The notes under the pieces were generated by a model. That model made no database searches and was not told the DNA's origin. It saw only the letters and a program-made list of their open reading frames with translations. Position numbers and translations under genes: made by a program. Source: Pinibacter soli (GTDB lineage Bacteria > Bacteroidota > Bacteroidia > Chitinophagales > Chitinophagaceae). Taken from it: a DNA stretch of 64,000 nt. This document shows positions 1 through 64,000 of this stretch, in pieces (the first letter of the stretch is position 1; every line of letters begins with the position of its first letter). The stretch is taken from the NCBI RefSeq assembly GCF_029961145.1, contig NZ_JASBRG010000001.1:434001-498000 (forward strand), written 5' to 3'.

Positions 1-653
1 CGGGTCAAACCTGTATTGCCCCAGACTATGTGCTCGTGCATGAGTCTATAAAGGATCAATTCATTCAGTCACTCACGGAAGCAATAAAACAAATGTATGG
101 CAATGATCCATCTAACAGTAATGACTATGGTAAAATAATTACAAGAAGAAGATTTGATACCCTTGTAAAATATTTATCGCAGGGGAAACTAATTTACGGA
201 GGAAAGACAGACGCTGAGACGCTTTACATTTCACCAACATTAATAACTGATATAAACCTTGATAGTTCTTTGATGAATGAGGAAATTTTTGGGCCCATCT
301 TGCCTGTCATTTCTTATTCAACTTTTGAAGAAGCCAGAAAAATTGTTATGCAAAATCCAGATCCGCTGGCATTCTATGTTTTTACCAATTCGAAAAAGAA
401 AGAACAGCAATGGCTGGGAAGTGTTAGTTTCGGCGGTGGTTGCGTAAACAATACGGCGCTGCATTTTACAAATGACAATTTACCTTTCGGCGGCATTCGT
501 AATAGTGGCATCGGTCGTTATCATGGCAAATATTCTTTTGAAGCATTTACCCATACAAAGGCAGTTTTAAAAACACCTAACTGGATCGACCCTTCTCTAA
601 AATATCCGCCGTACGAAGGCAAGCTGAAATGGCTGAAAAAAATATTGAAATAG
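1..653 (+). CDS. Aldehyde dehydrogenase, class 3-like (C-terminal part, 5' truncated by window edge)
   Basis: NAD(P)-dependent oxidation of aldehydes to acids. The reading frame is open from the first bases: codons from position 3 read GQTCIAPDYVLV, which contains the catalytic cysteine (codon 12-14), so the gene begins outside the window and the GTG at 30 is not its start. Further family marks are EEIFGPILPV (general base and cofactor region) and the C-terminal PFGGIRNSGIGRYHGKYSFEAF, typical of class 3 and fatty aldehyde dehydrogenases, as is the basic tail after the YPPY motif. The next gene has its own promoter, so no operon link is needed. Family call is firm; the substrate cannot be told. 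Confidence 0.93.
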   Translation, partial: GQTCIAPDYVLVHESIKDQFIQSLTEAIKQMYGNDPSNSNDYGKIITRRRFDTLVKYLSQGKLIYGGKTDAETLYISPTLITDINLDSSLMNEEIFGPILPVISYSTFEEARKIVMQNPDPLAFYVFTNSKKKEQQWLGSVSFGGGCVNNTALHFTNDNLPFGGIRNSGIGRYHGKYSFEAFTHTKAVLKTPNWIDPSLKYPPYEGKLKWLKKILK

Positions 654-658
654 ACCCG

Positions 659-688
659 TTGCCAAAGCTTTTCTAAGTTTTATTTTTG
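659..688 (+). promoter_or_regulatory. Bacteroidota-type promoter of the glutathione peroxidase gene
   Basis: TTG at 659-661, exactly 19 nt, then TATTTTTG at 681-688. This matches the Bacteroidota primary sigma consensus (TTG, 19-20 nt, TAnnTTTG). The -7 box ends 17 nt before the ATG at 706, predicting a leader of about 10 nt. It overlaps the end of the aldehyde dehydrogenase gene by only a few bases, indicating separate transcription. Confidence 0.6.
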
Positions 689-705
689 CATTTTGAATTA
701 CAACT

Positions 706-1302
706 ATGACGTTCAAACAAAAAATACTGAAAGCAGCTTATCCGTTGCTGATGAAGATGACAAACCGATTTGGCGCCAGAAATAAAGCATTGCAAAATAC
801 AGGGAAGTTGAAATCCATTACATCTATCTACGATTTGTCTTTGCATTTAAATAATGGTCAACGCGTTTCCATGAATAGCTTTAAAGGCAAAAAAATACTC
901 CTCGTAAATACAGCCAGCAATTGCGGCTATACGGGCCAGTACAGCGAATTACAAACACTACACGAAGTTTATAACAATCAACTCTTGATTATTGGGTTTC
1001 CTGCAAATGATTTTAAAGAACAGGAAAAAGGCAGCGACGAAGAAATTGCCGGCTTTTGCAAAATCAACTACGGCGTTACTTTTCCTCTTGCAGCGAAAAG
1101 CAGTGTAGTAAAAGGCGACGATCAAAATGCCATTTTTAATTGGTTAAGCAACAAGGGAAAAAATGGATGGAACGATCAGCAGCCGTCATGGAACTTCTCA
1201 AAATATCTTGTTGATGAAAAAGGAAATCTGACAAACTATTTTGACCCATCAGTGTCGCCATTGAGTGAGCAAATTGTTAGTGCAGTGAACGCTGCGAAAT
1301 AA
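706..1302 (+). CDS. Glutathione peroxidase family protein (thiol peroxidase)
   Basis: Reduces hydrogen or lipid peroxides, in bacteria usually with thioredoxin as donor. The peroxidatic site is NTASNCGYTGQY with Cys at residue 73 where animal enzymes have selenocysteine. PSWNFSKYL supplies the Trp and Asn of the catalytic set, and FCKINYGVTFP carries a likely resolving Cys. The usual FPCNQF motif is FPANDF here, keeping the Asn but losing the Cys and Gln. At 198 residues it is longer than the typical 160, because of about 35 extra basic and hydrophobic N-terminal residues without a clear signal peptide; an internal start cannot be excluded. A good promoter lies just upstream. Confidence 0.92.
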   Translation: MTFKQKILKAAYPLLMKMTNRFGARNKALQNTGKLKSITSIYDLSLHLNNGQRVSMNSFKGKKILLVNTASNCGYTGQYSELQTLHEVYNNQLLIIGFPANDFKEQEKGSDEEIAGFCKINYGVTFPLAAKSSVVKGDDQNAIFNWLSNKGKNGWNDQQPSWNFSKYLVDEKGNLTNYFDPSVSPLSEQIVSAVNAAK

Positions 1303-1304
1303 AT

Positions 1305-1395
1305 GGTGTACGAAGTACGATCTACGGTGTACGAAATTCGTTATGAAGTAACACTTTAATGACTTTCGTACACTGTACTCCGTACATCGTACATC
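1305..1395. repeat. Word-built inverted repeat, GTACGA family, copy 1
   Basis: The left arm (1305-1340) repeats GTACGAAGTACGA-like words. The right arm (1362-1395) carries the complement (TTCGTACACTGTAC, TCGTACATCGTACAT). The loop is about 20 nt. The same words recur at 30626-30697 and 53008-53102. It fills the gap between two plus-strand genes. Confidence 0.75.
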
Positions 1396-1431
1396 TCAAA
1401 GTCTTAACTTTGCATCTTAATATTTTTGTGC

Positions 1432-1650
1432 ATGAAAAAGAGAATTGTGCCTGTTGTGTTGGTTATATTGTTGAGTTTCAGTCTGTCTGTGGCGAAAGCA
1501 CAATGTTCTATCTGTACAAAAACGGCGCAACAATTGGGAGAAAAACCCGCCAAGGCCCTCAACGTCGGCATTATCTATCTCGGATTTATGCCGCTGGCTA
1601 TTCTCGGATTTATTGGTTTTCAATGGTGGAAAAACAATAGAGAAGCTTAG
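1432..1650 (+). CDS. Small exported membrane protein with a CxxC motif
   Basis: Unrecognised by function. The 72-residue product has a signal peptide (about residues 1-24, ending AKAQ), then CSICTKTAQQLGEK with a CxxC pair, a short linker and a C-terminal hydrophobic segment (about 46-64) ending in WWKNN. That gives a small periplasm-facing loop between a cleaved signal and one membrane anchor. Similar small proteins are, as I recall, common in Bacteroidota without assigned role. I chose ATG 1432 over the in-frame TTG at 1426. TATTTTTG at 1421-1428 lies only 3 nt before the ATG and TAACTTTG lies at 1405-1412. Its stop overlaps the convergent meaB stop by 4 nt. Confidence 0.7.
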   Translation: MKKRIVPVVLVILLSFSLSVAKAQCSICTKTAQQLGEKPAKALNVGIIYLGFMPLAILGFIGFQWWKNNREA

Positions 1651-2525
1651 TCTACAGTCTGCCATTTTTCTACAAACGCATATAAGTTAAAGCTCCTGTT
1701 TTCAAGGGCTTTTTTTATGTCCTGTTTTAAAGACACTTTGTCAATGTCCTTCATTCTTTTATGCTGAATTAAATGGAATGCTTTTTCCGTCAGCAGCCAT
1801 TCTCTTTTGTTATTGGCTGACTGCGTTTTCAATCTTGCATTGATGGTATGAAAAAGCTTATCCACTCCTTCTCCTTGCGAAGCAATTGTTTTTACAATTG
1901 CAGGCGGTTCGTTTTTATGATTGGTAGAGAGCAGCAATTGCAGATTTTTCATAAAAAGATCAGCAGCGGGCCTGTCGCTTTTGTTGACAACGAAAATGTC
2001 TGCGATTTCCATGAGGCCCGATTTCATCGCCTGCACTTCATCGCCTGATTCCGGAACCAGTACCACCACAGTGATATCTGCTAGTCCTGCAATTTCAATT
2101 TCGCTTTGTCCAACACCTACCGTTTCAACGATGATGTAGTCAAACGCGGCCATTTTTACGAGATCAGTCAATTCAATGATCTTTGGATGTAACCCACCCA
2201 ATGCGCCGCGGCTCGCCAGCGATCTGATAAACACATTTGGATTGTTGTACCACTCACTCATGCGTATGCGATCTCCTAATAATGCGCCGAGGTTAAAAGG
2301 GGAAGACGGATCCACACAAAGCACAGCAACCTGTTTTCCCTGCTTTACTATTTCTTTGATCAACTCATTGGTAAGCGTGCTTTTTCCGGCACCGGGAGGC
2401 CCGGTTACCCCGATAACAGGAGTGGCATTATGGGGGATTGATTTTAAAATGTCCTCATATCCCCGAACTTCGTTTTCCACGAGGGAAATGCTTCGGGCTA
2501 AAGACTTTGTATCACGATCTGGCAT
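1647..2525 (-). CDS. meaB: Methylmalonyl-CoA mutase-associated GTPase MeaB (ArgK family)
   Basis: G-protein chaperone that guards adenosylcobalamin loading of methylmalonyl-CoA mutase and relatives. The P-loop is GPPGAGKST (about residues 41-49), followed by VDPSSPF, the switch region ETVGVGQSE and the base-recognition NKSD. At 292 residues it is at the short end of the family (often 310-330), mostly missing N- and C-terminal extensions, but all GTPase motifs are present. No mutase subunit gene is nearby, so it must act on a mutase encoded elsewhere. It ends tail to tail with the small CxxC membrane protein, sharing 4 nt. Confidence 0.92.
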   Translation of the reverse strand: MPDRDTKSLARSISLVENEVRGYEDILKSIPHNATPVIGVTGPPGAGKSTLTNELIKEIVKQGKQVAVLCVDPSSPFNLGALLGDRIRMSEWYNNPNVFIRSLASRGALGGLHPKIIELTDLVKMAAFDYIIVETVGVGQSEIEIAGLADITVVVLVPESGDEVQAMKSGLMEIADIFVVNKSDRPAADLFMKNLQLLLSTNHKNEPPAIVKTIASQGEGVDKLFHTINARLKTQSANNKREWLLTEKAFHLIQHKRMKDIDKVSLKQDIKKALENRSFNLYAFVEKWQTVD

Positions 2526-2771
2526 GGCAAGTTGTGAGTTTTAGGTTAAACTGGTCGCAATTCCCCGCTTTGCACCGAACAGTCGCGTACACCGGCTACA
2601 TTATACTCTTTTGAATTTTGACTTGTCCTTTTGACTTGCGACTAATGCACAAATCTATTATTTACCCATCAGATATCCGCTAACTATTGTTTACTTTGCG
2701 GCCCTTATATTTAAGTTTTAAGAAGATTAAACCTGACCCGCCTATAACTCTAAACCCTTTCTGACATTTGT
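2526..2771. other. 246-bp divergent intergenic region without a gene
   Basis: Separates meaB (leftward) from the GT87 gene (rightward). It contains the quasi-repeated words TTTTGAATTTTGACTT and CCTTTTGACTTGCGAC near 2609-2643, one arm of a word-type repeat with no clear partner. A TTACTTTGC element at 2691-2699 is a plausible -7 box for the rightward gene, without a convincing -33 TTG. I see no ORF or RNA gene. Confidence 0.5.
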
Positions 2772-3923
2772 ATGAATATTATCAAGAGCGTAAAAAGCGG
2801 CGAGATTTTAAGAAATCACAAGTTTGCTACTTTTTTGTGGTTCACGTTATCGTTTGTTGGCGTGTTGCCAGAAGTGCTAAAAGGACGCATTCACAACTAC
2901 ATTGTATTCAAGAATGTGTATCTGAACCTGATTGCACAACACAACATTTATATCCCTTTTAATGAAAACCTCTACGGTCCTGTATTTGGGCTTGTCATAG
3001 CACCCTTCACCTATTTGCCGAATGGCATCGGCGCCATCGTATGGGCGCTTGCGAATGCATGGTTGCTGTACTTCGCCATCAATAAGCTGGACATTTCTAA
3101 AGACAAAAAAGCGTTTATCCTTATCGTTTCTTCGATGGAGATGATGAATGTTGCTTCGTATGTGCAAACCAATGGGGCTGTGGCTGCCTGCATTATTCTG
3201 GGCTATTGTTTTCTGAAAGAAGAGAAAGAATGGAAGGCTGCCTTTTTCATAATGATCGCTACGTTTGTTAAAATCTATGGTATCGTGGGCCTTGCCTTTT
3301 TCTTCTTTTCTCCCAAACCATTCAAATTCATATTATGGTTGCTGGTGTGGTCGGTGTTGTTCTTTGTGGCGCCAATGTTATTGTCCAACCCATCATTCAT
3401 TCTGCAAACCTATGTTGACTGGAAGAATACACTTCAACGGAAAAATGCAAACAACGGTGAAAGCATGTTTCAGAATATTTCCCTGCCGGGCTTCCTGCAA
3501 AGAGCGCTTCACCTGGAAGTAAGCAATGGCATCGTTATTATTACTGGAATGATTTTGTTCGCCACTCAATATATACACTTCAAATACTTTAGTGACAAGC
3601 GATTGCAATTATACATTCTTTGTTCAACACTTATTTTCGTTGTGATATTCAGCAGCGGTTCTGAAACGCCGACTTACATTATTTCGTTTGTTGCAATATG
3701 TCTTTGGTATACGCTGCAAAAACCTGCAAGATGGGTAAACATAGTAATGGTTGCCTCATTTGTACTGACCAGCCTTTCGCAAACTGACCTTTTCACGCCG
3801 CATTTCAGAGATGTTTTTATGAGGCCGTATTGCATTAAAGCAGTTGGCAGTATTGCTGTGTGGTTTATCATTATTTACCAGATTTGGAGGAAACAATTTC
3901 TAACAATTCCGGAACCTGCATAA
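2772..3923 (+). CDS. GT87-like (DUF2029) polytopic glycosyltransferase
   Basis: Integral membrane GT-C-type glycosyltransferase that would use a polyprenyl-phosphate sugar donor on the outer face of the inner membrane. The 383 residues are mostly hydrophobic segments. The loop after the first segment has ENLYGPVFGLVIAPF, then TYLP and a helix starting GAIVWALANAW, an arrangement typical of DUF2029/GT87 proteins (PimE-like). KEEKEWKAAFFIMIATFVKIYG also fits. It is followed by three further glycosyltransferase genes, suggesting a role in building a cell-surface glycan. Acceptor and sugar are unknown. Confidence 0.75.
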   Translation: MNIIKSVKSGEILRNHKFATFLWFTLSFVGVLPEVLKGRIHNYIVFKNVYLNLIAQHNIYIPFNENLYGPVFGLVIAPFTYLPNGIGAIVWALANAWLLYFAINKLDISKDKKAFILIVSSMEMMNVASYVQTNGAVAACIILGYCFLKEEKEWKAAFFIMIATFVKIYGIVGLAFFFFSPKPFKFILWLLVWSVLFFVAPMLLSNPSFILQTYVDWKNTLQRKNANNGESMFQNISLPGFLQRALHLEVSNGIVIITGMILFATQYIHFKYFSDKRLQLYILCSTLIFVVIFSSGSETPTYIISFVAICLWYTLQKPARWVNIVMVASFVLTSLSQTDLFTPHFRDVFMRPYCIKAVGSIAVWFIIIYQIWRKQFLTIPEPA

Positions 3924-3979
3924 GAGAAATTATTTTTAGATATTTTTGTTTTTTTCCAGACCAATCAGTTACAACCATC

Positions 3980-4801
3980 ATGATCAGCATAATCACGTCT
4001 ATTCATAACCAGCTTGCCATGAATCAATTATTCATGGAGCGGTTGCGTGCCACTACTTCCGTGCCTTACGAGTTGATAATTATTGACAATAATTCTACCG
4101 ATGGCAGCAGAGAGTTTTTCGAAAAAAATGCTGATGTAGTAATAGCAAACGAGTCTAATTACTCATACCCATATTGCCAAAACCAAGGCATCGACGTGGC
4201 GAAATATGAATATCTGGCTTTCCTTAACAACGATATTATTCTTTCAAAAGATTGGGATAAAAGAATCATCGACGTGATGAACAAAAGAGGCATTGAAGTG
4301 ATTTCTTTTGCAACCAATGATCATCTGGAAAATAAACAGGTACAGAAAAAAGTGCACAGGAAATGGAAGAAAATAAAATATCCTATCCGCGCCATTTTTG
4401 GAGTTGGCTACAAAGCACTGAACTGGATGCTCGAATTAATGTACGGCAACTTTGACAAGTATTGCGAAAAACGATATGAGCAATTTGGAGATGCTGTTAT
4501 CGAAGGATTCAGTGGTTCATGCATTATCATTAAAAGAAGTGCGTTGGAAAAAATTGGCAAATGGGATGAAAGAATTCAATCTGCTGACTTCGATCTCTTT
4601 TACAGAACCAAAGCAAGATCGCTCGAACATAAAGATATTCAGCCGCTGCAGCTTGCATTGGGAGTATACATTCACCACTACCAGCGCCTTACGCTGCGTT
4701 CAAAAAAATTGCCTTCGTTTACAGACAAAGGCAATCTTATCAGCTTAAAAGAAAAATGGGGCGACAGGGAAAAAGTCCTGTATAAAGACGTTATCGGCTA
4801 G
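3980..4801 (+). CDS. Family 2 glycosyltransferase
   Basis: GT-A fold sugar transferase using nucleotide-sugar donors at the cytoplasmic membrane. From the ATG at 3980 the protein begins MISIITSIHNQ, the usual GT2 first strand. DNNSTDGSREFF is the donor-binding loop, and FLNNDIILSKDWDKRI carries the variant (NND) of the metal-binding DxD. The open frame extends upstream to 3860, but that part overlaps the GT87 gene and matches no GT2 N-terminus. TATTTTTG at 3941-3948 could be its -7 box. The last 11 bases overlap the convergent glycosyltransferase gene. 273 residues. Confidence 0.85.
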   Translation: MISIITSIHNQLAMNQLFMERLRATTSVPYELIIIDNNSTDGSREFFEKNADVVIANESNYSYPYCQNQGIDVAKYEYLAFLNNDIILSKDWDKRIIDVMNKRGIEVISFATNDHLENKQVQKKVHRKWKKIKYPIRAIFGVGYKALNWMLELMYGNFDKYCEKRYEQFGDAVIEGFSGSCIIIKRSALEKIGKWDERIQSADFDLFYRTKARSLEHKDIQPLQLALGVYIHHYQRLTLRSKKLPSFTDKGNLISLKEKWGDREKVLYKDVIG

Positions 4802-5765
4802 GCTTTACTTTTATATAGTTTTTGAAAGAAGCAATCTGTTTTCCTCCTAAAATATTTTGTTCGATAAAGCTAAGTACACGGTACTTGGTTTTATCGTGCT
4901 TATGCTTTTGATAAAACGAGCGATTCGGATATAATTGATCCTGCCAGTTGAACCTTGCAATAAACTCATTCATCGCAGCAGGATGTGTTTCTTTGAATAC
5001 TTCGAGTTTACTAAGATCGCCATAATCAAATTCGTTTGACGCATCTTTAAACATTTCTGCTACCTTCTCTTTACCATTTACGTCTGTTTCAAAAGAAATT
5101 TTCTTTTTCTGCATCAGCTGCGGAGGCCTTACCCAGCCGTAGTGATAAATGCATGCGTCAACCTTAACTACTTTAAGCTTAAAGGTATCTTCTTTCTGGA
5201 AATAACTTCTTCCGTCAAAGTTTGGTATACGCCTGAATGACTGTGCGTCGCGCCAGGAATGAATATCCGGATTGTTTCTTATGATCCGTATTTCCTCCGC
5301 GTACCACGCATGAGAAACAATGTGATGGGAGTAGTCTCCCCAAAAATGTTTGTAGTCGAACAAAAGTCCTTCAATCTCATTGTTATTCTCAAGCTCCTCA
5401 CATTTTTTCCTGATAGCAGGCAAATATTTTTCATGCACCACTTCATCGCTTTGCAAATAAAAAAGCCATTTGCCTTTGCATTCGCTCTTTGCAATATCTG
5501 TTTGATGCGCATATTCGCCGCCATTAGGATAACCTTCAAGATCCCAAACTGTGTTTACAATTCTTATTTTATCTGAGTTGATCTTTTGTATTTCCTCCAA
5601 TGTGTGATCTTCTGCATCACAATTTCCAAGTGCTACTACAAATTCATCTACGATTGGCAAAATGGATTCTATCGAAGCTTTAATTGGGTAATAAAGCTTG
5701 GTGGCATTTCTAACCATTGTGAATCCGCTGATGAGTATTTCATTTTGGGGTTTCATGAGCTGCAA
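4791..5765 (-). CDS. Glycosyltransferase family 2-like protein
   Basis: Begins with EILISGFTMVRNATKL, an N-terminal strand typical of a GT2 subgroup, then VDEFVVALGNCDAEDHT in place of the usual DDGSTD loop, and WLFYLQSDEVVHEKY as the acidic metal site (QSDE). Length is 324 residues. The start may be the second Met (5756). It lies 7 nt downstream of the next GT2 gene on the same strand, so the two are almost certainly co-transcribed. It meets the plus-strand GT2 gene tail to tail with an 11-nt overlap. Catalytic type is inferred; donor and acceptor are unknown. Confidence 0.78.
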   Translation of the reverse strand: MQLMKPQNEILISGFTMVRNATKLYYPIKASIESILPIVDEFVVALGNCDAEDHTLEEIQKINSDKIRIVNTVWDLEGYPNGGEYAHQTDIAKSECKGKWLFYLQSDEVVHEKYLPAIRKKCEELENNNEIEGLLFDYKHFWGDYSHHIVSHAWYAEEIRIIRNNPDIHSWRDAQSFRRIPNFDGRSYFQKEDTFKLKVVKVDACIYHYGWVRPPQLMQKKKISFETDVNGKEKVAEMFKDASNEFDYGDLSKLEVFKETHPAAMNEFIARFNWQDQLYPNRSFYQKHKHDKTKYRVLSFIEQNILGGKQIASFKNYIKVKPSR

Positions 5766-5772
5766 TCTGGGA

Positions 5773-6573
5773 TTAAGGGGTTTTGACTTGTTTATTATTG
5801 GCTGGCGAAACAGGAATGCCGTTTTGCAATGCGTATAGTTTGTAATACTTCATAAAGGTAAGGCTCGCAATATTTTTTGCAATAACATATCCGAAATAAC
5901 CATCCAGAAAACCCATGCGTACAAAGTAACTGTTGATAAATGCCCAAAACGGATTAACTGACATTTTGATCCAACCCGACTTTCTTCCCAATTTAAAGTA
6001 TGACATCGCTGAGATTGTACTAAAGCGATTATTTTGAATAATATGCTCTTCGAGATTGTTATACGAGTAATGTAAAATGTCGCCTTTTAAATATTGTTTG
6101 CGAACATTCGCACTATCGAAAACCACTACGTCGTGAGGATTGATGCCTCCCCATTTCGCAATCTTCTTATTGAATAAGCGAACGCGCCGATTCGGATACC
6201 ATGCGCCATGTCTGATAAATTTGCCGCAGTATTGCGTGCACCGATTCATGTTGTACACATCGGCCTTTTCATAATTCTTATTCAATGCTTTAATAGCCTG
6301 TATCAGTGTTTCATCAAGTACCTCATCCGCATCAAGACTCAGCACATAATTATTTTCAGCATACTCCAGGGCCTTATTTTTTTGCTCCACATAACCCAAA
6401 AAAGCTTGCTCGTATACTTTGGCCCCCATTTTTAATGCAATGGTTTTAGTGGCATCATTTGAGAATGAATCCAGCACAACAATTTCATCTGCAATTGCCT
6501 TAACTGAATCAAGGCAACGTGCAATGTTGTGCTCCTCGTTATAAGTAATAACCACTACAGATAAGCCATTCAT
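5773..6573 (-). CDS. WaaE/KdtX-like family 2 glycosyltransferase
   Basis: The N-terminus LSVVVITYNEEHNIARCLDS is the hallmark of the WaaE/LgtF-type GT2 group, known for adding sugars to lipopolysaccharide core heptose. EIVVLDSFSNDATK is the donor loop and NYVLSLDADEVLDE holds the DAD metal site with the following acidic residues. WGGINPHDVV and the C-terminal hydrophobic stretch FWAFINSYFVRMGFLDG also fit. 266 residues, the usual length. It is the first gene of the minus-strand glycosyltransferase pair. A role in lipopolysaccharide or other surface-glycan assembly is likely, but the exact linkage is inference. Confidence 0.85.
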   Translation of the reverse strand: MNGLSVVVITYNEEHNIARCLDSVKAIADEIVVLDSFSNDATKTIALKMGAKVYEQAFLGYVEQKNKALEYAENNYVLSLDADEVLDETLIQAIKALNKNYEKADVYNMNRCTQYCGKFIRHGAWYPNRRVRLFNKKIAKWGGINPHDVVVFDSANVRKQYLKGDILHYSYNNLEEHIIQNNRFSTISAMSYFKLGRKSGWIKMSVNPFWAFINSYFVRMGFLDGYFGYVIAKNIASLTFMKYYKLYALQNGIPVSPANNKQVKTP

Positions 6574-6691
6574 TAAACAAATCTTTTAAAAAATGTGAAA
6601 ATCAAAGTTTGCAATTTTACCATTTTAAATTTATCAGGTCAAAAAAATTAACTTTATTGAACTTCGTAACTTTCAGCTATAATAAGATGTT

Positions 6692-7336
6692 ATGACAAAT
6701 TTTATTCCCATATTTCCGTTGGGGGTTGTGGTGTATCCGGGGGAAAATTTGAACCTGCATATTTTCGAGCCGCGCTATAAGCAATTGATAAACGAGTGTA
6801 AGGATAACAATAAACCATTTGGAATTCCAGCGGTCATCAATAACCGTGTGAGCGAGCTGGGTACTTTGGTTTCCATACAGGAAGTCTCGAAGACCTATGA
6901 TAACGGTGAAATGGATATTAAAACCACCGGAGTTGAGATTTTCCGGGTATTGGAAACGATCAGCACCATTCCTGAAAAATTGTACAGCGGCGCAATCGTA
7001 AACTACCCCGAAAACGTCGAGGACAAGGGAAACCGCGAGTTGATGCAAAAAGTGGTTCTGGCGGTAAAAAATCTTCACGAACTACTCAAGATAAAGAAAG
7101 ACTTTAACAAGCCGGACGAGGCACTAATTAGCTACGATATTGCGCATCACGCCGGGTTATCCCTTGAAGAAGAGTACGAACTGCTTGGCCTTTTTCAGGA
7201 GCTACAGCGGCAGGAATATCTTAAGCGCCACCTCAACAAAGTGCTGCCAATAATCGCCGAAATGGAACACTTGAAAGAACGTGTTAAGCTGAATGGACAT
7301 TTCAAGAACCTTTCCGGGCTGGATCTGGAGATTTGA
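6692..7336 (+). CDS. LON substrate-binding-domain protein (stand-alone)
   Basis: Carries only the N-terminal substrate-binding domain of Lon protease, with no ATPase or peptidase part. FIPIFPLGVVVYPGENLNLHIFEPRYKQLI is the conserved start of the domain (first 30 or so residues), and the C-terminal half is helical and charged. Stand-alone LON-domain proteins of about 200 residues are widespread, with unknown function; a chaperone or adaptor role is often guessed. Divergent from the glycosyltransferase pair across 118 bp and followed by a large nested palindrome. 214 residues, complete. Confidence 0.85.
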   Translation: MTNFIPIFPLGVVVYPGENLNLHIFEPRYKQLINECKDNNKPFGIPAVINNRVSELGTLVSIQEVSKTYDNGEMDIKTTGVEIFRVLETISTIPEKLYSGAIVNYPENVEDKGNRELMQKVVLAVKNLHELLKIKKDFNKPDEALISYDIAHHAGLSLEEEYELLGLFQELQRQEYLKRHLNKVLPIIAEMEHLKERVKLNGHFKNLSGLDLEI

Positions 7337-7340
7337 GAGA

Positions 7341-7585
7341 GCACGCAGATGACGCTGATTAGACTGATTTACGCTGATTTTTCATTTGCTGGCTAACAAG
7401 AGCCTTTTCATCTTTTTTACCGCAAAGAACACAAAGAAGCTACAGCAAAATAGATAGCAAGCTGCAAAGCCGCAAAGGGAACGAAGATCCTAACATGCCC
7501 TCGTTTCCTTTGCGCACACTTCGCGTTCTTTGCGGTTTAGAAAAAAATCAGTGCAAATCAGTCTAATCAGTGTCATCTGCGTGCC
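7341..7585. repeat. Nested inverted repeat, ATCTGCGTGCC family, copy 1
   Basis: Outer arms: 7341-7380 starting GCACGCAGATGACGCTGATT, and 7545-7585 ending GTGTCATCTGCGTGCC. Inside is a second palindrome built on another word, ACCGCAAAGAACACAAAG (from 7419) against GCGTTCTTTGCGGT (to 7536). It fills most of the gap between the LON-domain gene and coaX, and ends 12 nt before the coaX -7 box. Related copies lie at 11731-11870 and 23864-24044. Confidence 0.85.
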
Positions 7586-7596
7586 ATTTTCTTCCC

Positions 7597-7604
7597 TACT
7601 TTTG
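7597..7604 (+). promoter_or_regulatory. Candidate -7 box of coaX
   Basis: TACTTTTG matches TAnnTTTG. It ends 19 nt before the GTG start at 7624. No TTG is seen at the expected -33 distance, where the palindrome arm lies. It supports the short form of coaX, because the longer frame would start inside the repeat. Confidence 0.4.
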
Positions 7605-7623
7605 GCGCACAAAAAACCTGACT

Positions 7624-8349
7624 GTGGTGACTACTATTTGTTTTGACTTCGGAAATACACGATTGAAATACGCTGTTTTCGAAAATGACCAATTAAAGGG
7701 GGTAGAAAATCTTGAAAGAGCAGACAATGATGAAGTAGCGATGTTGCTGGAAAAACTGCAACCTCAAAAAACAATTCTCTCATCTGTTATCAATCACGAT
7801 GAAGCAATAGAAAAAATTCTTGCAGAAAAAACTTCTTTTCATAAACTCTCGCATCTTACAAAACTAAATTTTACAACACCTGTTGCAAAGCCTGAAACCA
7901 TTGGCGCCGACAGGCTCGCGTTGGTTGCCGCAGCAGTTAATCTTTTTCCGGGAAAGCATAATCTTGTTATAGCCCTTGGCACGTGTATTACATATAACTA
8001 CGTAAACAAATACCACGAGTTTATTGGTGGAAGCATTTCGCCGGGCATGGATATGCGTTTCAAAAGCCTGCAAACTTTTACTGCGAAACTTCCATTGGTA
8101 AAAGAGAACTGGAATTTTCCACTGATAGGATATGATACTACAACAAATATTTTAAGTGGCGTTTTGCTGGGCATGGCCAAAGAAATTGATGGCATAGCAG
8201 AAGCTTATGCTGAAAAATATAGTAATTTCAATGTTATGCTTACCGGAGGTAATGCACAATATTTTGTACCGCATTTGAAAACGCAACTGACTTCCGATCC
8301 GGACCTATTGTTTAAAGGTTTGTACGCCCTGAGTGAAGCGAATTCGTGA
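7624..8349 (+). CDS. coaX: Type III pantothenate kinase
   Basis: Phosphorylates pantothenate in the first step of coenzyme A synthesis; the type III enzyme belongs to the ASKHA fold and is not feedback-inhibited by CoA. The N-terminal phosphate loop is FDFGNTRLK, GADRLALVAAA is the conserved GxDR motif, GTCITYNYV the second phosphate motif, and GGSISPGMDMR follows. The frame is open upstream to 7570, but that part is repeat DNA. I place the start at GTG 7624, or 7627 immediately after it, 19 nt behind the -7 box. About 241 residues, normal for the family. Confidence 0.92.
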   Translation: MVTTICFDFGNTRLKYAVFENDQLKGVENLERADNDEVAMLLEKLQPQKTILSSVINHDEAIEKILAEKTSFHKLSHLTKLNFTTPVAKPETIGADRLALVAAAVNLFPGKHNLVIALGTCITYNYVNKYHEFIGGSISPGMDMRFKSLQTFTAKLPLVKENWNFPLIGYDTTTNILSGVLLGMAKEIDGIAEAYAEKYSNFNVMLTGGNAQYFVPHLKTQLTSDPDLLFKGLYALSEANS

Positions 8350-8353
8350 AGAC

Positions 8354-8455
8354 GCGAATCGTGAATGGTGAATCGTCAATCGTGAATGGATGTCCCCTGT
8401 GAGGCATGCATGATTGTCGGCTATCGTTCACGATCCACCATTCACCATTCGCGAT
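8354..8455. repeat. Word-built inverted repeat, GAATCGTGAATGG family, copy 1
   Basis: The left arm (8354-8389) is built from variants of GAATCGTGAATGGT. The right arm (about 8424-8455) reads GTTCACGATCCACCATTCAC and onward, its complement. Further single-arm words (ATCATTCATAATTCATCATT) continue to 8475. It separates coaX and lutB. A second copy is at 28736-28829. Confidence 0.8.
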
Positions 8456-8475
8456 CATCATTCATAATTCATCAT

Positions 8476-8483
8476 TAATTTTG
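8476..8483 (+). promoter_or_regulatory. Candidate -7 box directly in front of lutB
   Basis: TAATTTTG ends 4 nt before the ATG at 8488. A transcript starting about 5-7 nt after the box would begin at or within the start codon, so the mRNA might be leaderless. nadC has the same arrangement. No -33 TTG is evident. Confidence 0.35.
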
Positions 8484-8487
8484 TCCC

Positions 8488-9864
8488 ATGTCAGAACATG
8501 CGTCCTCATTTATAGCCAAAAGTACCATCAAAGCTGCCGATCTTGACCATAGAAGAAAGATCAATTTTAATATTGGAAAATATAACTCTGTGGTGCCGGT
8601 CGGCAAAAAACAATTCTCTGATGTAAACACTGCAAGAGAACGGGCTAAGAACCTGAAGTGGCGAGCCATTGAGACGCTTGATCAACAACTCGAAGAATTT
8701 GAGGCAAATCTTACCAAACGTGGAGGCAAAGTAATTTGGGCAGAAAACACCCAACAGGCGCTTGACGAAATTTACCAGATATGCCTTGCTAAAAATTGTA
8801 GGACGATTGTAAAAAGCAAGAGTATGGTGACCGAAGAAATTAAGCTGAATGAATTTCTTCACGAAAAAAATATTGAAAGTGTAGAAACCGATCTTGGCGA
8901 GTACATACAACAACTGGACGGCGAAACGCCCTACCACATTGTAACTCCGGCGATGCACAAAAGCAAAGAGGATGTGGCCAAACTTTTTTCAGAAAAACTC
9001 GGCACCGATCCTAAGCTTACTCCTGAAGAACTCACTCTTGTAGCAAGAGCAAAACTCCGCGAAAAATATGTACAGGCGGAAATAGGCGTTACAGGCGCAA
9101 ATTTCATCATTAGCGATATTGGCGGCATTGCCATCACGGAAAACGAAGGAAATGGAAGATTGAGCTGCGGATGGCCAAAAACGCACATTGTGATCGTGGG
9201 CATTGAGAAGGTAATTCCTTCCATGGGCGACCTTGGTCTTTTCTGGCCTTTGCTGGCAACTTTTGGTACGGGACAAAAAATCACTTCTTACAATACAATC
9301 GTTTCAGGACCGCGCCAGGAGGGTGAAACAGATGGCCCTGAAGAAATGTATGTGATATTGCTTGATAACGGCCGCACCAATTTGCTGGCCAATCCTAAAA
9401 CCCGCGAAAGCCTTTACTGCATTCGTTGCGGCGCCTGCCTTAACGCCTGCCCTGTTTATAAAAATATTGGCGGCCATAGCTACGAAACCACTTACAGCGG
9501 ACCAATCGGTTCTGTAATCACTCCGCACTTAAAAGAAATGAATGAATGGAAGCATTTAAGCTATGCTTCTTCTCTTTGCGGCAATTGCACTGAAGTGTGT
9601 GCTGTTAAGATCAATCTTCACGAATTATTGCTTGAAAACAGATACGAAGCTGTTGAAGAAGGCGATGCCAAATGGGGTGAAAAAATTGCCTGGAAAATGT
9701 GGAAACAAGCCAGCCTTCACCGCAACATGATGAACATGGGCAACAGGAAAATGAAGAACTGGATGGTAAACAAAGTCTTCAAAGGCTGGACGGGTCAACG
9801 GGCTGATCTGGATTTTTCTGGAAAGACTTTTAATGAGCTGTGGAAGCAAGGCAAGACAATTTGA
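8488..9864 (+). CDS. lutB: LutB-type iron-sulfur protein (LUD domain)
   Basis: Iron-sulfur subunit of the LutABC lactate oxidase. The N-terminal two thirds form the LUD domain (VKSKSMVTEEIKLN, TGANFIISDIGGIAITENEGN, GPRQEGETDGPEEM). The C-terminal part holds two ferredoxin-like cysteine sets, CIRCGACLNACPVY and SLCGNCTEVCAVKINL, expected to bind 4Fe-4S clusters. 458 residues is the expected length. Neither lutA nor lutC is adjacent: upstream is coaX and downstream a convergent gene. It may pair with partners elsewhere or serve a related dehydrogenase. Confidence 0.9.
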   Translation: MSEHASSFIAKSTIKAADLDHRRKINFNIGKYNSVVPVGKKQFSDVNTARERAKNLKWRAIETLDQQLEEFEANLTKRGGKVIWAENTQQALDEIYQICLAKNCRTIVKSKSMVTEEIKLNEFLHEKNIESVETDLGEYIQQLDGETPYHIVTPAMHKSKEDVAKLFSEKLGTDPKLTPEELTLVARAKLREKYVQAEIGVTGANFIISDIGGIAITENEGNGRLSCGWPKTHIVIVGIEKVIPSMGDLGLFWPLLATFGTGQKITSYNTIVSGPRQEGETDGPEEMYVILLDNGRTNLLANPKTRESLYCIRCGACLNACPVYKNIGGHSYETTYSGPIGSVITPHLKEMNEWKHLSYASSLCGNCTEVCAVKINLHELLLENRYEAVEEGDAKWGEKIAWKMWKQASLHRNMMNMGNRKMKNWMVNKVFKGWTGQRADLDFSGKTFNELWKQGKTI

Positions 9865-10039
9865 AAATGTGAAAATATGGAAATGTGAAAATTCATTCTG
9901 TGTAGCGGTGTTGACGAAGTGCTACCTTGCTAATTTTCTTAATTAGATTAATTAATGAGAATCTCATGGAAAAAGATTTTGTTCACGAAAACTGCATGAC
10001 CCGCATTTTCAAATTTCCATATTTTCACATTTCCACATT
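9865..10039. repeat. Word-built inverted repeat, GAAAATGTGAAAAT family
   Basis: The left arm (9865-9894) is tandem variations of AAATGTGAAAATATGG. The right arm (about 10004-10039) reads GCATTTTCAAATTTCC and TTTTCACATTTCCACATTTG. The loop is about 110 nt. It sits between the convergent lutB and AMP-ligase genes. The inner flank ATTCATTCTG is shared with the element at 29274-29408. Confidence 0.75.
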
Positions 10040-10044
10040 TGCCC

Positions 10045-11334
10045 TCATCTTCTATCAATGAAGCGCACCACCTTCCTCCCGCCTTCCACAAATTGCATGC
10101 GCTGGATCTCTTGCGCGGATGCATATTTGATCGATGGAATGACGCGGAGTTTCGCTTGTAAGAGTGAACGAATCTTTCTGTCGTTTTCTTCAGAATAATT
10201 GGCAGGCAACACGTGAATCAGCAGTTCGTCCATGCCGATGGCGTTGGTAGAAACTTCCGTTACATAATCTTTTATCTCATCAATAGAGGCAAGGATATCG
10301 AACAACACCGGAGGATACAAAGTGGTTCCTTTAAACTTGATCATTTGTTTTTTACGACCAATAACCGGGGACAAACGCAAGGTATTTCGTCCACAGGAAC
10401 AAGGCGTTTTTTCATAGCGGCAGATGTCTCCCGTTTTATAACGGATCAACGGCATTGCTTCTACACCTAAAGTTGTAATGGTCACCTCTCCTGGTTCTCC
10501 GTCAGCAACAGGATGATTGTTTTCATCAAGCAATTCTATAATAACCAATTCAGGATTGTGGTGCCCGCCTCTGCCAGCCTTGCACTCTGTAAAGGCCGTT
10601 TGCATTTCTGTGCTGGCGTAAGTGGAATATAGCTGAATGTTCCAGTTATCTGTGATCTTTTTGCCCAGGGTATTTAAAGAAAAATCACCGTTGCGCAAAT
10701 TTTCACCAATACAAATTGCTTTTCTTACAGACGACCTGTTGATATCGATGCCATTTTCATTTGCAAATTCTATCAATCTCACAATGAACGAAGGAACCGC
10801 TACCAGTGCGGTTGGCTGCAGGCGTTGAATGATGTCCCACTGCATTGCAGGTACTCCGGGACCTACGCGTATCATGCCCGCATTCATTTTGCGAATGCCA
10901 CTGTAATAAGCCATGCCCGCCATGAATTGCCGGTCGAGGGTAAGCATCAATTGATACACATCGCTTTCAGAGCCATCGGCACATAAAAAAGAGGAGTACT
11001 CGTTATAAGCCAATCTCTCCAAATCATTCTCTGTAAGCGCGATTGTTACTGGTTTCCCAAGTGTTCCGGAAGTTGCGGTATACTCAACGATCTTTGATTT
11101 GTCCACGCAAAGAAAATCCCAATTGCGTTGTTGCACATCTTCCTTTTCCGTTACAGGAAGCAATTGCAATTTTTCAAGCGCATCTATCTTTTGCACATTT
11201 ATATTGTGCTTCGCAAATAACTCCTTGTAAAAAGCAGAGTGCTGGTTGACATAGGCCAATATCTCCTGCAATTTTTCCAACTGCATTATATCGATTGATT
11301 CTGTAGATGCGAAAGCTGTTTCTGTTGAGTACAT
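10045..11334 (-). CDS. PaaK-like AMP-binding ligase
   Basis: Adenylate-forming enzyme of the phenylacetate-CoA ligase group, expected to activate an aromatic or fatty acid to a CoA or carrier-protein thioester. Motifs are EYTATSGTLGKPVTI (ATP loop), STYASTEMQTAF, LIRYKTGDICRY, a CSCGRN cysteine motif and the C-terminal RKKQMIKFKGTTLYPP hinge. 429 residues, the family size. Its ATG lies 2 nt after the acpS stop, so the two are translated together, linking acid activation with carrier-protein activation. Such ligases occur in aryl-polyene and flexirubin loci; the substrate here is inference. Confidence 0.83.
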   Translation of the reverse strand: MYSTETAFASTESIDIMQLEKLQEILAYVNQHSAFYKELFAKHNINVQKIDALEKLQLLPVTEKEDVQQRNWDFLCVDKSKIVEYTATSGTLGKPVTIALTENDLERLAYNEYSSFLCADGSESDVYQLMLTLDRQFMAGMAYYSGIRKMNAGMIRVGPGVPAMQWDIIQRLQPTALVAVPSFIVRLIEFANENGIDINRSSVRKAICIGENLRNGDFSLNTLGKKITDNWNIQLYSTYASTEMQTAFTECKAGRGGHHNPELVIIELLDENNHPVADGEPGEVTITTLGVEAMPLIRYKTGDICRYEKTPCSCGRNTLRLSPVIGRKKQMIKFKGTTLYPPVLFDILASIDEIKDYVTEVSTNAIGMDELLIHVLPANYSEENDRKIRSLLQAKLRVIPSIKYASAQEIQRMQFVEGGRKVVRFIDRR

Positions 11335-11336
11335 AT

Positions 11337-11708
11337 TTATTCGATAATTACCACCGCCGATGCTACGCTTTTCAAGTGTGACATCGACAAAGAAATACGG
11401 TTAATATTTTTGTTCTCTAAAAAAGTTTTTGTGTTGCCGAGCAATTGAATAGTCGGCTTACCCAGTTCATCGTTTATTACTTCTATTTCATTGAATACAA
11501 CATTGCCAAACCAACCCGTACCAATAGCCTTCAGGAAAGCTTCTTTTGCGGCGAATCTTGCTGCGTAGTGCTCAAACTTATGCGCCTTACTTTCACAATA
11601 CACAATTTCTCCCTGCGAGAACACCAGTTCACGAAACCCGTTCTCCTTACTGATCTTTTCAGTAACACGATCTACTTCTATTATGTCGATACCTACGCCG
11701 TGTATCAT
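11337..11708 (-). CDS. acpS: Holo-[acyl-carrier-protein] synthase
   Basis: Transfers 4'-phosphopantetheine from CoA to a serine of an acyl carrier protein. GVGIDIIEVDRV is the Mg-binding start, and ARFAAKEAFLKAIGTG is the second signature. SMSHLKSVASAVV forms the C-terminal strand pair. I start it at the ATG ending at 11708, giving 123 residues, the normal AcpS length. The frame continues upstream to 11807, but that stretch is repeat DNA (the ATCTGCGTGCC family). It is followed within 2 nt by the AMP-ligase gene, so it may serve this locus as well as fatty-acid synthesis. Confidence 0.92.
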   Translation of the reverse strand: MIHGVGIDIIEVDRVTEKISKENGFRELVFSQGEIVYCESKAHKFEHYAARFAAKEAFLKAIGTGWFGNVVFNEIEVINDELGKPTIQLLGNTKTFLENKNINRISLSMSHLKSVASAVVIIE

Positions 11709-11730
11709 GGTTTTATTTTTTGATGCTTTT

Positions 11731-11870
11731 GGCACGCAGATGACGTGATTTAGCTGATTAACGCAGATGTTTTGCAAACAATCTATTTGAGATTTAAAGC
11801 CGTACATTAATCTGAAATATCAAATCAAAGATCAGCGCAAATCTGCTAAATCAGCGTCATCTGTGTGCCA
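11731..11870. repeat. Inverted repeat, ATCTGCGTGCC family, copy 2
   Basis: The left arm from 11731 starts GGCACGCAGATGACGTGATT. The right arm (11831-11870) runs through AAATCTGCTAAATCAG and ends TCATCTGTGTGCCA. The right arm extends past 11857 and supplies the last codons (Ala-His-Arg) and TGA stop of the C45 hydrolase gene. It lies between that gene and acpS. Confidence 0.82.
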
Positions 11871-13527
11871 ATTCCTCCTCGCATTTCGCAATCTGTCTGC
11901 GTATATGTTCCTCTTCCTGTTTCGTTGCAATCACTTTTGTTAATGCAATCGTGTATTCTTCTTTTGCTTTTGCAAAGTTCTTTTGTTTAAACAAATAATC
12001 TCCTGCAATTACATATGTATGATAATATTCGGGGTTACTTGTAATTAAGCTATCAACGTTAATACTTTCTTTGTCTGCTACGCGTTGCTTGTAACTCCTG
12101 TACAGCACAAAATCTTTGTAAGCGCTTGTGGTTATAAAGCTGTCAGCAGGAACAGTCAATGCGCTATCAACTATTTCATGATTGTCTTTCATGCCGTGCA
12201 TTGCAAAGACTTTGTTCAAGTCATAACACACAAACTGCCCGAGCTGCCATGGCGAAGAAGAAACCCATACTAATCTTTTCTGTGGCTCAAAAACAATCGA
12301 GTGATGCGCAATCAATTGATTGACCGCCTTCTCATTGCCCATTCCAATATTCGCACCATGCAAACCCTTTTGATCGCGCAGAATATTGATGGTTTTTTGA
12401 ACCGTGTTAGGGCCATTATTTTGCATCAGCTCTGTTAGTCTTTCGTAGCGATAAACTGATGCGCTTTTTTCCTTCTGCTCCTTGTTCTCTTTCGTTTGCC
12501 CCAACAAATCACTTTGAAAATGATTGGCACAAAGAATGTAATTTTTCTTAGGATCGTACATCGCCAATTGCTCCGGTGTCTTTTCAATGATCACTGCTTT
12601 GTTATCTAATGCTGAGCCAACAAGGAAGGCTTCTGAAACAAACATTTTCCTTTTCGCAGCAATGGTATATGCCTCCTGAATATTTTTTGCGTACTGTAAA
12701 ATTTCTCTTGCCACTAAAGAAACAGGCGTAGCAGAGCCAGCAGGGATAGCTGTTTTATCTGCATTGATTGTTACGGTAAGGCCCTGATCATTCATGCCGG
12801 AAACCGCGCCAATAAAGCCGCCCCAGGTCACCGTCATAAACTTGTGTCCCTGCGAGGGATTTGTAAACGACACGATCTTATCCTCTGCGAATTGATCGCC
12901 CATGTAAAAATCAAAGTTTCTTCCTATAATCATCGTACTATCCGCAGATGCAGAACCCCATGTTCCAAATGAGGTACAACCGACAAGTGCCATACTTTGC
13001 AACGCGTGGCCGATATCGTGTGCAGCATGGTAATTCAAGATGCGTTGATAATTCGTCCCGATATAATCATACTCCGTCGATGCTGCTAACGATTCGCCAT
13101 AAATTTCTTCTTTGTATTCCTCTTTTACATTCTTTGCAAGGTCACGATTGAACCATCCAATAAAGTATTTGAGGAAATGCAAATAGAAAGTAGATGGAAT
13201 CATCTTCTTTATCTGGCTCACAAAAACATCTTCCTGTCTTTGTATTAATTCTTTTGACAACTTGCCGTTAACTACTCCGCGTTCGAATGGTTCGCCTTCA
13301 ACATACATTTCATACAAACCGCTTTTGCTTTTGCGGAACCAGTTATTGTCGATGTAATACAACCCTTCTTTCTCCATGCGTTGCAATGTCTCTACTTTAG
13401 CATCACTTATTTTAGGATTGGGTTCTTTTGCAACAACCACCAAATAAGTAAATCCTGCCAACAATAGAATGACCAACACAAGTAGTGTGTAACCGAGTAT
13501 CTTAAATATCTTCTTAAGTACGTTCAT
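11857..13527 (-). CDS. C45-type NTN hydrolase (acyl-CoA:6-APA acyltransferase-like) with C-terminal TPR
   Basis: Predicted N-terminal-nucleophile amidohydrolase or acyltransferase. One membrane anchor (about residues 9-32) is followed by the C45 region: VALVGCTSFGTW with the likely nucleophile Cys184, then GRNFDFYMGD and GFIGAVSGMNDQGL. The C-terminal 90 residues form a TPR-like tail (YYHTYVIAGDYLFKQKNFAKAKEEY). In an active enzyme the Cys would become the N-terminus after self-cleavage; the long segment before it would be removed or retained as a second chain. Genes of this class, as I recall, accompany flexirubin loci, where they may transfer or trim acyl groups. 556 residues; the last codons come from repeat DNA. 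Confidence 0.78.
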   Translation of the reverse strand: MNVLKKIFKILGYTLLVLVILLLAGFTYLVVVAKEPNPKISDAKVETLQRMEKEGLYYIDNNWFRKSKSGLYEMYVEGEPFERGVVNGKLSKELIQRQEDVFVSQIKKMIPSTFYLHFLKYFIGWFNRDLAKNVKEEYKEEIYGESLAASTEYDYIGTNYQRILNYHAAHDIGHALQSMALVGCTSFGTWGSASADSTMIIGRNFDFYMGDQFAEDKIVSFTNPSQGHKFMTVTWGGFIGAVSGMNDQGLTVTINADKTAIPAGSATPVSLVAREILQYAKNIQEAYTIAAKRKMFVSEAFLVGSALDNKAVIIEKTPEQLAMYDPKKNYILCANHFQSDLLGQTKENKEQKEKSASVYRYERLTELMQNNGPNTVQKTINILRDQKGLHGANIGMGNEKAVNQLIAHHSIVFEPQKRLVWVSSSPWQLGQFVCYDLNKVFAMHGMKDNHEIVDSALTVPADSFITTSAYKDFVLYRSYKQRVADKESINVDSLITSNPEYYHTYVIAGDYLFKQKNFAKAKEEYTIALTKVIATKQEEEHIRRQIAKCEEELAHR

Positions 13528-13530
13528 GTT

Positions 13531-13619
13531 AAATTCAAAAGTAAAAATTCAAAAGTAAAAAAGTTGCAGGCTCCTTCAAGTCATTTTTTTGCCTTTTGAA
13601 TTTTGATTTTTTAATTAGC
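13531..13619. repeat. Word-built inverted repeat, TTCAAAAGTAAAA family
   Basis: The left arm (13531-13560) is AAATTCAAAAGTAAAA twice with slight change. The right arm (about 13591-13616) reads CCTTTTGAATTTTGATTTTT. It fills the 97-bp gap between the RetSat-like gene and the C45 gene, both leftward. Confidence 0.65.
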
Positions 13620-13624
13620 GGGTA

Positions 13625-15127
13625 TCAACTTCTTCTGATCCTTTCCAACACTTCATGCATATTCACCAGCGACGAGCATGTAGCCAGTGCACTGATTGTA
13701 ACTCCCAAAATTCCATGCATGGAAATATTTTGACCGGTAAAAAACAGATTGGGCAATTTTGTTTTTGGTGAAATAAAAGTTTTCAACGGCTCTTTATAAT
13801 CTCTGATAATGCCGTACAGGGAGCCATCATCACCGCCTATATAATCTCTGTAGGTTAGCGGAGTAGAAGTATAATACGATTGTATGCAATCTTTCAAACC
13901 TGGGATTTTTTTCTCGGCTTCATCAATCAACTTCTCTGCTTTTCTTTTCTTGAACGCTTCGTATTCTGCACCACGGTCGTCTTCTTTGGAAACGGTATTG
14001 AAAGTATTCTCCCACTTTTTCACTTCTTCATACTGCATATAAGTAAATAATGTCAGCCCCTCGGCATACTCATGGTTCTTTGATGATGAGGACGCGAATA
14101 CACCATAGTTTTTCGGCCACTCTTCATCAGTATAATTCCAGCTATCCCAAACGGCGCCTTCTTTGTTGAAGTAGATATTATGTTTAAAGGATTTGAAACA
14201 ATTCTTTTTGCAAACAATATTTATAATAAAGCATGAAATTGTATTTTCCAATGAACCGATTCTGCTTCTATATGCATTTCTTATCAACTCCGTTTTCAGC
14301 ATTTTCAATGTGTTGTACGGATGAACGTTTGATATGAAGTTCTTTGCAAAAAGCGTCTCACCATTGTCCAGCACTACATGATCCGCAACGCCGTTTTTTT
14401 CAACAATCTCTGTTACAGTGCAATTTCTTTTTATGTCGCCGCCATTTTCACGAATTATCTGTACAAGATATTTGCCGATCTGTGAGCCGCCGTCCACAAA
14501 TTTCCACGAGCCCTCAATATAGCTGTTCAAAACAAGCGCATGAACATAAAAAGGAGCCCTGTCGGGCAGCCCCGCATATAATACATTATTACCAGCCAAT
14601 ACTTCCTGCAATCGTGTATTGCTTGTTATCGATTCAATGAACTCCTTCGCACCAAGTTGCATCACCTCTCCTTTCTCAAAGTTTTCATCAAACTTTAGGT
14701 TATAAAGAGGAAACTTCCTGCACACTTCCTGCATTTTATCACAATACTTTCGAATGGCAATTTCTTCGTCGGGAAAATATTTTAGCAATTGTTGCACAAA
14801 ATTTTCATATCCCTGTGCCATCGGATATTTGTTGTCATCATTTTCAAACACGATATAATCAAACGCGTCTTCATCCAGTTTCTCCAACCTTAGCTTATCC
14901 ATTATACCGAGGTATTTGAATATCTGGTGGAGGTTTTGTCCTTTGCCTAAGCCACCCACATAATGAACGCCAGAATCAAAGATCACTCTTTCTCTTACGA
15001 ACGTCTGAAGACAACCGCCTATCTGTTTGTTCTTTTCAAGTACGCACACATTGAAGCCCTCCTTGCTGAGCAACGCACCGCAAGTCAGTCCTCCCATTCC
15101 GCTTCCTATGATTATAACGTCGTACAT
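13625..15127 (-). CDS. RetSat/CrtI-like FAD-dependent oxidoreductase
   Basis: Flavin enzyme of the phytoene desaturase, carotenoid isomerase and retinol saturase superfamily. The N-terminal dinucleotide fold is VIIIGSGMGGLTCGALLSKEG followed by CVLEKN and IGGCLQTF. IFDSGVHYVGG is typical of the all-trans-retinol 13,14-reductase branch. The C-terminal FAD motif is LFFTGQNISMHGILGVTISA. 500 residues. Its place in a locus with an acid ligase, carrier-protein synthase and lipid-type exporter suggests it saturates, isomerises or desaturates a polyene or acyl chain, which is inference. Palindromes lie on both sides. Confidence 0.83.
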   Translation of the reverse strand: MYDVIIIGSGMGGLTCGALLSKEGFNVCVLEKNKQIGGCLQTFVRERVIFDSGVHYVGGLGKGQNLHQIFKYLGIMDKLRLEKLDEDAFDYIVFENDDNKYPMAQGYENFVQQLLKYFPDEEIAIRKYCDKMQEVCRKFPLYNLKFDENFEKGEVMQLGAKEFIESITSNTRLQEVLAGNNVLYAGLPDRAPFYVHALVLNSYIEGSWKFVDGGSQIGKYLVQIIRENGGDIKRNCTVTEIVEKNGVADHVVLDNGETLFAKNFISNVHPYNTLKMLKTELIRNAYRSRIGSLENTISCFIINIVCKKNCFKSFKHNIYFNKEGAVWDSWNYTDEEWPKNYGVFASSSSKNHEYAEGLTLFTYMQYEEVKKWENTFNTVSKEDDRGAEYEAFKKRKAEKLIDEAEKKIPGLKDCIQSYYTSTPLTYRDYIGGDDGSLYGIIRDYKEPLKTFISPKTKLPNLFFTGQNISMHGILGVTISALATCSSLVNMHEVLERIRRS

Positions 15128-15160
15128 TGGTAAGTTAATTTTATTGCAAGAACACGAATC

Positions 15161-15287
15161 AATTAATAATTAACAATTAATAGGCTTGCGTTCAATATTG
15201 AATATAGCCGTCCCACTTCTAAAGAGGTTTGTGTTACATTTTGTCAAGGTGTTGCCCGTTTTAATTATTAATTGTTAATTATTAATT
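15161..15287. repeat. Word-built inverted repeat, TTAATTATTAA family, copy 1
   Basis: The left arm (15161-15183) repeats AATTAATAATTAACAATTAA. The right arm (15260-15287) reads TTTAATTATTAATTGTTAAT and onward. The right arm runs into the C-terminus of the MMPL fusion gene, whose last residues (Lys-Leu-Ile-Ile-Asn-Asn-stop) are spelled by the repeat word. A second copy, with the same consequence for gpmI, is at 63215-63354. Confidence 0.8.
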
Positions 15288-18200
15288 TTCTCCTCATCAC
15301 AAACACCACATTCGATGTCAGCTTTGTGTTATCAAGTTCTTCGCAACTCATGCCTTTTGCTTCTGCAATTGCATGAATTGTTTTGCCCGATAAAAACGAC
15401 AACCCGTTGCCGGATGTTTTATTAAAGCCGATCAATTTGGTAGAAAACAGTTCCGTTAGTTTTGTTCCCTTATGTCTTTCTTCTAAATCTTTATTTCCAT
15501 CTCTTATGATGATTACACCATTTTCGTTCAAATGATGAATACATCTTTCAATAATCATTTTTTGTTCATCTGGTAGCAGGTAATGCAATATGTCACTTAA
15601 AATGATCGCATCATAATTTTCAAACTCAAATTTCAAAACATCTGTGTATACAAAATTGATGTTTTCATTTTTGCTAAAACAATGATTGGCTGTTTCTATT
15701 TTCTCCTCATCATAATCAATTCCGGTTATCACACGGTCCTTGCCAGTGAAGTGCAGCACGTACGACATAAAGCCGTAGCCGCAACCGGCGTCGAGTACTT
15801 TGCCCGATTTTGGCACCAGGTTGTTGAACAACTCGTAATTGTTCTCCATCCTGGTTTTAATGCGCATGTACCATTCCAGCACCGGCCCTTTGTAAATATA
15901 GTTGTTAATCAGCTGTTTTCTGAAATATGCCGGTGTTTCTGTTTGCTGGCGCAGGTCCTGGTACTCCTTTTTAAAATAGCTGCTTATTTTTTTTGCGCGG
16001 GCAGCATAATTGTCGCCCCAGCTTTTGTCCTGCGGGGTAATGCGTGGCAGATATTGCAGGGTCACCGTTCCGTCCTTCAGAAAGATATCATTGCGGCTCA
16101 GTGTATAGCCTGTTCCATGCATAAGGATTGGCAAAATATCGAGCTGCAATTTATCAGCAAGGAAAAAAGCGCCTTTGTGAAAGCGTTTTAAATTGCCGTC
16201 AACAGAGCGTGTGCCTTCGGGAAATATTACAATGGAGTAACCTTTTTTTATTGTTTCCTCCAGCTGCTCAACACTCACTTCCGCGCCCTCAGAAATCGGA
16301 TGATAACCGGCCATTCGGATAGCCGCACCGAAGAACTTCGAATGATAAACACGTTTATTGGTAGCCAATATAATGCGAGGGCTCAGCATCATCATCGGCA
16401 ATATATCAAGCGATGATTGATGATTTACGATAACGACAGCGGGCTTGCTAAAATCTTCTTTAAGCGGATTGATGATCTTCTTTTTTACGTTGCCCATTAT
16501 ATACATGATCGACCATGAAAAGCGACGTATCACATGGTGGTACATTATCTTCGAACGGTTCTTCCCAAAGAGATTCCATTTCATTAAAACAACGCCAATG
16601 ATTGTCAACAGCAGGCATCCAAACATAAAGTACAGAAATGCAAAACCCGTTTTGAAAATTCCTGACGCTGTCCATGGGAACAATCCTCTGGAAGTTCTAT
16701 TCCTGATGAGCAAATTGAACAGATACGGTATTAAGATCTGCGAGATAACTACAACACATAAAATACCGATAATAGCAATTAATGCGATAGATCTTAACGC
16801 CGGATGCTTTGCAAAGATCAGCACTCCCAAACCAACAATGGTTGTGATGGCAGAGAGGAAAATAGATGACTTGTATGAAGCCAGCACTTTTTTACCTGTC
16901 TTATATTCCTGCAGCAAACCATCCATTATAAAGATGCTGTAATCATCGCCCAGGCCAAATATCAGTGTGGAAATAATAATGTTAATGATATTGAAATGAA
17001 TGCCGAAAAGCCCCATGATGCCCAATATCCAAATCCATGTTATGACCATTGGAATGAAAGTGATGAGCGCCAGTTCTATGCGGCCGTAAGTAATGAGCAA
17101 CATCGAAAATACCAGTATAGATGACATCCATGCAATGCTGTTAAAATCAAGTCTTACATTTTCAACGAGCTTGCTGGTGAGGTACTGTTTGTCGATTGCA
17201 GTGATACCATTTTTATTGTCAAACGAGTTGTAAATAGCCTTCTTGTGTTCATTATCAGTTTTCACAAGGTTTACCACCATTGTTTTTTCAGGCAATTCGA
17301 TCACATAATCGGAAAGGAAATTTTTTCGAACTTCATCCAAATCTTTCTCATTGGCCGGAACAAAACTTTTATTCAGCAGGTTGTTATTGAAATTATCAAA
17401 AGCTGTTGCTTTGTATCCCAGGGATGCACCTTCTTGCTGCAATGTTGCCAACAGCTGTTGCTTTTTTCCCTGCGTCCAGAAAGCGTTCCATTTTGCTATT
17501 CGTTGTTTTTGCAAGGCATCAGAAATGATTACCGAAGAAACACCTGCATACCTGCTGATAACACCTTCATGTTTTAAATTGTCCAGTTCCTTAACTGCCT
17601 CCTCATTCTTTGATAACGCTTCATCCAGATTTTTTCCGGTGGAAACGACATACACAGATTGCAGCGCATGTGCATTGATCGCATTTAATTGCGCCTCTGC
17701 CTTCTGCAACTTTTCCTGCATGTAATTCATGTGGCTCATGTCCGTTTCAAACTTCACATAGCGGCTTGTGTATAAAAACCCTGCGGTAAGAATAGCGATT
17801 AGCAAAATAAACTTCCTGCTAAATCTGACATTGCGAGAAGCAATCTTATCGAGCCATGTTGGGGCTTCGTGGTGATGCGCATTGTCTTCTTTCCTGCTTG
17901 CAATTAAATGAGGTAAAAATATAAGCGAGCAAAGTGCGGCACCAATCAAACTGAACGCAGCAAACAAACCGAGATCTTTTAAAAGATCTGATTTTACAAA
18001 TTGCAGGATAAAGAAATCTCCAATAGTAGTCACGCTGCCAACGGTCATCGGCAATGCCAGATCCTTAATCACTTCGCGGATATTATCTGCATGTCGATAA
18101 TGATTGAAAACATGCATGGAATAATTGATCGCAACTCCCAATACCACCGAGCCCGTACCTAAAGCGATCACTGAAATGTGCCCTCTAAGAAAATAAAAAC

Positions 18201-19137
18201 ACATCAAAGCAAACAATGCTCCAAACGCAACTGGCAACATCATTAAAAACGGTGCCCGCTTCTTTTTGAAATACCATGCAATAAACACTACCAGGAATAC
18301 AACAGTGATTCCTTGTGTAAATAAGTTGTCTTTGCGTATCTGCTGCGCATTGCCCACAGACACCGCCGTTGCTCCAAAACAGGAAGAACTGACAGTTTTA
18401 AATTCAGCAGAAAGTGAATCAGATATTTTATCCAAACCCTTCAACAATATGGCATTCTTTCCTGTGTTGCTCGGAGGGTTTGAGGGTGTGATAAAAAACA
18501 ACAAGTGCTTTTTATCCTTTGTCATTATGTAGCTGTCATACAGTTCAAAAGTATCGTCGTATTGTAGTTGCTGTAATTTTTTTAAACCCAAAAATGAAAT
18601 ACCTGAAGGATCAGCGGCAATCACCTTTTTTAGTGCAAACCCGGCAGGCGAGCTTAGCGTCTTTATGTTTTGTTCAAGATTCTTTTTTACTGCATCCTTC
18701 GTGATCAGCGTGTCAAGCGATTCGTAGTCTTTGTCGGTAAGATAAACCGGTAAGTGATTCAGAATGTTGTCAAACATCTGCATCACCAGTTCATCATTTA
18801 CTTTGTCATCTATCTTTTTTACATAAGGTTGAAGATCTGCATTTACCTTTTCTATGAAACGTTCCGTATAGGCAACGAGACTGTCAGGCTGTGGTTCTTT
18901 GGTGGTATCAGCGAGTGAAACAGTTATCACCAGCCTATCCATGAAACGGGAGTTTTGAAAAACTTCGTTGAGTTTTTGGGTTTTCGCGTCTTTAGGTAAA
19001 ATCGCGGTAATGTCTTCTTCAAATTTTACTTTGAAAGCAAACCATGCCATAAAACCAAAGCACACGATCAACAATGCAAACAGCACAGCTCTGCGTTTTT
19101 CAAAAAATTTGTATATGGCTAAGAAAAAAGTCTCCAT
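15268..19137 (-). CDS. Fusion protein: MMPL/RND-type exporter, PlsC-like acyltransferase, SAM methyltransferase
   Basis: 1289 residues with three parts. About 1-800 is an MMPL/RND-type transporter: one N-terminal helix, a large periplasmic loop, a block of helices with GTGSVVLGVAINYSMHVF, a second loop and a second block with FGLGDDYSIFIMDGL. About 860-1040 is a lysophosphatidate acyltransferase-like domain with VNHQSSLD (about 902-908) and FPEGTRS (about 971). About 1095-1289 is a class I methyltransferase with VLDAGCGYGF (about 1112). In aryl-polyene and flexirubin loci these activities occur, usually as separate genes; here one chain would modify and export one lipid. The last residues are encoded by repeat DNA. 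Confidence 0.85.
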   Translation of the reverse strand: METFFLAIYKFFEKRRAVLFALLIVCFGFMAWFAFKVKFEEDITAILPKDAKTQKLNEVFQNSRFMDRLVITVSLADTTKEPQPDSLVAYTERFIEKVNADLQPYVKKIDDKVNDELVMQMFDNILNHLPVYLTDKDYESLDTLITKDAVKKNLEQNIKTLSSPAGFALKKVIAADPSGISFLGLKKLQQLQYDDTFELYDSYIMTKDKKHLLFFITPSNPPSNTGKNAILLKGLDKISDSLSAEFKTVSSSCFGATAVSVGNAQQIRKDNLFTQGITVVFLVVFIAWYFKKKRAPFLMMLPVAFGALFALMCFYFLRGHISVIALGTGSVVLGVAINYSMHVFNHYRHADNIREVIKDLALPMTVGSVTTIGDFFILQFVKSDLLKDLGLFAAFSLIGAALCSLIFLPHLIASRKEDNAHHHEAPTWLDKIASRNVRFSRKFILLIAILTAGFLYTSRYVKFETDMSHMNYMQEKLQKAEAQLNAINAHALQSVYVVSTGKNLDEALSKNEEAVKELDNLKHEGVISRYAGVSSVIISDALQKQRIAKWNAFWTQGKKQQLLATLQQEGASLGYKATAFDNFNNNLLNKSFVPANEKDLDEVRKNFLSDYVIELPEKTMVVNLVKTDNEHKKAIYNSFDNKNGITAIDKQYLTSKLVENVRLDFNSIAWMSSILVFSMLLITYGRIELALITFIPMVITWIWILGIMGLFGIHFNIINIIISTLIFGLGDDYSIFIMDGLLQEYKTGKKVLASYKSSIFLSAITTIVGLGVLIFAKHPALRSIALIAIIGILCVVVISQILIPYLFNLLIRNRTSRGLFPWTASGIFKTGFAFLYFMFGCLLLTIIGVVLMKWNLFGKNRSKIMYHHVIRRFSWSIMYIMGNVKKKIINPLKEDFSKPAVVIVNHQSSLDILPMMMLSPRIILATNKRVYHSKFFGAAIRMAGYHPISEGAEVSVEQLEETIKKGYSIVIFPEGTRSVDGNLKRFHKGAFFLADKLQLDILPILMHGTGYTLSRNDIFLKDGTVTLQYLPRITPQDKSWGDNYAARAKKISSYFKKEYQDLRQQTETPAYFRKQLINNYIYKGPVLEWYMRIKTRMENNYELFNNLVPKSGKVLDAGCGYGFMSYVLHFTGKDRVITGIDYDEEKIETANHCFSKNENINFVYTDVLKFEFENYDAIILSDILHYLLPDEQKMIIERCIHHLNENGVIIIRDGNKDLEERHKGTKLTELFSTKLIGFNKTSGNGLSFLSGKTIHAIAEAKGMSCEELDNTKLTSNVVFVMRRKLIINN

Positions 19138-19203
19138 AGATGTATGTTAGAATCGAAAGTCAAATTGAGTTTGAGGTGTAGTTTGCAATAGTGGACAAAA
19201 ACC

Positions 19204-19295
19204 GCTTGTCATCCCGAGGAACGAGGGATCTGCGCCTTGCACGGGCACTTTGTTTGAGCGGTCTCTCAGATCCCTCGTTCCTCGGGATGACAAGC
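19204..19295. repeat. Perfect 29-bp inverted repeat with a GTCATCCCGAGG core
   Basis: Arm 1 is 19204-19232 and begins GCTTGTCATCCCGAGG. Arm 2 is 19267-19295, its exact complement over 29 bases, with a 34-nt loop. Sequences with the core GTCATCCCGAG followed by GAGGGATC recur in many bacterial genomes. It lies in the 179-bp gap between the GT2-DUF2062 gene and the MMPL fusion gene. Confidence 0.9.
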
Positions 19296-19316
19296 AATAT
19301 TCGTTTGTTTGTTTTT

Positions 19317-20567
19317 TTAAGCATTCTGTTTTGGCGCTTTCAATGTTTTAATTTTCAATAAAGCATAAGACAGCACTCCAAAAAACACTCCTGCAACTAC
19401 TGCCAGCGTTATACTTCCAACAATATATTGCTTCAGGCTTTGTTGAATTGTGAGCAATGAAATGCTTTTTGTAAATGAAATATCGATTGCATTTTTCCCC
19501 ATCCACAATGCGCCGGTTTTTATACTTGTAAAAATGATCAACGGAATCATTGGCGGAATGCTGATGTTCGCCGCAACAATTACCAGCGGTTTATTCAACT
19601 TAAAAAGTATCGCAAGAAAAACAGCCACAGCCAGTTGAAAGCCCCAAATGGGAACAATGCCCATGAATACACCAAAAGCTATTGACATTGCTTTCACTTC
19701 ATCACTTTCTCCGGGCACTAAAAAGTAATCGTTCCAAACCTGTTTTCTTTTTTGCGAATCAAATATCCCTTTCACAAAATCACGGGGCTTGATGTAAAGG
19801 AACGTGATCAGTACAAGAACGGTATTCAAAACACTTATGCGAAAGAAATCCTTAAAGGGCCTGAAGTGGGAAACGCGTTCTTCCTTGGGCGCGTAATACA
19901 CGGAAACGGGCACCCAGTCTATCTTTACTCCTTTCCATGCCGCACGAACCAACACTTCGATTTCAAATTCATACTTACGGGTGAAGAAATGCATTTTACC
20001 TAAAGGCTTCAATGGGTACAAGCGGTACCCCGATTGCGTATCTGGTCCTTTAATGCCCGTTTCCACCCGAAACCAAAAGCTCGAGAACCGATTGCCAAAG
20101 CTGCTTTTGCCGGGCACGCTTGCCTGGTCCATGTTGCGTGCACCAATCAAAAGCGCATCTGGTTCGGATTCTGTTCTTTCCAGAAACACAGGAAGATCCT
20201 TTGCAAAATGTTGCCCATCGGAATCAATTGTGATTGCATATCTGTAGCCGCTTTCTGCTGCGTATTTCAAGCCTTGACGCAAAGCCCAGCCCTTGCCCTT
20301 GTTTGGCGAGTAGCTGATGACCTTTAACTGAGAAAATGATTGAAGTATTTTTTTTGTATCGTCTGTAGAACCATCGTCTACCACAATTACGTGATCGGTA
20401 TATTCGAGCACATCGGTAATGACCTGCTCTAAAGTGTGGGCATTATTGTAGGTAGGAATCAGAACACATGCACCGAGAATATCTGCCTGTTTTTTAAACA
20501 ATGCTTTAGCTGTAATCGGGTTAGGGTTTTGATGCTGTAACAGGCTTTCCATCTCGTTTCTCTTCAC
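19317..20567 (-). CDS. Family 2 glycosyltransferase fused to DUF2062
   Basis: Residues about 30-235 are a GT2 domain of the polyprenyl-phosphate mannosyltransferase or WcaA type: VLIPTYNNAHTLEQVI, VVDDGSTDDT, AITIDSDGQH (metal site) and GYRLYPL. Residues about 265-410 are DUF2062, a membrane domain with KAMSIAFGVFMGIVPIWGFQ. This fusion is, to my knowledge, found in Bacteroidota pigment and lipid loci. It would glycosylate a lipid at the membrane. 416 residues; the start is the first Met of two close ones. Cotranscription with the downstream MMPL fusion gene is possible, but a perfect palindrome lies between them. Confidence 0.83.
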   Translation of the reverse strand: MKRNEMESLLQHQNPNPITAKALFKKQADILGACVLIPTYNNAHTLEQVITDVLEYTDHVIVVDDGSTDDTKKILQSFSQLKVISYSPNKGKGWALRQGLKYAAESGYRYAITIDSDGQHFAKDLPVFLERTESEPDALLIGARNMDQASVPGKSSFGNRFSSFWFRVETGIKGPDTQSGYRLYPLKPLGKMHFFTRKYEFEIEVLVRAAWKGVKIDWVPVSVYYAPKEERVSHFRPFKDFFRISVLNTVLVLITFLYIKPRDFVKGIFDSQKRKQVWNDYFLVPGESDEVKAMSIAFGVFMGIVPIWGFQLAVAVFLAILFKLNKPLVIVAANISIPPMIPLIIFTSIKTGALWMGKNAIDISFTKSISLLTIQQSLKQYIVGSITLAVVAGVFFGVLSYALLKIKTLKAPKQNA

Positions 20568-20674
20568 AACAATTTAAATGTTTGCGTAACCGCAAATGTA
20601 AGCGAAAGGGTTGATAGTCCGTCATTTCCACGCCGCAGTTCATGAACGATTTTATGCACTTCAGGCAATGTTTT

Positions 20675-21481
20675 TCAGGCTGTTACCTCAATCGATTCGT
20701 GGGAAACAGGAGAAATTATTGTTTGCACCGTTTTTCTGCCTTTTACCTCAGCAAATTGTTCATCATAATCTTTGCGCAGCGTGCCCATTATTCTGTCCCA
20801 GAAAAGAAAATACAAGCCGTAATTACCTTTAAAATGTTGATGATGCTGATTATGGCTCACAGACGTATTTATCCATTTGCCAACGCGGCTCTTGCTAAAA
20901 CTTTTTGGATACAATTCAAACCCTAGATGCCCATACACGTTGTAAATGATGGACATAAAAAAGAACAGGAAAAAATGCAGCCTGTGCATGGGAAGTGTAA
21001 ACAAAAAAATAGGGAAAATGCCCGCTTCCACGACAGCTTCCAACGGATGGAATGCATATGCCGCCCACGGTGAGGGGTTGGTGGAACGGTGATGTACAAG
21101 GTGAAATAATTTGAACACCTTCTTGTGATGCATGGCCCTGTGCATCCAATAAAAATAGGTGTCATGCATTATGAACATCACTGGAAAAATGGCGAAGAAA
21201 TAGAACCAGCCACGATCTTCGATGTTTTTGTAAAGTGTTGTGTGCGGTGTTATCGGGCTTTTTAGCAATAGCACGCTAACGCCTCCAAAAATACAGATGG
21301 TGATGGCAGAAAATAGAACCTCTCTCCAGTAATCATTGTTTTTGGGAAATTTCAGCTGGATCTTTTTGTAGCTGACTCTTCTTCGAAAAAGCAGATAAAA
21401 AATAATAAAGCCGATCCCTGCTACCTCAAAATAGCGAAACCCAATGCGGTAAAGGTGAATGAAATAGTCTGTCCAATGCAT
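20675..21481 (-). CDS. Fatty acid hydroxylase / sterol desaturase superfamily protein
   Basis: Membrane di-iron oxygenase that hydroxylates or desaturates lipid acyl chains. Three histidine clusters are visible: HDTYFYWMHRAMHH, FHLVHHRS and SVSHNQHHQH. Several hydrophobic helices surround them. I start it at the ATG ending at 21481 (MHWTDYFIHLYRIGF), giving 268 residues; the longer frame to 21610 runs into a palindrome and its extra 43 residues look like noise. It is the first gene of the minus-strand lipid locus, 107 bp before the GT2-DUF2062 gene, and could tailor the same product. Confidence 0.85.
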   Translation of the reverse strand: MHWTDYFIHLYRIGFRYFEVAGIGFIIFYLLFRRRVSYKKIQLKFPKNNDYWREVLFSAITICIFGGVSVLLLKSPITPHTTLYKNIEDRGWFYFFAIFPVMFIMHDTYFYWMHRAMHHKKVFKLFHLVHHRSTNPSPWAAYAFHPLEAVVEAGIFPIFLFTLPMHRLHFFLFFFMSIIYNVYGHLGFELYPKSFSKSRVGKWINTSVSHNQHHQHFKGNYGLYFLFWDRIMGTLRKDYDEQFAEVKGRKTVQTIISPVSHESIEVTA

Positions 21482-21507
21482 ATAATTGGATTTGTGTATA
21501 AAATTAG

Positions 21508-21668
21508 AGAAAGAACGCAGATTTTCATGATTGTCATGATTTGTTATGATTTGAAATTTGAGACTTAAAACTGGATATTGATTTTGGCGCCAGGCAATCT
21601 CATATCTCAAATTTCAAATCAAAAAATCTTGAAAAACCATGAAAATCATAAAAATCTGCGGCCTCTCT
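21508..21668. repeat. Word-built inverted repeat, TCATGATTTGTTATGATTT family
   Basis: The left arm (21508-21562) runs from AACGCAGATTTTCATGATTG through TTGAAATTTGAG. The right arm (21604-21668) runs from CTCAAATTTCAAATC through CATGAAAATC to ATCTGCGG. It lies between two divergent genes, unlike most elements here. A shortened copy is at 44459-44492 and an eroded relative near 57178-57262. Confidence 0.75.
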
Positions 21669-21742
21669 TCCCACTCTCTTCCCGATTTCGTAACAATCAG
21701 TAACTTTTTCACCTGTAAATTTGCAGGCTTATAGGAATAGCA

Positions 21743-23860
21743 TTGCAAAAGAGAAACGTTAATATAGCCCTGGTTGGTAATCCGAATAGTGGGAAAACCT
21801 CACTTTTCAATACGTTGACGGGGCTGAATCAAAAGGTTGGCAACTTTCCGGGTGTTACGGTCGATAAAAAATCCGGCAACTGTGAAATTGCCCCGGGCAC
21901 GGTAGCGAATATCATCGACTTGCCCGGCACCTATAGTCTTTACCCCAAAAGAGCTGATGAATGGGTTACGTATAAAGTACTTCTCGAGCAGGATGACGAA
22001 GTTAAGCCAGACATGCTGATCCTTCTTGCGGACGCCAGCAATCTTAAAAGAAATCTCCTTTTTGTTTCACAAATCATTGACCTTAAGTTTCCTGTGGTAG
22101 TAGCATTGAGTATGCTCGACCTTGCACAAAAAAAAGGTATCAGCATTGATGTAGAAGGACTTGAGAGAGAATTGGGCGTTCCCGTTATTCCCGTGAACCC
22201 GCGCAAAAACAAAGGAATTCCGCAACTTAAAAAAGCGTTATTTCAAACTGCACAGCAATTATACAAAGCACCGGCACGGGACTTTATTCCCAATAGAGAA
22301 TTGGCGGAAGATGCAATCGAAAATATTCAGATCCATTTTCCATCACTGAGTGATTATCAGTCTATTCACTACCTGATCAATCACGAAAATTTTGCACTTG
22401 ACAATGACAAGCAAGAACTTGTAGAGAGCATTGAGGCGAAGCATAAATTCAATCCAACCAAAACGCAGGCGGATGAAATTATGAAACGTTATCACCGCAT
22501 TAAACAAATAATGGCGGTAAATGTCTCTGAGCCCGATCCTCTGCAAAAAACACTGTTTACCGAAAAGCTGGACAAGATTTTACTACACAGACGATGGGGT
22601 TATCTGATCTTATTGAGTGTGTTGTTTCTATTGTTCCAAAGTGTTTTCTGGCTGGCTCAGTTTCCGATGGATGCAATTGAGTGGAGCTTTGGCGAATTGG
22701 GAGGCTGGCTTAGCAAAATACTTCCGGAAGCGTGGTGGAGCAATCTTTTCATTAACGGAATTGTGGCTGGACTGAGTGGTATTTTGGTTTTCGTTCCACA
22801 GATCATGATCCTGTTTGGTTTGATTACCATTTTGGAAGATACCGGCTACATGGCCCGCATCAGCTTCCTAACAGATAAGCTCATGCGAAAAGTTGGATTG
22901 AACGGGAAAAGTGTGATGCCGATGATCAGTGGTTTTGCGTGTGCCGTTCCTGCCATCATGAGCGCAAGGAACATCGAAAATAAAAAAGAACGCTTGCTTA
23001 CCATTCTTATCACCCCGCTGATGAGCTGTAGTGCAAGGCTTCCGGTGTTCACGATCTTGATCGCGTTGGTTATTCCTGCAAAAAAAATCTGGGGCATTAT
23101 AAGTGTGCAGGGTTTGGTAATGATGGGGCTTTATTTGCTCGGTGTTGTAATGGCGCTCATTGTTAGTTATGTTGCCAAATGGTTCATCAAAATACAGGAG
23201 AAAAGTTTCTTCATACTTGAGCTGCCTGTTTACCGTGCGCCACGTTGGAAGAACGTGATCGTTACGATGGTAAACAAGGCTAAAATATTCGTGACAGATG
23301 CCGGTAAAGTGATCATGGTGATCAGCCTTATTCTTTGGGCGCTGAGCTCTTACGGCCCTACGCAACGTATGCACAACGTGGAGCAGAAGTATGCTGAGAT
23401 GAAGCAGGCAAATCCTTCTGACGCTCCCATACTTGAAAAACAAAGGAAGACTGCTTTATTGGAGAATTCTTATGCAGGTATCTTGGGAAAAAAATTAGAA
23501 CCCGTTATCACTCCGCTGGGATATGACTGGAAAATCGGTATTGCATTGATCACATCATTTGCCGCACGTGAAGTTTTTGTTGGTACAATGGCAACCTTAT
23601 ACAGTGTAGGCGATGACGACGATGGCTTATTGCTTCGCCAAAAAATGGCAGCTGCACGAAAAGCTGATGGCTCGCCGGTGTATACAGTTGCGGCGGGCGT
23701 GTCACTAATGATCTTCTATTTACTGGCCATGCAATGTATGAGTACACTTGCCGTAGTGAAAAGAGAAACAAGAAGCTGGAAATGGCCCGTGATACAACTG
23801 GTTTACATGACGGGACTCGCATATGTGGTTAGCTGGTTGGCGTACGAGCTACTGAAATAG
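21743..23860 (+). CDS. feoB: Ferrous iron transport protein B
   Basis: GTP-regulated inner membrane Fe(II) importer. The cytosolic G domain shows GNPNSGKT (residues 12-19), PGVTVDKK, IDLPGTYSL and SMLD in the usual NxxD place. The membrane part carries two gate regions, including GFACAVPAIMSARN and SCSARLPVF. 705 residues, near the usual 700-770. An in-frame stop at 21716-21718 leaves TTG 21743 as the only normal start codon before the G domain. The candidate -7 box TAAATTTG (21716-21723) predicts a leader of about 13 nt. No feoA is adjacent on either side. Confidence 0.95.
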   Translation: MQKRNVNIALVGNPNSGKTSLFNTLTGLNQKVGNFPGVTVDKKSGNCEIAPGTVANIIDLPGTYSLYPKRADEWVTYKVLLEQDDEVKPDMLILLADASNLKRNLLFVSQIIDLKFPVVVALSMLDLAQKKGISIDVEGLERELGVPVIPVNPRKNKGIPQLKKALFQTAQQLYKAPARDFIPNRELAEDAIENIQIHFPSLSDYQSIHYLINHENFALDNDKQELVESIEAKHKFNPTKTQADEIMKRYHRIKQIMAVNVSEPDPLQKTLFTEKLDKILLHRRWGYLILLSVLFLLFQSVFWLAQFPMDAIEWSFGELGGWLSKILPEAWWSNLFINGIVAGLSGILVFVPQIMILFGLITILEDTGYMARISFLTDKLMRKVGLNGKSVMPMISGFACAVPAIMSARNIENKKERLLTILITPLMSCSARLPVFTILIALVIPAKKIWGIISVQGLVMMGLYLLGVVMALIVSYVAKWFIKIQEKSFFILELPVYRAPRWKNVIVTMVNKAKIFVTDAGKVIMVISLILWALSSYGPTQRMHNVEQKYAEMKQANPSDAPILEKQRKTALLENSYAGILGKKLEPVITPLGYDWKIGIALITSFAAREVFVGTMATLYSVGDDDDGLLLRQKMAAARKADGSPVYTVAAGVSLMIFYLLAMQCMSTLAVVKRETRSWKWPVIQLVYMTGLAYVVSWLAYELLK

Positions 23861-23863
23861 AGA

Positions 23864-24044
23864 GCACGCAGATGACGCAGATTTAGCAGATTTACACTGA
23901 TTTTTTTAAATAATAGATACTAGCCTACTGAAGTAAAAGGTTGAACTGATCGTTCAACCTTTTTACTTTTATGCATTAATTAACGGTCAAGTAAATTAGG
24001 AAAATATCAGTGTAAATCAGTCTAATCAGAATCATCTGTGTGCC
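23864..24044. repeat. Nested inverted repeat, ATCTGCGTGCC family, copy 3
   Basis: The left arm (23864-23907) begins GCACGCAGATGACGCAG and continues with TTTAGCAGATTTACACTGA. The right arm (24007-24044) contains TCAGTGTAAATCAGTCTAAT and ends ATCTGTGTGCC. An intrinsic terminator hairpin sits in the loop. It lies between the convergent feoB and mnmD genes. Confidence 0.85.
23931..23968 (+). terminator. Bidirectional intrinsic terminator after feoB
   Basis: The stem AAGTAAAAGGTTGAAC (23931-23946) pairs with GTTCAACCTTTTTACTT (23952-23968), with a 5-nt loop and one bulge. The A-rich 5' side and T-rich 3' side let it work in both directions, as fits its place between convergent feoB and mnmD. Confidence 0.75.
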
Positions 24045-24045
24045 A

Positions 24046-24726
24046 TCATTTCATGGCTCTCAGCATTTCTCTTTTATAAGGAGAACCTGGGATTTTAGAA
24101 ACGGTAAAACCTGCTGCCATCAATGCTCTTCGCACATCGCCCTTCGAACAATAAGTAACCAGCACACCCTTCTCATTCAAAGCATCAAATAATTTTTTGA
24201 AGACATCCTCCGTCCACAATTCAGGTTGTGCATTGGGAGCAAACGCATCGTAATAAACTAGGTCGTATTTTTCTTTTGGCTGTAGTTCTAATAACGATGC
24301 TTGTATTTTATTTAAAGTGAAAAAAGGAGAAAGCTGTACTTCCTCATTCCATGCGGAGGTATGCATGGTTGTAAAAAGTGCTGCAAGATCAGGGCGCTGC
24401 AATGCGTCACAATAATTCAATGAAGCAACAATTTCCGTTTCCAAAGGAAACTGTTCTATTGACGAATAATGAATGTTGAGATTATTCTTTGCAGCTTCAA
24501 TACAAGTTAACAAGGCATTCAACCCCGTACCAAATCCCATTTCAAAAATGCGGACACGGTTCGAGCCATGCTGTTCCAACCAATGGTTCAATCCGGCGTC
24601 AATAAACACATGCAAAGATTCATTGATCGCTCCATGCCTTGAATGATAAGTAATATCAAGTGAAGGAATAGCGACTGTGTGTGAGCCGTCTGTTGTGAGT
24701 TGGATTGTTCTTTGAGGAGAGAGCAT
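24046..24726 (-). CDS. mnmD: tRNA mnm5s2U34 biosynthesis methyltransferase MnmD
   Basis: S-adenosylmethionine-dependent methyltransferase for the last step of 5-methylaminomethyl-2-thiouridine at the tRNA wobble position. It corresponds to the methyltransferase half of bifunctional MnmC; the FAD oxidase half is absent, as in MnmD of other lineages. RIFEMGFGTGLNALLTC is the cofactor loop, and YYDAFAPNAQPELWTEDVF is the diagnostic family signature. 226 residues, complete. Palindromes flank it on both sides and there is no operon partner. Confidence 0.88.
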   Translation of the reverse strand: MLSPQRTIQLTTDGSHTVAIPSLDITYHSRHGAINESLHVFIDAGLNHWLEQHGSNRVRIFEMGFGTGLNALLTCIEAAKNNLNIHYSSIEQFPLETEIVASLNYCDALQRPDLAALFTTMHTSAWNEEVQLSPFFTLNKIQASLLELQPKEKYDLVYYDAFAPNAQPELWTEDVFKKLFDALNEKGVLVTYCSKGDVRRALMAAGFTVSKIPGSPYKREMLRAMK

Positions 24727-24727
24727 A

Positions 24728-24830
24728 AACTGAATAACTGAATGACTGAATAAACTGAGTGACTGATAGTTGAAGTGTAAAATTGAATTTAAACATTCAG
24801 TTTATTCAGTCATTCAGTTATTCAGTTATT
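24728..24830. repeat. Word-built inverted repeat, TTCAGTTATTCAG family, copy 1
   Basis: The left arm (24728-24769) is tandem AACTGAATAACTGAATGACTG. The right arm (24793-24830) is ATTCAGTTTATTCAGTCATT and onward. It fills the gap between the SNF2 gene and mnmD. Members or fragments recur at 33846-33927, 56621-56655, 58803-58911 and 59166-59190. Confidence 0.8.
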
Positions 24831-24831
24831 A

Positions 24832-27800
24832 TTAAGAGAATAAGTATTCCACATCTGCTTTCGTCAAATTCTTCACGAAGCCTTCATCATCGGAGATAAG
24901 GTCCTTCGCGAGCGAGCGCTTGCGATCCTGCAGTTGCAAAATTTTATCTTCAATTGTGTCTTTACAAATCATGCGATAAGCGAAAATGCTTTTCGTTTGC
25001 CCGATACGGTGCGTACGGTCAATCGCTTGTTGCTCAACGGCAGGGTTCCACCATGGATCAACAATATACACGTAATCGGCAGCAGTTAAGTTCAAACCGA
25101 CACCACCAGCTTTTAGTGAAATGAGGAACACGCGGCATTCATCATTCCTTTGGAAATTCTGAATGGCTCTTTCTCTTTCTATGGCAGAAGTACTACCATC
25201 AAAGTATTCAAACTTAACGCCCTGTTCTTTTAGTTTCTCACGTATCAAACCAAGCATGCCAAGGAATTGAGAGAACACCAGTGCTTTGTGATCGCTGATG
25301 TTTTCTGTGATCTCTCTAGTCAGTTCGTCCAGCTTGATAGAAACATTCGGAAATTTTTCCTCTTCGTTCAAAATCGCCGGCGAATCGCAGATCTGGCGCA
25401 ACTTCATCAAGCCCTGCAAGATCGTAAGTTGTGATTTCTGAATACCCTGCGATTCGATCGTTCCCAAAATTTTATCACGGAAATCATTCCTGTAAGCATC
25501 GTAAATGCTGCGTTGTTCTTCTTCCATTTCGCAGAACAAAATCGTTTCCACTTTTTCCGGAAGGTCTTTCGCCACCTGCTCTTTTGTTCTCCTCAAAATG
25601 AATGGGAAAAGCAATTTGCGTAAGTGATCTTTTCTATCAGCTTCGCCGAATTTGTCAATCGGAATGGCAAATTCCTGGCGGAAAAACTCCATGCTTCCAA
25701 GCATGCCCGGATTCAGGAAGTTCATTTGTGCAAATATGTCGAACGTATTGTTCTGCAAAGGCGTACCACTCATACACAAGCGATGCTTCGCTTTCAATAT
25801 GCAAGCTGCTTTTGTTACTTTACTTGCAGGGTTTTTAATGGCCTGCGATTCATCCAGTACAACATAGTCGAAGTTGATTTCAGCGAGCATTTTTATATCG
25901 CTTCTCAATGTGCCATATGTCGTAATGATCACATTGCTTTTCTTCAACGTTTCTTTATCACGGGTTCTATCGCCGCCATGATGGATATAACTTGTAAGCG
26001 TTGGCGTAAATTTCCTGATCTCGTTTTCCCAGTTAAACATCAGCGTTGTTGGGCAAACGACAAGGGCAATTAAAGGGCCATGCTCGTCGTTAAAATGCTG
26101 CAGGTAAGACAATGCCTGGATGGTTTTACCAAGACCCATGTCATCTGCCAAAATACCACCCCAATTCACTTCTGTTAAGTAGTTCAACCATTGGAAACCG
26201 AATGCCTGATATGGACGCAATATTTTCTGCAAATGCGCCGGCGGCTCTACTTCATTAATACTTTTGAAACCACGCAGGCGTTCATATTTTTCTTCGAGTT
26301 GTACAAACAATTCCTCTTCATTTCTTTCTGCATACAACTCGTCAATAACACCGGCATGATATTTAGAAAGCTTAAGCTCATTTTGTTTTCCCTCACCTAC
26401 CCGGAAAAGCAATGAATATTTTTTTATCCATTCTTCCGGCAAAATACCAAGCGTTCCATCATTCAGTTGAACGAACTGCTGTTTGTTTGCCAGCGCTTTC
26501 TTCACTTCAGAAATGGTCACTTTCTGATCGCCGAAAATGATGTCCACTTTCGCATCAAACCAATCGGTATTGCTGCTGATGTAAATTTTCGTTTGCGGTT
26601 TCGCCGTGTTAAAGCGGAAGTTTTTCAACGCATCAAATCCATACACCGGCACTTTCATATCACGCATGGCATCCACAAAAAGGAAGAACCAGTTATTGCG
26701 CAATACATCTGCACCTTTCAATACCAGGTTGTGTGTGCCTTCGGGCTTTATAAAGTTGGAGTGAAGTGCTTCAATTTTGCTGATGAACTGTTGCTCTGTC
26801 GGCTTATCACGATGAACAATCAACACACGTTCACCATCGGGCACAATCAATTCATCTTTATCACCGGCTTTTACTTCGAAGCCTTTGTAGGAGAACACAG
26901 GTTGAAAAACAAGGTAATCTCCTTTTTCCACCAGCATTACTCTCTTCTCAGGTTCGCCGTCTTTTATAGCCGTAACTAAAGTGTTTTCAAATTCTACGTG
27001 ATAATTCTTTGTTAGCGGAATGATCATCGTGCGCAGTTTCTCCGGCCATTCACTTTTTGAAATAGTGATGCTTCCTTTTTTGAAGAAAGATTCAATCCTG
27101 CTGATGTCTTCCACATCTCTCCAGAGGTACAAGTTCTCCTTGTAGAAGAAAAGAATATTTCCTGAAAGTTGATTGTCTGCAATACTCAACTCTTGTCCGC
27201 TAAGATTTACCCAGCAACTTACTTCGTATTGATTTTTCTTGTTAGTAGTAACCTTGAAGTAAGGTACAATTGGCTCTGCTACGATGCCGATTGTTTTAAG
27301 GTTTTCCGTGCGGAAAACTTTATGACTGTTGAGATAAAACGTAAACGGATTGCCGGAAATTTCTCCGAAAAGTTTTTTCAGTTTTGGGTGAAGATATTCT
27401 ACCATCAGACTTTTTGTTTCTTCGGGTAGTTCGTCAGTTTCGTGATGAACAATGTTTTCCCAAATACCGCTGAAAGGAGAATTTCTGTTGAGATATTTTG
27501 TGATCTCGGATTCCTGCATTTTGCGTAGTGCAGGAACGAGTAGTTTATCATCATCGCTTAACACATCCACGTTGATAAACTTAGATAGATCAAGTTTTTC
27601 TATTTTTCCCAGGAACGCCTGCCGCTCTTCGTTTGCTTCGCCCTGCACGGCTTCTACTAAAAAGCCGGGATATGAATCGTGATTGAAATTAAACACCACA
27701 CCAATCCTTTGAGAAGCAGTCAATACAGTTACTTCCTCCTCCGTCTCTTGCTCTGCAACTACTTCAACTGGCTTCGGTTTAACGGCAGTCGTTAAAGGAT

Positions 27801-28590
27801 TAATGCGTTTGATGCTTATATCCAGCACACGAAGGAATGGTTTCCCTTCTTTATAGCTAAACTCAAATTTACCTTTGAGATCGTCACTAAGTGAATAACC
27901 GTAGGCTTCGAGTAATTTGTTTTTTTCCTTGTCCCAATTGCGAATAGTATCAAAATAATAAGGGCCATGAGCATTGAGTAATTGCAGGAAAACAATCACT
28001 TTGGGAAGAGATAAAGGATGCGCTTCGTCTACGTAATCGCTACTGGTATCAAAGTTGCGCTCTTCGTTTTTGCGGATAACAACATTGTATACCTTACCAT
28101 CAAGGTCAACTTTTGCTTTTACCAGTTCATCTTTGGCTTGTTCAATGGAAGCCTTATTAGTACGCAAATATTGTTCAGCATCAGTAAGAGTTTGCGGCGA
28201 GCAGAGCAAACGGATCGTTTTAAGATCAATCGTTTTCATTTTCACTACCGTGTGTCGCTGATCGTACACCACTTCTTCCATTTTCAGCATGTTCCTGTCA
28301 AGTAGTTCCTGCAACTGAATTAAAGCAGCAGCTTCGTGGCGACAAATATCACCCAGGTTGTATGGACAGGTACAGCGAAGAGAAAGTGTTTTGGGATCCT
28401 TGAACTTTTGAATATGAACCTTATAATAAGTGCTGTAACTATCGTCTTTAACCCTAAAAACTACAGAGCCCAGCAACTCATCATATTCTATCAGCTCCAC
28501 ATATCCGATAGCATGAATCTTCTTCCCCCTCCTGATCACTTCATCAGTACCATTGGTATAAACGTATTTAATAAGATGCGGTAGCGCCAT
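24832..28590 (-). CDS. SNF2-family DNA-dependent ATPase with SWIM zinc finger
   Basis: Swi2/Snf2-type translocase that remodels protein-DNA or transcription complexes. Near the N-terminus, CTCPYNLGDICRHEAAAL (about residues 72-90) is a SWIM zinc finger. A long middle region follows, then the helicase core: DDMGLGKTIQ (about 813), VVLDESQAIKNP (about 911), SGTPLQNN, and in the second lobe QQAIDRTHRIGQ (about 1190). I start at the ATG ending at 28590; the frame extends to 28674, but a promoter occupies that stretch. 1252 residues, a common size for Bacteroidota members. Stands alone. Confidence 0.92.
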   Translation of the reverse strand: MALPHLIKYVYTNGTDEVIRRGKKIHAIGYVELIEYDELLGSVVFRVKDDSYSTYYKVHIQKFKDPKTLSLRCTCPYNLGDICRHEAAALIQLQELLDRNMLKMEEVVYDQRHTVVKMKTIDLKTIRLLCSPQTLTDAEQYLRTNKASIEQAKDELVKAKVDLDGKVYNVVIRKNEERNFDTSSDYVDEAHPLSLPKVIVFLQLLNAHGPYYFDTIRNWDKEKNKLLEAYGYSLSDDLKGKFEFSYKEGKPFLRVLDISIKRINPLTTAVKPKPVEVVAEQETEEEVTVLTASQRIGVVFNFNHDSYPGFLVEAVQGEANEERQAFLGKIEKLDLSKFINVDVLSDDDKLLVPALRKMQESEITKYLNRNSPFSGIWENIVHHETDELPEETKSLMVEYLHPKLKKLFGEISGNPFTFYLNSHKVFRTENLKTIGIVAEPIVPYFKVTTNKKNQYEVSCWVNLSGQELSIADNQLSGNILFFYKENLYLWRDVEDISRIESFFKKGSITISKSEWPEKLRTMIIPLTKNYHVEFENTLVTAIKDGEPEKRVMLVEKGDYLVFQPVFSYKGFEVKAGDKDELIVPDGERVLIVHRDKPTEQQFISKIEALHSNFIKPEGTHNLVLKGADVLRNNWFFLFVDAMRDMKVPVYGFDALKNFRFNTAKPQTKIYISSNTDWFDAKVDIIFGDQKVTISEVKKALANKQQFVQLNDGTLGILPEEWIKKYSLLFRVGEGKQNELKLSKYHAGVIDELYAERNEEELFVQLEEKYERLRGFKSINEVEPPAHLQKILRPYQAFGFQWLNYLTEVNWGGILADDMGLGKTIQALSYLQHFNDEHGPLIALVVCPTTLMFNWENEIRKFTPTLTSYIHHGGDRTRDKETLKKSNVIITTYGTLRSDIKMLAEINFDYVVLDESQAIKNPASKVTKAACILKAKHRLCMSGTPLQNNTFDIFAQMNFLNPGMLGSMEFFRQEFAIPIDKFGEADRKDHLRKLLFPFILRRTKEQVAKDLPEKVETILFCEMEEEQRSIYDAYRNDFRDKILGTIESQGIQKSQLTILQGLMKLRQICDSPAILNEEEKFPNVSIKLDELTREITENISDHKALVFSQFLGMLGLIREKLKEQGVKFEYFDGSTSAIERERAIQNFQRNDECRVFLISLKAGGVGLNLTAADYVYIVDPWWNPAVEQQAIDRTHRIGQTKSIFAYRMICKDTIEDKILQLQDRKRSLAKDLISDDEGFVKNLTKADVEYLFS

Positions 28591-28671
28591 AGTAACTATT
28601 AAAATCGGCGAGGAGTGTTCATAGCCGGAAATTCGTTTTTGCACACTCTCAAGACCGAAAAGGTTAATCTG

Positions 28672-28702
28672 CAAAAGTAAAGCAAAGTATTGCAGATTTC
28701 AA
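28672..28702 (-). promoter_or_regulatory. Promoter of the SNF2 gene
   Basis: On the minus strand TTG (28702-28700), 20 nt, then TACTTTTG (28679-28672). A second possible -7 box, TACTTTGC, overlaps just upstream. The predicted RNA starts near 28665, so the Met codon at 28674 cannot be used and the ATG at 28590 follows a leader of about 75 nt. Confidence 0.5.
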
Positions 28703-28735
28703 TATGTTTCAGGAACGTTTTGTAAAATTAACCTG

Positions 28736-28829
28736 GTGAATGGTCAATCGTGAATAGTGAATGGCCCCCTATTATTTTGAAATGCAGACAATAGACGAAT
28801 AATTCCCGATTCCCGATTGACCATTCACG
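28736..28829. repeat. Word-built inverted repeat, GAATCGTGAATGG family, copy 2
   Basis: The left arm (28736-28764) reads GTGAATGGTCAATCGTGAAT and onward. The right arm (about 28807-28829) reads CGATTCCCGATTGACCATTC. It lies between the SNF2 promoter and the terminator at 28834-28873. Related to 8354-8455. Confidence 0.75.
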
Positions 28830-28833
28830 CCTT

Positions 28834-28873
28834 ATAAAAAAAACAGTCAGGATCGCTAAATCCTGACTGTTTT
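28834..28873 (-). terminator. Intrinsic terminator, minus strand
   Basis: The stem arms are AAACAGTCAGGAT (28841-28853) and ATCCTGACTGTTT (28860-28872), perfectly paired with a 6-nt loop. On the minus strand it runs into a tract of eight T (through about 28836). The only minus-strand ORF upstream is the 33-residue one at 28930-29031. Confidence 0.75.
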
Positions 28874-28929
28874 CATTTACTAAATGTAATTGATTAAAAG
28901 TATGATGTCTTGTGTGTAAAGATCTCTGC

Positions 28930-29031
28930 TTATTTAAGTTTGCGATTTTGCACTGGAATCGGAACCAATACTGGTCTTCTCTTCAAAAGCCAATTTAGTA
29001 TCAGTGAAAGTTTTGAAAGTACTTGCTTCAT
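28930..29031 (-). CDS. Possible small cationic peptide gene (33 residues)
   Basis: An ATG-to-TAA frame encodes 33 residues: an amphipathic or hydrophobic stretch (VLSKLSLILNWLL), then KRRP and a Val/Pro-rich piece, ending NRKLK, with net positive charge and no acidic residues. It is followed 57 nt later by a strong intrinsic terminator in the same direction that no other gene explains, so a short transcript is likely. A weak -7-like GAAATTTG lies about 30 nt upstream. It could be a real small membrane-active peptide, or the transcript could be a noncoding RNA. I do not recognise the sequence. Confidence 0.35.
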   Translation of the reverse strand: MKQVLSKLSLILNWLLKRRPVLVPIPVQNRKLK

Positions 29032-29273
29032 GATGTCTGGTTTATTGTTTTTTTACGATGCAAATTTCCGATCTATTTATTTAAAGGTAAAATCCAAATG
29101 GCTTTATTAACACATAACATTGTTAATAAAAATCATATGTTAACCTGTTGCAGGCAATCAGTAAGCTAATACGCTCACGATGTAATCTAAGTCGTAACTA
29201 CAACGTGAATATCTTGTATTAATTGTAAGTTAAGAAAAATACTTCTTAAACAAAGTGTTAATGTTGGAGGCCA

Positions 29274-29408
29274 CAATTTGAAAATTTGAGAATTCATTCT
29301 GCGCACCGAGTCGTCAGAACGGCCGTCTTACACAATGTTTGAAAAATTCTCAGGGACTTTTCACAGAAACCCAATTTTCAAATTTTCAAATTACCACATT
29401 TTCAAATT
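29274..29408. repeat. Word-built inverted repeat, AATTTGAAAATTTG family, copy 1
   Basis: The left arm (29274-29296) is CAATTTGAAAATTTGAGAAT. The right arm (29372-29408) is CAATTTTCAAATTTTC, a short break, then CACATTTTCAAATTG. The inner flank ATTCATTCTG matches the element at 9865-10039. Related arms are at 36023-36060 and 51749-51893. Confidence 0.75.
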
Positions 29409-29416
29409 GATGTATT

Positions 29417-29424
29417 TACCTTTG
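29417..29424 (+). promoter_or_regulatory. Candidate -7 box of mqnC
   Basis: TACCTTTG fits TAnnTTTG and ends 18 nt before the ATG at 29443. No -33 TTG at the expected distance; the palindrome arm ends there. Confidence 0.4.
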
Positions 29425-29442
29425 ACTTTCAATCACCAAACA

Positions 29443-30567
29443 ATGCAGCTATCCGAACTATATGCGAAAGCGTTGAATTTTGAGTTTTTAAGCGTGGAAG
29501 AAGGCGTATTTCTGTTTGAAAACACACCGTTGACTGACTTAATGCACATTGCGAATACTTTGAGGGAAAAGCAAGTACCTCATGGAAAAGTTACCTGGAT
29601 CATTGACCGCAACATGAACACGACAAATGTGTGTGTGGCGAACTGTAAATTCTGCAATTTCTACCGCATCCCTGGTCATGCGGATGCTTATATCACTGAC
29701 ATTGAAACGTACAAACGTAAGATAGACGAAACTTTTAAATACGGTGGAGAGCAATTGCTTTTGCAAGGTGGTCACCATCCGGAACTGGGTTTGGAATATT
29801 ATGTTGACTTGTTCAGACAATTGAAACAACTATATCCAAATCTCAAATTGCATACACTCGGACCACCCGAAGTGGCACACATCTGTAAAGTGTCAAAAGT
29901 TAGCCATCGTGAAGCTTTGATTGCTTTGAAAGAGGCGGGTATGGATTCAATGCCGGGCCCTGGTGCAGAGATTCTGGTTGACCGCGTCCGCAGATTAATT
30001 TCCAAAGGAAAATGTGGTTCGCAGGAATGGCTCGACATTATGCACGAAGCGCATAAAATCGGTTTGACTACTACCGCAACAATGATGTTTGGTCATGTGG
30101 AAACATTGACAGAACGCTTTGAGCACTTAGTTAAAATTCGTGATGTACAGGCTCGCAAACCAGCAGATGCAAAGGGTTTCATCGCATTCATTCCATGGAC
30201 GTTCCAGGATGTAGATACATTGCTTACACGTATTCGTGGTGTACACAATCTTACTACTCCTGAAGAATATATTCGCATGATTGCTCTGAGTCGCATCATG
30301 TTGCCTAATGTTAAGAACATCCAGGCAAGTTGGTTGACAGTGGGTAAAGAAGTGGCGCAAATTTGTTTACAAGCGGGTGCGAATGATTGGGGTAGCATTA
30401 TGATCGAAGAAAACGTTGTGAGTGCTGCCGGTGCTCCTCACCGCTTTACGAGCAAAAGTATTCAGGCCGCTATCCGCGAAGCCGGTTTCGAACCTCAATT
30501 ACGCAATCAGCAATATGAGTTCAGGCAGATGCCACAGGTGATGGTGGAACAGGTGATCAATTATTAA
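29443..30567 (+). CDS. mqnC: Cyclic dehypoxanthinyl futalosine synthase
   Basis: Radical SAM enzyme of the futalosine route to menaquinone; it cyclises dehypoxanthinyl futalosine. The cluster-binding motif CVANCKFC (Cys 64, 68 and 71) follows NMNTTN, and LLLQGGHHPELGLEYY is characteristic. The VCxxxCxFCNFYR version separates it from MqnE. The start at 29443 (MQLSELYAKAL) gives 374 residues, the family length; a longer frame from 29335 lies in repeat DNA upstream of the -7 box. The other mqn genes are not adjacent. It indicates respiratory menaquinone made by the futalosine pathway. Confidence 0.92.
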   Translation: MQLSELYAKALNFEFLSVEEGVFLFENTPLTDLMHIANTLREKQVPHGKVTWIIDRNMNTTNVCVANCKFCNFYRIPGHADAYITDIETYKRKIDETFKYGGEQLLLQGGHHPELGLEYYVDLFRQLKQLYPNLKLHTLGPPEVAHICKVSKVSHREALIALKEAGMDSMPGPGAEILVDRVRRLISKGKCGSQEWLDIMHEAHKIGLTTTATMMFGHVETLTERFEHLVKIRDVQARKPADAKGFIAFIPWTFQDVDTLLTRIRGVHNLTTPEEYIRMIALSRIMLPNVKNIQASWLTVGKEVAQICLQAGANDWGSIMIEENVVSAAGAPHRFTSKSIQAAIREAGFEPQLRNQQYEFRQMPQVMVEQVINY

Positions 30568-30568
30568 T

Positions 30569-30592
30569 CAATTAGGAATTAGCAATTAAGAA
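30569..30592. repeat. AATTAGGAATTAG word, single arm
   Basis: AATCAATTAGGAATTAGCAA directly after the mqnC stop, with no complementary arm nearby. The same word forms both arms of the element at 50427-50521 and occurs as single arms at 45242-45268 and 56685-56709. Confidence 0.5.
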
Positions 30593-30625
30593 TTCTTTTA
30601 ATGCTGAGAACCTGAGGAAATATAT

Positions 30626-30697
30626 ACGGTGTACGAAGTACGATGTACGAAATTCGCTAGGAGGTTATACTCTGATGCATTTCGAGCATCGTACTTT
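30626..30697. repeat. Word-built inverted repeat, GTACGA family, copy 2
   Basis: The left arm (30626-30657) contains GGTGTACGAAGTACGATG. The right arm (30679-30697) contains TTTCGAGCATCGTACT. It is shorter and more eroded than copy 1 (1305-1395). Confidence 0.7.
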
Positions 30698-30730
30698 TTA
30701 TTTTCAATACTTTACATTATCTCTTAGTGA

Positions 30731-30865
30731 ATCCTGTGCCCCGAGTGCCTTTGCTCTTTAAGGCTTGTAGCCTTAAAGATATATTCTGTTGTTTCCGACA
30801 ACAAAAACATCGCCGGAGGCGATAGAATATAACTCCGAAGCTATAAGCTTCGAAGAGCACGGGAT
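30731..30865. repeat. Mosaic hairpin element (MITE- or REP-like)
   Basis: A 135-bp block bounded by imperfect ends ATCCTGTGCCCC (30731) and GAGCACGGGAT (to 30865). Inside are four short hairpins in a row: TTTAAGGCTTGTAGCCTTAAA, then GTTGTTTCCGACAAC, ATCGCCGGAGGCGAT and CGAAGCTATAAGCTTCG. The last three share a central spacer type. No transposase is nearby. Comparable chains of small palindromes are known as REP- or MITE-like elements. Confidence 0.6.
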
Positions 30866-30880
30866 AAGCTACGAAATAAA

Positions 30881-30910
30881 AAAAGCCGGACCCTTTAAGT
30901 CCGGCTTTTC
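30881..30910 (-). terminator. Intrinsic terminator of the outer membrane barrel gene
   Basis: The arms AAAGCCGGAC and GTCCGGCTTT enclose a 7-nt loop. On the minus strand the hairpin is followed by a tract of seven T. It starts 3 nt after the stop codon of the gene at 30913. Confidence 0.8.
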
Positions 30911-30912
30911 GA

Positions 30913-33834
30913 TTAAAACATAGGAGGTCCTCCTCCATCACCTGGCGGTGGTCCTGCTCCTCCCGGAGGCATGCCCATACGCATTCCGGGTGGCCTTTGT
31001 TCGTTGTATTGATTTTCAGGAATCGTCGTTCCTTTTGTTTTAAAATTGCGCAATGTGTAAGTGAACGTTAGCATGAAGTAACGTTGCAACACATTTGTTT
31101 TCACATCCTGATAGTAGGAAGGATCAACTGTTCGCGTGATGCTTTGATTTTGCTTCAAAATGTCATACACGCTCAGTCGCAGATCACCACGGTTGTCTTT
31201 CAGGAATTTTTTACCCACTGCCATGTTCCATAGGAAATAGTTGGGGTTACCAGATATTCCGTTGTAGTATGTGTGAGTGATGTCTGTATTGTAAACGAAA
31301 TTTTTACCAAAGATCCAGTTGAAACGTAATGAAGTGGCCTGACTAAAATAGTTGTTATTAGCATAGGACTGGGCAGTATTTTTCGTTATGTTATAACCTG
31401 AGTTCGATGAAATAGTAAAGTCAACTTTTTCACTAATGTTACTAGCCAATACGATACCAACGGAATAGTTCTGTGTTTTCGCAACATTCTCTACAGAGTT
31501 TACCAACCCGGGAGCATTCGTATAACCTGCTGTTGCATTCAGGTTAAGATTTGATTTCAGGAAACCAACCGGGAAACCAAACGTAACAAACGCCCTGGAG
31601 TTCCAGTATCCATTGATGTTTACGGGATATATAAATTGAGAACCTTTATGCAGTGTATCCCCCGTAAGCAAAACAGAATCACGAACTGCAGTAATCGTAT
31701 TGTTGGTAATATAATTATCGCTGAACGATCCGTTGATGAATGCAAACATCGACGTTCCTTTTTGTGTATTCGATTTATTATATCGAATGTTCAACGTTTG
31801 CTGATACGTTTGTTTCAGGTTTGGATTACCGGTTGACATTTGCAAAGGATTTGATTTATCCAATACATTCTGCAATTGAGAAATAGAAGGATTGTTCGTG
31901 TTTGTGCGATAGTTGATCCTTAAATTTTCATGTTGCGATACTCTGTATTGAAACAATGCCATTGGCAAAAAGCTGTTGAAATCTTTTTTCAGATTAAACG
32001 GCTTTGGAAAAAATTGTTCATTGTTCAGATCTGCCCACTGGAACGCACCACGCACCATCAGGTTGATTTTCTGTTTTTGATAATTGTATCCGAGCCCCGC
32101 TTGTTGCGTTATGTAATCGCTTTTGAATTTGTTTGTTTGCGTGGTATCCAATTCATTATACTCTTTCTGATTGGCGTTGTACAAAAACGTTTCTTTATCA
32201 GATTTACTTTGCTGATCCGTCCATTGATAACTTCCCATCAATTGGCTGTACTTTCCTATCGGCTCTGTGTAAGTTCCGTTTATGGCCATCGTCCAGCCGT
32301 TTGCATTTGACTTCGAAATTTGATTGGTCAGCGTTGTATCAGTTGGATTACCCAATGAATTGTAATAGTCTGTTTCTGCTAACAATTTTCCATTGCCGTC
32401 ATTCTGTGTAAACCCATTATTGATGTTCAAAGAAAAAGTTCTTCCCTTTTTTCTAAAGCTGTGACGGAACAAAATGTTATTGCTAAAATTATATCCGTTC
32501 AAATCAGAGTTTGCAAGATTGGTTGATCTGTTGACCGGCAAACCTGTTATTGTATCTGTGCTTCCATTTGTCAGCGAATTACCATTATTTATCTGATAGC
32601 TTAAACGCGGACGTATCTGCAACGAATTGAACGAATCAATCTTGTATTCAAATAAAAAGTTGAAGCGATGATTCACATTCATGGTTTTGCTCGCAAGATC
32701 TTCGAGATAGTGCGTTCTTCCGCTATCCTTCAACAGGTTTGTTCTGTCTGTATTCTGCAGAAGGTCATTATCACTTCTATTGAAGAAATAACTTCCGCTT
32801 ACATTTATTTTTTTGCCCCAATTATCGGTGTAGTTAATACCAAAAGCATTTGTTTTTGAAATACCACTTTGTTGCCCAACCTGGAAGTTGCCAATATTAT
32901 TGTTGCTTCCACCGGGGCCTCTTCCACCTCCGCCTCCACCGCCAAATCCGCCACGGCCACGGCCTCCGCCACCACCTCCTGTTACGCCAAGCAAATCTTC
33001 TGTGCTGAAATTTTGCTGATTCACATTATTCGATTGACCAATGATCGAGATGCGACTGTCACCATTGAATATATTGACGTTACCTCCGACCGTGTAGTGA
33101 TTGTCTGTTCCGTAACCACCAAACACTTTACCAAACTGCCCTGCACGACGATTGGATTTTGTAACAATGTTGAGCGTCTTATATTGGTTGCCGTCATCGA
33201 ATCCTGTAAACTGCGCCTGGTCACTTTTTTGATCATACACTTGTATTTTGTCGATGATCTCTGCAGGAAGGTTTCTCAGTGCAGACGTTGCGTCATCACC
33301 AAAGAAAGGCTTACCATCTACCAACACTTTTTGTACGTTTTCTCCCTGCGCCTGTACCTGTCCGTTTTGCACGGTAATGGTTGGCATCTTTTGAATCAGA
33401 TCTTCTGCCGTCGCATCAGGATTTACTTTGAACGCTTTTGAATTAAATTCTGTTGTATCATTTTTTTGTTGTGATGGTGGCGTTTTCGCCGTTACAACAA
33501 CTTCAGATAATGATTTTGCTTCACGCACTACTGTGATGTCACTAAGGTCAATATCAGTATTTGTAACCTCAATGTTTTTCTGAAAACTTTTGTAGTTAAT
33601 GCGGGAGATTTTCAAAATGTATTTTCCTGGTTCTACATTCTGAATTAAAAATGATCCTTTGTTGTCGGTAACAGCACCTCGTTTTACGGCCGTACCTTGA
33701 GTAAGTTCTACGTTGGCGTTGGGGACAGCTTTCTTAGCAGTATCCTCTACAATTCTTCCTTTCACAGTAATGCTTTGGGCATTTGTGATAATTGCAGCGA
33801 ATACAGCGAAAACCAAAAATAAAAGTCGTTTCAT
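30913..33834 (-). CDS. Outer membrane beta-barrel protein with CarboxypepD_reg and plug domains
   Basis: TonB-receptor-like outer membrane protein of the OMP_b-brl_3 type. Signal peptide (about 1-19, ending NAQ), CarboxypepD_reg-like domain (about 22-105, VKGRIVEDTAKKAVPNANV), then a plug-like segment (about 113-235, VLVDGKPFFGDD, NLPAEIIDKIQVYD) and a barrel ending in aromatic strands. An odd Gly/Arg-rich insert (GGGGGGRGRGGFGGGG, about 284-310) lies early in the barrel, and the C-terminus is rich in Pro, Gly and Met. 973 residues. Substrate is unknown. It follows the ECF sigma and Spy-like genes on the same strand, so it may be their target. Confidence 0.85.
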   Translation of the reverse strand: MKRLLFLVFAVFAAIITNAQSITVKGRIVEDTAKKAVPNANVELTQGTAVKRGAVTDNKGSFLIQNVEPGKYILKISRINYKSFQKNIEVTNTDIDLSDITVVREAKSLSEVVVTAKTPPSQQKNDTTEFNSKAFKVNPDATAEDLIQKMPTITVQNGQVQAQGENVQKVLVDGKPFFGDDATSALRNLPAEIIDKIQVYDQKSDQAQFTGFDDGNQYKTLNIVTKSNRRAGQFGKVFGGYGTDNHYTVGGNVNIFNGDSRISIIGQSNNVNQQNFSTEDLLGVTGGGGGGRGRGGFGGGGGGGRGPGGSNNNIGNFQVGQQSGISKTNAFGINYTDNWGKKINVSGSYFFNRSDNDLLQNTDRTNLLKDSGRTHYLEDLASKTMNVNHRFNFLFEYKIDSFNSLQIRPRLSYQINNGNSLTNGSTDTITGLPVNRSTNLANSDLNGYNFSNNILFRHSFRKKGRTFSLNINNGFTQNDGNGKLLAETDYYNSLGNPTDTTLTNQISKSNANGWTMAINGTYTEPIGKYSQLMGSYQWTDQQSKSDKETFLYNANQKEYNELDTTQTNKFKSDYITQQAGLGYNYQKQKINLMVRGAFQWADLNNEQFFPKPFNLKKDFNSFLPMALFQYRVSQHENLRINYRTNTNNPSISQLQNVLDKSNPLQMSTGNPNLKQTYQQTLNIRYNKSNTQKGTSMFAFINGSFSDNYITNNTITAVRDSVLLTGDTLHKGSQFIYPVNINGYWNSRAFVTFGFPVGFLKSNLNLNATAGYTNAPGLVNSVENVAKTQNYSVGIVLASNISEKVDFTISSNSGYNITKNTAQSYANNNYFSQATSLRFNWIFGKNFVYNTDITHTYYNGISGNPNYFLWNMAVGKKFLKDNRGDLRLSVYDILKQNQSITRTVDPSYYQDVKTNVLQRYFMLTFTYTLRNFKTKGTTIPENQYNEQRPPGMRMGMPPGGAGPPPGDGGGPPMF

Positions 33835-33845
33835 AATTTTTCATC

Positions 33846-33927
33846 TTAATAACTGAGAAGTTTATATTCGAAAACCGTGTTTGAAACTCAACCACTCAGT
33901 TATTCAGTTATTCGGTTATTCAATCAC
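33846..33927. repeat. TTCAGTTATTCAG family, partial inverted repeat
   Basis: A short left arm TAATAACTGAGAAG (33848-33860) faces CACTCAGTTATTCAGTTATT (33892 onward). It lies between the Spy-like gene and the outer membrane barrel gene. Confidence 0.55.
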
Positions 33928-33984
33928 TTATCTCTCGAATTAGACGCCATTATTAAATAAAACTTTCGTGCCGCGCATAAAAAA

Positions 33985-34013
33985 AGAGGTGTCATTTTTA
34001 TTGACACCTCCTA
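33985..34013 (-). terminator. Intrinsic terminator of the secreted Spy-like gene
   Basis: The arms AGAGGTGTCA and TGACACCTCC enclose a short A/T loop. On the minus strand it is followed by a T tract (the plus strand shows seven A before 33985). It ends about 20 nt beyond the stop of the gene at 34034. Confidence 0.75.
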
Positions 34014-34033
34014 TAATGAACCCGTCCAAGTTT

Positions 34034-34450
34034 TTACTGTTGTGGGGCATTTCCGCCACCGCCCTGGCCTTGTCCACCGCCACGCTGGCGCATTTGCTGT
34101 CTTTGCTCCTCCATCAAATCAGAGTATTTTTTAAACTGATCTGCAGACAAAACCGCTTTCACCTTGTCGTCTCTATCTGCACCCATTTTCTGCATTACTT
34201 CTCGAGAAGGTCTTTCACCACCTGCATTGCGGATAGAATCCATCTTCGTAAAATACTCTGTATAAATTTTGTCCATTTGGCTTTGCTGATCGTTTTTCAA
34301 ATCCAGCTTGCTGAATATGTTATCATTCGTGCGTTTCAGCCTTTGTTCCATCGTAGGAGGAGTTCGTTGTCCACCACCGTTTTGCGCAACTGCGGCGCCA
34401 GCCATTAATACTGTAAATACCAATGCCAGTGTAAGAATTTTACATTTCAT
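34034..34450 (-). CDS. Secreted Spy/CpxP-like protein
   Basis: 138 residues: signal peptide (about 1-22, ending AVAQ), a helical charged core with MEQRLKRTNDNIFSKLDL, then DQQSQMDKIYTEYFTKMD, LSADQFKKYSDLMEEQ, and a Gly/Gln-rich tail. This is the layout of Spy/CpxP-type periplasmic helical proteins (LTxxQ-like repeats), which act as chaperones or stress sensors. It lies 102 bp downstream of a second, membrane-anchored protein of the same type and is followed by its own terminator. The role in an envelope stress or metal response is inferred from the sigma factor locus. Confidence 0.7.
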   Translation of the reverse strand: MKCKILTLALVFTVLMAGAAVAQNGGGQRTPPTMEQRLKRTNDNIFSKLDLKNDQQSQMDKIYTEYFTKMDSIRNAGGERPSREVMQKMGADRDDKVKAVLSADQFKKYSDLMEEQRQQMRQRGGGQGQGGGGNAPQQ

Positions 34451-34552
34451 AGTGCTCTTGTTAAGTTTAAAAAAAGAAAAACGTTTAAGGATTTTTTTAA
34501 AAGGGTGTTATATGGCCATCTTAAAGATGGTTCATTAGGAAAACTTTTTCAG

Positions 34553-35032
34553 CTATTGTTGCTGTTGTTGTGGTTTTCTGGGACCACGTTGCATGTTGTT
34601 AATGCGACTTATAATAGTGTCGAGTTTAACCTGTTGCTCAGGTGTACAAATACCGCGCACTTTTTTAAAGTGGTAAAAACTTTCTTTCTCCAGCGTGGTT
34701 AACTCTGCACCGATTTGTTGTGTGTAACGATCTACTAATGCAGAATCGTTGCTTGCATTAGAGTTGAAATACAAAGAATCTTTCAGCACTTTTATGCGTC
34801 CAAATATTGCTTGTTGTTTATCCGAAAATATTTTGTGTAACGAATCGTGCTGTATTTTCTGCTGGGCATTAAGTCCCAGTTCTTTCTCAATAAAATCTCT
34901 TCCTCTTTTCGATGGCGCAGGCTTCTTTTTATCTCCTACTCCTACATAAAGGTAGGCAAGCGTGGCAGCGTTAATAAGCAATAAAACAATAACCAACCAT
35001 TTTAAAAACACAGGTTTTGATAGCGTACTCAT
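34553..35032 (-). CDS. Membrane-anchored Spy/CpxP/CnrX-like periplasmic sensor
   Basis: 159 residues: one N-terminal membrane helix (about 10-30, LKWLVIVLLLINAATLAYLY), then a helical periplasmic domain (FIEKELGLNAQQKIQHDSLHKIF, and further on GICTPEQQVKLDTII) and a Gln-rich end spelled by CAA/CAG repeats. The pair LGLNAQQ / CTPEQQ resembles the LTxxQ motifs of Spy/CpxP and of CnrX, the membrane-bound metal sensor that works with an anti-sigma factor and an ECF sigma factor. It starts 13 nt after the likely anti-sigma gene, in the order sigma, anti-sigma, sensor. Confidence 0.7.
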   Translation of the reverse strand: MSTLSKPVFLKWLVIVLLLINAATLAYLYVGVGDKKKPAPSKRGRDFIEKELGLNAQQKIQHDSLHKIFSDKQQAIFGRIKVLKDSLYFNSNASNDSALVDRYTQQIGAELTTLEKESFYHFKKVRGICTPEQQVKLDTIISRINNMQRGPRKPQQQQQ

Positions 35033-35045
35033 CGTTGTAATACCT

Positions 35046-35354
35046 TTAGTTGTAATTATAGTTATTGGAGTTTATTGTGTATTCGTTTGCCAATGACGTA
35101 ATGGAGCCATTATCGTCATTCTGGTTATCATCTTGATTAAAATAAAAGAATGCAGCAATGTTCAATCCTGTAAACAAAATCATCGCGAAGGCGAGTTCCC
35201 ATGACAGTCTTAAAAACTTCCTGGCAGACACGCTTCTGTTTTGCAACCTGTTCATCACTTTAGAGTATATGAATGGGCTCGCCTCGGCACGTTCGGCACC
35301 GTCAAGACTTTGCATTACTTCCTCTACCTTATGTTGAATATCTTCCTTTTTCAT
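35046..35354 (-). CDS. Probable anti-sigma factor (short, one membrane helix)
   Basis: About 102 residues from the ATG ending at 35354 (MKKEDIQHKVEEVMQS). It has a charged cytoplasmic part of about 50 residues, one membrane helix (about 52-73, ELAFAMILFTGLNIAAFFYF) and a short polar tail rich in Asp and Asn. No zinc-binding anti-sigma motif is seen. Its place between the ECF sigma gene (24 nt upstream) and the Spy/CnrX-like gene (13 nt downstream) is the main reason for the call; sequence alone does not prove it. Confidence 0.55.
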   Translation of the reverse strand: MKKEDIQHKVEEVMQSLDGAERAEASPFIYSKVMNRLQNRSVSARKFLRLSWELAFAMILFTGLNIAAFFYFNQDDNQNDDNGSITSLANEYTINSNNYNYN

Positions 35355-35378
35355 CTGTAGCAATTTAATGTTAAAAAG

Positions 35379-35960
35379 CTATTTTTCACTAATCATATTT
35401 GAATAATATTCGGATAAATTTTCCCTCAGGTTCGTTTTTGCCCGGTGCATCAGCGACTCTACCGACGAAAGCGATGTGTCCAGAACGGTTGCAATTTGCT
35501 GATAACTTAGCGCTTCCAGTTTATGCAATGTGAACGCGATCCGCTGTTTTTCCGGTAATTCGTTAATCGCTTTGAAAAGCATTGCGGCATTTTCCCGTTG
35601 TTCTAAGACCACCCCCGGATGATGAAAGGTTGCAGGTTCTTCCGCTTCCTTCTTTTCCGGGTCAAGAAACCTGAAAATCACGGCCGACCTTTTCTTCCTG
35701 TTCTTTTTCCTGATGAAATCCAGCGCTTTAGATATAGCGATCCGGTAAAGCCACGTACTTAATTTAGAATCACCTTTAAAGCTTTGGATGCTTTCGTAGG
35801 CCTGAATAAATACTTCCTGGGTTATATCCTCCGCGTCCATTTCATTCTGTACAAGGCCCAAAACCGTATTATAAAGCTTGTTTTTATAATTATTTACGAG
35901 TTCTTCGAATGATCTTTCCTCTTTTTGCTGCAAGCCCTGTATAAGTAGAATTTCCTCCAA
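35379..35960 (-). CDS. ECF-type RNA polymerase sigma-70 factor
   Basis: 193 residues with the two conserved domains. Region 2: NKLYNTVLGLVQNEMDAEDI, TQEVFIQAYESIQSF and STWLYRIAISKALDFIR. Region 4: INELPEKQRIAFTLHKLE, LSYQQIATVLDTSLSSVESL and MHRAKTNLRE, the helix-turn-helix that reads the -35 element. The linker between them is basic and Glu/Pro-rich. It heads a minus-strand set with a likely anti-sigma factor and two Spy-like proteins, which suggests control by an envelope signal. An imperfect TTATTTTG lies about 65 nt upstream. Confidence 0.93.
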   Translation of the reverse strand: MEEILLIQGLQQKEERSFEELVNNYKNKLYNTVLGLVQNEMDAEDITQEVFIQAYESIQSFKGDSKLSTWLYRIAISKALDFIRKKNRKKRSAVIFRFLDPEKKEAEEPATFHHPGVVLEQRENAAMLFKAINELPEKQRIAFTLHKLEALSYQQIATVLDTSLSSVESLMHRAKTNLRENLSEYYSNMISEK

Positions 35961-36022
35961 TCAATGGCCGATTTAGTTATTAGACGCTGCAACAAGATAA
36001 AACTTGTGGCTGAAATACAAAA

Positions 36023-36060
36023 TAATTTGAAAATTTGGGGATTTGAAAATTTGAAAATGA
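36023..36060. repeat. AATTTGAAAATTTG words, single arm
   Basis: Direct variations of ATTTGAAAATTTGGGG and ATTTGAAAATTTGAAAATG without a complementary arm. They lie between the HlyD gene and the sigma factor gene; the same word family is palindromic at 29274-29408 and 51749-51893. Confidence 0.55.
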
Positions 36061-36147
36061 GGGATAACGAGGTCTTTGGCTGTTAACGAGGCCAATTTTG
36101 AGGATTTGCGTAAAAATACTCGCCTAGAGTTGATTTGAAGCCTTCGA

Positions 36148-37521
36148 TTATTCCTTTAATCTATATTTCAAGTTATCGAATAACCTTTCGATTAGCCTTC
36201 TGTTGCTAGTAACCACTTCGCCAGTTCCTTTCGTATCAAAATGAAAACTGAGTACTGAACCATAGTTGGTTGTTAGTTTTTGAGGCAAAGAAACCTCGAC
36301 CAAGTACGTATTTACTTTTGATTGCCCGTTTGAGTTTGCAAGATTTTGTGTGTTGGTAACCAACGATATTTTTTTAACCTTACCTTTTACTGAACCATAT
36401 TGCATATACGGATAATTATCCAGTTTAATAATCACATCCTGATTCATCTTCACTTTACCGGCGCCAGCTTCGGGCAAATACATAAATCCAAGCATTTCAT
36501 TTTCCTTGGGTACAATTGAAAATATTTCTTGCCCTGATTGTACAAAGTCTTCTGTTTTTAGAATATTTAAAAAATCTAATGTGCCGTTTATAGGGCTTAT
36601 GATGGCATATTTTTGGAACCACTCCTTAATACTGGCCTTTAAATCAAAGTAACTATTATGAAGATTAATGTCCAACTCCCGTTCTTTTTCAATCTGTTGA
36701 ACATCTAGTTGTTTTAATTTATTAGAAGCGTCTTTTAATTGATAATCATTATTAATAGCATCTTTTTGTACCGATACGAGTTCCTGCATTGTATTAAGCT
36801 CTGAGACTTTGGACTTTTCAAAATCTGCCTCTGAATTTACTTTATCTTTTAGTAATACCGAATCTCTTTGGTTTGCCTTTTGAGCAATAGCTTTTTTGGA
36901 TTTAGCCAGGCCAATAGACTGATTATTTATTTCCAACAGATTCTTTTGGGCATTGAAAAGATTTCCTCCTGCCTGCCTTTGCAACTCAAAAGGATGGGTG
37001 TTTGTATAGTCAAGAAACTGGTACAATGCGTTCAAAAAAGCGAAATATTTAGCATTGAGCTCCCCAACAGACAAATTTTTTGGAAAAAAATAACGACTGG
37101 AATTGTAGTTAAGCCTATCAATATTGGTACGGTTTAGTAAACTATCTAATAATTGGACATCTGCGAGTCGGGCATCGTTTTTTATAATCGCAATGCAATT
37201 ACCTGCATTTATAGAATCGCCATTTTTGAATTTTAAGAGCTGTAACGTTCCGTTTGTATTGGAAGTCAGTTTCACATTAGTCTGCTGTGCATTAATCGTT
37301 ATCTGACCTTGCAACACTTCAGGGAATTTGACTAAAAAGCCAAAAAGAATCATTGTGCCTACCAAAAACAAGACGATCGCACCTACCCACAATCCAAACT
37401 TAGTGGGCATGCGTTCTATTATATGCGAAACCTCATCAGAGCGCTTTTTGAAGTCATTTCCTATCGAACTATCCTTTTCTACGGTAGCTAATTGCAAATT
37501 ATTTTTAGTCATATAAGTCAT
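36148..37521 (-). CDS. HlyD-family periplasmic adaptor of a type I exporter
   Basis: 457 residues: a cytoplasmic N-terminus, one membrane helix (about 43-65, LWVGAIVLFLVGTMILFGF), a lipoyl-like half (GQITINAQQTNVKLTSNTNG), a long coiled-coil hairpin (about 90-290, rich in Lys, Gln and Leu), the second lipoyl half (YAIISPINGTLDFL) and a C-terminal beta-barrel domain. This is the membrane-fusion partner of C39-type ABC exporters such as those for bacteriocins. Its ATG overlaps the stop of the ABC gene by 4 nt (ATGA), indicating coupled translation. An outer membrane TolC-like partner is not encoded in the window. Confidence 0.88.
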   Translation of the reverse strand: MTYMTKNNLQLATVEKDSSIGNDFKKRSDEVSHIIERMPTKFGLWVGAIVLFLVGTMILFGFLVKFPEVLQGQITINAQQTNVKLTSNTNGTLQLLKFKNGDSINAGNCIAIIKNDARLADVQLLDSLLNRTNIDRLNYNSSRYFFPKNLSVGELNAKYFAFLNALYQFLDYTNTHPFELQRQAGGNLFNAQKNLLEINNQSIGLAKSKKAIAQKANQRDSVLLKDKVNSEADFEKSKVSELNTMQELVSVQKDAINNDYQLKDASNKLKQLDVQQIEKERELDINLHNSYFDLKASIKEWFQKYAIISPINGTLDFLNILKTEDFVQSGQEIFSIVPKENEMLGFMYLPEAGAGKVKMNQDVIIKLDNYPYMQYGSVKGKVKKISLVTNTQNLANSNGQSKVNTYLVEVSLPQKLTTNYGSVLSFHFDTKGTGEVVTSNRRLIERLFDNLKYRLKE

Positions 37522-39695
37522 CCTCCCATCTGTGCTTTTACTAATTGATAATAATGACCTTCTTTTCTTTGCATTAAAGATTGATGATTGCCTACTTCCA
37601 CCACGGTTCCACTTTTCATTACAATAATTTGGTCAGCCTTCTGAATTGTACTCAGGCGGTGGGCAACAACCATCACCGTTTTATCTTTAAAAATCGAGTC
37701 CAATGCCATTACTATTTTTTGTTCATTGATCGCATCCAACGCGTTAGTAGCTTCATCAAAAAATAAATAATCAGGATTTTTATATAGAGCTCTGGCTATC
37801 AAAATGCGTTGTTTTTGGCCCCCGCTTAAGCCCTTTCCCATTTCACCCATTATTGTTTGATAGCCCTTGGGCAAGGCTTCTATTTCAGTTGCAATGTTTG
37901 CAGTCGTAACGGCATTCTTTAAACGGCTGTAGTCAATATTTTCATCGTCCAAAACGATATTATTCAAAATCGTATCGTTAAACATTTTTCCATCCTGCAT
38001 TACTGCGCCGCAGATATCGCGCCACTGCCTAAGGTTAATGTTTTGAATGTTCAAATTGCCAATAGTGATATTTCCATGTGTGGGTTTGTATAACCGCAAG
38101 ATCAATTTTAGCAAAGTCGTTTTGCCACTGCCGCTATCGCCTACAATGGCGGTAACTTTTCCCTGCGGAATGATGAGAGAAACATTTTTTATTACAAAGT
38201 CTCCCGTCTTACCATATTGGAATGAGACATTTCGAAGGAGCAAGTTTCGTGTCTCCGACAATTCAATTTTATTGTTTACAACCTCCTCTTCTTCTTCCTC
38301 TAGCTGATGAATTTCATTTAATCTTAAAAAGCTAATTTTTGCATATTGATAATTCTGAATAAATGATATGAATTGCATTACAGGAGCATTGAGCATTCCA
38401 ATAATAAATTGAGAAGAAATCATTACCCCAAATGTTATTTGGCCGTTTATTACTGCATTTGCACAGAAGAAGGTAATACCCAAATTGGTAAGCTGATTAA
38501 TAAACTGAGCACCGGTGTTCTGGAGATTAGTGACGGTTTGCACTTTACGGCTTATTTTATAGAGTTGTACCTGTATATCTTCCCACTTCCAACGCTTTTG
38601 CTTTTCGTAGTTATTGATCTTAATATCCTGCACATTGCCAATGGCCTCTACCCAATAACTTTGATTTTTTGTATTTGCTTCAAAATACTCCCAATCCAGT
38701 TTTTTTCGTAGCCGCATAAAAAACAATACCCAGAAAATAAAGAGTGCACTACCGGTGAGATAAATAAGACATAAATAAAAATTATAGAACAATAAGATGA
38801 TACCGAATATAAAGAACGTAAGTGTTGAAAAAAGGAAGTTCAAAGAGTTGTTCATCATGAACTGCCTGATGCGATCATGATCCTGTGCTCTTTGCAAAAT
38901 GTCACCTATTAACTTGTTTTCGAAAAAGGTGATTGGCAGCTTCATTAATTTTATCAGGTAATCAGAAATTATAGAAATATTGACGCGTGAGGTAATATGC
39001 ATTAATATCCAATTCTGTGTTATGGTGCATAAAAGCGTGCACACGATGATTGTAATATTTGCAATCAGCATCATGTTAATGAACGTAATATCGTTGGCTT
39101 GAATGCCTACGTCAATAACAGACTTTGATATAAACGGTAAAACCCCTTGCAATAAAGTAGCCAGCAACATTACAATCAAAAGATTGGCGAAGCTTTTTCG
39201 ATACGGCGTAAAATAACTCAAAAAATTTTCAAATGTTTTACGCCGCTCTATTTTGGAATTTTTGTGTCGCTGGCTGAAATCTGCCATAGGCTCTATGGCA
39301 ATGACTGTTCCAACAGCTCCATCGGCGTCTATCCAATCTCTTTTAAATTCTGCAATAGTGTATTTCAGTAGTCCTCTTCCGGGATCGGAAACCTTTACAT
39401 GACTTTTGGTAATTTTATAAACAACAATAAAATGATTGCTCTTCCAATGTACAATAGATGGGAGCGGCATTACCTTGAAATCATCAAATGACAGTTGAAT
39501 GCACTTTGTTTTTAAACCAATAATTTCACAGGCATTACAAATGTCTAGAAGACTTACCCCTTCTGTGCCAATATTGCATAGGTCACGCAAATACGGCAAG
39601 CTGTAAAATTGCCCATAAAATTTAGAGATGATCTTAACACAAGCCGGGCCACAATCTTTGCTGTCAAGTTGGTATTCATGAGGAAAGTGAAACAT
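37518..39695 (-). CDS. C39-peptidase-containing ABC exporter (PCAT/ComA-LagD type)
   Basis: Processes double-glycine leaders and exports the cargo. Residues 1-130 are the C39 peptidase: YQLDSKDCGPACV (Gln9, Cys15), NHFIVVY (His88) and SDPGRG (Asp104), so all catalytic residues are present. About 160-440 is the six-helix membrane domain, and about 490-725 is the ATPase with GDSGSGKTT (about 519), LSGGQKQR (about 621), FFDEATNALD and VAHRLST. 725 residues. It overlaps the HlyD gene by 4 nt and follows the gene cluster that contains a GG-leader protein, its likely substrate. Confidence 0.93.
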   Translation of the reverse strand: MFHFPHEYQLDSKDCGPACVKIISKFYGQFYSLPYLRDLCNIGTEGVSLLDICNACEIIGLKTKCIQLSFDDFKVMPLPSIVHWKSNHFIVVYKITKSHVKVSDPGRGLLKYTIAEFKRDWIDADGAVGTVIAIEPMADFSQRHKNSKIERRKTFENFLSYFTPYRKSFANLLIVMLLATLLQGVLPFISKSVIDVGIQANDITFINMMLIANITIIVCTLLCTITQNWILMHITSRVNISIISDYLIKLMKLPITFFENKLIGDILQRAQDHDRIRQFMMNNSLNFLFSTLTFFIFGIILLFYNFYLCLIYLTGSALFIFWVLFFMRLRKKLDWEYFEANTKNQSYWVEAIGNVQDIKINNYEKQKRWKWEDIQVQLYKISRKVQTVTNLQNTGAQFINQLTNLGITFFCANAVINGQITFGVMISSQFIIGMLNAPVMQFISFIQNYQYAKISFLRLNEIHQLEEEEEEVVNNKIELSETRNLLLRNVSFQYGKTGDFVIKNVSLIIPQGKVTAIVGDSGSGKTTLLKLILRLYKPTHGNITIGNLNIQNINLRQWRDICGAVMQDGKMFNDTILNNIVLDDENIDYSRLKNAVTTANIATEIEALPKGYQTIMGEMGKGLSGGQKQRILIARALYKNPDYLFFDEATNALDAINEQKIVMALDSIFKDKTVMVVAHRLSTIQKADQIIVMKSGTVVEVGNHQSLMQRKEGHYYQLVKAQMGG

Positions 39696-39758
39696 TTAGA
39701 AAGAATTTCGCCAGTGTTGAGTTATTGTTGTTGTTCAATAGGTAAGTATTTGAGCATA

Positions 39759-40301
39759 TCAACGTATTCTTAAAGTGCAGAACTTTTCAATATTCTCCTT
39801 CGTCTTAGTAAACACGCTAATCATGGTTACGTCAGCCTTGTTTGCTCTGTACATTGGATCAATAATTATTCTTAAGAGATTATTTTCATCCACAAGAAAT
39901 TTGCGATAGTCTTCATTCACAATTTGATTGTCAATGACAAAAAAAACCACAGTACTGTCCGAAAGCTTAGTATACTTTTGCTTTAAGGCATTTAAAGAAA
40001 TGATCCGGGGATTGTAGTTCCTGTTTATACTATAAAAAAACATTTTGTTACCCGGCGCTACGTGAATACTATCAAGTACATCTCTGGGTATAGTACTGAC
40101 AAGGGATTCGTCAATTCGTTTATTATCGAGGTAAAACTCGACATCGGGATTTTTCAAAAATCTTTCCCCGTAATGCACTTCCAATGTTGTACCTACTTTT
40201 TCACTTCCTTTAATAACAACCCGCGTTTTGTCCCCAGTGATCTTTTGTCCAAAAGAGTTTGTTACAAAAAAAGCAAGTATTAGAGTTAAGGTTTGTTTCA
40301 T
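39759..40301 (-). CDS. Exported protein of unknown function, paralogue A
   Basis: I do not recognise a named family. 180 residues from the ATG ending at 40301 (MKQTLTLILAFF, signal peptide ending FGQ); the frame extends 10 codons further up. The body has two similar alpha/beta units: VEFYLDNKRIDESLVST before IPRDVLDSIHV, and VVFFVIDNQIVNEDYRKF before LLRIIIDPM. Their look (a short strand with DN or DG, then a helix, then I-x-I) recalls TonB-plug-like modules, which is only a suggestion. The C-terminus ends LRIR. Clearly paralogous to the gene at 40347-40877, 15 nt upstream of its unit. Confidence 0.6.
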   Translation of the reverse strand: MKQTLTLILAFFVTNSFGQKITGDKTRVVIKGSEKVGTTLEVHYGERFLKNPDVEFYLDNKRIDESLVSTIPRDVLDSIHVAPGNKMFFYSINRNYNPRIISLNALKQKYTKLSDSTVVFFVIDNQIVNEDYRKFLVDENNLLRIIIDPMYRANKADVTMISVFTKTKENIEKFCTLRIR

Positions 40302-40346
40302 AATAGTGATTTGATAGTTTTGCTTAAACATTCAATTCTAAAAAGA

Positions 40347-40877
40347 TTACCGTATAATCATATACTTTTCGTTCCAAGCCCTTTCTTCTGCTGGTGTTAA
40401 TAAGCAAATGACGGTAATATTGTTGGCTTTATTTGTGTGATCCATTGGTTCTACAATCATTTTTGAGAAAAGCTTTTCATTGACAATGTATTTATCATAA
40501 TCGTCATTGATAATTCTTCCGTGAAGCATAAAAAGAACAGCGGCAGTATCAGGCAAATTAGTAACCTTAGCTTTTAATGCTGTTAATGTGATGGGCTTGT
40601 GAAGCCAATCATTTTTTGTGTTAACGTGCACCTGATTATTATTAACATCGACATTACTGATAAGCTCTGGTTCTAAATCTCCTACAATGTATTCGTCAAC
40701 TAATACATTATTTATAAAGAATTTAGTATTGGGTTTTAAAGGTTGCTTTTTAAAATATTCAACCCTTAAAACAGTATCGCTACCGGCAATTATAACGCCA
40801 CTTACTTTACTGTTTGTAATCTGCCCAAATATATTTGTTGCACATAGTAGCAGTGTTAATGTTATTAGTTGTCTCAT
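40347..40877 (-). CDS. Exported protein of unknown function, paralogue B
   Basis: 176 residues: signal peptide (1-19, ending FGQ) and a body that aligns along its length with the downstream gene: FFINNVLVDEYIVGDLEP against FYLDNKRIDES, ITLTALKAKVTNLPDTAAVL against ISLNALKQKYTKLSDSTVVF, RIINDDYDKYIVNE against QIVNEDYRKFLVDE, and a KYMIIR end against LRIR. The two arose by tandem duplication followed by strong divergence. Function unknown; periplasmic or outer-membrane location is predicted. In a locus that exports a protease-like protein, an inhibitor or receptor role is possible. Confidence 0.6.
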   Translation of the reverse strand: MRQLITLTLLLCATNIFGQITNSKVSGVIIAGSDTVLRVEYFKKQPLKPNTKFFINNVLVDEYIVGDLEPELISNVDVNNNQVHVNTKNDWLHKPITLTALKAKVTNLPDTAAVLFMLHGRIINDDYDKYIVNEKLFSKMIVEPMDHTNKANNITVICLLTPAEERAWNEKYMIIR

Positions 40878-40891
40878 ATAAATAATGGAGC

Positions 40892-41710
40892 TTATCTTAT
40901 CATTATTTTTTGTGTTCGATTGTCGGAAGCCTTTTGATATGACGACAAGACGAGTGTTTTAGGATGAGAAGCAGGAAACTCCCCTGATAAACGGACTTCC
41001 AAAAATGTTGCCCCCGCGGAAAACGGGAAGTCCAAAATATCATATTCCCACTTTTCACCATTACATAGTTCGGCGTATTGATATGGCTGAAAACATATAT
41101 TTACATTATAGCTTTCAGATTTCTCAATAGTAAAAGAACAAGGTTTACAACCTATATAAATCGCTTGACCGGTAACAGGAAAATCACTATCCTTTAACAT
41201 AAAAGTGTGTTGACCTCCGTGGGAATCTAATGAGTGCCGATATACCGTGTCTCTATTTTTGTTTAATAAAACTGCAGATATATAATTGATCGCCTTAAGC
41301 CCGCTACTGTCCATTCCTTGAACAGTGATTATTTTATTCGAATCCCTACTACTTTTTTGTTTAATAATGTTAACTCTTGTTTTTAGAGCAGGGACGACAT
41401 CGGAATTTTCAAAATTCAGGTACAGTTTTTTACCAGATATTTTATATGTACCTTTCCCAAACCCGGCAGTCTGGTCAATAAGCCATTTTGAATTATTCCA
41501 ATAGAAAAAAGAGTCGGTGCCATATTTAAAAGTAATCGATTCATAAAAATAGGTTGTATCCTTCTCTGTATCCAAGCTGCCAACATAGGTTCCTCCTATT
41601 TTATTCTGCAGTTGTGAATACGAAGTATCCCGATTGCGATTAGCTTGCCCAAAGCAAAAAGATTGACTGACGATTAAACTAAGTGCCAAAAAATATTTAT
41701 ACATGCTCAT
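40892..41710 (-). CDS. Exported protein of unknown function with a beta-rich N-terminal half
   Basis: 272 residues: signal peptide (about 1-21, ending CFGQ), then alternating polar and hydrophobic strands (GGTYVGSLDTEKDTTYFYES, GKGTYKISGKKLYLNFENSD) like lipocalin or DUF-type beta barrels, then a second beta domain with a Cys pair (IGCKPCSFTIEKSESYNV). The C-terminus ends KIMIR, much like the two genes that follow (YMIIR, LRIR). It starts 15 nt upstream of paralogue B. I cannot assign a family. Second Met (41704) is a possible alternative start. Confidence 0.55.
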   Translation of the reverse strand: MSMYKYFLALSLIVSQSFCFGQANRNRDTSYSQLQNKIGGTYVGSLDTEKDTTYFYESITFKYGTDSFFYWNNSKWLIDQTAGFGKGTYKISGKKLYLNFENSDVVPALKTRVNIIKQKSSRDSNKIITVQGMDSSGLKAINYISAVLLNKNRDTVYRHSLDSHGGQHTFMLKDSDFPVTGQAIYIGCKPCSFTIEKSESYNVNICFQPYQYAELCNGEKWEYDILDFPFSAGATFLEVRLSGEFPASHPKTLVLSSYQKASDNRTQKIMIR

Positions 41711-41830
41711 AATTAGTGGTTAGATATTCATCATTTAAAATATTGCAGAGCCTCAGTTTTGCCCAATAGCTAATAGATTAAAGTAGAACAGCATACAAAA
41801 AGTCTCTACAATAATATTCATTTACTAATT

Positions 41831-42889
41831 TCATTTAACTGATGTAAGAATTTTTATCGAATACGCGGCTACGGCTCCAGAATTAAGAGACTGAAGTGAC
41901 ATTGTATCCATTCTTCCAGTCATCGTATTGGCGTATGAAAATGTGGGATTACCATTCGCGTCCTTGGTGTAACTTGTAAAAGTAATTTCATGTCCCACTC
42001 CTGAATGGTAGTAATTAGGTATGATAGCTAAAACAGGCTGGTTATTATCCAACGCTTTCATAATATCGCCCGCGCCGCTTATATCCTGATAGTTAAAAAA
42101 ATGACCAATGATAGTGTTATACTCGCCGCTACTGGTGTTTGTTCCGCTGTTTATTACATCTGTACTGCTGGTATTAGCTTCCACCCAGTCAGTTATCTTC
42201 TGTACATCAATTGAATGTCCTAATAGCGCTGAGGCATAGCTCATATTTGTTTCCACGCAACTTTCGCCATCCTGAACAGGAATGGGAACAGAAGAGAAAT
42301 AAGAAAAAGCGTCCGGCATTTGATGAGCATTTGCACTATAAAACCCCATCGCATCGTTAAAATAGCCTGAACTGTTTTTCATCCCATCTTCAATACCCTT
42401 TTGCCATAAATCTCCATACATCCATGCGTAGTCATAACTTTGCCCATAGTTACTAGCATCATCTAACGCATTAAACAAATATGTTGGATCAATATTCATT
42501 TCCAACGCCGCATTCAACATATCTTCCACATAGGTTTTTTGGCTCCAGCCAAGGCCTTTCAAATCATTACTGGCCTCAGATGCCTGAATTGAATCATATC
42601 CACTGGTAATACCCCCAACCCTGGAGCCCAATACAATGTCTTCCATATCTTCGAAGCCCACTCCAAGGCAGGCGTCCTGCCCATACGCAGCCACAGCGGC
42701 ATAAAAGCCATCAATATATTTACCAAAATATCCCGCTGCCTCACCATTAAAATTGTCCATAGAGCCAACCGCTGCCACCAATCCATTATTAGTATAAACA
42801 AAAAGGTTGCCTCCCTTTTTACTCTTCATGTCTTCTTTTGTAAGATTAACCTGAAGTTCCCCAAAACTCAGTTTTTGTGTTTTCCTCAT
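41831..42889 (-). CDS. GG-leader exported protein with papain-like C-terminal domain
   Basis: 352 residues. The N-terminus (QKLSFGELQVNLTKEDMKSK, then KGG) is a Bacteroidota double-glycine leader: KLSFxEL, a polar helix with KEDM, and Gly26-Gly27, where a C39 peptidase would cut. The mature part of 325 residues has a helical half (about 45-190) and a C-terminal half with the order of a papain-fold peptidase: Gln206, Cys211 (QDGESCVETNMSYAS), His300 (SGVGHEITFTSYTKD) and Asn321 (SYANTMTG). QPVLAIIPNYY before the His is the strand typical of C39-like proteins. No signal peptide. The exporter gene lies four genes downstream. Confidence 0.7.
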   Translation of the reverse strand: MRKTQKLSFGELQVNLTKEDMKSKKGGNLFVYTNNGLVAAVGSMDNFNGEAAGYFGKYIDGFYAAVAAYGQDACLGVGFEDMEDIVLGSRVGGITSGYDSIQASEASNDLKGLGWSQKTYVEDMLNAALEMNIDPTYLFNALDDASNYGQSYDYAWMYGDLWQKGIEDGMKNSSGYFNDAMGFYSANAHQMPDAFSYFSSVPIPVQDGESCVETNMSYASALLGHSIDVQKITDWVEANTSSTDVINSGTNTSSGEYNTIIGHFFNYQDISGAGDIMKALDNNQPVLAIIPNYYHSGVGHEITFTSYTKDANGNPTFSYANTMTGRMDTMSLQSLNSGAVAAYSIKILTSVK

Positions 42890-42925
42890 ACTTAAATTTT
42901 ATATTTTGATTAATGTGTAAAAAAT

Positions 42926-43330
42926 CTAGCTTCTTTTATATCGCAGCACTACCTCACCGTCTTTTAAAATAAGGCTGTCCTTAGTAAGCGAAATAATCTT
43001 ATAAGCCATCGTATCTATACCTTCAGTATGATTACCTATACTTTTACTTACAAGATGAAGACTGTCAGAAGCTGCCCACCACTTGGTATATATCAACGTG
43101 GCACTATTGATAGATTTTGCGGAGCTGTCGGATAAAAGCTCAAACCCCTGTATTTCTTTTTCGTTACCGGGAATAGGCTCTGCCCATCGACCTGTTAAGG
43201 ATTGTTTATCGAGATGTGCAGAATCATCAGGAGAGATTATAACGTCAGTTTGCTGACTTGTATTTACTCTTTCATTGCAAGAGCAAAGTATTGCAGAGAC
43301 GACAAAAACACGCAATAGAAGCTTATTCAT
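42926..43330 (-). CDS. Lipocalin-like lipoprotein
   Basis: 134 residues with a lipoprotein signal (RVFVVSAILCSC, likely lipidated Cys18) and a lipocalin-type domain: LTGRWAEPIPGNEKEIQGFE, LLSDSSAKSINSATLIYTKW, SKSIGNHTEG, TMAYKIISLTKDSLILKDGE. This pattern (GRW, SINSATL, SIGN) is that of the short Bacteroidota periplasmic lipocalin-like proteins. It would sit on a membrane facing the periplasm, or on the cell surface. It is the first gene of the seven-gene set and lies 36 nt upstream of the GG-leader gene. An immunity role is possible but unproven. Confidence 0.75.
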   Translation of the reverse strand: MNKLLLRVFVVSAILCSCNERVNTSQQTDVIISPDDSAHLDKQSLTGRWAEPIPGNEKEIQGFELLSDSSAKSINSATLIYTKWWAASDSLHLVSKSIGNHTEGIDTMAYKIISLTKDSLILKDGEVVLRYKRS

Positions 43331-43417
43331 ATGGTATCGCTTTTAAGATTATGGCTTTTGAAGAATTTGAATTCCAGCTCTTATGAGCTAATGAAGATAT
43401 ATTCAAAATCCAATGCA

Positions 43418-43443
43418 GGCATTTATAAAAATGCCATTTTTTT
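43418..43443 (+). terminator. Terminator-like hairpin without an upstream gene
   Basis: GGCATTT (43418-43424) pairs with AAATGCC (43429-43435) around a 4-nt loop, followed by ATTTTTTTG. It is oriented for the plus strand, yet the only plus-strand sequence upstream is the divergent promoter region of the GG-leader locus. A second small palindrome, AGCTCTTATGAGCT, is at 43377-43390. Confidence 0.45.
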
Positions 43444-43518
43444 GTTGAAAAGGGACTTTTTAAAGAGGCTTAAAAAGGGTATTTTTCTCTCTGGTCGCCC
43501 AAAATTTCAAATTAAAAA

Positions 43519-43526
43519 TACCTTTG
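43519..43526 (+). promoter_or_regulatory. Candidate -7 box of the acid phosphatase gene
   Basis: TACCTTTG, 17 nt before the ATG at 43544. It supports that start over the much longer open frame beginning at 43331. Confidence 0.4.
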
Positions 43527-43543
43527 TTTCAAACTTTAGGGAT

Positions 43544-44341
43544 ATGCGAAAATACTTGTTCATATTAGTTGCGTTGGCTGCAGCATGCTCTCCGTCGAAA
43601 CGTACACAGTCTACGACTTCTTCGTCAATTGTTATCGATGGCAAACTCTGGGCATCTGTTTACCAGCAAAAAGCGGCAGAATACAAGGCGCTTTGCTACC
43701 AGGCTTATAATATCGCTCAGTTGAGATTGGATCAATCTTTACAAGCTGCTGGAAAGCCGAAAGCAGTTGTTACGGATATCGACGAAACGTTTTTGGACAA
43801 CAGTCCTTATGCTGCTAAGCAATCTTTAAATGCCAGAGACTATGAGGCGGCAACATGGAGTGAGTGGACCTCACTTGGACAGGCAGACACACTTGCCGGT
43901 GCGCTTGGATTCTTTAAATATGCGGCTTCAAAAAATGTAGAGGTTTTTTATATCACCAATCGTGAGGAAAAGGAAAGAGCCGGCACATTAAAGAATCTTC
44001 AACAATTCGGATTCCCCTTTGCGGATGATGCGCATTTGATAATGCGCCAACCGGGCAGCTCTTCCAGCAAGGAATCAAGAAGGCAAACTGTTTTGCAAAC
44101 GCATGATATCATCCTTTTATTGGGTGATAATCTTGGCGATTTCAGCGTTTTGTTTGATAAGAAAAGTCTGGATGAACGTAATACAAATACCTTTATAAGT
44201 GCCCAAGAGTTTGGCAAACGATTTATTGTCCTGCCTAATCCATCCTACGGAGATTGGGAAGGCGCTTTGTATAATTACAATTACAAATTATCTCCTGCCC
44301 AAAAAGATTCGGTAGTAAGAGCGAATGTGAAGGGATTTTGA
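43544..44341 (+). CDS. Lipoprotein e(P4)-family class B-like acid phosphatase (5'-nucleotidase)
   Basis: HAD-superfamily phosphatase at the cell envelope that removes phosphate from nucleotides such as NMN or AMP. Lipoprotein signal with Cys15 (LVALAAACSPS). Catalytic motif DIDETFLDN (Asp78, Asp80), then a Thr/Ser-type second motif (YITNREEKERAGTL) and LLGDNLGDF as the acidic motif III. 265 residues from ATG 43544, the family size. The frame is open to 43331 but the upstream part has no family match and lies before the -7 box. Divergent from the GG-leader locus; no evidence of a joint role. Confidence 0.9.
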   Translation: MRKYLFILVALAAACSPSKRTQSTTSSSIVIDGKLWASVYQQKAAEYKALCYQAYNIAQLRLDQSLQAAGKPKAVVTDIDETFLDNSPYAAKQSLNARDYEAATWSEWTSLGQADTLAGALGFFKYAASKNVEVFYITNREEKERAGTLKNLQQFGFPFADDAHLIMRQPGSSSSKESRRQTVLQTHDIILLLGDNLGDFSVLFDKKSLDERNTNTFISAQEFGKRFIVLPNPSYGDWEGALYNYNYKLSPAQKDSVVRANVKGF

Positions 44342-44407
44342 GAGAGACGAGGCATTGCCTTGTCTTAGCTGTGAAAAATGCCTGTCTTTGTAAATTTGAA
44401 ATTAGTT

Positions 44408-44444
44408 GCTATTCGACATGTTAGCGAAGCGCATGTCGAATAGC
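44408..44444. repeat. Hairpin GCTATTCGACATG
   Basis: GCTATTCGACATG (44408-44420) pairs with CATGTCGAATAGC (44432-44444) around an 11-nt loop. A weaker hairpin, AGACGAGGC with GCCTTGTCT, is at 44345-44365. Both lie between convergent genes and may end transcripts. Confidence 0.6.
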
Positions 44445-44458
44445 CTAAGCTTCAAATA

Positions 44459-44492
44459 AAAAAATCATAACAAATCATGACAATCTGCGTTC
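44459..44492. repeat. TCATGATTTGTTATGATTT family, shortened arm
   Basis: AAATCATAACAAATCATGAC then AATCTGCGTTCC: the complement of the left arm at 21508-21562 with about 12 bases missing. It lies just beyond the stop of the MBL hydrolase gene. Confidence 0.6.
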
Positions 44493-44498
44493 CTGTAT

Positions 44499-45242
44499 TT
44501 ATTTGTTGCTGTATACCGGCGTTTTCACATCATGGTAAAACAAAAATGTCCAGCCTTCGTCGTTGCCTTGTTGCCACCATTTTTGCCTGAGTTCCATACA
44601 AAGTTTTCCGTCGTAATCGTATTTGGCCACGAACTTACTTTTCATTTGCTGAAGTTGTGGCGCTACATCTGCTCCAAAGAAAACTGTCTCGCCGCCGTCA
44701 ACGATCCAAAACACCTGGTGAAACGGGCAATGCGCACCAGTTACATGATATTTGATATAACTGTCGATCACGCCATCACCATCGAGCCACTTTACATTGG
44801 ATGACAGCTTTAAACAGTCGAAGTCTTCGGTTAAATAGGAAGGTATCCCTTTTTCAAATGCGTATTCGAACTCTTTCTTTTGAATGTAATAAGTGGCATT
44901 GGGGAAGCTTAATTCTCTCGAGTTATCGTTGCCAATGTTACGACTAATGCCGCCTGCATGGTCCTTGTGTAAGTGCGACATCAATACCTTTGTAACATCG
45001 GATGGATTAATGCCCACATTGGCAAGGTTTTGATGCAATTGTAATCTGCCATCTTTCTCAAAACCCAAGCCTGCATCGAGCAACAAAACGTCTTCTGAAG
45101 TAATGACAACGAACGGTTGTACTTCAACGAGCAAACTCCCTACTGCACGCTTTTGCAGATCATCACTTTCCGTATCAAACGGCACAAAAAGCTTTGTTTT
45201 ATCTATGGAAAAACTCCCCTCTGATAGTGGTATTACTTTCAT
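44499..45242 (-). CDS. MBL-fold metallo-hydrolase
   Basis: Metallo-beta-lactamase superfamily hydrolase of about 247 residues. The zinc-binding motif is SHLHKDHAGG (His90, His92, Asp94, His95), LLLDAGLGFE is the preceding acidic strand, GAHCPFHQVFWI has a further His, and VFFGADVAPQ provides the bridging Asp. The layout resembles the AiiA-like or glyoxalase II-like groups; the substrate (for example a lactone) cannot be decided from sequence. It is flanked by hairpins downstream and a word-repeat region upstream. Confidence 0.82.
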   Translation of the reverse strand: MKVIPLSEGSFSIDKTKLFVPFDTESDDLQKRAVGSLLVEVQPFVVITSEDVLLLDAGLGFEKDGRLQLHQNLANVGINPSDVTKVLMSHLHKDHAGGISRNIGNDNSRELSFPNATYYIQKKEFEYAFEKGIPSYLTEDFDCLKLSSNVKWLDGDGVIDSYIKYHVTGAHCPFHQVFWIVDGGETVFFGADVAPQLQQMKSKFVAKYDYDGKLCMELRQKWWQQGNDEGWTFLFYHDVKTPVYSNK

Positions 45243-45396
45243 TAATTAGGAATTATGAATCAGGAATCAGATAGTTCTTAATCGCTAATTCGTTTTCAGC
45301 TTTCACGTTTTTCGATCAAGGGCGAATGCAATTCGCCCCTACAACCCATTTTCAATTTTAAATTGGGCGTATGCGATACGCCCCTACAATTTTCAA
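45243..45396. other. Repeat-filled gap between the MBL hydrolase and rodA
   Basis: Contains an AATTAGGAATTATGAATCAG word arm (45243-45268) and two direct copies of a small palindrome, GGGCGAATGCAATTCGCCC with CTACA (45320-45343) and GGGCGTATGCGATACGCCC with CTACA (45365-45388). The second has compensatory changes on both sides of the stem. ATTTTCAATTTTAAATT and ATTTTCAATTACC words follow each copy. No ORF is seen. Confidence 0.7.
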
Positions 45397-46740
45397 TTAC
45401 CTCAAAACCATCTGCCTGTCGGCATCAAGACGAATGAGAATGAATAACAGAATTGTAAAGGTAAGCAATGATGTTCCTCCATAACTAATGAATGGCAATG
45501 GAATACCAATTACCGGTGCAAGACCAATGGTCATGCACACGTTGATAGCAATATGGAAGAATATAACGGAGGCCACGCCGTAAGCATAGGCGCGGCTGAA
45601 AACACTTCGCTGTCGCTCTGCAATGGTTACTATCCGCATCAATAACAAGAAATACAACCCGAGCAATACAAAGCTTCCAAGGAATCCAAAGCCTTCACCA
45701 ATGGTGCAGAAAATAAAATCTGTTCGCTGTTCGGGAACGAAATCGTATCTCGTTTGTGTACCTTTCAATAAACCTTTTCCAATCAAGCCACCACTGCCAA
45801 TGGCAATTTTGCTTTGCCGCACGTTGTAGTCGCCGTCGTCTTTTTTCTTTGTTCCGTTTGCTTCGAGGTCAGCAATGTCTTCGGCGTTTTTCGGTACGTA
45901 CTCTTTACCGATCGTATCGTAAATACGTTTTACCTGGTAAGGTTTAAACACATGATCAAACATGAATGGCACGGCAAAGCGTTGCACGCCCACGCATACC
46001 ACCCAAATGCCAATGATGAGAAACAGCAATCTGCGTCTACGTTTGATCTGCCTCCTCATTATATAAATGCATAACAATGCAATGACTGTTAAGATGATCG
46101 CCAGTGTATTAGGCTCCATGAGCAAGGTTGCTACTACTAGTACCGCAGCAGAGAACCCAATAATCAAAATGCCTGCAGGCAAGCCTTCACGGAACATTAC
46201 CAGGAAGAATGAAAAATATACAAGAGCCAACCCTGTTTCGTGTTGTGCGATGGAAATGAATCCCGGCACAAGCGCGATGGCTGCGGCAATTAGTTGTGAT
46301 TGTGTCTTAGAGAAATCCGTTTCCACACGCGACAGATATTTTGCCAGGGCGAGGCTCACAAAGACTTTACACACATCGGCTGGTTGCAGCTGAAATGCGC
46401 CACCAATTTTTATAATAGATTCTGTTCCCTTAATATTTGTGTGAAATGGAAATACAAGCAACAGCAAGAACATGCCCGCAGCATACCAAAGGTTTGCGGT
46501 GGCGGTAAAAAATTTACTGTCTGTTAGCAGAATAAAAACCGCGAGAACACTTGCAATACCAAAGAATAACGTTTGCCTGCTGTAATCTGTCTTAAAAGAA
46601 AGAAAGCTTTGCAATACATTGTCTCCTTCACGATAGGTAGCCGCGAAAATACTCATGATGCCAATGCCAGAAAGTATGATGAACAACCATACCAGCAACC
46701 AATCTATACCTTTTGATATTTCGGGATTATGCTGATTCAT
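45397..46740 (-). CDS. rodA: Peptidoglycan glycosyltransferase RodA
   Basis: SEDS-family peptidoglycan polymerase of the rod-shape (elongasome) machinery. About ten membrane helices; GIGIMSIFAATYREGDN at the N-terminus, IKIGGAFQLQPADVCKVF with the key region after it, SQTKSKIAIG-type loop (VRQSKIAIGSGGLIGKGLLK), DFIFCTIGEGFGFLGS (with the catalytic-type Asp), and GIPLPFISYGGTSLL at the end, all signatures of RodA/FtsW. 447 residues, a little long because of an extended loop near residue 290. It overlaps the end of the mrdA gene by 14 nt. Confidence 0.95.
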   Translation of the reverse strand: MNQHNPEISKGIDWLLVWLFIILSGIGIMSIFAATYREGDNVLQSFLSFKTDYSRQTLFFGIASVLAVFILLTDSKFFTATANLWYAAGMFLLLLVFPFHTNIKGTESIIKIGGAFQLQPADVCKVFVSLALAKYLSRVETDFSKTQSQLIAAAIALVPGFISIAQHETGLALVYFSFFLVMFREGLPAGILIIGFSAAVLVVATLLMEPNTLAIILTVIALLCIYIMRRQIKRRRRLLFLIIGIWVVCVGVQRFAVPFMFDHVFKPYQVKRIYDTIGKEYVPKNAEDIADLEANGTKKKDDGDYNVRQSKIAIGSGGLIGKGLLKGTQTRYDFVPEQRTDFIFCTIGEGFGFLGSFVLLGLYFLLLMRIVTIAERQRSVFSRAYAYGVASVIFFHIAINVCMTIGLAPVIGIPLPFISYGGTSLLTFTILLFILIRLDADRQMVLR

Positions 46741-48856
46741 TGCGGCGGTTTGAGGATTTTGGATAATTGGTTTTCTCTGGCTCCATCATAGGATTCACTT
46801 GTGTTACGGGTAAAGGGTTGTCCTTCTTAGGTTGTGGTTTAACTGGTGCCTTTTTCGTTGCAGTATCTATAACCGGAGGTCTATACCCTCCTTTCAGATA
46901 TTTACGAATAAGGTTGCTGTCTTTTGTGAGCGAAAAACGCCCCCAGGCACTAATGGAATCCAGTATGTACTGCTCACGTGGTAAATAAGATGGCAAGAGA
47001 TTGGCGTTGGAAATACGATCTGCTTCCAGTTTCCTGTCTGCACGCAAACTATCGGTGAGGTATTTTTCAACCAACAGATATGCCATCGGACCGGCCCATG
47101 TAGCACCGAAACCTCCGTTCTCAACAATTACAGACACCGCAATCTTTGGATTGTCTCTCGGTGCAAAGCAAACAAACACTGAGTGGTCCTTTAATTTGAT
47201 CCTCTTTCCATCAAGAATTTTATAGTTTTCAGCAGTACCTGTTTTTGCACAAATGTCAATACCTGGTATTTTAGGAATTCGTGCAGCTGTACCTACGATG
47301 GTTACATCATTCATGCCGCCGATTACGGTATTATATGCACTGTCAGAAATGTGTGTCAGCACCTCATGCTGCCTGCGATACTTGCTCAGCACAGTGTCTT
47401 CCTGCGTTTCGCCATCAAAGGTTTTCACGAAGTGTGGCGTGTAATAATATCCTTTATTCGCAACGATACAAATGGCATTGGCGATCTGCAGGGGAGTCGT
47501 GGTCATTTTATCCTGGCCAATTCCTATTGTAACCATTGTACAAGAATTCCAGGAACCTCTGTACTCCTTATCATATTGGGTTGTATCAGGAATGTTACCA
47601 CCGTCTTCACTTGGCAAATCAACGCCGGTTCTGTGGCCGTACCCGAACGCATTTGCATATGTTTTCCATTTCGTCAACCCGATGCGTGGATTATGGTATT
47701 CAGGATTATCAACGATCAATCTGAACGCATTTGAGAAAAATGAGTTACACGAGTGCGCAATCGCCAGTCTTAGGTTTGCCGCATGGCCGGCCCAATGCTC
47801 AGTACACTTTACGGGTCTGTTACATCCGTAATAAGCACCGGAGCAAGCGATGCCGCTTCTTGGAGTGATCACTCCTTCATCAAGTCCTATAAGTGCTTCA
47901 AGTGGTTTGTATGTAGAGCCCGGTGGATACTGACCCTTGATCGCTCTGTTGTACAAAGGCTTACTTGCATCCATAACCAACTTGCCGTAGTTAAATCTTT
48001 TCTCGGGACCGGTTAATAAGTTAGGGTCAAAATCAGGACCGGACACCATTGAAATAATACCTCCGGTTTTTGGCTCGATTGCTACGATGGCGCCGATTTT
48101 ATTTTTCATTAGCTTTTCTGCAAGCTGCTGTACTTCCACATCTATATAAGTGCGCAGATTTTTCCCCGCAACTGCTGCCGTGTCATAAATGCCGTTTTCA
48201 TATCTGCCTACGAGCCTGTTCTTATTGTCTTTGATCATGTATTGCACACCACGTCTTCCCATCAAAGTACTTTCATAATACTGTTCAAGACCGCTTCTTC
48301 CCACATAGTCACCAAGCCTGTAAAATCCATTGGAGCGTTTGATGATATTAGAATCCGCCTCGCCAATGTAGCCGAGAACCTGTGCACCTGTGTTGAAGGG
48401 ATAAACGCGTACTGGTCTTTCTACCAAATCGAAGCCCGGAAACTTCCACATGTTTTCATCAAGTTTCGCATACATATCTGCAGGCAAAAGGTCTCTAAAC
48501 ACAGACGGGCGATAGCGACCGTTTTTAAATTTGGCCTCTATCATTCGACGGTTAAACTCTGCTGTATCAATCTGCAACAGCATGCAAAGCAGTAATGTAT
48601 CTACGTTCTTTACCTGGTTGGGCGTTACCACCAGGTCGTACATGATAGTATTGTTGAGGATTGCTTTTCCTTTACGATCGTAAATAATTCCACGACTTGG
48701 ATATACCACTTTTGCGAAAACGGCATTGTTAAATGCGAGCTGCTTGTACTTGCCTGAAAACAGTTGCAAGTTCATCAGCTGTGCAATTATGATGATAAAT
48801 ATACCTAAGAAAATTAAGCGGATTATTGTGCTTCTGGACTGGTTAAACACGGACAT
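46727..48856 (-). CDS. mrdA: Penicillin-binding protein 2 (elongation transpeptidase)
   Basis: Class B PBP that crosslinks peptidoglycan together with RodA. N-terminal membrane helix (about 10-28), then the dimerisation domain (SRGIIYDRKGKAIL) and the transpeptidase: PPGSTYKP (about 309-316, active Ser), HSCNSFF (SxN, about 367) and CAKTGTAEN (KTG, about 537). After the domain comes a Pro- and Lys-rich tail of about 60 residues (VKPQPKKDNPLPVTQ). 709 residues. It is the fourth gene of the cell-shape operon and overlaps rodA by 14 nt. Confidence 0.95.
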   Translation of the reverse strand: MSVFNQSRSTIIRLIFLGIFIIIIAQLMNLQLFSGKYKQLAFNNAVFAKVVYPSRGIIYDRKGKAILNNTIMYDLVVTPNQVKNVDTLLLCMLLQIDTAEFNRRMIEAKFKNGRYRPSVFRDLLPADMYAKLDENMWKFPGFDLVERPVRVYPFNTGAQVLGYIGEADSNIIKRSNGFYRLGDYVGRSGLEQYYESTLMGRRGVQYMIKDNKNRLVGRYENGIYDTAAVAGKNLRTYIDVEVQQLAEKLMKNKIGAIVAIEPKTGGIISMVSGPDFDPNLLTGPEKRFNYGKLVMDASKPLYNRAIKGQYPPGSTYKPLEALIGLDEGVITPRSGIACSGAYYGCNRPVKCTEHWAGHAANLRLAIAHSCNSFFSNAFRLIVDNPEYHNPRIGLTKWKTYANAFGYGHRTGVDLPSEDGGNIPDTTQYDKEYRGSWNSCTMVTIGIGQDKMTTTPLQIANAICIVANKGYYYTPHFVKTFDGETQEDTVLSKYRRQHEVLTHISDSAYNTVIGGMNDVTIVGTAARIPKIPGIDICAKTGTAENYKILDGKRIKLKDHSVFVCFAPRDNPKIAVSVIVENGGFGATWAGPMAYLLVEKYLTDSLRADRKLEADRISNANLLPSYLPREQYILDSISAWGRFSLTKDSNLIRKYLKGGYRPPVIDTATKKAPVKPQPKKDNPLPVTQVNPMMEPEKTNYPKSSNRRNESA

Positions 48857-49032
48857 ATAACAAAGGTAAATGAAGGTTTGGTCTGTTATAAACTTAGCGC
48901 AGTTATTATTTTTTTGTCCGGTAAAAGTTGTGAGTTATGAGTTTTAAGTAAGACGCCGCGCATTGAACATCTCGCCCTGGTTGGGCATCAAACAAAAAAC
49001 CTCATTTTCCACTTTCAACTTTCAATTTTCAA
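48857..49032. other. 176-bp gap between mreD and mrdA with word arms
   Basis: Includes TTGTGAGTTATGAGTTTTAA (about 48929-48948) and CACTTTCAACTTTCAATTTT with CAATT (49008-49032), which reaches the mreD stop codon (the TAA of mreD lies in TATAATTGAAAATTG on the minus strand). The two arms are not complementary to each other. No gene is seen. Confidence 0.45.
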
Positions 49033-49566
49033 TTATACCGTATTCGTTCTAAACTTTTCTTTCCGGTTAAAAAGCAATTCTGCTATAACGATTAACAACA
49101 GGCTCATTGCGGTAGTGGCCAGAATTTTTCCAAGGAAATAAAGGAAGTTTCCAAACTGCAACCATTCCAGCAATACCAGGTAGATATTGTGAATAAGTGT
49201 CAAAATCACCACATAGGTTGCATAAGGAGCCCAGCCCATACTTGTGATGGAAGGAGACGAATAGTTTGTGTCTGCTCCTTCCTGCGAGATCAAAATATTA
49301 ATAAGGAACGGTCTTATATATGCGATCAAAACACATGCTGCTGCGTGAAGACCAGGACATTTCAGAAAGTAATCAAGTGTCAGGCCAAATAAAAATGCGA
49401 TAAACATCAATGCTGCTCTCGACGTTTTGAAAGGCAACCACAAAACGTAAAGGAAATAAACGTAGGGCACAATGTATTCATGCAAAGGTGGCACCTTATG
49501 CAGTACAAATACCTGGACTAGTATAAACAGCACAAACCTGATAATATTTTTAAGCGTTGTACTCAT
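49033..49566 (-). CDS. mreD: Rod shape-determining protein MreD
   Basis: Small integral membrane protein of the elongasome that links MreB and MreC to the peptidoglycan synthases. 177 residues with five or so hydrophobic helices, typical of the family. Its sequence is weakly conserved, so the call rests on size, topology (LFILVQVFVLHKVPPLHEYI, LFGLTLDYFLKCPGLHAAA) and position directly behind mreC, with a 4-nt overlap. The end coincides with a repeat word. Confidence 0.85.
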   Translation of the reverse strand: MSTTLKNIIRFVLFILVQVFVLHKVPPLHEYIVPYVYFLYVLWLPFKTSRAALMFIAFLFGLTLDYFLKCPGLHAAACVLIAYIRPFLINILISQEGADTNYSSPSITSMGWAPYATYVVILTLIHNIYLVLLEWLQFGNFLYFLGKILATTAMSLLLIVIAELLFNRKEKFRTNTV

Positions 49567-50414
49567 TGATTTTTTTGTGTTGCCTCTTCCAAAGCTTTAC
49601 GTTCATCGAGCTGCAAGTTTTCCACTACATTGACGAATTGGACGCTCGAAAAGTTGGTAGCTGTCTTTAATTTTAATGTATAAAAGTTACTACTTGCGTC
49701 ATTTACAATTTCCGCTACTGTTCCAATCATAATATTTGGCGGAAAAATGGACGACAGATCACTTGTAAGCACAGAATCGCCTTTAGCTATCGGAGCGCTC
49801 TTAGGAATGTTTTTAAGGAAAATATATTGCGGACTGGCACCATCCCATTCTACGCGGCCACGGTCGCCACTCTTTTTCAATTTAGCATCTACTTTAAACT
49901 GGCGATTCAGCACGCTCATAACCGTTGAGAAGTTTTCGCTCACATTGACTATGCGTCCTACAATTCCCTGCGACCCTATCACGCCCATGTCTGCATGAAG
50001 GCCCTGCTTAGCGCCCCGGTGCAGCATGAAGTAATTGGTTTGTGTAGTAACAAAATTACCCACCACTTTGGCTTCGTAATATTGATATTTCTGATATTTA
50101 AGAATACTGTCTACTCTTATAGAATCTACTACTATTTTCTTTGTGATATCGTAGCTTTCGTAGTTTTCCCTGAGCATCTTGCGCAACTCAAGATTTTCAT
50201 GAACAAGCGCCTCATTGGTTTTCTTAAGCTGGAAATAGTATTCCACGCTATTGTATTTCTGGCTAACCCTGCCGGTTACCTCATTTGAAAAACCGTTGAA
50301 AACGGCCTCATGATATTTGTTGAAACGAAAAAGAAAGGATAATGCAATTATCTGTAGCACCAGGAACAGTAAAAAGTTGGAGTACCTCCTAATGAACAGA
50401 AAAATATTACGCAT
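49563..50414 (-). CDS. mreC: Rod shape-determining protein MreC
   Basis: Periplasmic, membrane-anchored scaffold of the elongasome. N-terminal helix (about 9-29), a coiled coil (about 60-100, LKKTNEALVHENLELRKML), then the two-domain beta-barrel: AKVVGNFVTTQTNYFMLHRG, MGVIGSQGIVGRIVNVSENF, STVMSVLNRQFKVDAKL, KGDSVLTSDLSSIFPPNIMIG. 283 residues, standard. Between mreB and mreC lies a 95-bp palindrome; mreC overlaps mreD by 4 nt. Confidence 0.93.
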   Translation of the reverse strand: MRNIFLFIRRYSNFLLFLVLQIIALSFLFRFNKYHEAVFNGFSNEVTGRVSQKYNSVEYYFQLKKTNEALVHENLELRKMLRENYESYDITKKIVVDSIRVDSILKYQKYQYYEAKVVGNFVTTQTNYFMLHRGAKQGLHADMGVIGSQGIVGRIVNVSENFSTVMSVLNRQFKVDAKLKKSGDRGRVEWDGASPQYIFLKNIPKSAPIAKGDSVLTSDLSSIFPPNIMIGTVAEIVNDASSNFYTLKLKTATNFSSVQFVNVVENLQLDERKALEEATQKNQ

Positions 50415-50426
50415 ATGGGGGGAAGA

Positions 50427-50521
50427 AATTAGGAATTAGAAATTAGGAATTAGAGATTAGGAAGGAACAAGACTATAAACGATGTTCTGATTCCTAACTC
50501 CTAATTCCTAATTCCTGATTT
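50427..50521. repeat. Word-built inverted repeat, AATTAGGAATTAG family
   Basis: The left arm (50427-50464) is AAATTAGGAATTAGAAATTA and onward. The right arm (50488-50521) is TGATTCCTAACTCCTAATTC and onward. It lies between mreB and mreC, inside the conserved cell-shape operon, and so may lower expression of mreC relative to mreB. One arm ends at the mreB stop codon. Confidence 0.85.
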
Positions 50522-51547
50522 TTATCTCATTACAAATGGGTAGCGATCGTAGTGTTTTAAAGCTATACCTGTACCGCGAACAACACTCTTTAACGGATCA
50601 TCTGCAATGTGTACAGGCAACTTAATTTTTTGAGCAAGTCTTTTATCAAGACCGCGTAGCAGGGCACCACCACCTGTCAGGTACAGACCGCGGCGATAAA
50701 TATCTGAAGCCAGCTCCGGAGGCGTTGTTTCGAGTGCTTTCAAAATCGCTTCTTCTATTTTGAAAATGGATTTATCAAGCGCTTCTGCAATTTCCTGGTA
50801 GCTTACCATAATTTGTTTTGGAATACCTGTTACAAGGTCACGACCGTTTACAGGCAAATCATCCGGCGGATTTTCAAGATCTTTCATTGCGGCACCGATC
50901 TGAATTTTGATCTGCTCGGCAGTACGCTCACCAATCAGCAAGCTGTGGTAGCGGCGAAGCGCTTCCATAATGTCGGCCGTAAATTCATCACCGGCGATAC
51001 GGATACTTTGATCACAAACGATACCGGCCAAAGCGATTACGGTAATACCTGTGGTACCACCGCCTATATCGATGATCATGTTACCAACGGGCTCTTCTAC
51101 ATCGATACCAATACCGAGTGCAGCAGCCATTGGCTCATGCAGCAGATAAACTTCCTTTGCGCCTGCTTGCTCAGCACTGTCACGCACCGCACGTTTCTCA
51201 ACCTCTGTAATGCTTGAAGGAATGCAAATCATCATTCTCCAGCTTGGTGAAAAGATCGGTTTTTTGGGATAAACCATCTTGATCATTTCACGGAGCATTA
51301 ATTCTGCCGCGTTGAAGTCAGCGATTACGCCATCTTTCAGCGGACGAATAGTGCGGATGCTTTCATGCGTTTTTTCGTGCATCATCAGGGCCCTTTTGCC
51401 TACCGCGAGAACGTTCTTAGGGTTATTCCTGTCCAGCGCAACAATTGAAGGCTCGTTTACTACCACTTCATCGTTGTGAATGATAAGGGTATTTGCAGTA
51501 CCCAGATCTATTGCTATTTCCTGTGTAAAAAAATTAAAAAGGCCCAT
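50522..51547 (-). CDS. mreB: Rod shape-determining protein MreB
   Basis: Bacterial actin that forms membrane filaments and guides the elongasome. N-terminal FTQEIAIDLGTANTLI with the phosphate-binding region, VNEPSIVAL, IDIGGGTTGITVIAL (second phosphate loop), and YLTGGGALLRGLDKRL at the end. 341 residues, standard. First gene of the mreB-mreC-mreD-mrdA-rodA order, the classical cell-shape cluster, here all on the minus strand. A hairpin with 15-bp arms (51614-51669) lies in its upstream region. Confidence 0.97.
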   Translation of the reverse strand: MGLFNFFTQEIAIDLGTANTLIIHNDEVVVNEPSIVALDRNNPKNVLAVGKRALMMHEKTHESIRTIRPLKDGVIADFNAAELMLREMIKMVYPKKPIFSPSWRMMICIPSSITEVEKRAVRDSAEQAGAKEVYLLHEPMAAALGIGIDVEEPVGNMIIDIGGGTTGITVIALAGIVCDQSIRIAGDEFTADIMEALRRYHSLLIGERTAEQIKIQIGAAMKDLENPPDDLPVNGRDLVTGIPKQIMVSYQEIAEALDKSIFKIEEAILKALETTPPELASDIYRRGLYLTGGGALLRGLDKRLAQKIKLPVHIADDPLKSVVRGTGIALKHYDRYPFVMR

Positions 51548-51613
51548 GTTTTAAGAGTCAGAATTTTGAAAAGAATAACGCATGCAAATTTGATGCAAAT
51601 AATTCGATTGACA

Positions 51614-51669
51614 AAGCAAAACCGCTTTGCTTCTAATCATTTTTTATTTTAAAAGCAAAGCGGTTTGCG
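51614..51669. repeat. Hairpin upstream of mreB
   Basis: AGCAAAACCGCTTTGCTT (51614-51632) pairs with AAAAGCAAAGCGGTTTGC (51651-51668) around a 20-nt A/T-rich loop, with one bulge. It starts 67 nt upstream of the mreB start. It could lie in the mreB leader RNA or end transcription from upstream. Both arms also contain the internal palindrome-like CAAAGCGG/CCGCTTTG. Confidence 0.7.
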
Positions 51670-51938
51670 ATTTCATCATGATTCTTTAGCAAGATAAGCA
51701 AAATGAAAATACAAGGGTGCTAACATTTTTTGATGCCTGGCTTTCGAATTTGAAAATTTGAGGATTTGAAAATTTGAAAATGCTTTAGGTGCGTCCTTTT
51801 TGAATACTTATTGCTCCCGAAAACATTGGAGAGTTAATTTGAAAAGTGAAAAGTTGCACAGAAAGCATTTTCAAATTCTCATATTTTCAAATAAAGCACA
51901 ATCTTGAAATCCGCCATCAAAAAGCTGTCTGCCCCTGG
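51670..51938. other. Intergenic region between tryptophan dioxygenase and the mreB leader
   Basis: About 270 bp that hold the palindrome at 51749-51893 and otherwise no ORF. Flanking sequence is A/T-rich with no clear promoter. Confidence 0.5.
51749..51893. repeat. Word-built inverted repeat, AATTTGAAAATTTG family, copy 2
   Basis: The left arm (51749-51783) is GAATTTGAAAATTTGAGG, then ATTTGAAAATTTGAAAATG. The right arm (about 51866-51893) is GCATTTTCAAATTCTC and ATATTTTCAAAT. The loop is about 80 nt and contains a weak inner TTGAAAAGTGAAAAG word. Confidence 0.75.
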
Positions 51939-52985
51939 TTACTTTATAAACCCAAGTCGCTTTTCCATCTCCGGACTTAATTCCGGAAGTTTTCTTCTTT
52001 CGATTAAAAAACTGGTGAGTCGTGCAATTTCCTTGAAAATGTAATGCTTGTCCAGCGCGGCTTTCAGGTAATCTCTCCCGGAACTGCCACCAGTTCCCAA
52101 CCTTGTTCCGATGATTCTTTGCACCATGCTCATGTGCCTGTATCGCCAAATGCTCAGTTGCTCATCTATTTCTAGTAAGCTGTTCAATAGTTGAAAAGGC
52201 AATTGCAAAATAGGATAACCACGATACAGCATGATGAAAAGTGCGGCCCTGTTCGCTTTTGCGGATAACGATCCGTTTTCTGCTTTTACTGTATCGCTTT
52301 GAAGAAAAATATCATCGAAGTAAGCAAGGTTGCCAAATTCTGCTTCTGACAAACTTTGGCGGTAGCATTCTCTGTAAGTGGCCCAATAAGTATGCGTTCC
52401 GTTTTTATCTTCAAGTCCCTTGAAGTTTTTCCAGTTTTCCGGTTCATTGAAGAACGGCATTCTTTCCAGCCAGCTGTTCACGAGTTCCAGCAAAGATTTT
52501 TCATGCTCCGCTGCTTTGATAATTTCAACTTGCTGTGGCCTTAATTGCGCAGTGTAGTATTCTTGTCCGTGGCGATGCTCAAACTTCAGTCCCAGCTTGG
52601 CTTCTATCGTTTTAAATTGCCAGCTTTGGAAGCCGGATGCGGGTCGCAGCATGTCCCGGAAATCAAGAAAATCCATAGGCGTCATGGTCTCCATGATGTC
52701 GATTTGATGAACCAGCACTTTTAGAATGGTTACGCAACGGTTGAAACGATGAACGATGGTTTGCAATTCAGGCGAATTGTCGTTCATCGGCTGATGCATG
52801 ATGGCTATGGCAGAATCAATTTCAAAAAGCACTTGTTTGAACCATAACTCATACGCCTGGTGGATAACGATGAAAAGCATTTCATCATGCGCATGCAAAC
52901 TTAGTTTGTCGCTTTCGAGTTCTTGTGCATTCAGGATTTTGTCTAGCTGCAGGTAATCGCTGTAATGCACTGCTTTGTTAGTCAT
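51939..52985 (-). CDS. kynA: Tryptophan 2,3-dioxygenase
   Basis: Heme enzyme that opens the indole ring of tryptophan to N-formylkynurenine. Distal-side motif DEMLFIVIHQAYELWFKQ with His42, SGFQSWQF (substrate site), WRYRHMSMVQRIIGTRLG with the proximal His, and GTGGSSGRDYLK (carboxylate loop). From the ATG ending at 52985 (MTNKAVHYSDY) the protein has 348 residues, longer than some bacterial members (about 280) because of extra helices. The upstream frame to 53087 is repeat DNA. No kynurenine-pathway neighbour except a distant nadC. Confidence 0.93.
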   Translation of the reverse strand: MTNKAVHYSDYLQLDKILNAQELESDKLSLHAHDEMLFIVIHQAYELWFKQVLFEIDSAIAIMHQPMNDNSPELQTIVHRFNRCVTILKVLVHQIDIMETMTPMDFLDFRDMLRPASGFQSWQFKTIEAKLGLKFEHRHGQEYYTAQLRPQQVEIIKAAEHEKSLLELVNSWLERMPFFNEPENWKNFKGLEDKNGTHTYWATYRECYRQSLSEAEFGNLAYFDDIFLQSDTVKAENGSLSAKANRAALFIMLYRGYPILQLPFQLLNSLLEIDEQLSIWRYRHMSMVQRIIGTRLGTGGSSGRDYLKAALDKHYIFKEIARLTSFLIERRKLPELSPEMEKRLGFIK

Positions 52986-53007
52986 GTTTAATTTAGTTTG
53001 GCAACGA

Positions 53008-53102
53008 AATGTACGAAGAGTGTACGAAGTACGAAATTCGGTCGGGTACATCACTCTAATGACTTTCGTACATCGTACTTCGTACATCTAACATCGTACA
53101 TC
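53008..53102. repeat. Word-built inverted repeat, GTACGA family, copy 3
   Basis: The left arm (53008-53040) has AATGTACGAAGAGTGTACGA and AGTACGAAATTCG. The right arm (53060-53102) has GACTTTCGTACATCGTAC and TTCGTACATC twice. The left arm ends ACGAAATTCG and the right begins GACTTTCGTAC exactly as in copy 1 at 1305-1395, so they share an origin. Lies between purD and the dioxygenase gene. Confidence 0.8.
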
Positions 53103-53106
53103 CCCG

Positions 53107-54384
53107 CTACATAAACTCGTAGCCTATATCTTTTCTGAAATACATTCCGTCAAATTCAATATCGGCAAGGGTTTGCTTAGATTTATTGATGGCGTCGCTT
53201 ACAGAATCGCCGTAAGAAGTAGCGCAGAGAACACGGCCGCCTGCGGTTACCACCTTATCTTTTTGTGCAGCAGTACCGGCATGGAATACCATGGTGTCGC
53301 CGGAAACTGTTTTGCCGCCCAGCCCTTTTATTTCAAAACCTTTTTTGTAATCACCAGGATAGCCGCCGCTTACCGCTACTACTGTGCAGGCAACACGGCT
53401 ATCATGCTCGATTTTCTGGCTGTTCAGCGTGCCATTTTGCGTAGCGATGAAAAGATCTACAAGATCGTTTTTTAACCTTGGCATTACCACTTCCGTTTCG
53501 GGATCGCCCATGCGGCAGTTGTATTCAATTACGAAAGGGTCGTTTCCAACTTTGATCAACCCGAAAAATACAAATCCTTTGTACGTGATATTGTCCTTGT
53601 AAAGCCCGTCGATAGTAGGCTTTATAATAGTATCGGTTACTTTTTTCATGAAAGTAGCATCTGCAAATGGAACCGGGCTTACCGCGCCCATACCGCCAGT
53701 GTTGAGGCCTGTATCTCCTTCACCAATTCTTTTATAGTCCTTTGCTTCAGGCAGTAACACATAGTTTTTACCGTCTGTTAAAGCAAACATGCTCAATTCA
53801 ATTCCATCCAGAAATGCTTCTACGACTACTTTTTTGCTGGCGTCGCCAAATTTGCTTTGCTGGATCATTTGCTCAAATTCTGCCAGCGCTTCTTCATGCG
53901 ATTGACAAATAAGAACGCCTTTCCCTGCCGCCAAACCGTCTGCTTTCAACACGATTGGCAATGAGTGATTCTTAAGATAAGTAACACCATCCTGGTAATT
54001 ATTAGCGTCAAACTCAGCGTAGGCCGCAGTTGGGATATTGTGTCTCTTCATGAAAGCTTTTGCGTAAGCCTTGCTACCTTCCAGTTTTGCGCCTTCGTGC
54101 GAAGGACCGATCACGGAGATGGAAGAACTGTTTGTTTTAAAGTAATCATACACGCCCTTCACCAATGGATCTTCCGGCCCTACGACGATCATTTCCACGT
54201 TATTGCTGTCGCAAAACTTTTTAATGGCATCAAAATCTGTTGCCGAAATTGCAACATTGGTACCGCATTGTGCCGTACCGGCATTTCCAGGAGCTATAAA
54301 GAGTTTTGAGCATTTGCTGCTTTGAGAAAGTTTCCACGCCAGCGCATGTTCCCTGCCGCCTGAGCCTAAAAGAAGAATGTTCAT
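53107..54384 (-). CDS. purD: Phosphoribosylamine--glycine ligase
   Basis: Second step of purine synthesis: joins phosphoribosylamine and glycine with ATP. ATP-grasp enzyme with MNILLLGSGGREHALAWKL at the N-terminus, IVLKADGLAAGKGVLIC (ATP-binding strand), GLNTGGMGAVSPVPF, FVIEYNCRMGDPETEVVMPR, and the C-terminal domain with VVAVSGGYPGDYKKG. 425 residues, standard. Single gene with its own promoter; the other pur genes are elsewhere. Confidence 0.96.
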   Translation of the reverse strand: MNILLLGSGGREHALAWKLSQSSKCSKLFIAPGNAGTAQCGTNVAISATDFDAIKKFCDSNNVEMIVVGPEDPLVKGVYDYFKTNSSSISVIGPSHEGAKLEGSKAYAKAFMKRHNIPTAAYAEFDANNYQDGVTYLKNHSLPIVLKADGLAAGKGVLICQSHEEALAEFEQMIQQSKFGDASKKVVVEAFLDGIELSMFALTDGKNYVLLPEAKDYKRIGEGDTGLNTGGMGAVSPVPFADATFMKKVTDTIIKPTIDGLYKDNITYKGFVFFGLIKVGNDPFVIEYNCRMGDPETEVVMPRLKNDLVDLFIATQNGTLNSQKIEHDSRVACTVVAVSGGYPGDYKKGFEIKGLGGKTVSGDTMVFHAGTAAQKDKVVTAGGRVLCATSYGDSVSDAINKSKQTLADIEFDGMYFRKDIGYEFM

Positions 54385-54432
54385 TGAGTTGAGCTATTAT
54401 ATTTTAAGTAAATATGAGGCTGAAAAACGGAG

Positions 54433-54461
54433 CAAAAGTAGAAAATATATAAACTAAGCAA
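54433..54461 (-). promoter_or_regulatory. Promoter of purD
   Basis: On the minus strand TTG (54461-54459), 18 nt, TACTTTTG (54440-54433). The leader to the ATG would be about 42 nt. Fits the Bacteroidota consensus except for one base of spacing. Confidence 0.55.
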
Positions 54462-54577
54462 CTTTATTTTGATAAAATGCTGCCTGATAAAGGTCGCGTT
54501 TGATTACATGTTACAATTAATCAGTATTTTGGGCACTTTATCAACCTAAATTAAACTGAGAACAGAAATTTCGCCGT

Positions 54578-56278
54578 ATGGATACAGCAGTAGCAACCGC
54601 TAGCCCGGCTAGCAAAACCAGCAAAAAACACCCAAAAGGGCTCTGGGTTCTTTTTTCGACGGAGATGTGGGAGCGATTTAACTTTTACGGAATGCGTACT
54701 CTCCTTACCCTATTTATCGTGAATTCACTGATGATGAGTAAAGAAACCTCATCGTTGATTTATGGGGGCTTTCTGGGATTGTGTTATTTAACTCCGATGC
54801 TCGGAGGATTTATTTCCGACAGATTTCTTGGTAACAGATATTGTATCATTCTTGGTGGTACTTTAATGGCAATCGGACAGATGTTCCTGTTTACCAGTGC
54901 CAGTGTTTTCGGTGGCAACCTGGAATTCGCAAAAACATTGTTGTACATCGGTCTGGGCGTAATCATTCTTGGTAACGGCTTTTTCAAACCAAACATTTCT
55001 TCGATGGTTGGAAGCTTGTATCCTGCACAGGAAAAAAACAAGCTGGATACCGCCTTTACCATTTTCTACATGGGTATTAACGTGGGGGCGTTCCTTGGTC
55101 AGTTCATCTGCCCGGTTTTAGGCGATGTTGTTGATGCTGCAGGTCATCGTGACATTCACGCATTCAAATGGGGCTTCCTGGCTGCGTCACTCGCGATGCT
55201 TACGGGAACCATTACATTCTTTTTCTTAAAAGATAAATATGTAAAAACTCCTGAGGGAAGACCTATCGGTGGTTTACCAAAACACAATACAGCTGCAGAT
55301 TTTGCGGAAGGCGAAGCTCAAAATGCGCATTTCACAGGCAAAGCACTAGGTGGTGCAGTAATTGCGTTTGCGATTCTAGCGCTTCTTTTCAATAAAGTTG
55401 CCGGACAAAACGTAATCTACTCAATTATCTACGGTAGTGGTATTTCTCTTGCAGGATTGATCCTTACAGATAAATCATTGACAAAAGTTGAAAGAGACAG
55501 GATCCTTGTTATTTATATTGTTTCCTTCTTTATTATTTTCTTCTGGGCAGCTTTCGAGCAGGCAGGTTCATCACTTACATTTATTGCCGATAACCAGACT
55601 GACAGAAATTTCCTTGGCTGGCAAATGCCACCTTCAATGGTTCAAATCTTCAACGGAATTTTCGTGGTTGCGTTTGCGGTTCCATTCAGCCTTCTTTGGG
55701 ATAAATTGAGAGCGAATGGCAAAGAGCCTATTTCTCCTTTCAAACAAGCTATTGGATTGTTTTTAATTGCACTTAGTTATTTTATTATAGCACATAATGT
55801 AAAAGATCTTGGCAATTCAGGTTTGTTGGCTGTAAAATGGCTGATCCTGCTGTATCTGATCCAAACTTTCGGTGAGCTTTGCTTATCACCAATTGGTCTT
55901 TCCTTGGTAGGTAAACTGGCTCCAAAACGTTTTGCTTCTTTGTTGTTCGGTGTGTTCTTTTTGTCAAATGCATCTGGTTATGCATTAGCAGGAACGTTAG
56001 GTTCTATCCTGCCTGCAACCGGTGAGCAGTTTAAAAAAGCAAACGAAGCAGGTATTAATCTTCAAGGTATTTTGGACAAAACTGTGACTGCTACTCCGGA
56101 GCAATTGAAGTTTCTGGAAACAGCAAAAATCAGTGTAACCAATCCAGTTTTTGCAGGCTTTGAGATCCATAATTTATTCCAATTCTTCATGGTGTTTGTA
56201 GTGCTTTGCGGTGTGGCTTCTGCATTGTTATTTGCACTTACTCCAGTGTTGAAAAAGATGATGCACGGTGTGAGATAA
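54578..56278 (+). CDS. POT/PTR-family peptide transporter (MFS)
   Basis: Proton-coupled di/tripeptide importer. Signature ERFNFYGMRTLLTLF near the N-terminus corresponds to the ExxERFxYY motif, and FTIFYMGINVGAFLG is the PTR2 signature; FIADNQTDRN, LCLSPIGLSLVGKLAPKRF near the C-terminus completes it. Twelve to fourteen hydrophobic helices in 566 residues, with extra hydrophobic segments in the middle as in typical bacterial POT proteins. Divergent from purD; a strong terminator follows. Confidence 0.92.
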   Translation: MDTAVATASPASKTSKKHPKGLWVLFSTEMWERFNFYGMRTLLTLFIVNSLMMSKETSSLIYGGFLGLCYLTPMLGGFISDRFLGNRYCIILGGTLMAIGQMFLFTSASVFGGNLEFAKTLLYIGLGVIILGNGFFKPNISSMVGSLYPAQEKNKLDTAFTIFYMGINVGAFLGQFICPVLGDVVDAAGHRDIHAFKWGFLAASLAMLTGTITFFFLKDKYVKTPEGRPIGGLPKHNTAADFAEGEAQNAHFTGKALGGAVIAFAILALLFNKVAGQNVIYSIIYGSGISLAGLILTDKSLTKVERDRILVIYIVSFFIIFFWAAFEQAGSSLTFIADNQTDRNFLGWQMPPSMVQIFNGIFVVAFAVPFSLLWDKLRANGKEPISPFKQAIGLFLIALSYFIIAHNVKDLGNSGLLAVKWLILLYLIQTFGELCLSPIGLSLVGKLAPKRFASLLFGVFFLSNASGYALAGTLGSILPATGEQFKKANEAGINLQGILDKTVTATPEQLKFLETAKISVTNPVFAGFEIHNLFQFFMVFVVLCGVASALLFALTPVLKKMMHGVR

Positions 56279-56297
56279 ATCTCGTTAATCTATAAAC

Positions 56298-56330
56298 GAA
56301 AAAGACGATGTTAACAGCATCGTCTTTTTT
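56298..56330 (+). terminator. Intrinsic terminator of the peptide transporter gene
   Basis: AAAAAGACGATG (56299-56310) pairs with CATCGTCTTTTTT (56318-56330) around a 7-nt loop. The stem is about 11 bp with a T run, 20 nt after the stop. Confidence 0.85.
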
Positions 56331-56391
56331 ATTGTCTCGGTAATAAATCATGTTATCGAATTGTCTCTCCCTTTCTTTCTCTTTTTCTTTT

Positions 56392-56423
56392 GCCTTGATG
56401 CAAAAGAAACAAAAAATCAAGGC
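56392..56423. repeat. Hairpin CCTTGATGCAAAAGAAACAA type
   Basis: GCCTTGAT, a 16-nt loop GCAAAAGAAACAAAAA, then ATCAAGGC. Sequences of the form TTGATGCAAAAGAAACAAAAA with flanking CTTGAT/ATCAAG are, to my recollection, repeated in many Bacteroidota genomes. Confidence 0.6.
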
Positions 56424-56620
56424 AAACCCGAAGCCTCCGGCCGTTTTGCCTTGCCTTCCCCTCCCCCTGTTCAACTGTCTTGAGTATTGGCGGGCTTTCA
56501 AGAAATTATTACGGCTAAGGCTCTATAGTAAACTATGCGTCTACAAATTACAGCTGCTATGAAATACTACCGATGAAAGTATTGCGACGCAACGATGATG
56601 ACCAACGAACTAATGCCCGG

Positions 56621-56709
56621 TTCATAATCATTGAATAATTGAATAACAGAATAGTTAAAACTTCCATAGAGGCTAGCCCTTCTAATTCCTAATTCCTAAT
56701 TTCTATTTC
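56621..56709. repeat. Word arms of two families next to apaG
   Basis: A TTCAGTTATTCAG-family complement (ATTGAATAATTGAATAACAG, from about 56628) and an AATTAGGAATTAG-family complement (TTCTAATTCCTAATTCCTAA, from 56682). The second reaches the apaG stop codon. Confidence 0.6.
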
Positions 56710-57096
56710 TTAATTGTGCTTAAACGGAACGATCATTTCAAATGCAGGAATGTTCACATCGAATCCTCTCTTGTTACTAAGATTGAGCATGGAGTAAGTG
56801 CCGTACATTTTGCCCATTTCGGTGCGAAGATTGCAGCCGCTAACGTATTGGTAACGTTCACCGGGATTAAGTGTCGGTTGTACACCAACAACACCTTCGC
56901 CTTCTACCTCGCGGTATTGGCCATTGCTGTCGAAAATATGCCAGTGGCGGCGCTGTAACTGAACGGGGAAGTTATTGTGGTTTTCAATACTGATGCGGTA
57001 AGCAAACATAAACTCGGCCGACATTGGGTTTGAGTAGTCCGGCTGATAAAAGGTCTCTACACTTATTTCTATACCTTCTGATATCTTGCTTACCAT
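56710..57096 (-). CDS. apaG: ApaG-domain protein
   Basis: Small beta-sandwich protein of the ApaG family (Co2+/Mg2+ efflux-linked in E. coli genetics, molecular role unclear). 128 residues. Conserved motifs: FAYRISIENHNNFPVQLQRRHWHIFDSNGQ (IENxxxxxVQLxxRHWxI) and GEGVVGVQPTLNPGERYQYVSG (GxGVVGxQPxLxPGExFxYxSG). MGKMYGTYSMLNLSNKRGF ends it. Stands alone, next to a repeat-rich gap. Confidence 0.95.
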   Translation of the reverse strand: MVSKISEGIEISVETFYQPDYSNPMSAEFMFAYRISIENHNNFPVQLQRRHWHIFDSNGQYREVEGEGVVGVQPTLNPGERYQYVSGCNLRTEMGKMYGTYSMLNLSNKRGFDVNIPAFEMIVPFKHN

Positions 57097-57354
57097 TACC
57101 AGGTTTTTGATAAAAATAATGAAAATAACCTAAGGTTTTAATTTTTTGTTACCGAATTATGGGGACGAACGCGTATCGTTAAGATTATCATGGTTTATTA
57201 TGATATTGTTTAAAAGTCATTATCCACCCTAAAAAAGATAATAATCTGCATTTCTTTCTTAAACTAAAAATTATCTTTGCGTCTCCATTTTTTATTGACA
57301 TCTGTTGCTCGCCCTGAGGAGATTCTTTTAAACATTTAGACTAAAAATTCAATT
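57097..57354. other. 258-bp intergenic region (divergent)
   Basis: Between apaG (leftward) and the isocitrate dehydrogenase gene (rightward). Contains an eroded TCATGATTTGTTATGATTT-type word (GATTATCATGGTTTATTATG, 57182 on) with AGATAATAATCTGCATTTC opposite it near 57236. A -7 box is at 57272-57279. No gene is seen. Confidence 0.5.
57272..57279 (+). promoter_or_regulatory. Candidate -7 box of the isocitrate dehydrogenase gene
   Basis: TATCTTTG, a perfect TAnnTTTG, followed by CGTC. It lies 75 nt before the ATG at 57355, giving a leader of about 70 nt. No -33 TTG at the expected distance. Confidence 0.4.
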
Positions 57355-58806
57355 ATGAATATTGCTGTTGCAAAAGGTGATGGTATCGGTCCAGAGATCA
57401 TGGATGCCGTACTAAAAATTTTCGTTGCCGGAAAGGTTCCCCTTGAGTATGAATTTGTTGACATGGGAAAATGGGTGTTTGACAAAGGATTCAGCAACGG
57501 TATGACTCCAGAAGCCAAGGATACCATCGAGAGACTGGGCATCCTTTTTAAGGGCCCGATGGAAACCCCAAAAGGTAAAGGGGTAAAAAGCGTGAACGTT
57601 ACCGCACGCAAAACCTGGAACACTTATGCAAACAAACGTGTGTTTCAAACTTTACATGGTGTGGATACTGTTTTCAGTAAAGCCGGCATTCCTATCGACG
57701 TAACAATTGTTCGCGAAAATATTGAAGATACTTACGGCGGCGTGGAGCACATGCTTACACAGGACGTTGCGTTGAGCCGCCGTTTCATTACCCGTCCGGG
57801 TAGCTTGCAGGTGATTAAATATGCCTTCGAAATGGCCAGCAAGAAAAATGCTAAAAGAATTACCTGCGGTCACAAGTCTAACATCATGAAGATCACAGAT
57901 GGCTTGTTCCTTGATTGCTTCTACGAAGTGGCAAAGGAATACCCGCACCTGAAAGCCGATGATGTAATTGTGGATGACCTTTGTATGAAGCTGGTTACCC
58001 GTCCTGATCTTTTTGACGTGGTGGTGTTGACCAACCTTCAGGGCGATATCGTTTCTGATCTTTGCGCGGGTCTTGTGGGTGGTTTAGGTTTTGCTCCTTC
58101 GGGAAATATCGGTGACCACATCTGTATTTTCGAAGCTGTTCACGGAACTGCTCCTGATATTGCCGGCAAAAATATCGCGAATCCAACGGCGCTTTTGCTG
58201 AGTGGTATCGCGATGTTGCGCCACCTTGGATTGATGGAAAATGCTGCGATCATTGAAAATGCATTGCTGTATACATTGGAAAGCGGTGTACACACTGGTG
58301 ATTTTGGTGACAAAAACACGCCTTCTGCAAACACTACGCAATTTGCGGATGCCGTGATTGCAAACTTTGGCAAACAACCTCAACACGGTGCGAAAGAAAT
58401 TCTTCCAAACAAACCGATTACTCCAACCGTTTTTAACCTGGAGAAAAATCCGATGTTGATCACCGAAGAAACTGCGGCAGAAAAAATCGTAGGTGTTGAC
58501 ATGTTTATCGAGAGTGAGGAACAACCTGAAGTGATCGCACAAAAATGCCTTCGCCATGCAGGTGTTAAATTCAGCCTTGTAAGCATCAGTAACCGCGGTA
58601 CGCAGGTTTGGCCTACAGGTTCTAAATTCACTAACCTTGTGAACCAATACAATGCACGTTTCGAAAGCCTTGATGGTAGTGCGTTGAATCAACAAGATGT
58701 TATTGGTTTGTATGTAAGTCTTAGCGGAAACTTCAAAATCTGCTCTCTTGAGTTGCTGAACATGTGGGGAGATAAGAAGGCGTATAGCTTAGCGCAGGGT
58801 CAATAA
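57355..58806 (+). CDS. icd: NADP-dependent isocitrate dehydrogenase, large Thermus-type
   Basis: TCA-cycle enzyme: isocitrate to 2-oxoglutarate with NADP. Isopropylmalate/isocitrate dehydrogenase fold with IAVAKGDGIGPEIMDAV, KSVNVTARKTWNTYANKR, VRENIEDTYGG and the second NADP-fold motif ICIFEAVHGTAPDIAGKNIANPT. 483 residues; the extra C-terminal part of about 140 residues (NKPITPTVFNLEKNPMLI, VGVDMFIES) is the mark of the Thermus-type large homodimeric enzyme, found in many Bacteroidota. It has its own -7 box and is followed by a palindrome. Confidence 0.92.
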   Translation: MNIAVAKGDGIGPEIMDAVLKIFVAGKVPLEYEFVDMGKWVFDKGFSNGMTPEAKDTIERLGILFKGPMETPKGKGVKSVNVTARKTWNTYANKRVFQTLHGVDTVFSKAGIPIDVTIVRENIEDTYGGVEHMLTQDVALSRRFITRPGSLQVIKYAFEMASKKNAKRITCGHKSNIMKITDGLFLDCFYEVAKEYPHLKADDVIVDDLCMKLVTRPDLFDVVVLTNLQGDIVSDLCAGLVGGLGFAPSGNIGDHICIFEAVHGTAPDIAGKNIANPTALLLSGIAMLRHLGLMENAAIIENALLYTLESGVHTGDFGDKNTPSANTTQFADAVIANFGKQPQHGAKEILPNKPITPTVFNLEKNPMLITEETAAEKIVGVDMFIESEEQPEVIAQKCLRHAGVKFSLVSISNRGTQVWPTGSKFTNLVNQYNARFESLDGSALNQQDVIGLYVSLSGNFKICSLELLNMWGDKKAYSLAQGQ

Positions 58807-58911
58807 TTGAATAACTGATCAGCTGAGTAACTGATGGCTGATCGGATAATATAATGACTGAATAATTGAGTAACTTTAATGAGTTTAATTTCAATTATTC
58901 AGTCATTTTTT
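58803..58911. repeat. Word-built inverted repeat, TTCAGTTATTCAG family, copy 2
   Basis: The left side (58803-58876) has TAATTGAATAACTGATCAGC, TGAGTAACTGATGGCTGAT and AATGACTGAATAATTGAGTA. The right arm (58889-58911) reads TTCAATTATTCAGTCATTTT. It lies between the isocitrate dehydrogenase gene and the Fe-S protein gene. Confidence 0.75.
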
Positions 58912-58925
58912 TTCAACCATTCCTC

Positions 58926-59147
58926 ATGTCAGACGAAATAAGAAAATATAGTAATGGCGATGTAACGATCCTTTGGCAGGCTCATCTTTGCCAACATTCT
59001 ACCATTTGCTGGAAAGGATTGATACAAGTTTTCAATCCTAAAAATAGACCCTGGATCAATATGGATGGCGCCACTACAGAACGTATTATTGAACAGGTAA
59101 AAAAATGTCCAAGCGGCGCGTTGAGCATTGAGAAGTTGAACACCTGA
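58926..59147 (+). CDS. Small divergent 4Fe-4S protein (Fer4_19 type)
   Basis: 73 residues from ATG 58926 (MSDEIRKYSNGD). HLCQHSTICWKGL and VKKCPSGAL contribute three Cys in the pattern of the Fer4_19 (PF06902-like) family, where a single 4Fe-4S cluster is bound; the usual RPWI motif (NPKNRPWINMDGA) is present. The frame is open upstream to 58866, but the extra part is repeat DNA. Role unknown; such proteins occur alone or fused to acetyltransferases. Confidence 0.82.
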   Translation: MSDEIRKYSNGDVTILWQAHLCQHSTICWKGLIQVFNPKNRPWINMDGATTERIIEQVKKCPSGALSIEKLNT

Positions 59148-59165
59148 TTGTTTCGGAGTATCACT

Positions 59166-59190
59166 AACTCAATTATTCAATTATTCTGTC
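59166..59190. repeat. TTCAGTTATTCAG-family single arm
   Basis: ACTCAATTATTCAATTATTC then TGTCAT, after the Fe-S gene. It is the same word as the element on the other side of that gene (58803-58911), with a different copy of the right arm, so the Fe-S gene lies between two like arms. Confidence 0.55.
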
Positions 59191-59198
59191 ATTGGAAG

Positions 59199-59411
59199 CT
59201 AGTGGGTTTCAGTGGATGCAAGCATATTAAGCAGTATTACTCCCGCGATGCAGAAAAGTGTGAGTGCAGTAAAATGAACTTTTTTATAGAGTTGTTCCTG
59301 CTCTTCATTCTCTCTCATTCTTGCCTGTGAGAAAAGGAAAAAACTTATTACAGAAATGATACCACTTGTAATGGTTAGAAATTTCATTAAGGCAAGAAAG
59401 AAATTGAACAT
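59199..59411 (-). CDS. Small membrane protein with two predicted helices
   Basis: 70 residues (or 62 from the second Met at 59387, MKFLTITSGIISVI). Two hydrophobic segments (about 6-27, FLTITSGIISVISFFLFSQ, and 47-65, TALTLFCIAGVILLNMLA) are joined by an acidic and basic loop (MRENEEQEQLYKKVHF). No family recognised. The composition fits a real membrane protein and the frame is intact, but the gene is small and no promoter was seen. Confidence 0.5.
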   Translation of the reverse strand: MFNFFLALMKFLTITSGIISVISFFLFSQARMRENEEQEQLYKKVHFTALTLFCIAGVILLNMLASTETH

Positions 59412-59503
59412 CTGTGTTTTTGGTTTAAGACCTCATGCAAGCCCTCTCCAAAGGAAAGACAGCAGAGTCCGCCATAGCAAGAGGCTTTGTCAAATAAAGA
59501 TCT

Positions 59504-59848
59504 CTATATTTTTTTGGCTTTTGTAAATTTATTTTTCTGCAGCCATTGCAACACTTTATCTCTCTGATCACCTTGAATGATCACCAGGCCATCTTTTACC
59601 GACCCGCCTGTTCCGCAAAAGTTTTTTAGTTGCTTACCGAGCACTTCAAGATCTTCATCTTTTCCAGCGAAACCTTCCACAAGCGTCACCGCTTTGCCGG
59701 CACGCTGTTTCGTATCGAGTTTTATTTTCAATAATTGTTTTTCCGCAGGCAAGGTTTCTATTTCTTCATGTTCTTCTTCGAATGAAAAACCTGGATCAGT
59801 TGAGTACACAACGCCGTCTTTATTATTATTGGGTTTCTTCTTGCTCAT
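59504..59848 (-). CDS. SUI1/eIF1-like translation initiation factor
   Basis: 114 residues: a charged N-terminal tail and a SUI1 domain (about 40-112): IKLDTKQRAGKAVTLVEGFA, LEVLGKQLKNFCGTGGSVKD, GLVIIQGDQRDKVLQWLQK. This is the YciH-type bacterial homologue of eIF1, which discriminates against improper initiation complexes. The alternative name is DUF-type stress factor; the domain call is firm. Stands alone; a word palindrome follows downstream toward nadC. Confidence 0.9.
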   Translation of the reverse strand: MSKKKPNNNKDGVVYSTDPGFSFEEEHEEIETLPAEKQLLKIKLDTKQRAGKAVTLVEGFAGKDEDLEVLGKQLKNFCGTGGSVKDGLVIIQGDQRDKVLQWLQKNKFTKAKKI

Positions 59849-59900
59849 GGGTCAAAAATAAAAAAAATCGGGAAACGCGAATCCTGTTCAAGACGCTGTT

Positions 59901-60053
59901 TTTTAACTACAGAGGCAACAGAGTTTTTTTCACAGAGGTAAGGAGATTTGTGAACCATCCCTTCTTCCCTCACTGTTCAGGGAGCAACACTTATTTTTGA
60001 AACAAAGCCTCTGTTTTCTCTGTGCAAAAACTCCTTTCCTCTGTGGTTAAAAA
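59901..60053. repeat. Word-built inverted repeat, CACAGAGG family
   Basis: The left arm (59901-59945) has TTTTAACTACAGAGGCAACAGAG, a short T run and CACAGAGGTAAGGAG. The right arm (60007-60053) has GCCTCTGTTTTCTCTGTG, then CTCCTTTCCTCTGTGGTTAA. It fills the gap between the nadC stop and the SUI1-like gene. The loop is about 60 nt. Confidence 0.8.
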
Positions 60054-60056
60054 TAT

Positions 60057-60917
60057 TCAAGCGAGCTTTGCCTTCAAACTCAAATCCAAACTTCTCGCCT
60101 GGTGAATCAATCCGCCTACACTTACGTAGTCTACGCCAGTTTCAGCATAACTTATAATGGTATTCAAATTAATGCCGCCGCTGGCTTCGGTTTCGAATTG
60201 GCCATCGATTATTTTCATTGCTTCCACAATTTCTGCGGGACTAAAATTGTCGAGCATTATTCTGAACACTTTTCCTTTTGCGAAATCCACTACCCTTTTC
60301 ACATCATCGAGTGAGCGGGTTTCCACTTCAATTTTCAGCTGGGGAAATTTTTCCTGCACATATGTATGGGCCTTTTCAATTGCTTTTTCAAGACCACCGC
60401 AGTAATCGATATGATTATCCTTCAGCATGATCATGTCATACAAACCCATTCTGTGGTTTACTCCACCGCCTATAGCTACAGCTTCTTTTTCAAGCAATCT
60501 GAAATTCGGCGTTGTTTTGCGGGTGTCCAGCACTTTTGTTTTATAGCCCTTCAGTTTCTCCACGTATTGATGGGTGAGCGTTGCTATGCCACTCATGCGC
60601 TGCATGCAGTTAAGCACCACACGTTCGCACTGCAGAATGGTTTGCACATTGGCCTCTACTTCAAAAGCCGTTTCTCCATTAGTCATTCTATCACCATCCT
60701 TCTTAAACGCTGTGAATTTAATGCCGGGCTGCATGTGGTTGAAAACAGCTTCTGCTACTTTCATGCCGGCTAGTATACCATCTTCCTTGATCTTCAAAAT
60801 CGCGTGCCCCTGCACGTTGGCAGGAATGCAGCTGAGCGTGGAATGATCCCCATCACCAATATCTTCTTTCAATGCCTCGTTTATGAGATGTTGTAATTGC
60901 TGTGCGGTAGTTAACAT
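60057..60917 (-). CDS. nadC: Nicotinate-nucleotide diphosphorylase (carboxylating)
   Basis: Quinolinate phosphoribosyltransferase: quinolinate plus PRPP gives nicotinate mononucleotide in NAD synthesis. Motifs: CERVVLNCMQRMSGIATLT, DTRKTTPNFRLLEKEAVAIG, GGVNHRMGLYDMIMLKDNH, IEVETRSLDDVKRV and EASGGINLNTIISYAETGVD with the PRPP-binding VDYVSVGGL. From the ATG ending at 60917 (MLTTAQQLQHL) it has 286 residues, standard; the frame extends 27 codons further, but a -7 box lies there. nadA and nadB are not adjacent. Confidence 0.95.
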   Translation of the reverse strand: MLTTAQQLQHLINEALKEDIGDGDHSTLSCIPANVQGHAILKIKEDGILAGMKVAEAVFNHMQPGIKFTAFKKDGDRMTNGETAFEVEANVQTILQCERVVLNCMQRMSGIATLTHQYVEKLKGYKTKVLDTRKTTPNFRLLEKEAVAIGGGVNHRMGLYDMIMLKDNHIDYCGGLEKAIEKAHTYVQEKFPQLKIEVETRSLDDVKRVVDFAKGKVFRIMLDNFSPAEIVEAMKIIDGQFETEASGGINLNTIISYAETGVDYVSVGGLIHQARSLDLSLKAKLA

Positions 60918-60921
60918 GGAG

Positions 60922-60929
60922 CAAAGGTA
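60922..60929 (-). promoter_or_regulatory. Candidate -7 box directly in front of nadC
   Basis: TACCTTTG on the minus strand (60929-60922), ending 4 nt before the ATG at 60917. As at lutB, the RNA would start at or in the start codon. No -33 TTG at the right place. Confidence 0.4.
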
Positions 60930-61010
60930 GGAGAGCCAATTAATAATTGAGACTAAAAAGGGCCATGGATAAAAATCACATGACCCCATCAGCTTCAAGG
61001 GATAAATTTA

Positions 61011-61406
61011 TTATTCTGTAAACTGGAAACTTATTTCCTGCAGGAATTGTTTATCGCCTTTTTGTTTCATGAATAAGGTTGTCCGGTATTTGCCGCTTTT
61101 AGTCATTAAGATACCGATGCAATATTGAGAGCCGCTTTTTTCGCCTTTGTGTTTGATCTCGAAATCCTGTACTACATTATTGCTGAAAAAATCTTTGATG
61201 ATCATTTCTGCTTGTACACGACTAAAATTATCACTTTTATCTGGCAATTCAATGTCAATTCTGGAGTCGAAAAACCGGGAGAGCATGCCTGCGTCGCCTA
61301 CTTTGAGGGCGGTAACAATCGAGTCCATTTCCGCCACTTCGGGCTTGGGGTCTCGGTTTGCCACCAGGAAAATGGCTAACAAAAGGCCAATAATAGAAAG
61401 TTTCAT
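61011..61406 (-). CDS. DUF4783 protein (NTF2-like, exported)
   Basis: 131 residues from the ATG ending at 61406 (MKLSIIGLLLAIFLV, signal peptide or anchor). The body contains IVTALKVGDAGMLSRFFDSR, ELPDKSDNFSRVQAEMIIKDF, FEIKHKGEKSGSQYCIGILM and GKYRTTLFMKQKGDK, the pattern of the Bacteroidota DUF4783 family, an NTF2-like fold probably in the periplasm. Function unknown. It lies upstream of nadC on the same strand with 93 bp between them, and divergent from gpmI. Confidence 0.8.
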   Translation of the reverse strand: MKLSIIGLLLAIFLVANRDPKPEVAEMDSIVTALKVGDAGMLSRFFDSRIDIELPDKSDNFSRVQAEMIIKDFFSNNVVQDFEIKHKGEKSGSQYCIGILMTKSGKYRTTLFMKQKGDKQFLQEISFQFTE

Positions 61407-61412
61407 AAACAA

Positions 61413-61698
61413 TATTGAGTTTCAAATAAACGGTCAGCAGGTCTGGCTTTTCGTGGATTTCTAAATTCTGCCAAAAACATGCCAATTTAGTGGTAATGCA
61501 ATAACTTTATCCGCCCTTACGACGATTTATGCGTTTTTGCACTATTTCGTACAGGAAACCCACGATTGTTTTGCAAATTTTATAACTGGCACTTAAAACG
61601 ACCTGCATTATTTCATAGAAAATAGTCGCGGAATTTTGTTTTATGGTCAACCAATGGTAATGGATTTCAGAAAATATTTATAAAACAGTTCAACATTT
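61413..61698. other. 286-bp divergent region between DUF4783 and gpmI
   Basis: Holds no long ORF. It is A/T-rich, with ATTTCGTACAGGAAACCCAC and ATTTCATAGAAAATAGTCGC as weakly repeated words. No TAnnTTTG box that I trust. GTTTTGCAAATTTTATAACT is one candidate region for a gpmI promoter. Confidence 0.4.
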
Positions 61699-63228
61699 AT
61701 GGAAAAAAAACGAGCGATCCTGATCATTATGGACGGCTGGGGACTTGGACAGGTTCCTTCCAGCGATGCAATTCAACATGCAAAAACTCCTTTCGTATCT
61801 TCTTTATATTCTAAATACCCAAATACGACCCTGACTACCTGTGGTGAGCAGGTTGGTTTGCCAGAGGGCCAGATGGGAAACAGCGAGGTCGGCCACCTGA
61901 ATCTTGGAGCCGGACGTATTGTAAACCAGGAGCTTCAGCGCATTAACCTGGCTATTCGTGGCGGAGATTTTTATAAAAATGAGGTATTGCTGAACGCCAT
62001 TAAATTTGCGAAGCAAAATGACAAACCACTCCACTTTATTGGCCTGGTGAGTGATGGCGGTGTGCATTCTCACATCAATCACCTGAAAGCGCTGACTACC
62101 ATGTGCCAAACGGAAGGATTAACAAATGTTTTCATACATGCGTTTACTGATGGCCGTGATACCGACCCTAAAAGTGGTTTAGGTTTCATCACAGAACTTC
62201 AGGAGCATTTGAACACATCTACCGGGAAAATTGCGAGTGTTAGTGGGCGTTATTATGCCATGGACCGCGACAAGCGCTGGGAAAGAGTAAAACTTGCGTA
62301 CGATGCTTTAGTGAACGGCGTTGGTGAAAAAGCGACTGATGCCATCGCGGCTGTTGAAAATGCGTATGCTCATAATATTACGGACGAGTTTATCAAACCG
62401 ACAGTTGTCCTCGATTCTGCTCAACAGCCTTTGGCTACTATAAAAAATGACGATGTTGTGATTTGCTTCAACTTCCGTACGGACCGTTGTCGCGAAATTA
62501 CGGAGGTACTAACGCAAATGGATATCCCGGAACAGGGTATGAAACATTTGAATCTGCATTACACTACAATGACGGAGTACGACAAAACGTTCAAAAACGT
62601 GAACGTTGTTTTTGAAAACGACAACCTGAACAAAACGATAGGTGAAGTGGTGGCAGAAAACGGATTGAAACAGATCCGCATGGCTGAAACCGAAAAGTAT
62701 CCTCACGTTACATTCTTCTTTAGCGGTGGCCGCGAGGTTCCTTTTGAAGGAGAAAGCCGTATCATGAAACCATCTCCTAAAGTCGCCACCTACGACCTGC
62801 AACCAGAAATGAGCGCAAATGACCTTACCGATGCATTGGTTCCTGAAATAGAAAAAAAATCTGCGGACTTCATCGTATTGAATTACGCAAACGCTGACAT
62901 GGTGGGCCATACAGGTGTTTGGGAAGCTGCGATCAAAGCAGTAGAAACAGTTGATACGTGCGTGGAAAAAGTTGTAACGGCTGCGCTGAAAAGTGATTAT
63001 GTAGTTTTCCTCACGGCAGACCATGGCAACTCTGATTACCTGATTAATGCTGATGGTTCTCCAAACACTGCGCACACACTGAACCCCGTTCCATTGTTCA
63101 TCATTTCCAACGATTGGAAAGGCACTATTAAACCAGGTAAACTTGGCGATATAGCGCCTACTATGCTGAAGTTTATGGGATTGGATATTCCGAAGGAAAT
63201 GACGGGAGAGATTTTAATTAATAATTAA
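61699..63228 (+). CDS. gpmI: 2,3-bisphosphoglycerate-independent phosphoglycerate mutase
   Basis: Glycolytic mutase of the alkaline-phosphatase superfamily; two Mn ions. LIIMDGWGLGQ (Asp12), MGNSEVGHLNLGAGRIV with the phosphorylated Ser, and FRTDRCREITEVL (insert domain) and FLTADHGNSDY (metal-binding) are all in place. 509 residues, standard. Its last residues, Ile-Leu-Ile-Asn-Asn-stop, are spelled by the TTAATTATTAA repeat word, a likely recent C-terminal change. A strong terminator follows inside that repeat. Confidence 0.96.
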   Translation: MEKKRAILIIMDGWGLGQVPSSDAIQHAKTPFVSSLYSKYPNTTLTTCGEQVGLPEGQMGNSEVGHLNLGAGRIVNQELQRINLAIRGGDFYKNEVLLNAIKFAKQNDKPLHFIGLVSDGGVHSHINHLKALTTMCQTEGLTNVFIHAFTDGRDTDPKSGLGFITELQEHLNTSTGKIASVSGRYYAMDRDKRWERVKLAYDALVNGVGEKATDAIAAVENAYAHNITDEFIKPTVVLDSAQQPLATIKNDDVVICFNFRTDRCREITEVLTQMDIPEQGMKHLNLHYTTMTEYDKTFKNVNVVFENDNLNKTIGEVVAENGLKQIRMAETEKYPHVTFFFSGGREVPFEGESRIMKPSPKVATYDLQPEMSANDLTDALVPEIEKKSADFIVLNYANADMVGHTGVWEAAIKAVETVDTCVEKVVTAALKSDYVVFLTADHGNSDYLINADGSPNTAHTLNPVPLFIISNDWKGTIKPGKLGDIAPTMLKFMGLDIPKEMTGEILINN

Positions 63229-63354
63229 TAATTAGTAATTAACAGGGCAGCATTCTTGAGTGAATGCTGCCCTGTTGTATTTTAAGTATAAAACAGCTTT
63301 TTTCTGCCTCGCTGCAAAACCTATTAATTTTTAATTATTAATTATTAATTGCTC
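63215..63354. repeat. Word-built inverted repeat, TTAATTATTAA family, copy 2
   Basis: The left arm (63215-63240) reads TTAATTAATAATTAATAATT. The right arm (63320-63349) reads CTATTAATTTTTAATTATTA. It encloses the perfect terminator hairpin at 63241-63276 and overlaps the gpmI stop. Confidence 0.8.
63241..63276 (+). terminator. Strong intrinsic terminator between gpmI and the permease gene
   Basis: AACAGGGCAGCATTC (63241-63255) pairs perfectly with GAATGCTGCCCTGTT (63262-63276) around a 6-nt loop. A GTATTTT tail follows, and TTGTTAATTA-type sequence on the minus strand makes it usable in both directions. It serves convergent genes. Confidence 0.8.
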
Positions 63355-63355
63355 T

Positions 63356-64000
63356 CTATTCCGTTCTCAAACTCTTCACCGGATTAGCTATCGCGGCCTT
63401 AATTGCCTGAAAGCTAACCGTGATAATGGTTATGATCAACGCACCTGCTCCAGAGGCAACAATGATCCAGAACGAAATGTTTGTTCTGTAGTCAAACCGT
63501 TGCAGCCAGCTATGTAAATAATACCATGCCAATGGAATTGCTATGAAACATGAAATGATTACAAGCACTGCAAATTCCCTTGACAATAGTTGCCACAAAT
63601 TAAAGACTGATGCACCGAGCACTTTGCGAACACCGATTTCCTTTTTGCGTTGCTCTGCTACAAATGAAGCAAGGCCAAACAAACCAAGGCATGAAATGAA
63701 AATGGCCAGTATGGTAAAGAATGTTGCGAGTTTTCCTATGCGTTGTTCGTCAGCGAATTTTCGCATGTATTCCTCGTCATTAAATTTATAAGTGAAAGGC
63801 GAAGAAGGATTGTATTTCTTGAATACAGTTTCAATTTTATTCAACGCGTCACGAACGGGCACAGCTTGTTTTATTGCAATTGTAATCACATTTGTCCAGT
63901 TACGATCAAAAAAGAATACTGTTGGTTTCACCGGTGTATAGGGGGATTCCATGATCATATCTTTTACAACGCCTATCACTGTATAATTCTTGTCGTTGAA
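63356..64000 (-). CDS. MacB/FtsX-like ABC transporter permease (C-terminal part, truncated by window edge)
   Basis: The frame stays open to the end of the window (FNDKNYTVIGVVKDM upstream of the first Met), so the gene begins outside. Visible: the end of the periplasmic domain (TVIGVVKDMIMESPYTPV) and three membrane helices of FtsX type, with LGLFGLASFVAEQRKKEIGV and RKVLGAS as the coupling motif and a C-terminal NPVKSLRTE. Typical of Bacteroidota MacB-like permeases, often linked to antimicrobial or lipoprotein export. About 215 residues are in the window, roughly a quarter of a full protein. Confidence 0.9.
   Translation of the reverse strand, partial: FNDKNYTVIGVVKDMIMESPYTPVKPTVFFFDRNWTNVITIAIKQAVPVRDALNKIETVFKKYNPSSPFTYKFNDEEYMRKFADEQRIGKLATFFTILAIFISCLGLFGLASFVAEQRKKEIGVRKVLGASVFNLWQLLSREFAVLVIISCFIAIPLAWYYLHSWLQRFDYRTNISFWIIVASGAGALIITIITVSFQAIKAAIANPVKSLRTE

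Follow-up and report, generated by a model that had tools for sequence, protein, structure and literature searches.

Which substrate leaves the cell through a C39-peptidase ABC exporter when its only leader-bearing neighbor is 352 residues long? The exporter is encoded in a 64,000-nucleotide stretch of the Pinibacter soli genome, hereafter the window, in a locus that the original prediction described as a seven-gene type I system, possibly for a cysteine-protease-like effector. The parts of a 2021 review used here (PMC8277102) state a limit of ~10 kDa for the substrates of transporters with a working C39 domain, and this restriction would be violated by export of the 352-residue protein. We assign a probability of about 0.7 to the reading that the locus is a horizontally mobile island of six genes that exports an antibacterial effector by a type I mechanism and belongs to a polymorphic-toxin clade with a C39/GG route.

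Gene content and the empty site

All seven minus-strand open reading frames of the original prediction are real, with unchanged coordinates and with domains confirmed by Pfam. The genes are separated by gaps of 14, 15, 36, 63, and 120 nt, and the exporter and adaptor genes share the single 4-nt overlap. The locus begins with a Lipocalin_3 lipoprotein gene (42926..43330; 4.1e-28), followed by the gene for the GG-leader cargo (41831..42889). The next three genes encode proteins with signal-like N-termini: X272 (40892..41710), X176 (40347..40877), and X190 (39759..40331), the third gene past the cargo. The exporter (37518..39695, 725 residues) contains Peptidase_C39 (7.7e-32), ABC_membrane, and ABC_tran domains, and the HlyD-type membrane-fusion adaptor (36148..37521, 457 residues) matches HlyD_3 at 3.8e-13. 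The adaptor is 38–44% identical to the HlyD proteins adjoining the close exporters L033–L035. Pfam searches of the seven proteins detected no outer-membrane channel, and Pfam and TIGR04149 searches detected no modifying-enzyme domain.

Homology to two genomes of the same genus, G009 and G109, ends at positions 36063 and 36060. Both genomes retain the lipoprotein gene and a sigma-factor gene side by side, without the six genes between them. Their lipocalin orthologs occupy the same site and are 58–60% identical to that of the window. Since the lipocalin gene is present there without the remainder, the acquired unit is an island of six genes (36064..42925, no strand assigned) rather than the predicted seven. 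Judged by this comparison, the lipocalin lipoprotein gene is an ancestral, resident chromosomal gene that flanks the island. The GC content is 34–37% across 36–42 kb of the window, and a script found no direct or inverted repeats of 8–20 nt between the compared island ends.

A clade of C39 exporters with large cargos

The catalytic triad of the exporter C39 domain, C15, H88, and D104, is intact, and the domain is the only Peptidase_C39 domain detected in the 5.9-Mb genome. In a FastTree phylogeny, which carries a warning of long branches meeting, the exporter falls in a well-separated clade A of 82 exporters, including those of Bacteroides and Prevotella. C15 is conserved in 81 of the 82 (the remaining one has a gap), and H88 and D104 in all. 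Exporters 63–68% identical to that of the window occur patchily, in 4 of 293 other family genomes, in a survey that scored just three first-look candidates per genome.

The pairing of the exporter with a large GG protein, as originally proposed, is supported by the position of the 352-residue protein in the exporter operon and by the related loci, which mostly lack a short precursor. Of the leader-bearing open reading frames, 62 of 68 in clade A are at least 150 residues long vs 0 of 42 in sister set B, which was drawn from the family of the window only; the loci are related, and P values are overstated. Training of the leader matrix used clade-A leaders from open reading frames of at least 100 residues and sister-set leaders from those shorter than 150, which may bias the result somewhat towards the length split, even with every locus excluded from its own scoring. 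Earlier regular-expression scans, from which 22 of 78 matches were removed manually because they were internal starts or housekeeping genes, give the same trend in cargo length. The distribution of large and small cargo requires six changes on the tree when loci without a leader are excluded. Such loci number 25 of 81 in clade A and 19 of 36 in the sister set; many are cut by contig ends, and L130, L139, and L153 have full flanks yet no leader frame. Five clade-A loci (L078, L094, L123, L142, and L155) have only frames shorter than 150 residues. The clade cargos extend 120–438 residues past the leader, apart from one 618-residue case that spans an assembly gap. Among 63 of them, the leader ends in GG in 58, AG in 4, and GA in 1.

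The toxin-like domains of the clade cargos include lysozyme, L,D-transpeptidase, JAB toxin, metallopeptidase toxin, lipase-like, and papain-like domains, and two Pfam toxin families, Tox-MPTase2 and Toxin-JAB1, are represented. Nine of 20 cargos scanned singly have no Pfam match, and the papain-like, lipase-like, HExxH, and pore-like classes without such a match were assigned by eye from motifs. Papain-like cargos are one kind among several in a variable slot. Clade members from Flavobacteriaceae combine a common N-terminus with exchangeable C-terminal toxin domains. The first gene past the cargo encodes a protein with a signal-like N-terminus, as called by a crude regular expression, in 54 of 60 clade cases, and this exported protein tends to switch along with the cargo domain.

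The 352-residue cargo and its leader

The 352-residue protein matches Peptidase_C39_2 (PF13529) with 24.1 bits, just over the cut-off of 24.0. The AlphaFold check suggested by the original prediction returned a papain/C39-like C-terminal domain (residues ~199–352), from an alignment that included hand-chosen papain-like cargos and may be biased towards the papain fold. The two results together support the predicted papain-like domain and are the basis of our fold assignment, which is computational. The candidate catalytic triad C211, H300, and N321 follows the Cys-His-Asp/Asn pattern, with a pLDDT of 59 for the H300 block. Structural matches to the model include C39 domains and staphopain with its inhibitor.

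Searches of the genome contigs, 294 family genomes, 395 phylum genomes, plasmids, and viral contigs gave no credible homolog of the protein. A match in G079 (1.3e-4), the sole non-self one, falls in a frame resembling an aminopeptidase, and a match in a phylum genome (E 0.008) to a 1158-residue frame was taken as chance. PDB sequence searches produced one chance-level match for the full protein (E 0.3) and one for residues 174–352 (E 0.79). When 86 window open reading frames were searched with a profile built from 14 further papain-like cargos, the protein ranked far below the best-scoring frame and at noise level (E 6.4), and hhalign gives the pair a probability of 0.9%; therefore, we claim no kinship by sequence with those cargos. 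Because the 352-residue gene has no homolog in any searched genome or collection, and the cargo slot is variable, the system is not reserved for a cysteine protease.

A papain-like fold, with staphopain and its inhibitor among the structural matches, would also suit a secreted nutritional or housekeeping protease, whose exported neighbors would be accessory factors or inhibitors of self-digestion. We consider this unlikely, since related exporters at sister loci serve lysozyme, L,D-transpeptidase, JAB-toxin, and Tox-MPTase domains, and since the patchy distribution (4 of 293 other family genomes) and the empty site within the genus argue against a housekeeping role. An antibacterial effector is the reading that we prefer.

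The leader comprises residues 1–27 of the cargo (42809..42889, minus strand) and carries L(-12), D(-8), and M(-7) ahead of GG, with K at -4. The C39 domain is predicted to cleave after G27. Residues 1–28 match TIGR04149, a Bacteroidota model of rSAM-RiPP leaders with a curated cut-off of 25 bits, at 15.6 bits, and at 19.2 bits in a genome-wide search, both below the cut-off. The leader is nevertheless the best TIGR04149 match in the 5.9-Mb genome (E 0.0082, runner-up 0.34). Its leave-window-out score is 4.7 against a threshold of 4. In an earlier matrix, the score dropped from 2.6 to -4.1 once Flavobacteriaceae leaders were removed, which marks the window leader as atypical. A scan of open reading frames of at least 20 residues over 36000–43400 found 15 N-terminal GG starts, all within annotated genes, and only that of the 352-residue protein scores as leader-like; the originally reported absence of short GG frames in the gaps is thereby upheld.

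The near-threshold score and the lack of cargo conservation between loci would fit an incidental GG in a cytoplasmic protein, with the exporter carrying an unlinked short peptide. We regard this as very improbable, because the leader is the genome-best TIGR04149 match in an operon-mate of the sole detected C39 domain, L(-12), D(-8), and M(-7) are present, and most cargos of the clade are large. Least probable of all is that the 352-residue protein acts as a C39-like maturation protease, or as a RiPP precursor, and that its true product is a smaller fragment: GG cutting is known for the C39-like proteases ComA and LahT and for the toxin Cpe1 (PMC12136450, in part), the structural matches include C39 domains, the leader resembles TIGR04149, and the consulted portion of a Bacteroidales RiPP survey lists long-core precursors (PMC10352776), but the seven proteins include no modifying-enzyme domain, the leader scores below the TIGR04149 cut-off, the island has no second leader-like GG frame, and several other cargos match plain enzyme domains.

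Candidate immunity proteins and relation to known systems

Under the effector reading, the exported products of the genes past the cargo are candidate immunity proteins, or accessory factors in the case of X176 and X190. X272, the first of them, is by position the most likely immunity candidate. X190 is 33% identical to X176, and a third paralog is located elsewhere in the genome. A search of 395 other genomes gave one weak relative of X272, in G414 (E 5.5e-4). Neither X190/X176 nor X272 was accepted as a marker of the system, with relatives in 2 and 1 of the 395 genomes; in the stretches of G335 and G414 that were read, these relatives stand apart from any exporter of this kind. X272, X176, and X190 match neither the nine-member exported family nor the other clade neighbors, and the exported family encoded downstream of the 14 papain-like cargos has no member among them. 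With no detected homolog of the cargo, a profile at noise level, and unmatched neighbors, the roles of toxin and immunity protein are assigned here from position and analogy. The exported neighbors would fit the self-protection role first suggested for them, which in the window is supported by position in the case of X272.

We propose that the 352-residue protein is synthesized with its 27-residue double-glycine leader, which the active C39 domain of the exporter would recognize and cut after GG. Export of the mature protein of ~325 residues would involve the ABC transporter together with the HlyD adaptor and a TolC-like channel whose gene lies elsewhere. A competitor may then be attacked by the papain/C39-like cysteine protease at the C-terminus of the cargo, while the exported products of the next genes, X272 first, would protect the producer. 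The locus is one member of a Bacteroidota clade of C39 exporters with large, interchangeable leader-bearing cargos.

Polymorphic toxins, in the sections of Zhang et al. 2012 (PMC3482391) considered here, consist of a constant N-terminal trafficking part and an exchangeable C-terminal toxin followed by an immunity gene, and papain/C39-like peptidase domains serve among their toxins. The clade shares the variable toxin-like domain and the papain/C39-like domain and, in its Flavobacteriaceae members, the constant N-terminus; the exported protein encoded after most cargos is a candidate counterpart of the immunity protein. The pathways named in those sections are T2, T5, T6, T7, PVC, TcdB/TcaC, PrsW, and MuF, with type I export named for RTX toxins, whereas a GG/active-C39 ABC route is absent from them; one mention of a 'double-glycine leader' is indexed for the paper. 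Cpe1 is a papain-like interbacterial toxin whose relatives, in the cited part of PMC12136450 and compared by description, use T6SS or CDI, in contrast to the GG leader and type I exporter of the window.

PCAT bacteriocin exporters such as microcin V CvaAB share the active C39 domain, the HlyD adaptor, and the LxxxE[LM]...GG leader with the clade, but carry small substrates in place of cargos extending 120–438 residues past the leader. Microcin V secretion falls at 116 residues according to the consulted part of PMC10231218, and large type I cargo uses degenerate C39-like transporters according to that of the 2021 review (PMC8277102). The antibacterial bacteroidetocins, as partially surveyed in PMC6671954, likewise combine a Bacteroidota GG-peptidase exporter with a GG leader, but are small Cys-bearing class IIa-like peptides accompanied by a multi-TM protein and mostly by a thiol oxidoreductase; Pfam found neither family among the seven locus proteins. 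The Caulobacter glycine-zipper system Cdz, from the excerpted text of PMC5380434, is similar in its type I exported antibacterials and small membrane immunity protein, and in our reading resembles glycine-rich hydrophobic clade cargos such as L108 and L132. Unlike clade cargos, Cdz proteins have 84–86 residues, RTX-like N-termini, and no enzyme domains. In a literature search with most subscription papers and all preprints outside its scope, no C39/GG-exported polymorphic-toxin system is described among the titles and abstract openings listed.

We think it rather likely that entire enzymes and pore-like proteins of ~120–440 residues are the dedicated cargo of this Bacteroidota-wide active-C39 clade, that they constitute a separate class of GG-leader polymorphic toxins with a route of its own and cognate exported immunity proteins, and that the window holds a lineage-specific cysteine-protease member. 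Clade A apparently breaks the ~10 kDa size rule of working C39 domains and offers a testable handle on the determinant of cargo size. If our reading is true, polymorphic toxins of Bacteroidota, Bacteroides and Prevotella included, would have an additional export route, and the loci would supply candidate cargo-immunity pairs ready for assay.

Gene content of the locus and the leader of its large cargo

Seven ORFs, all on the minus strand, occupy positions 36148-43330. Pfam and NCBIfam identify an HlyD adaptor, a C39-ABC exporter (37518..39695), a 352-residue GG-leader Peptidase_C39_2 protein (the cargo, 41831..42889), and a Lipocalin_3 lipoprotein. The exported proteins encoded first, second, and third after the cargo (X272, X176, and X190) reach no family cut-off in either collection. 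X190 and X176 are paralogues with 33% identity. A third paralogue, encoded elsewhere in the genome (L180:6141-6707, equal to G000:C11:1188149-1188682), contains a motif that we take to recall TonB plug domains. The only Peptidase_C39 domain found in a search of the genome is that of the window exporter.

Each of the 15 N-terminal GG starts found at this locus falls within a gene, in agreement with the original prediction, which saw no short GG ORFs in the gaps. Only the start of the 352-residue protein has a leader-like score. This protein is also the best GG-leader match of the genome (E 0.0082; runner-up 0.34). Its residues L(-12), D(-8), and M(-7) are close to the published leader rule of C39 peptidase-containing transporters (PCATs), Leu-X3-Glu-Leu (PMC8277102). 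Position -4 is lysine in the window leader, and I, F, Y, or V in 52 of 63 clade leaders.

An exporter clade with large cargos

An alignment of five exporters yielded 80 named loci among the matches listed, of 167 relatives counted. These loci, L033, and the window form a clade of 82 exporters; the duplicate loci L034, L035, and L036 were left out. The clade is separated by a branch of length 0.55 with support 100 (FastTree, 118 exporters) from a sister set of 36 exporters of the window's family, with at most 48% identity. The window exporter groups with 13 exporters of Flavobacterium or Flavobacteriaceae (support 99). H88 and D104 of the peptidase triad are present in 82/82 clade exporters and C15 in 81, with one gap; therefore, the clade C39 peptidase is predicted to be active. 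Clade exporters also occur on contigs assigned to Beijerinckiaceae (L090) and Cloacimonadota (L137). The exporter position in L090 agrees with that in G145:C198, from the window's family, and the two assignments may therefore reflect binning errors.

Leader ORFs were detected in 56 of the 81 clade loci other than the window and in 17/36 sister loci, with median lengths of 212 and 66 residues, respectively. Pairing of related exporters with short precursors, which would speak against the proposed link between exporter and large cargo, is the minority arrangement in the clade, where 62/68 leader ORFs have at least 150 residues (sister set, 0/42). Mature cargos are 120-438 residues long, apart from one of 618 that crosses an assembly gap, with a median of 185 (63 cargos of at least 100 residues). 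Sister exporters L045, L058, and L066 lie beside five to eight short GG or AG leader ORFs of 52-80 residues, which is the usual peptide arrangement. At L078:8080-9402, a 46-residue GG leader ORF precedes a leaderless lipase-like ORF, and the cargo appears interrupted.

Cargo domains and the genes that follow them

Among 55 aligned cargos, Pfam at E 0.01 detects Peptidase_C39_2 in three; Toxin-JAB1, DUF5675, Phage_lysozyme, Tox-MPTase2, YkuD, and Peptidase_C70 in two each; and DUF6973, CHAP, Amidase_6, Pentapeptide_2, Bacteriocin_IIc, ComC, Porin_2, and GP40 in one each, the last few of which we read as leader or low-complexity matches. The Bacteroidota GG-leader model TIGR04149 matches 13/55 at E 0.1. 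Single-protein scans gave Tox-MPTase2 at 1.2e-26 (L105, whose leader ends in AG), DUF6973 at 6.8e-20, Toxin-JAB1 at 1.8e-19, DUF5675 at 2e-18, Phage_lysozyme at 1.7e-8, YkuD at 1.4e-5, and CHAP at 1.5e-5, slightly below the cut-off; nine of 20 cargos so scanned had no row at E 0.05.

Eight of ten Flavobacteriaceae cargos share N-terminal stretches of 90-263 residues across kinds (34-78% identity), as in lysozyme L082 and lipase-like L086 (54% over 192 residues), and end in lysozyme (three), lipase-like (three), or two distinct metallopeptidase-like domains. The two pore-like cargos have only 42-122 residues at 25-48% in common with the rest. Judged from sequence, this is a polymorphic-toxin architecture. 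The cargos of L106, L108, L110, L120, and L132 have C-termini that we read as glycine-rich and hydrophobic, and are followed by small proteins, four of five with a membrane-like N-terminus; pore-forming bacteriocins likewise have a small membrane-like neighbour. LanC-like, glycosyltransferase, and, weakly, nucleotidyltransferase-like genes adjoin some clade exporters (L033:8754-11532, L104:4369-7166, L091:6008-7645), and the Gly/Ser/Tyr-rich cargo linkers might therefore be modified; the window island has none of these gene types.

A same-strand gene lies within 300 bp downstream of 60/63 cargos, including that of the window, and 54 of these 60 genes encode a signal-like, membrane, or lipoprotein N-terminus (314/675 other locus genes). 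A nine-member exported family follows 9 of the 15 cargos that we classed as papain-like by motif and none of the 45 remaining cargos that have a gene downstream. Weaker members of this family occur close to papain-like L152 and L156, and a fragment is found upstream of the non-papain cargo L096_1270. In the Flavobacteriaceae set, the next-gene family is shared by lipase-like (3/3), pore-like (2/2), and lysozyme (2/3) cargos. Among the 60 cargos, 23 pairs from different loci match in both C-terminal cluster and neighbour family, a number reached in 0/2000 shuffles. Against co-variation, 47 pairs agree in cluster alone and 40 in neighbour family alone. One ten-member C-terminal cluster, to which the window cargo belongs, combines different kinds and appears chained. 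An exported family of six (about 420-630 residues) comes first after unlike cargos (L117, L124, L125, L143, L144, L147); its sole scanned member, L035:4792-6591 from the L125 locus, matches erythromycin esterase at 3.8e-22. This family may act as a general accessory instead of conferring immunity.

Origin of the island and its proposed function

In G009 and G109, the two other genomes of the genus, the gene at 43472-44341, whose product we read as phosphatase-like, the lipoprotein orthologue (58-60% identity), and a sigma-factor gene adjoin one another, and homology ends at 36063 and 36060. Matches to the cargo, exporter, and adaptor do not rise above chance level in these genomes, and no exporter match at E 1e-100 was found among three candidates scored per genome. 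The unit is thus six genes instead of the proposed seven, as the lipoprotein is kept at the island-free sites. GC content is 0.341-0.370 at 36-42 kb and 0.401 at 42-43 kb, a stretch taken up largely by the cargo gene; the flanks covered have values of 0.375-0.452. Empty sites alone are compatible with gain or loss of the island; the patchy distribution, with an exporter of 63-68% identity in 4/293 other family genomes (three candidates scored per genome), favours gain.

The window transporter belongs with PCATs but departs from them in its large cargo, and the clade cargos resemble polymorphic toxins; literature searches found no published description of such cargos with a C39/GG export route. 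A Bacteroidales RiPP survey (PMC10352776) describes a transporter-less cluster in which a putative signalling protein comes after each of two long-core precursors, and reads it as RiPP biosynthesis; this cluster may overlap with the exporter clade.

By their predicted products, the genes of the unit fit a toxin-export island. An active C39 domain of the exporter would cleave the GG leader, the exporter and HlyD adaptor would export the cargo, and the protease effector would kill. The genes of X272, X176, and X190 occupy the slot where clade neighbours track the cargo; these proteins may protect, with X272 as the first immunity candidate.
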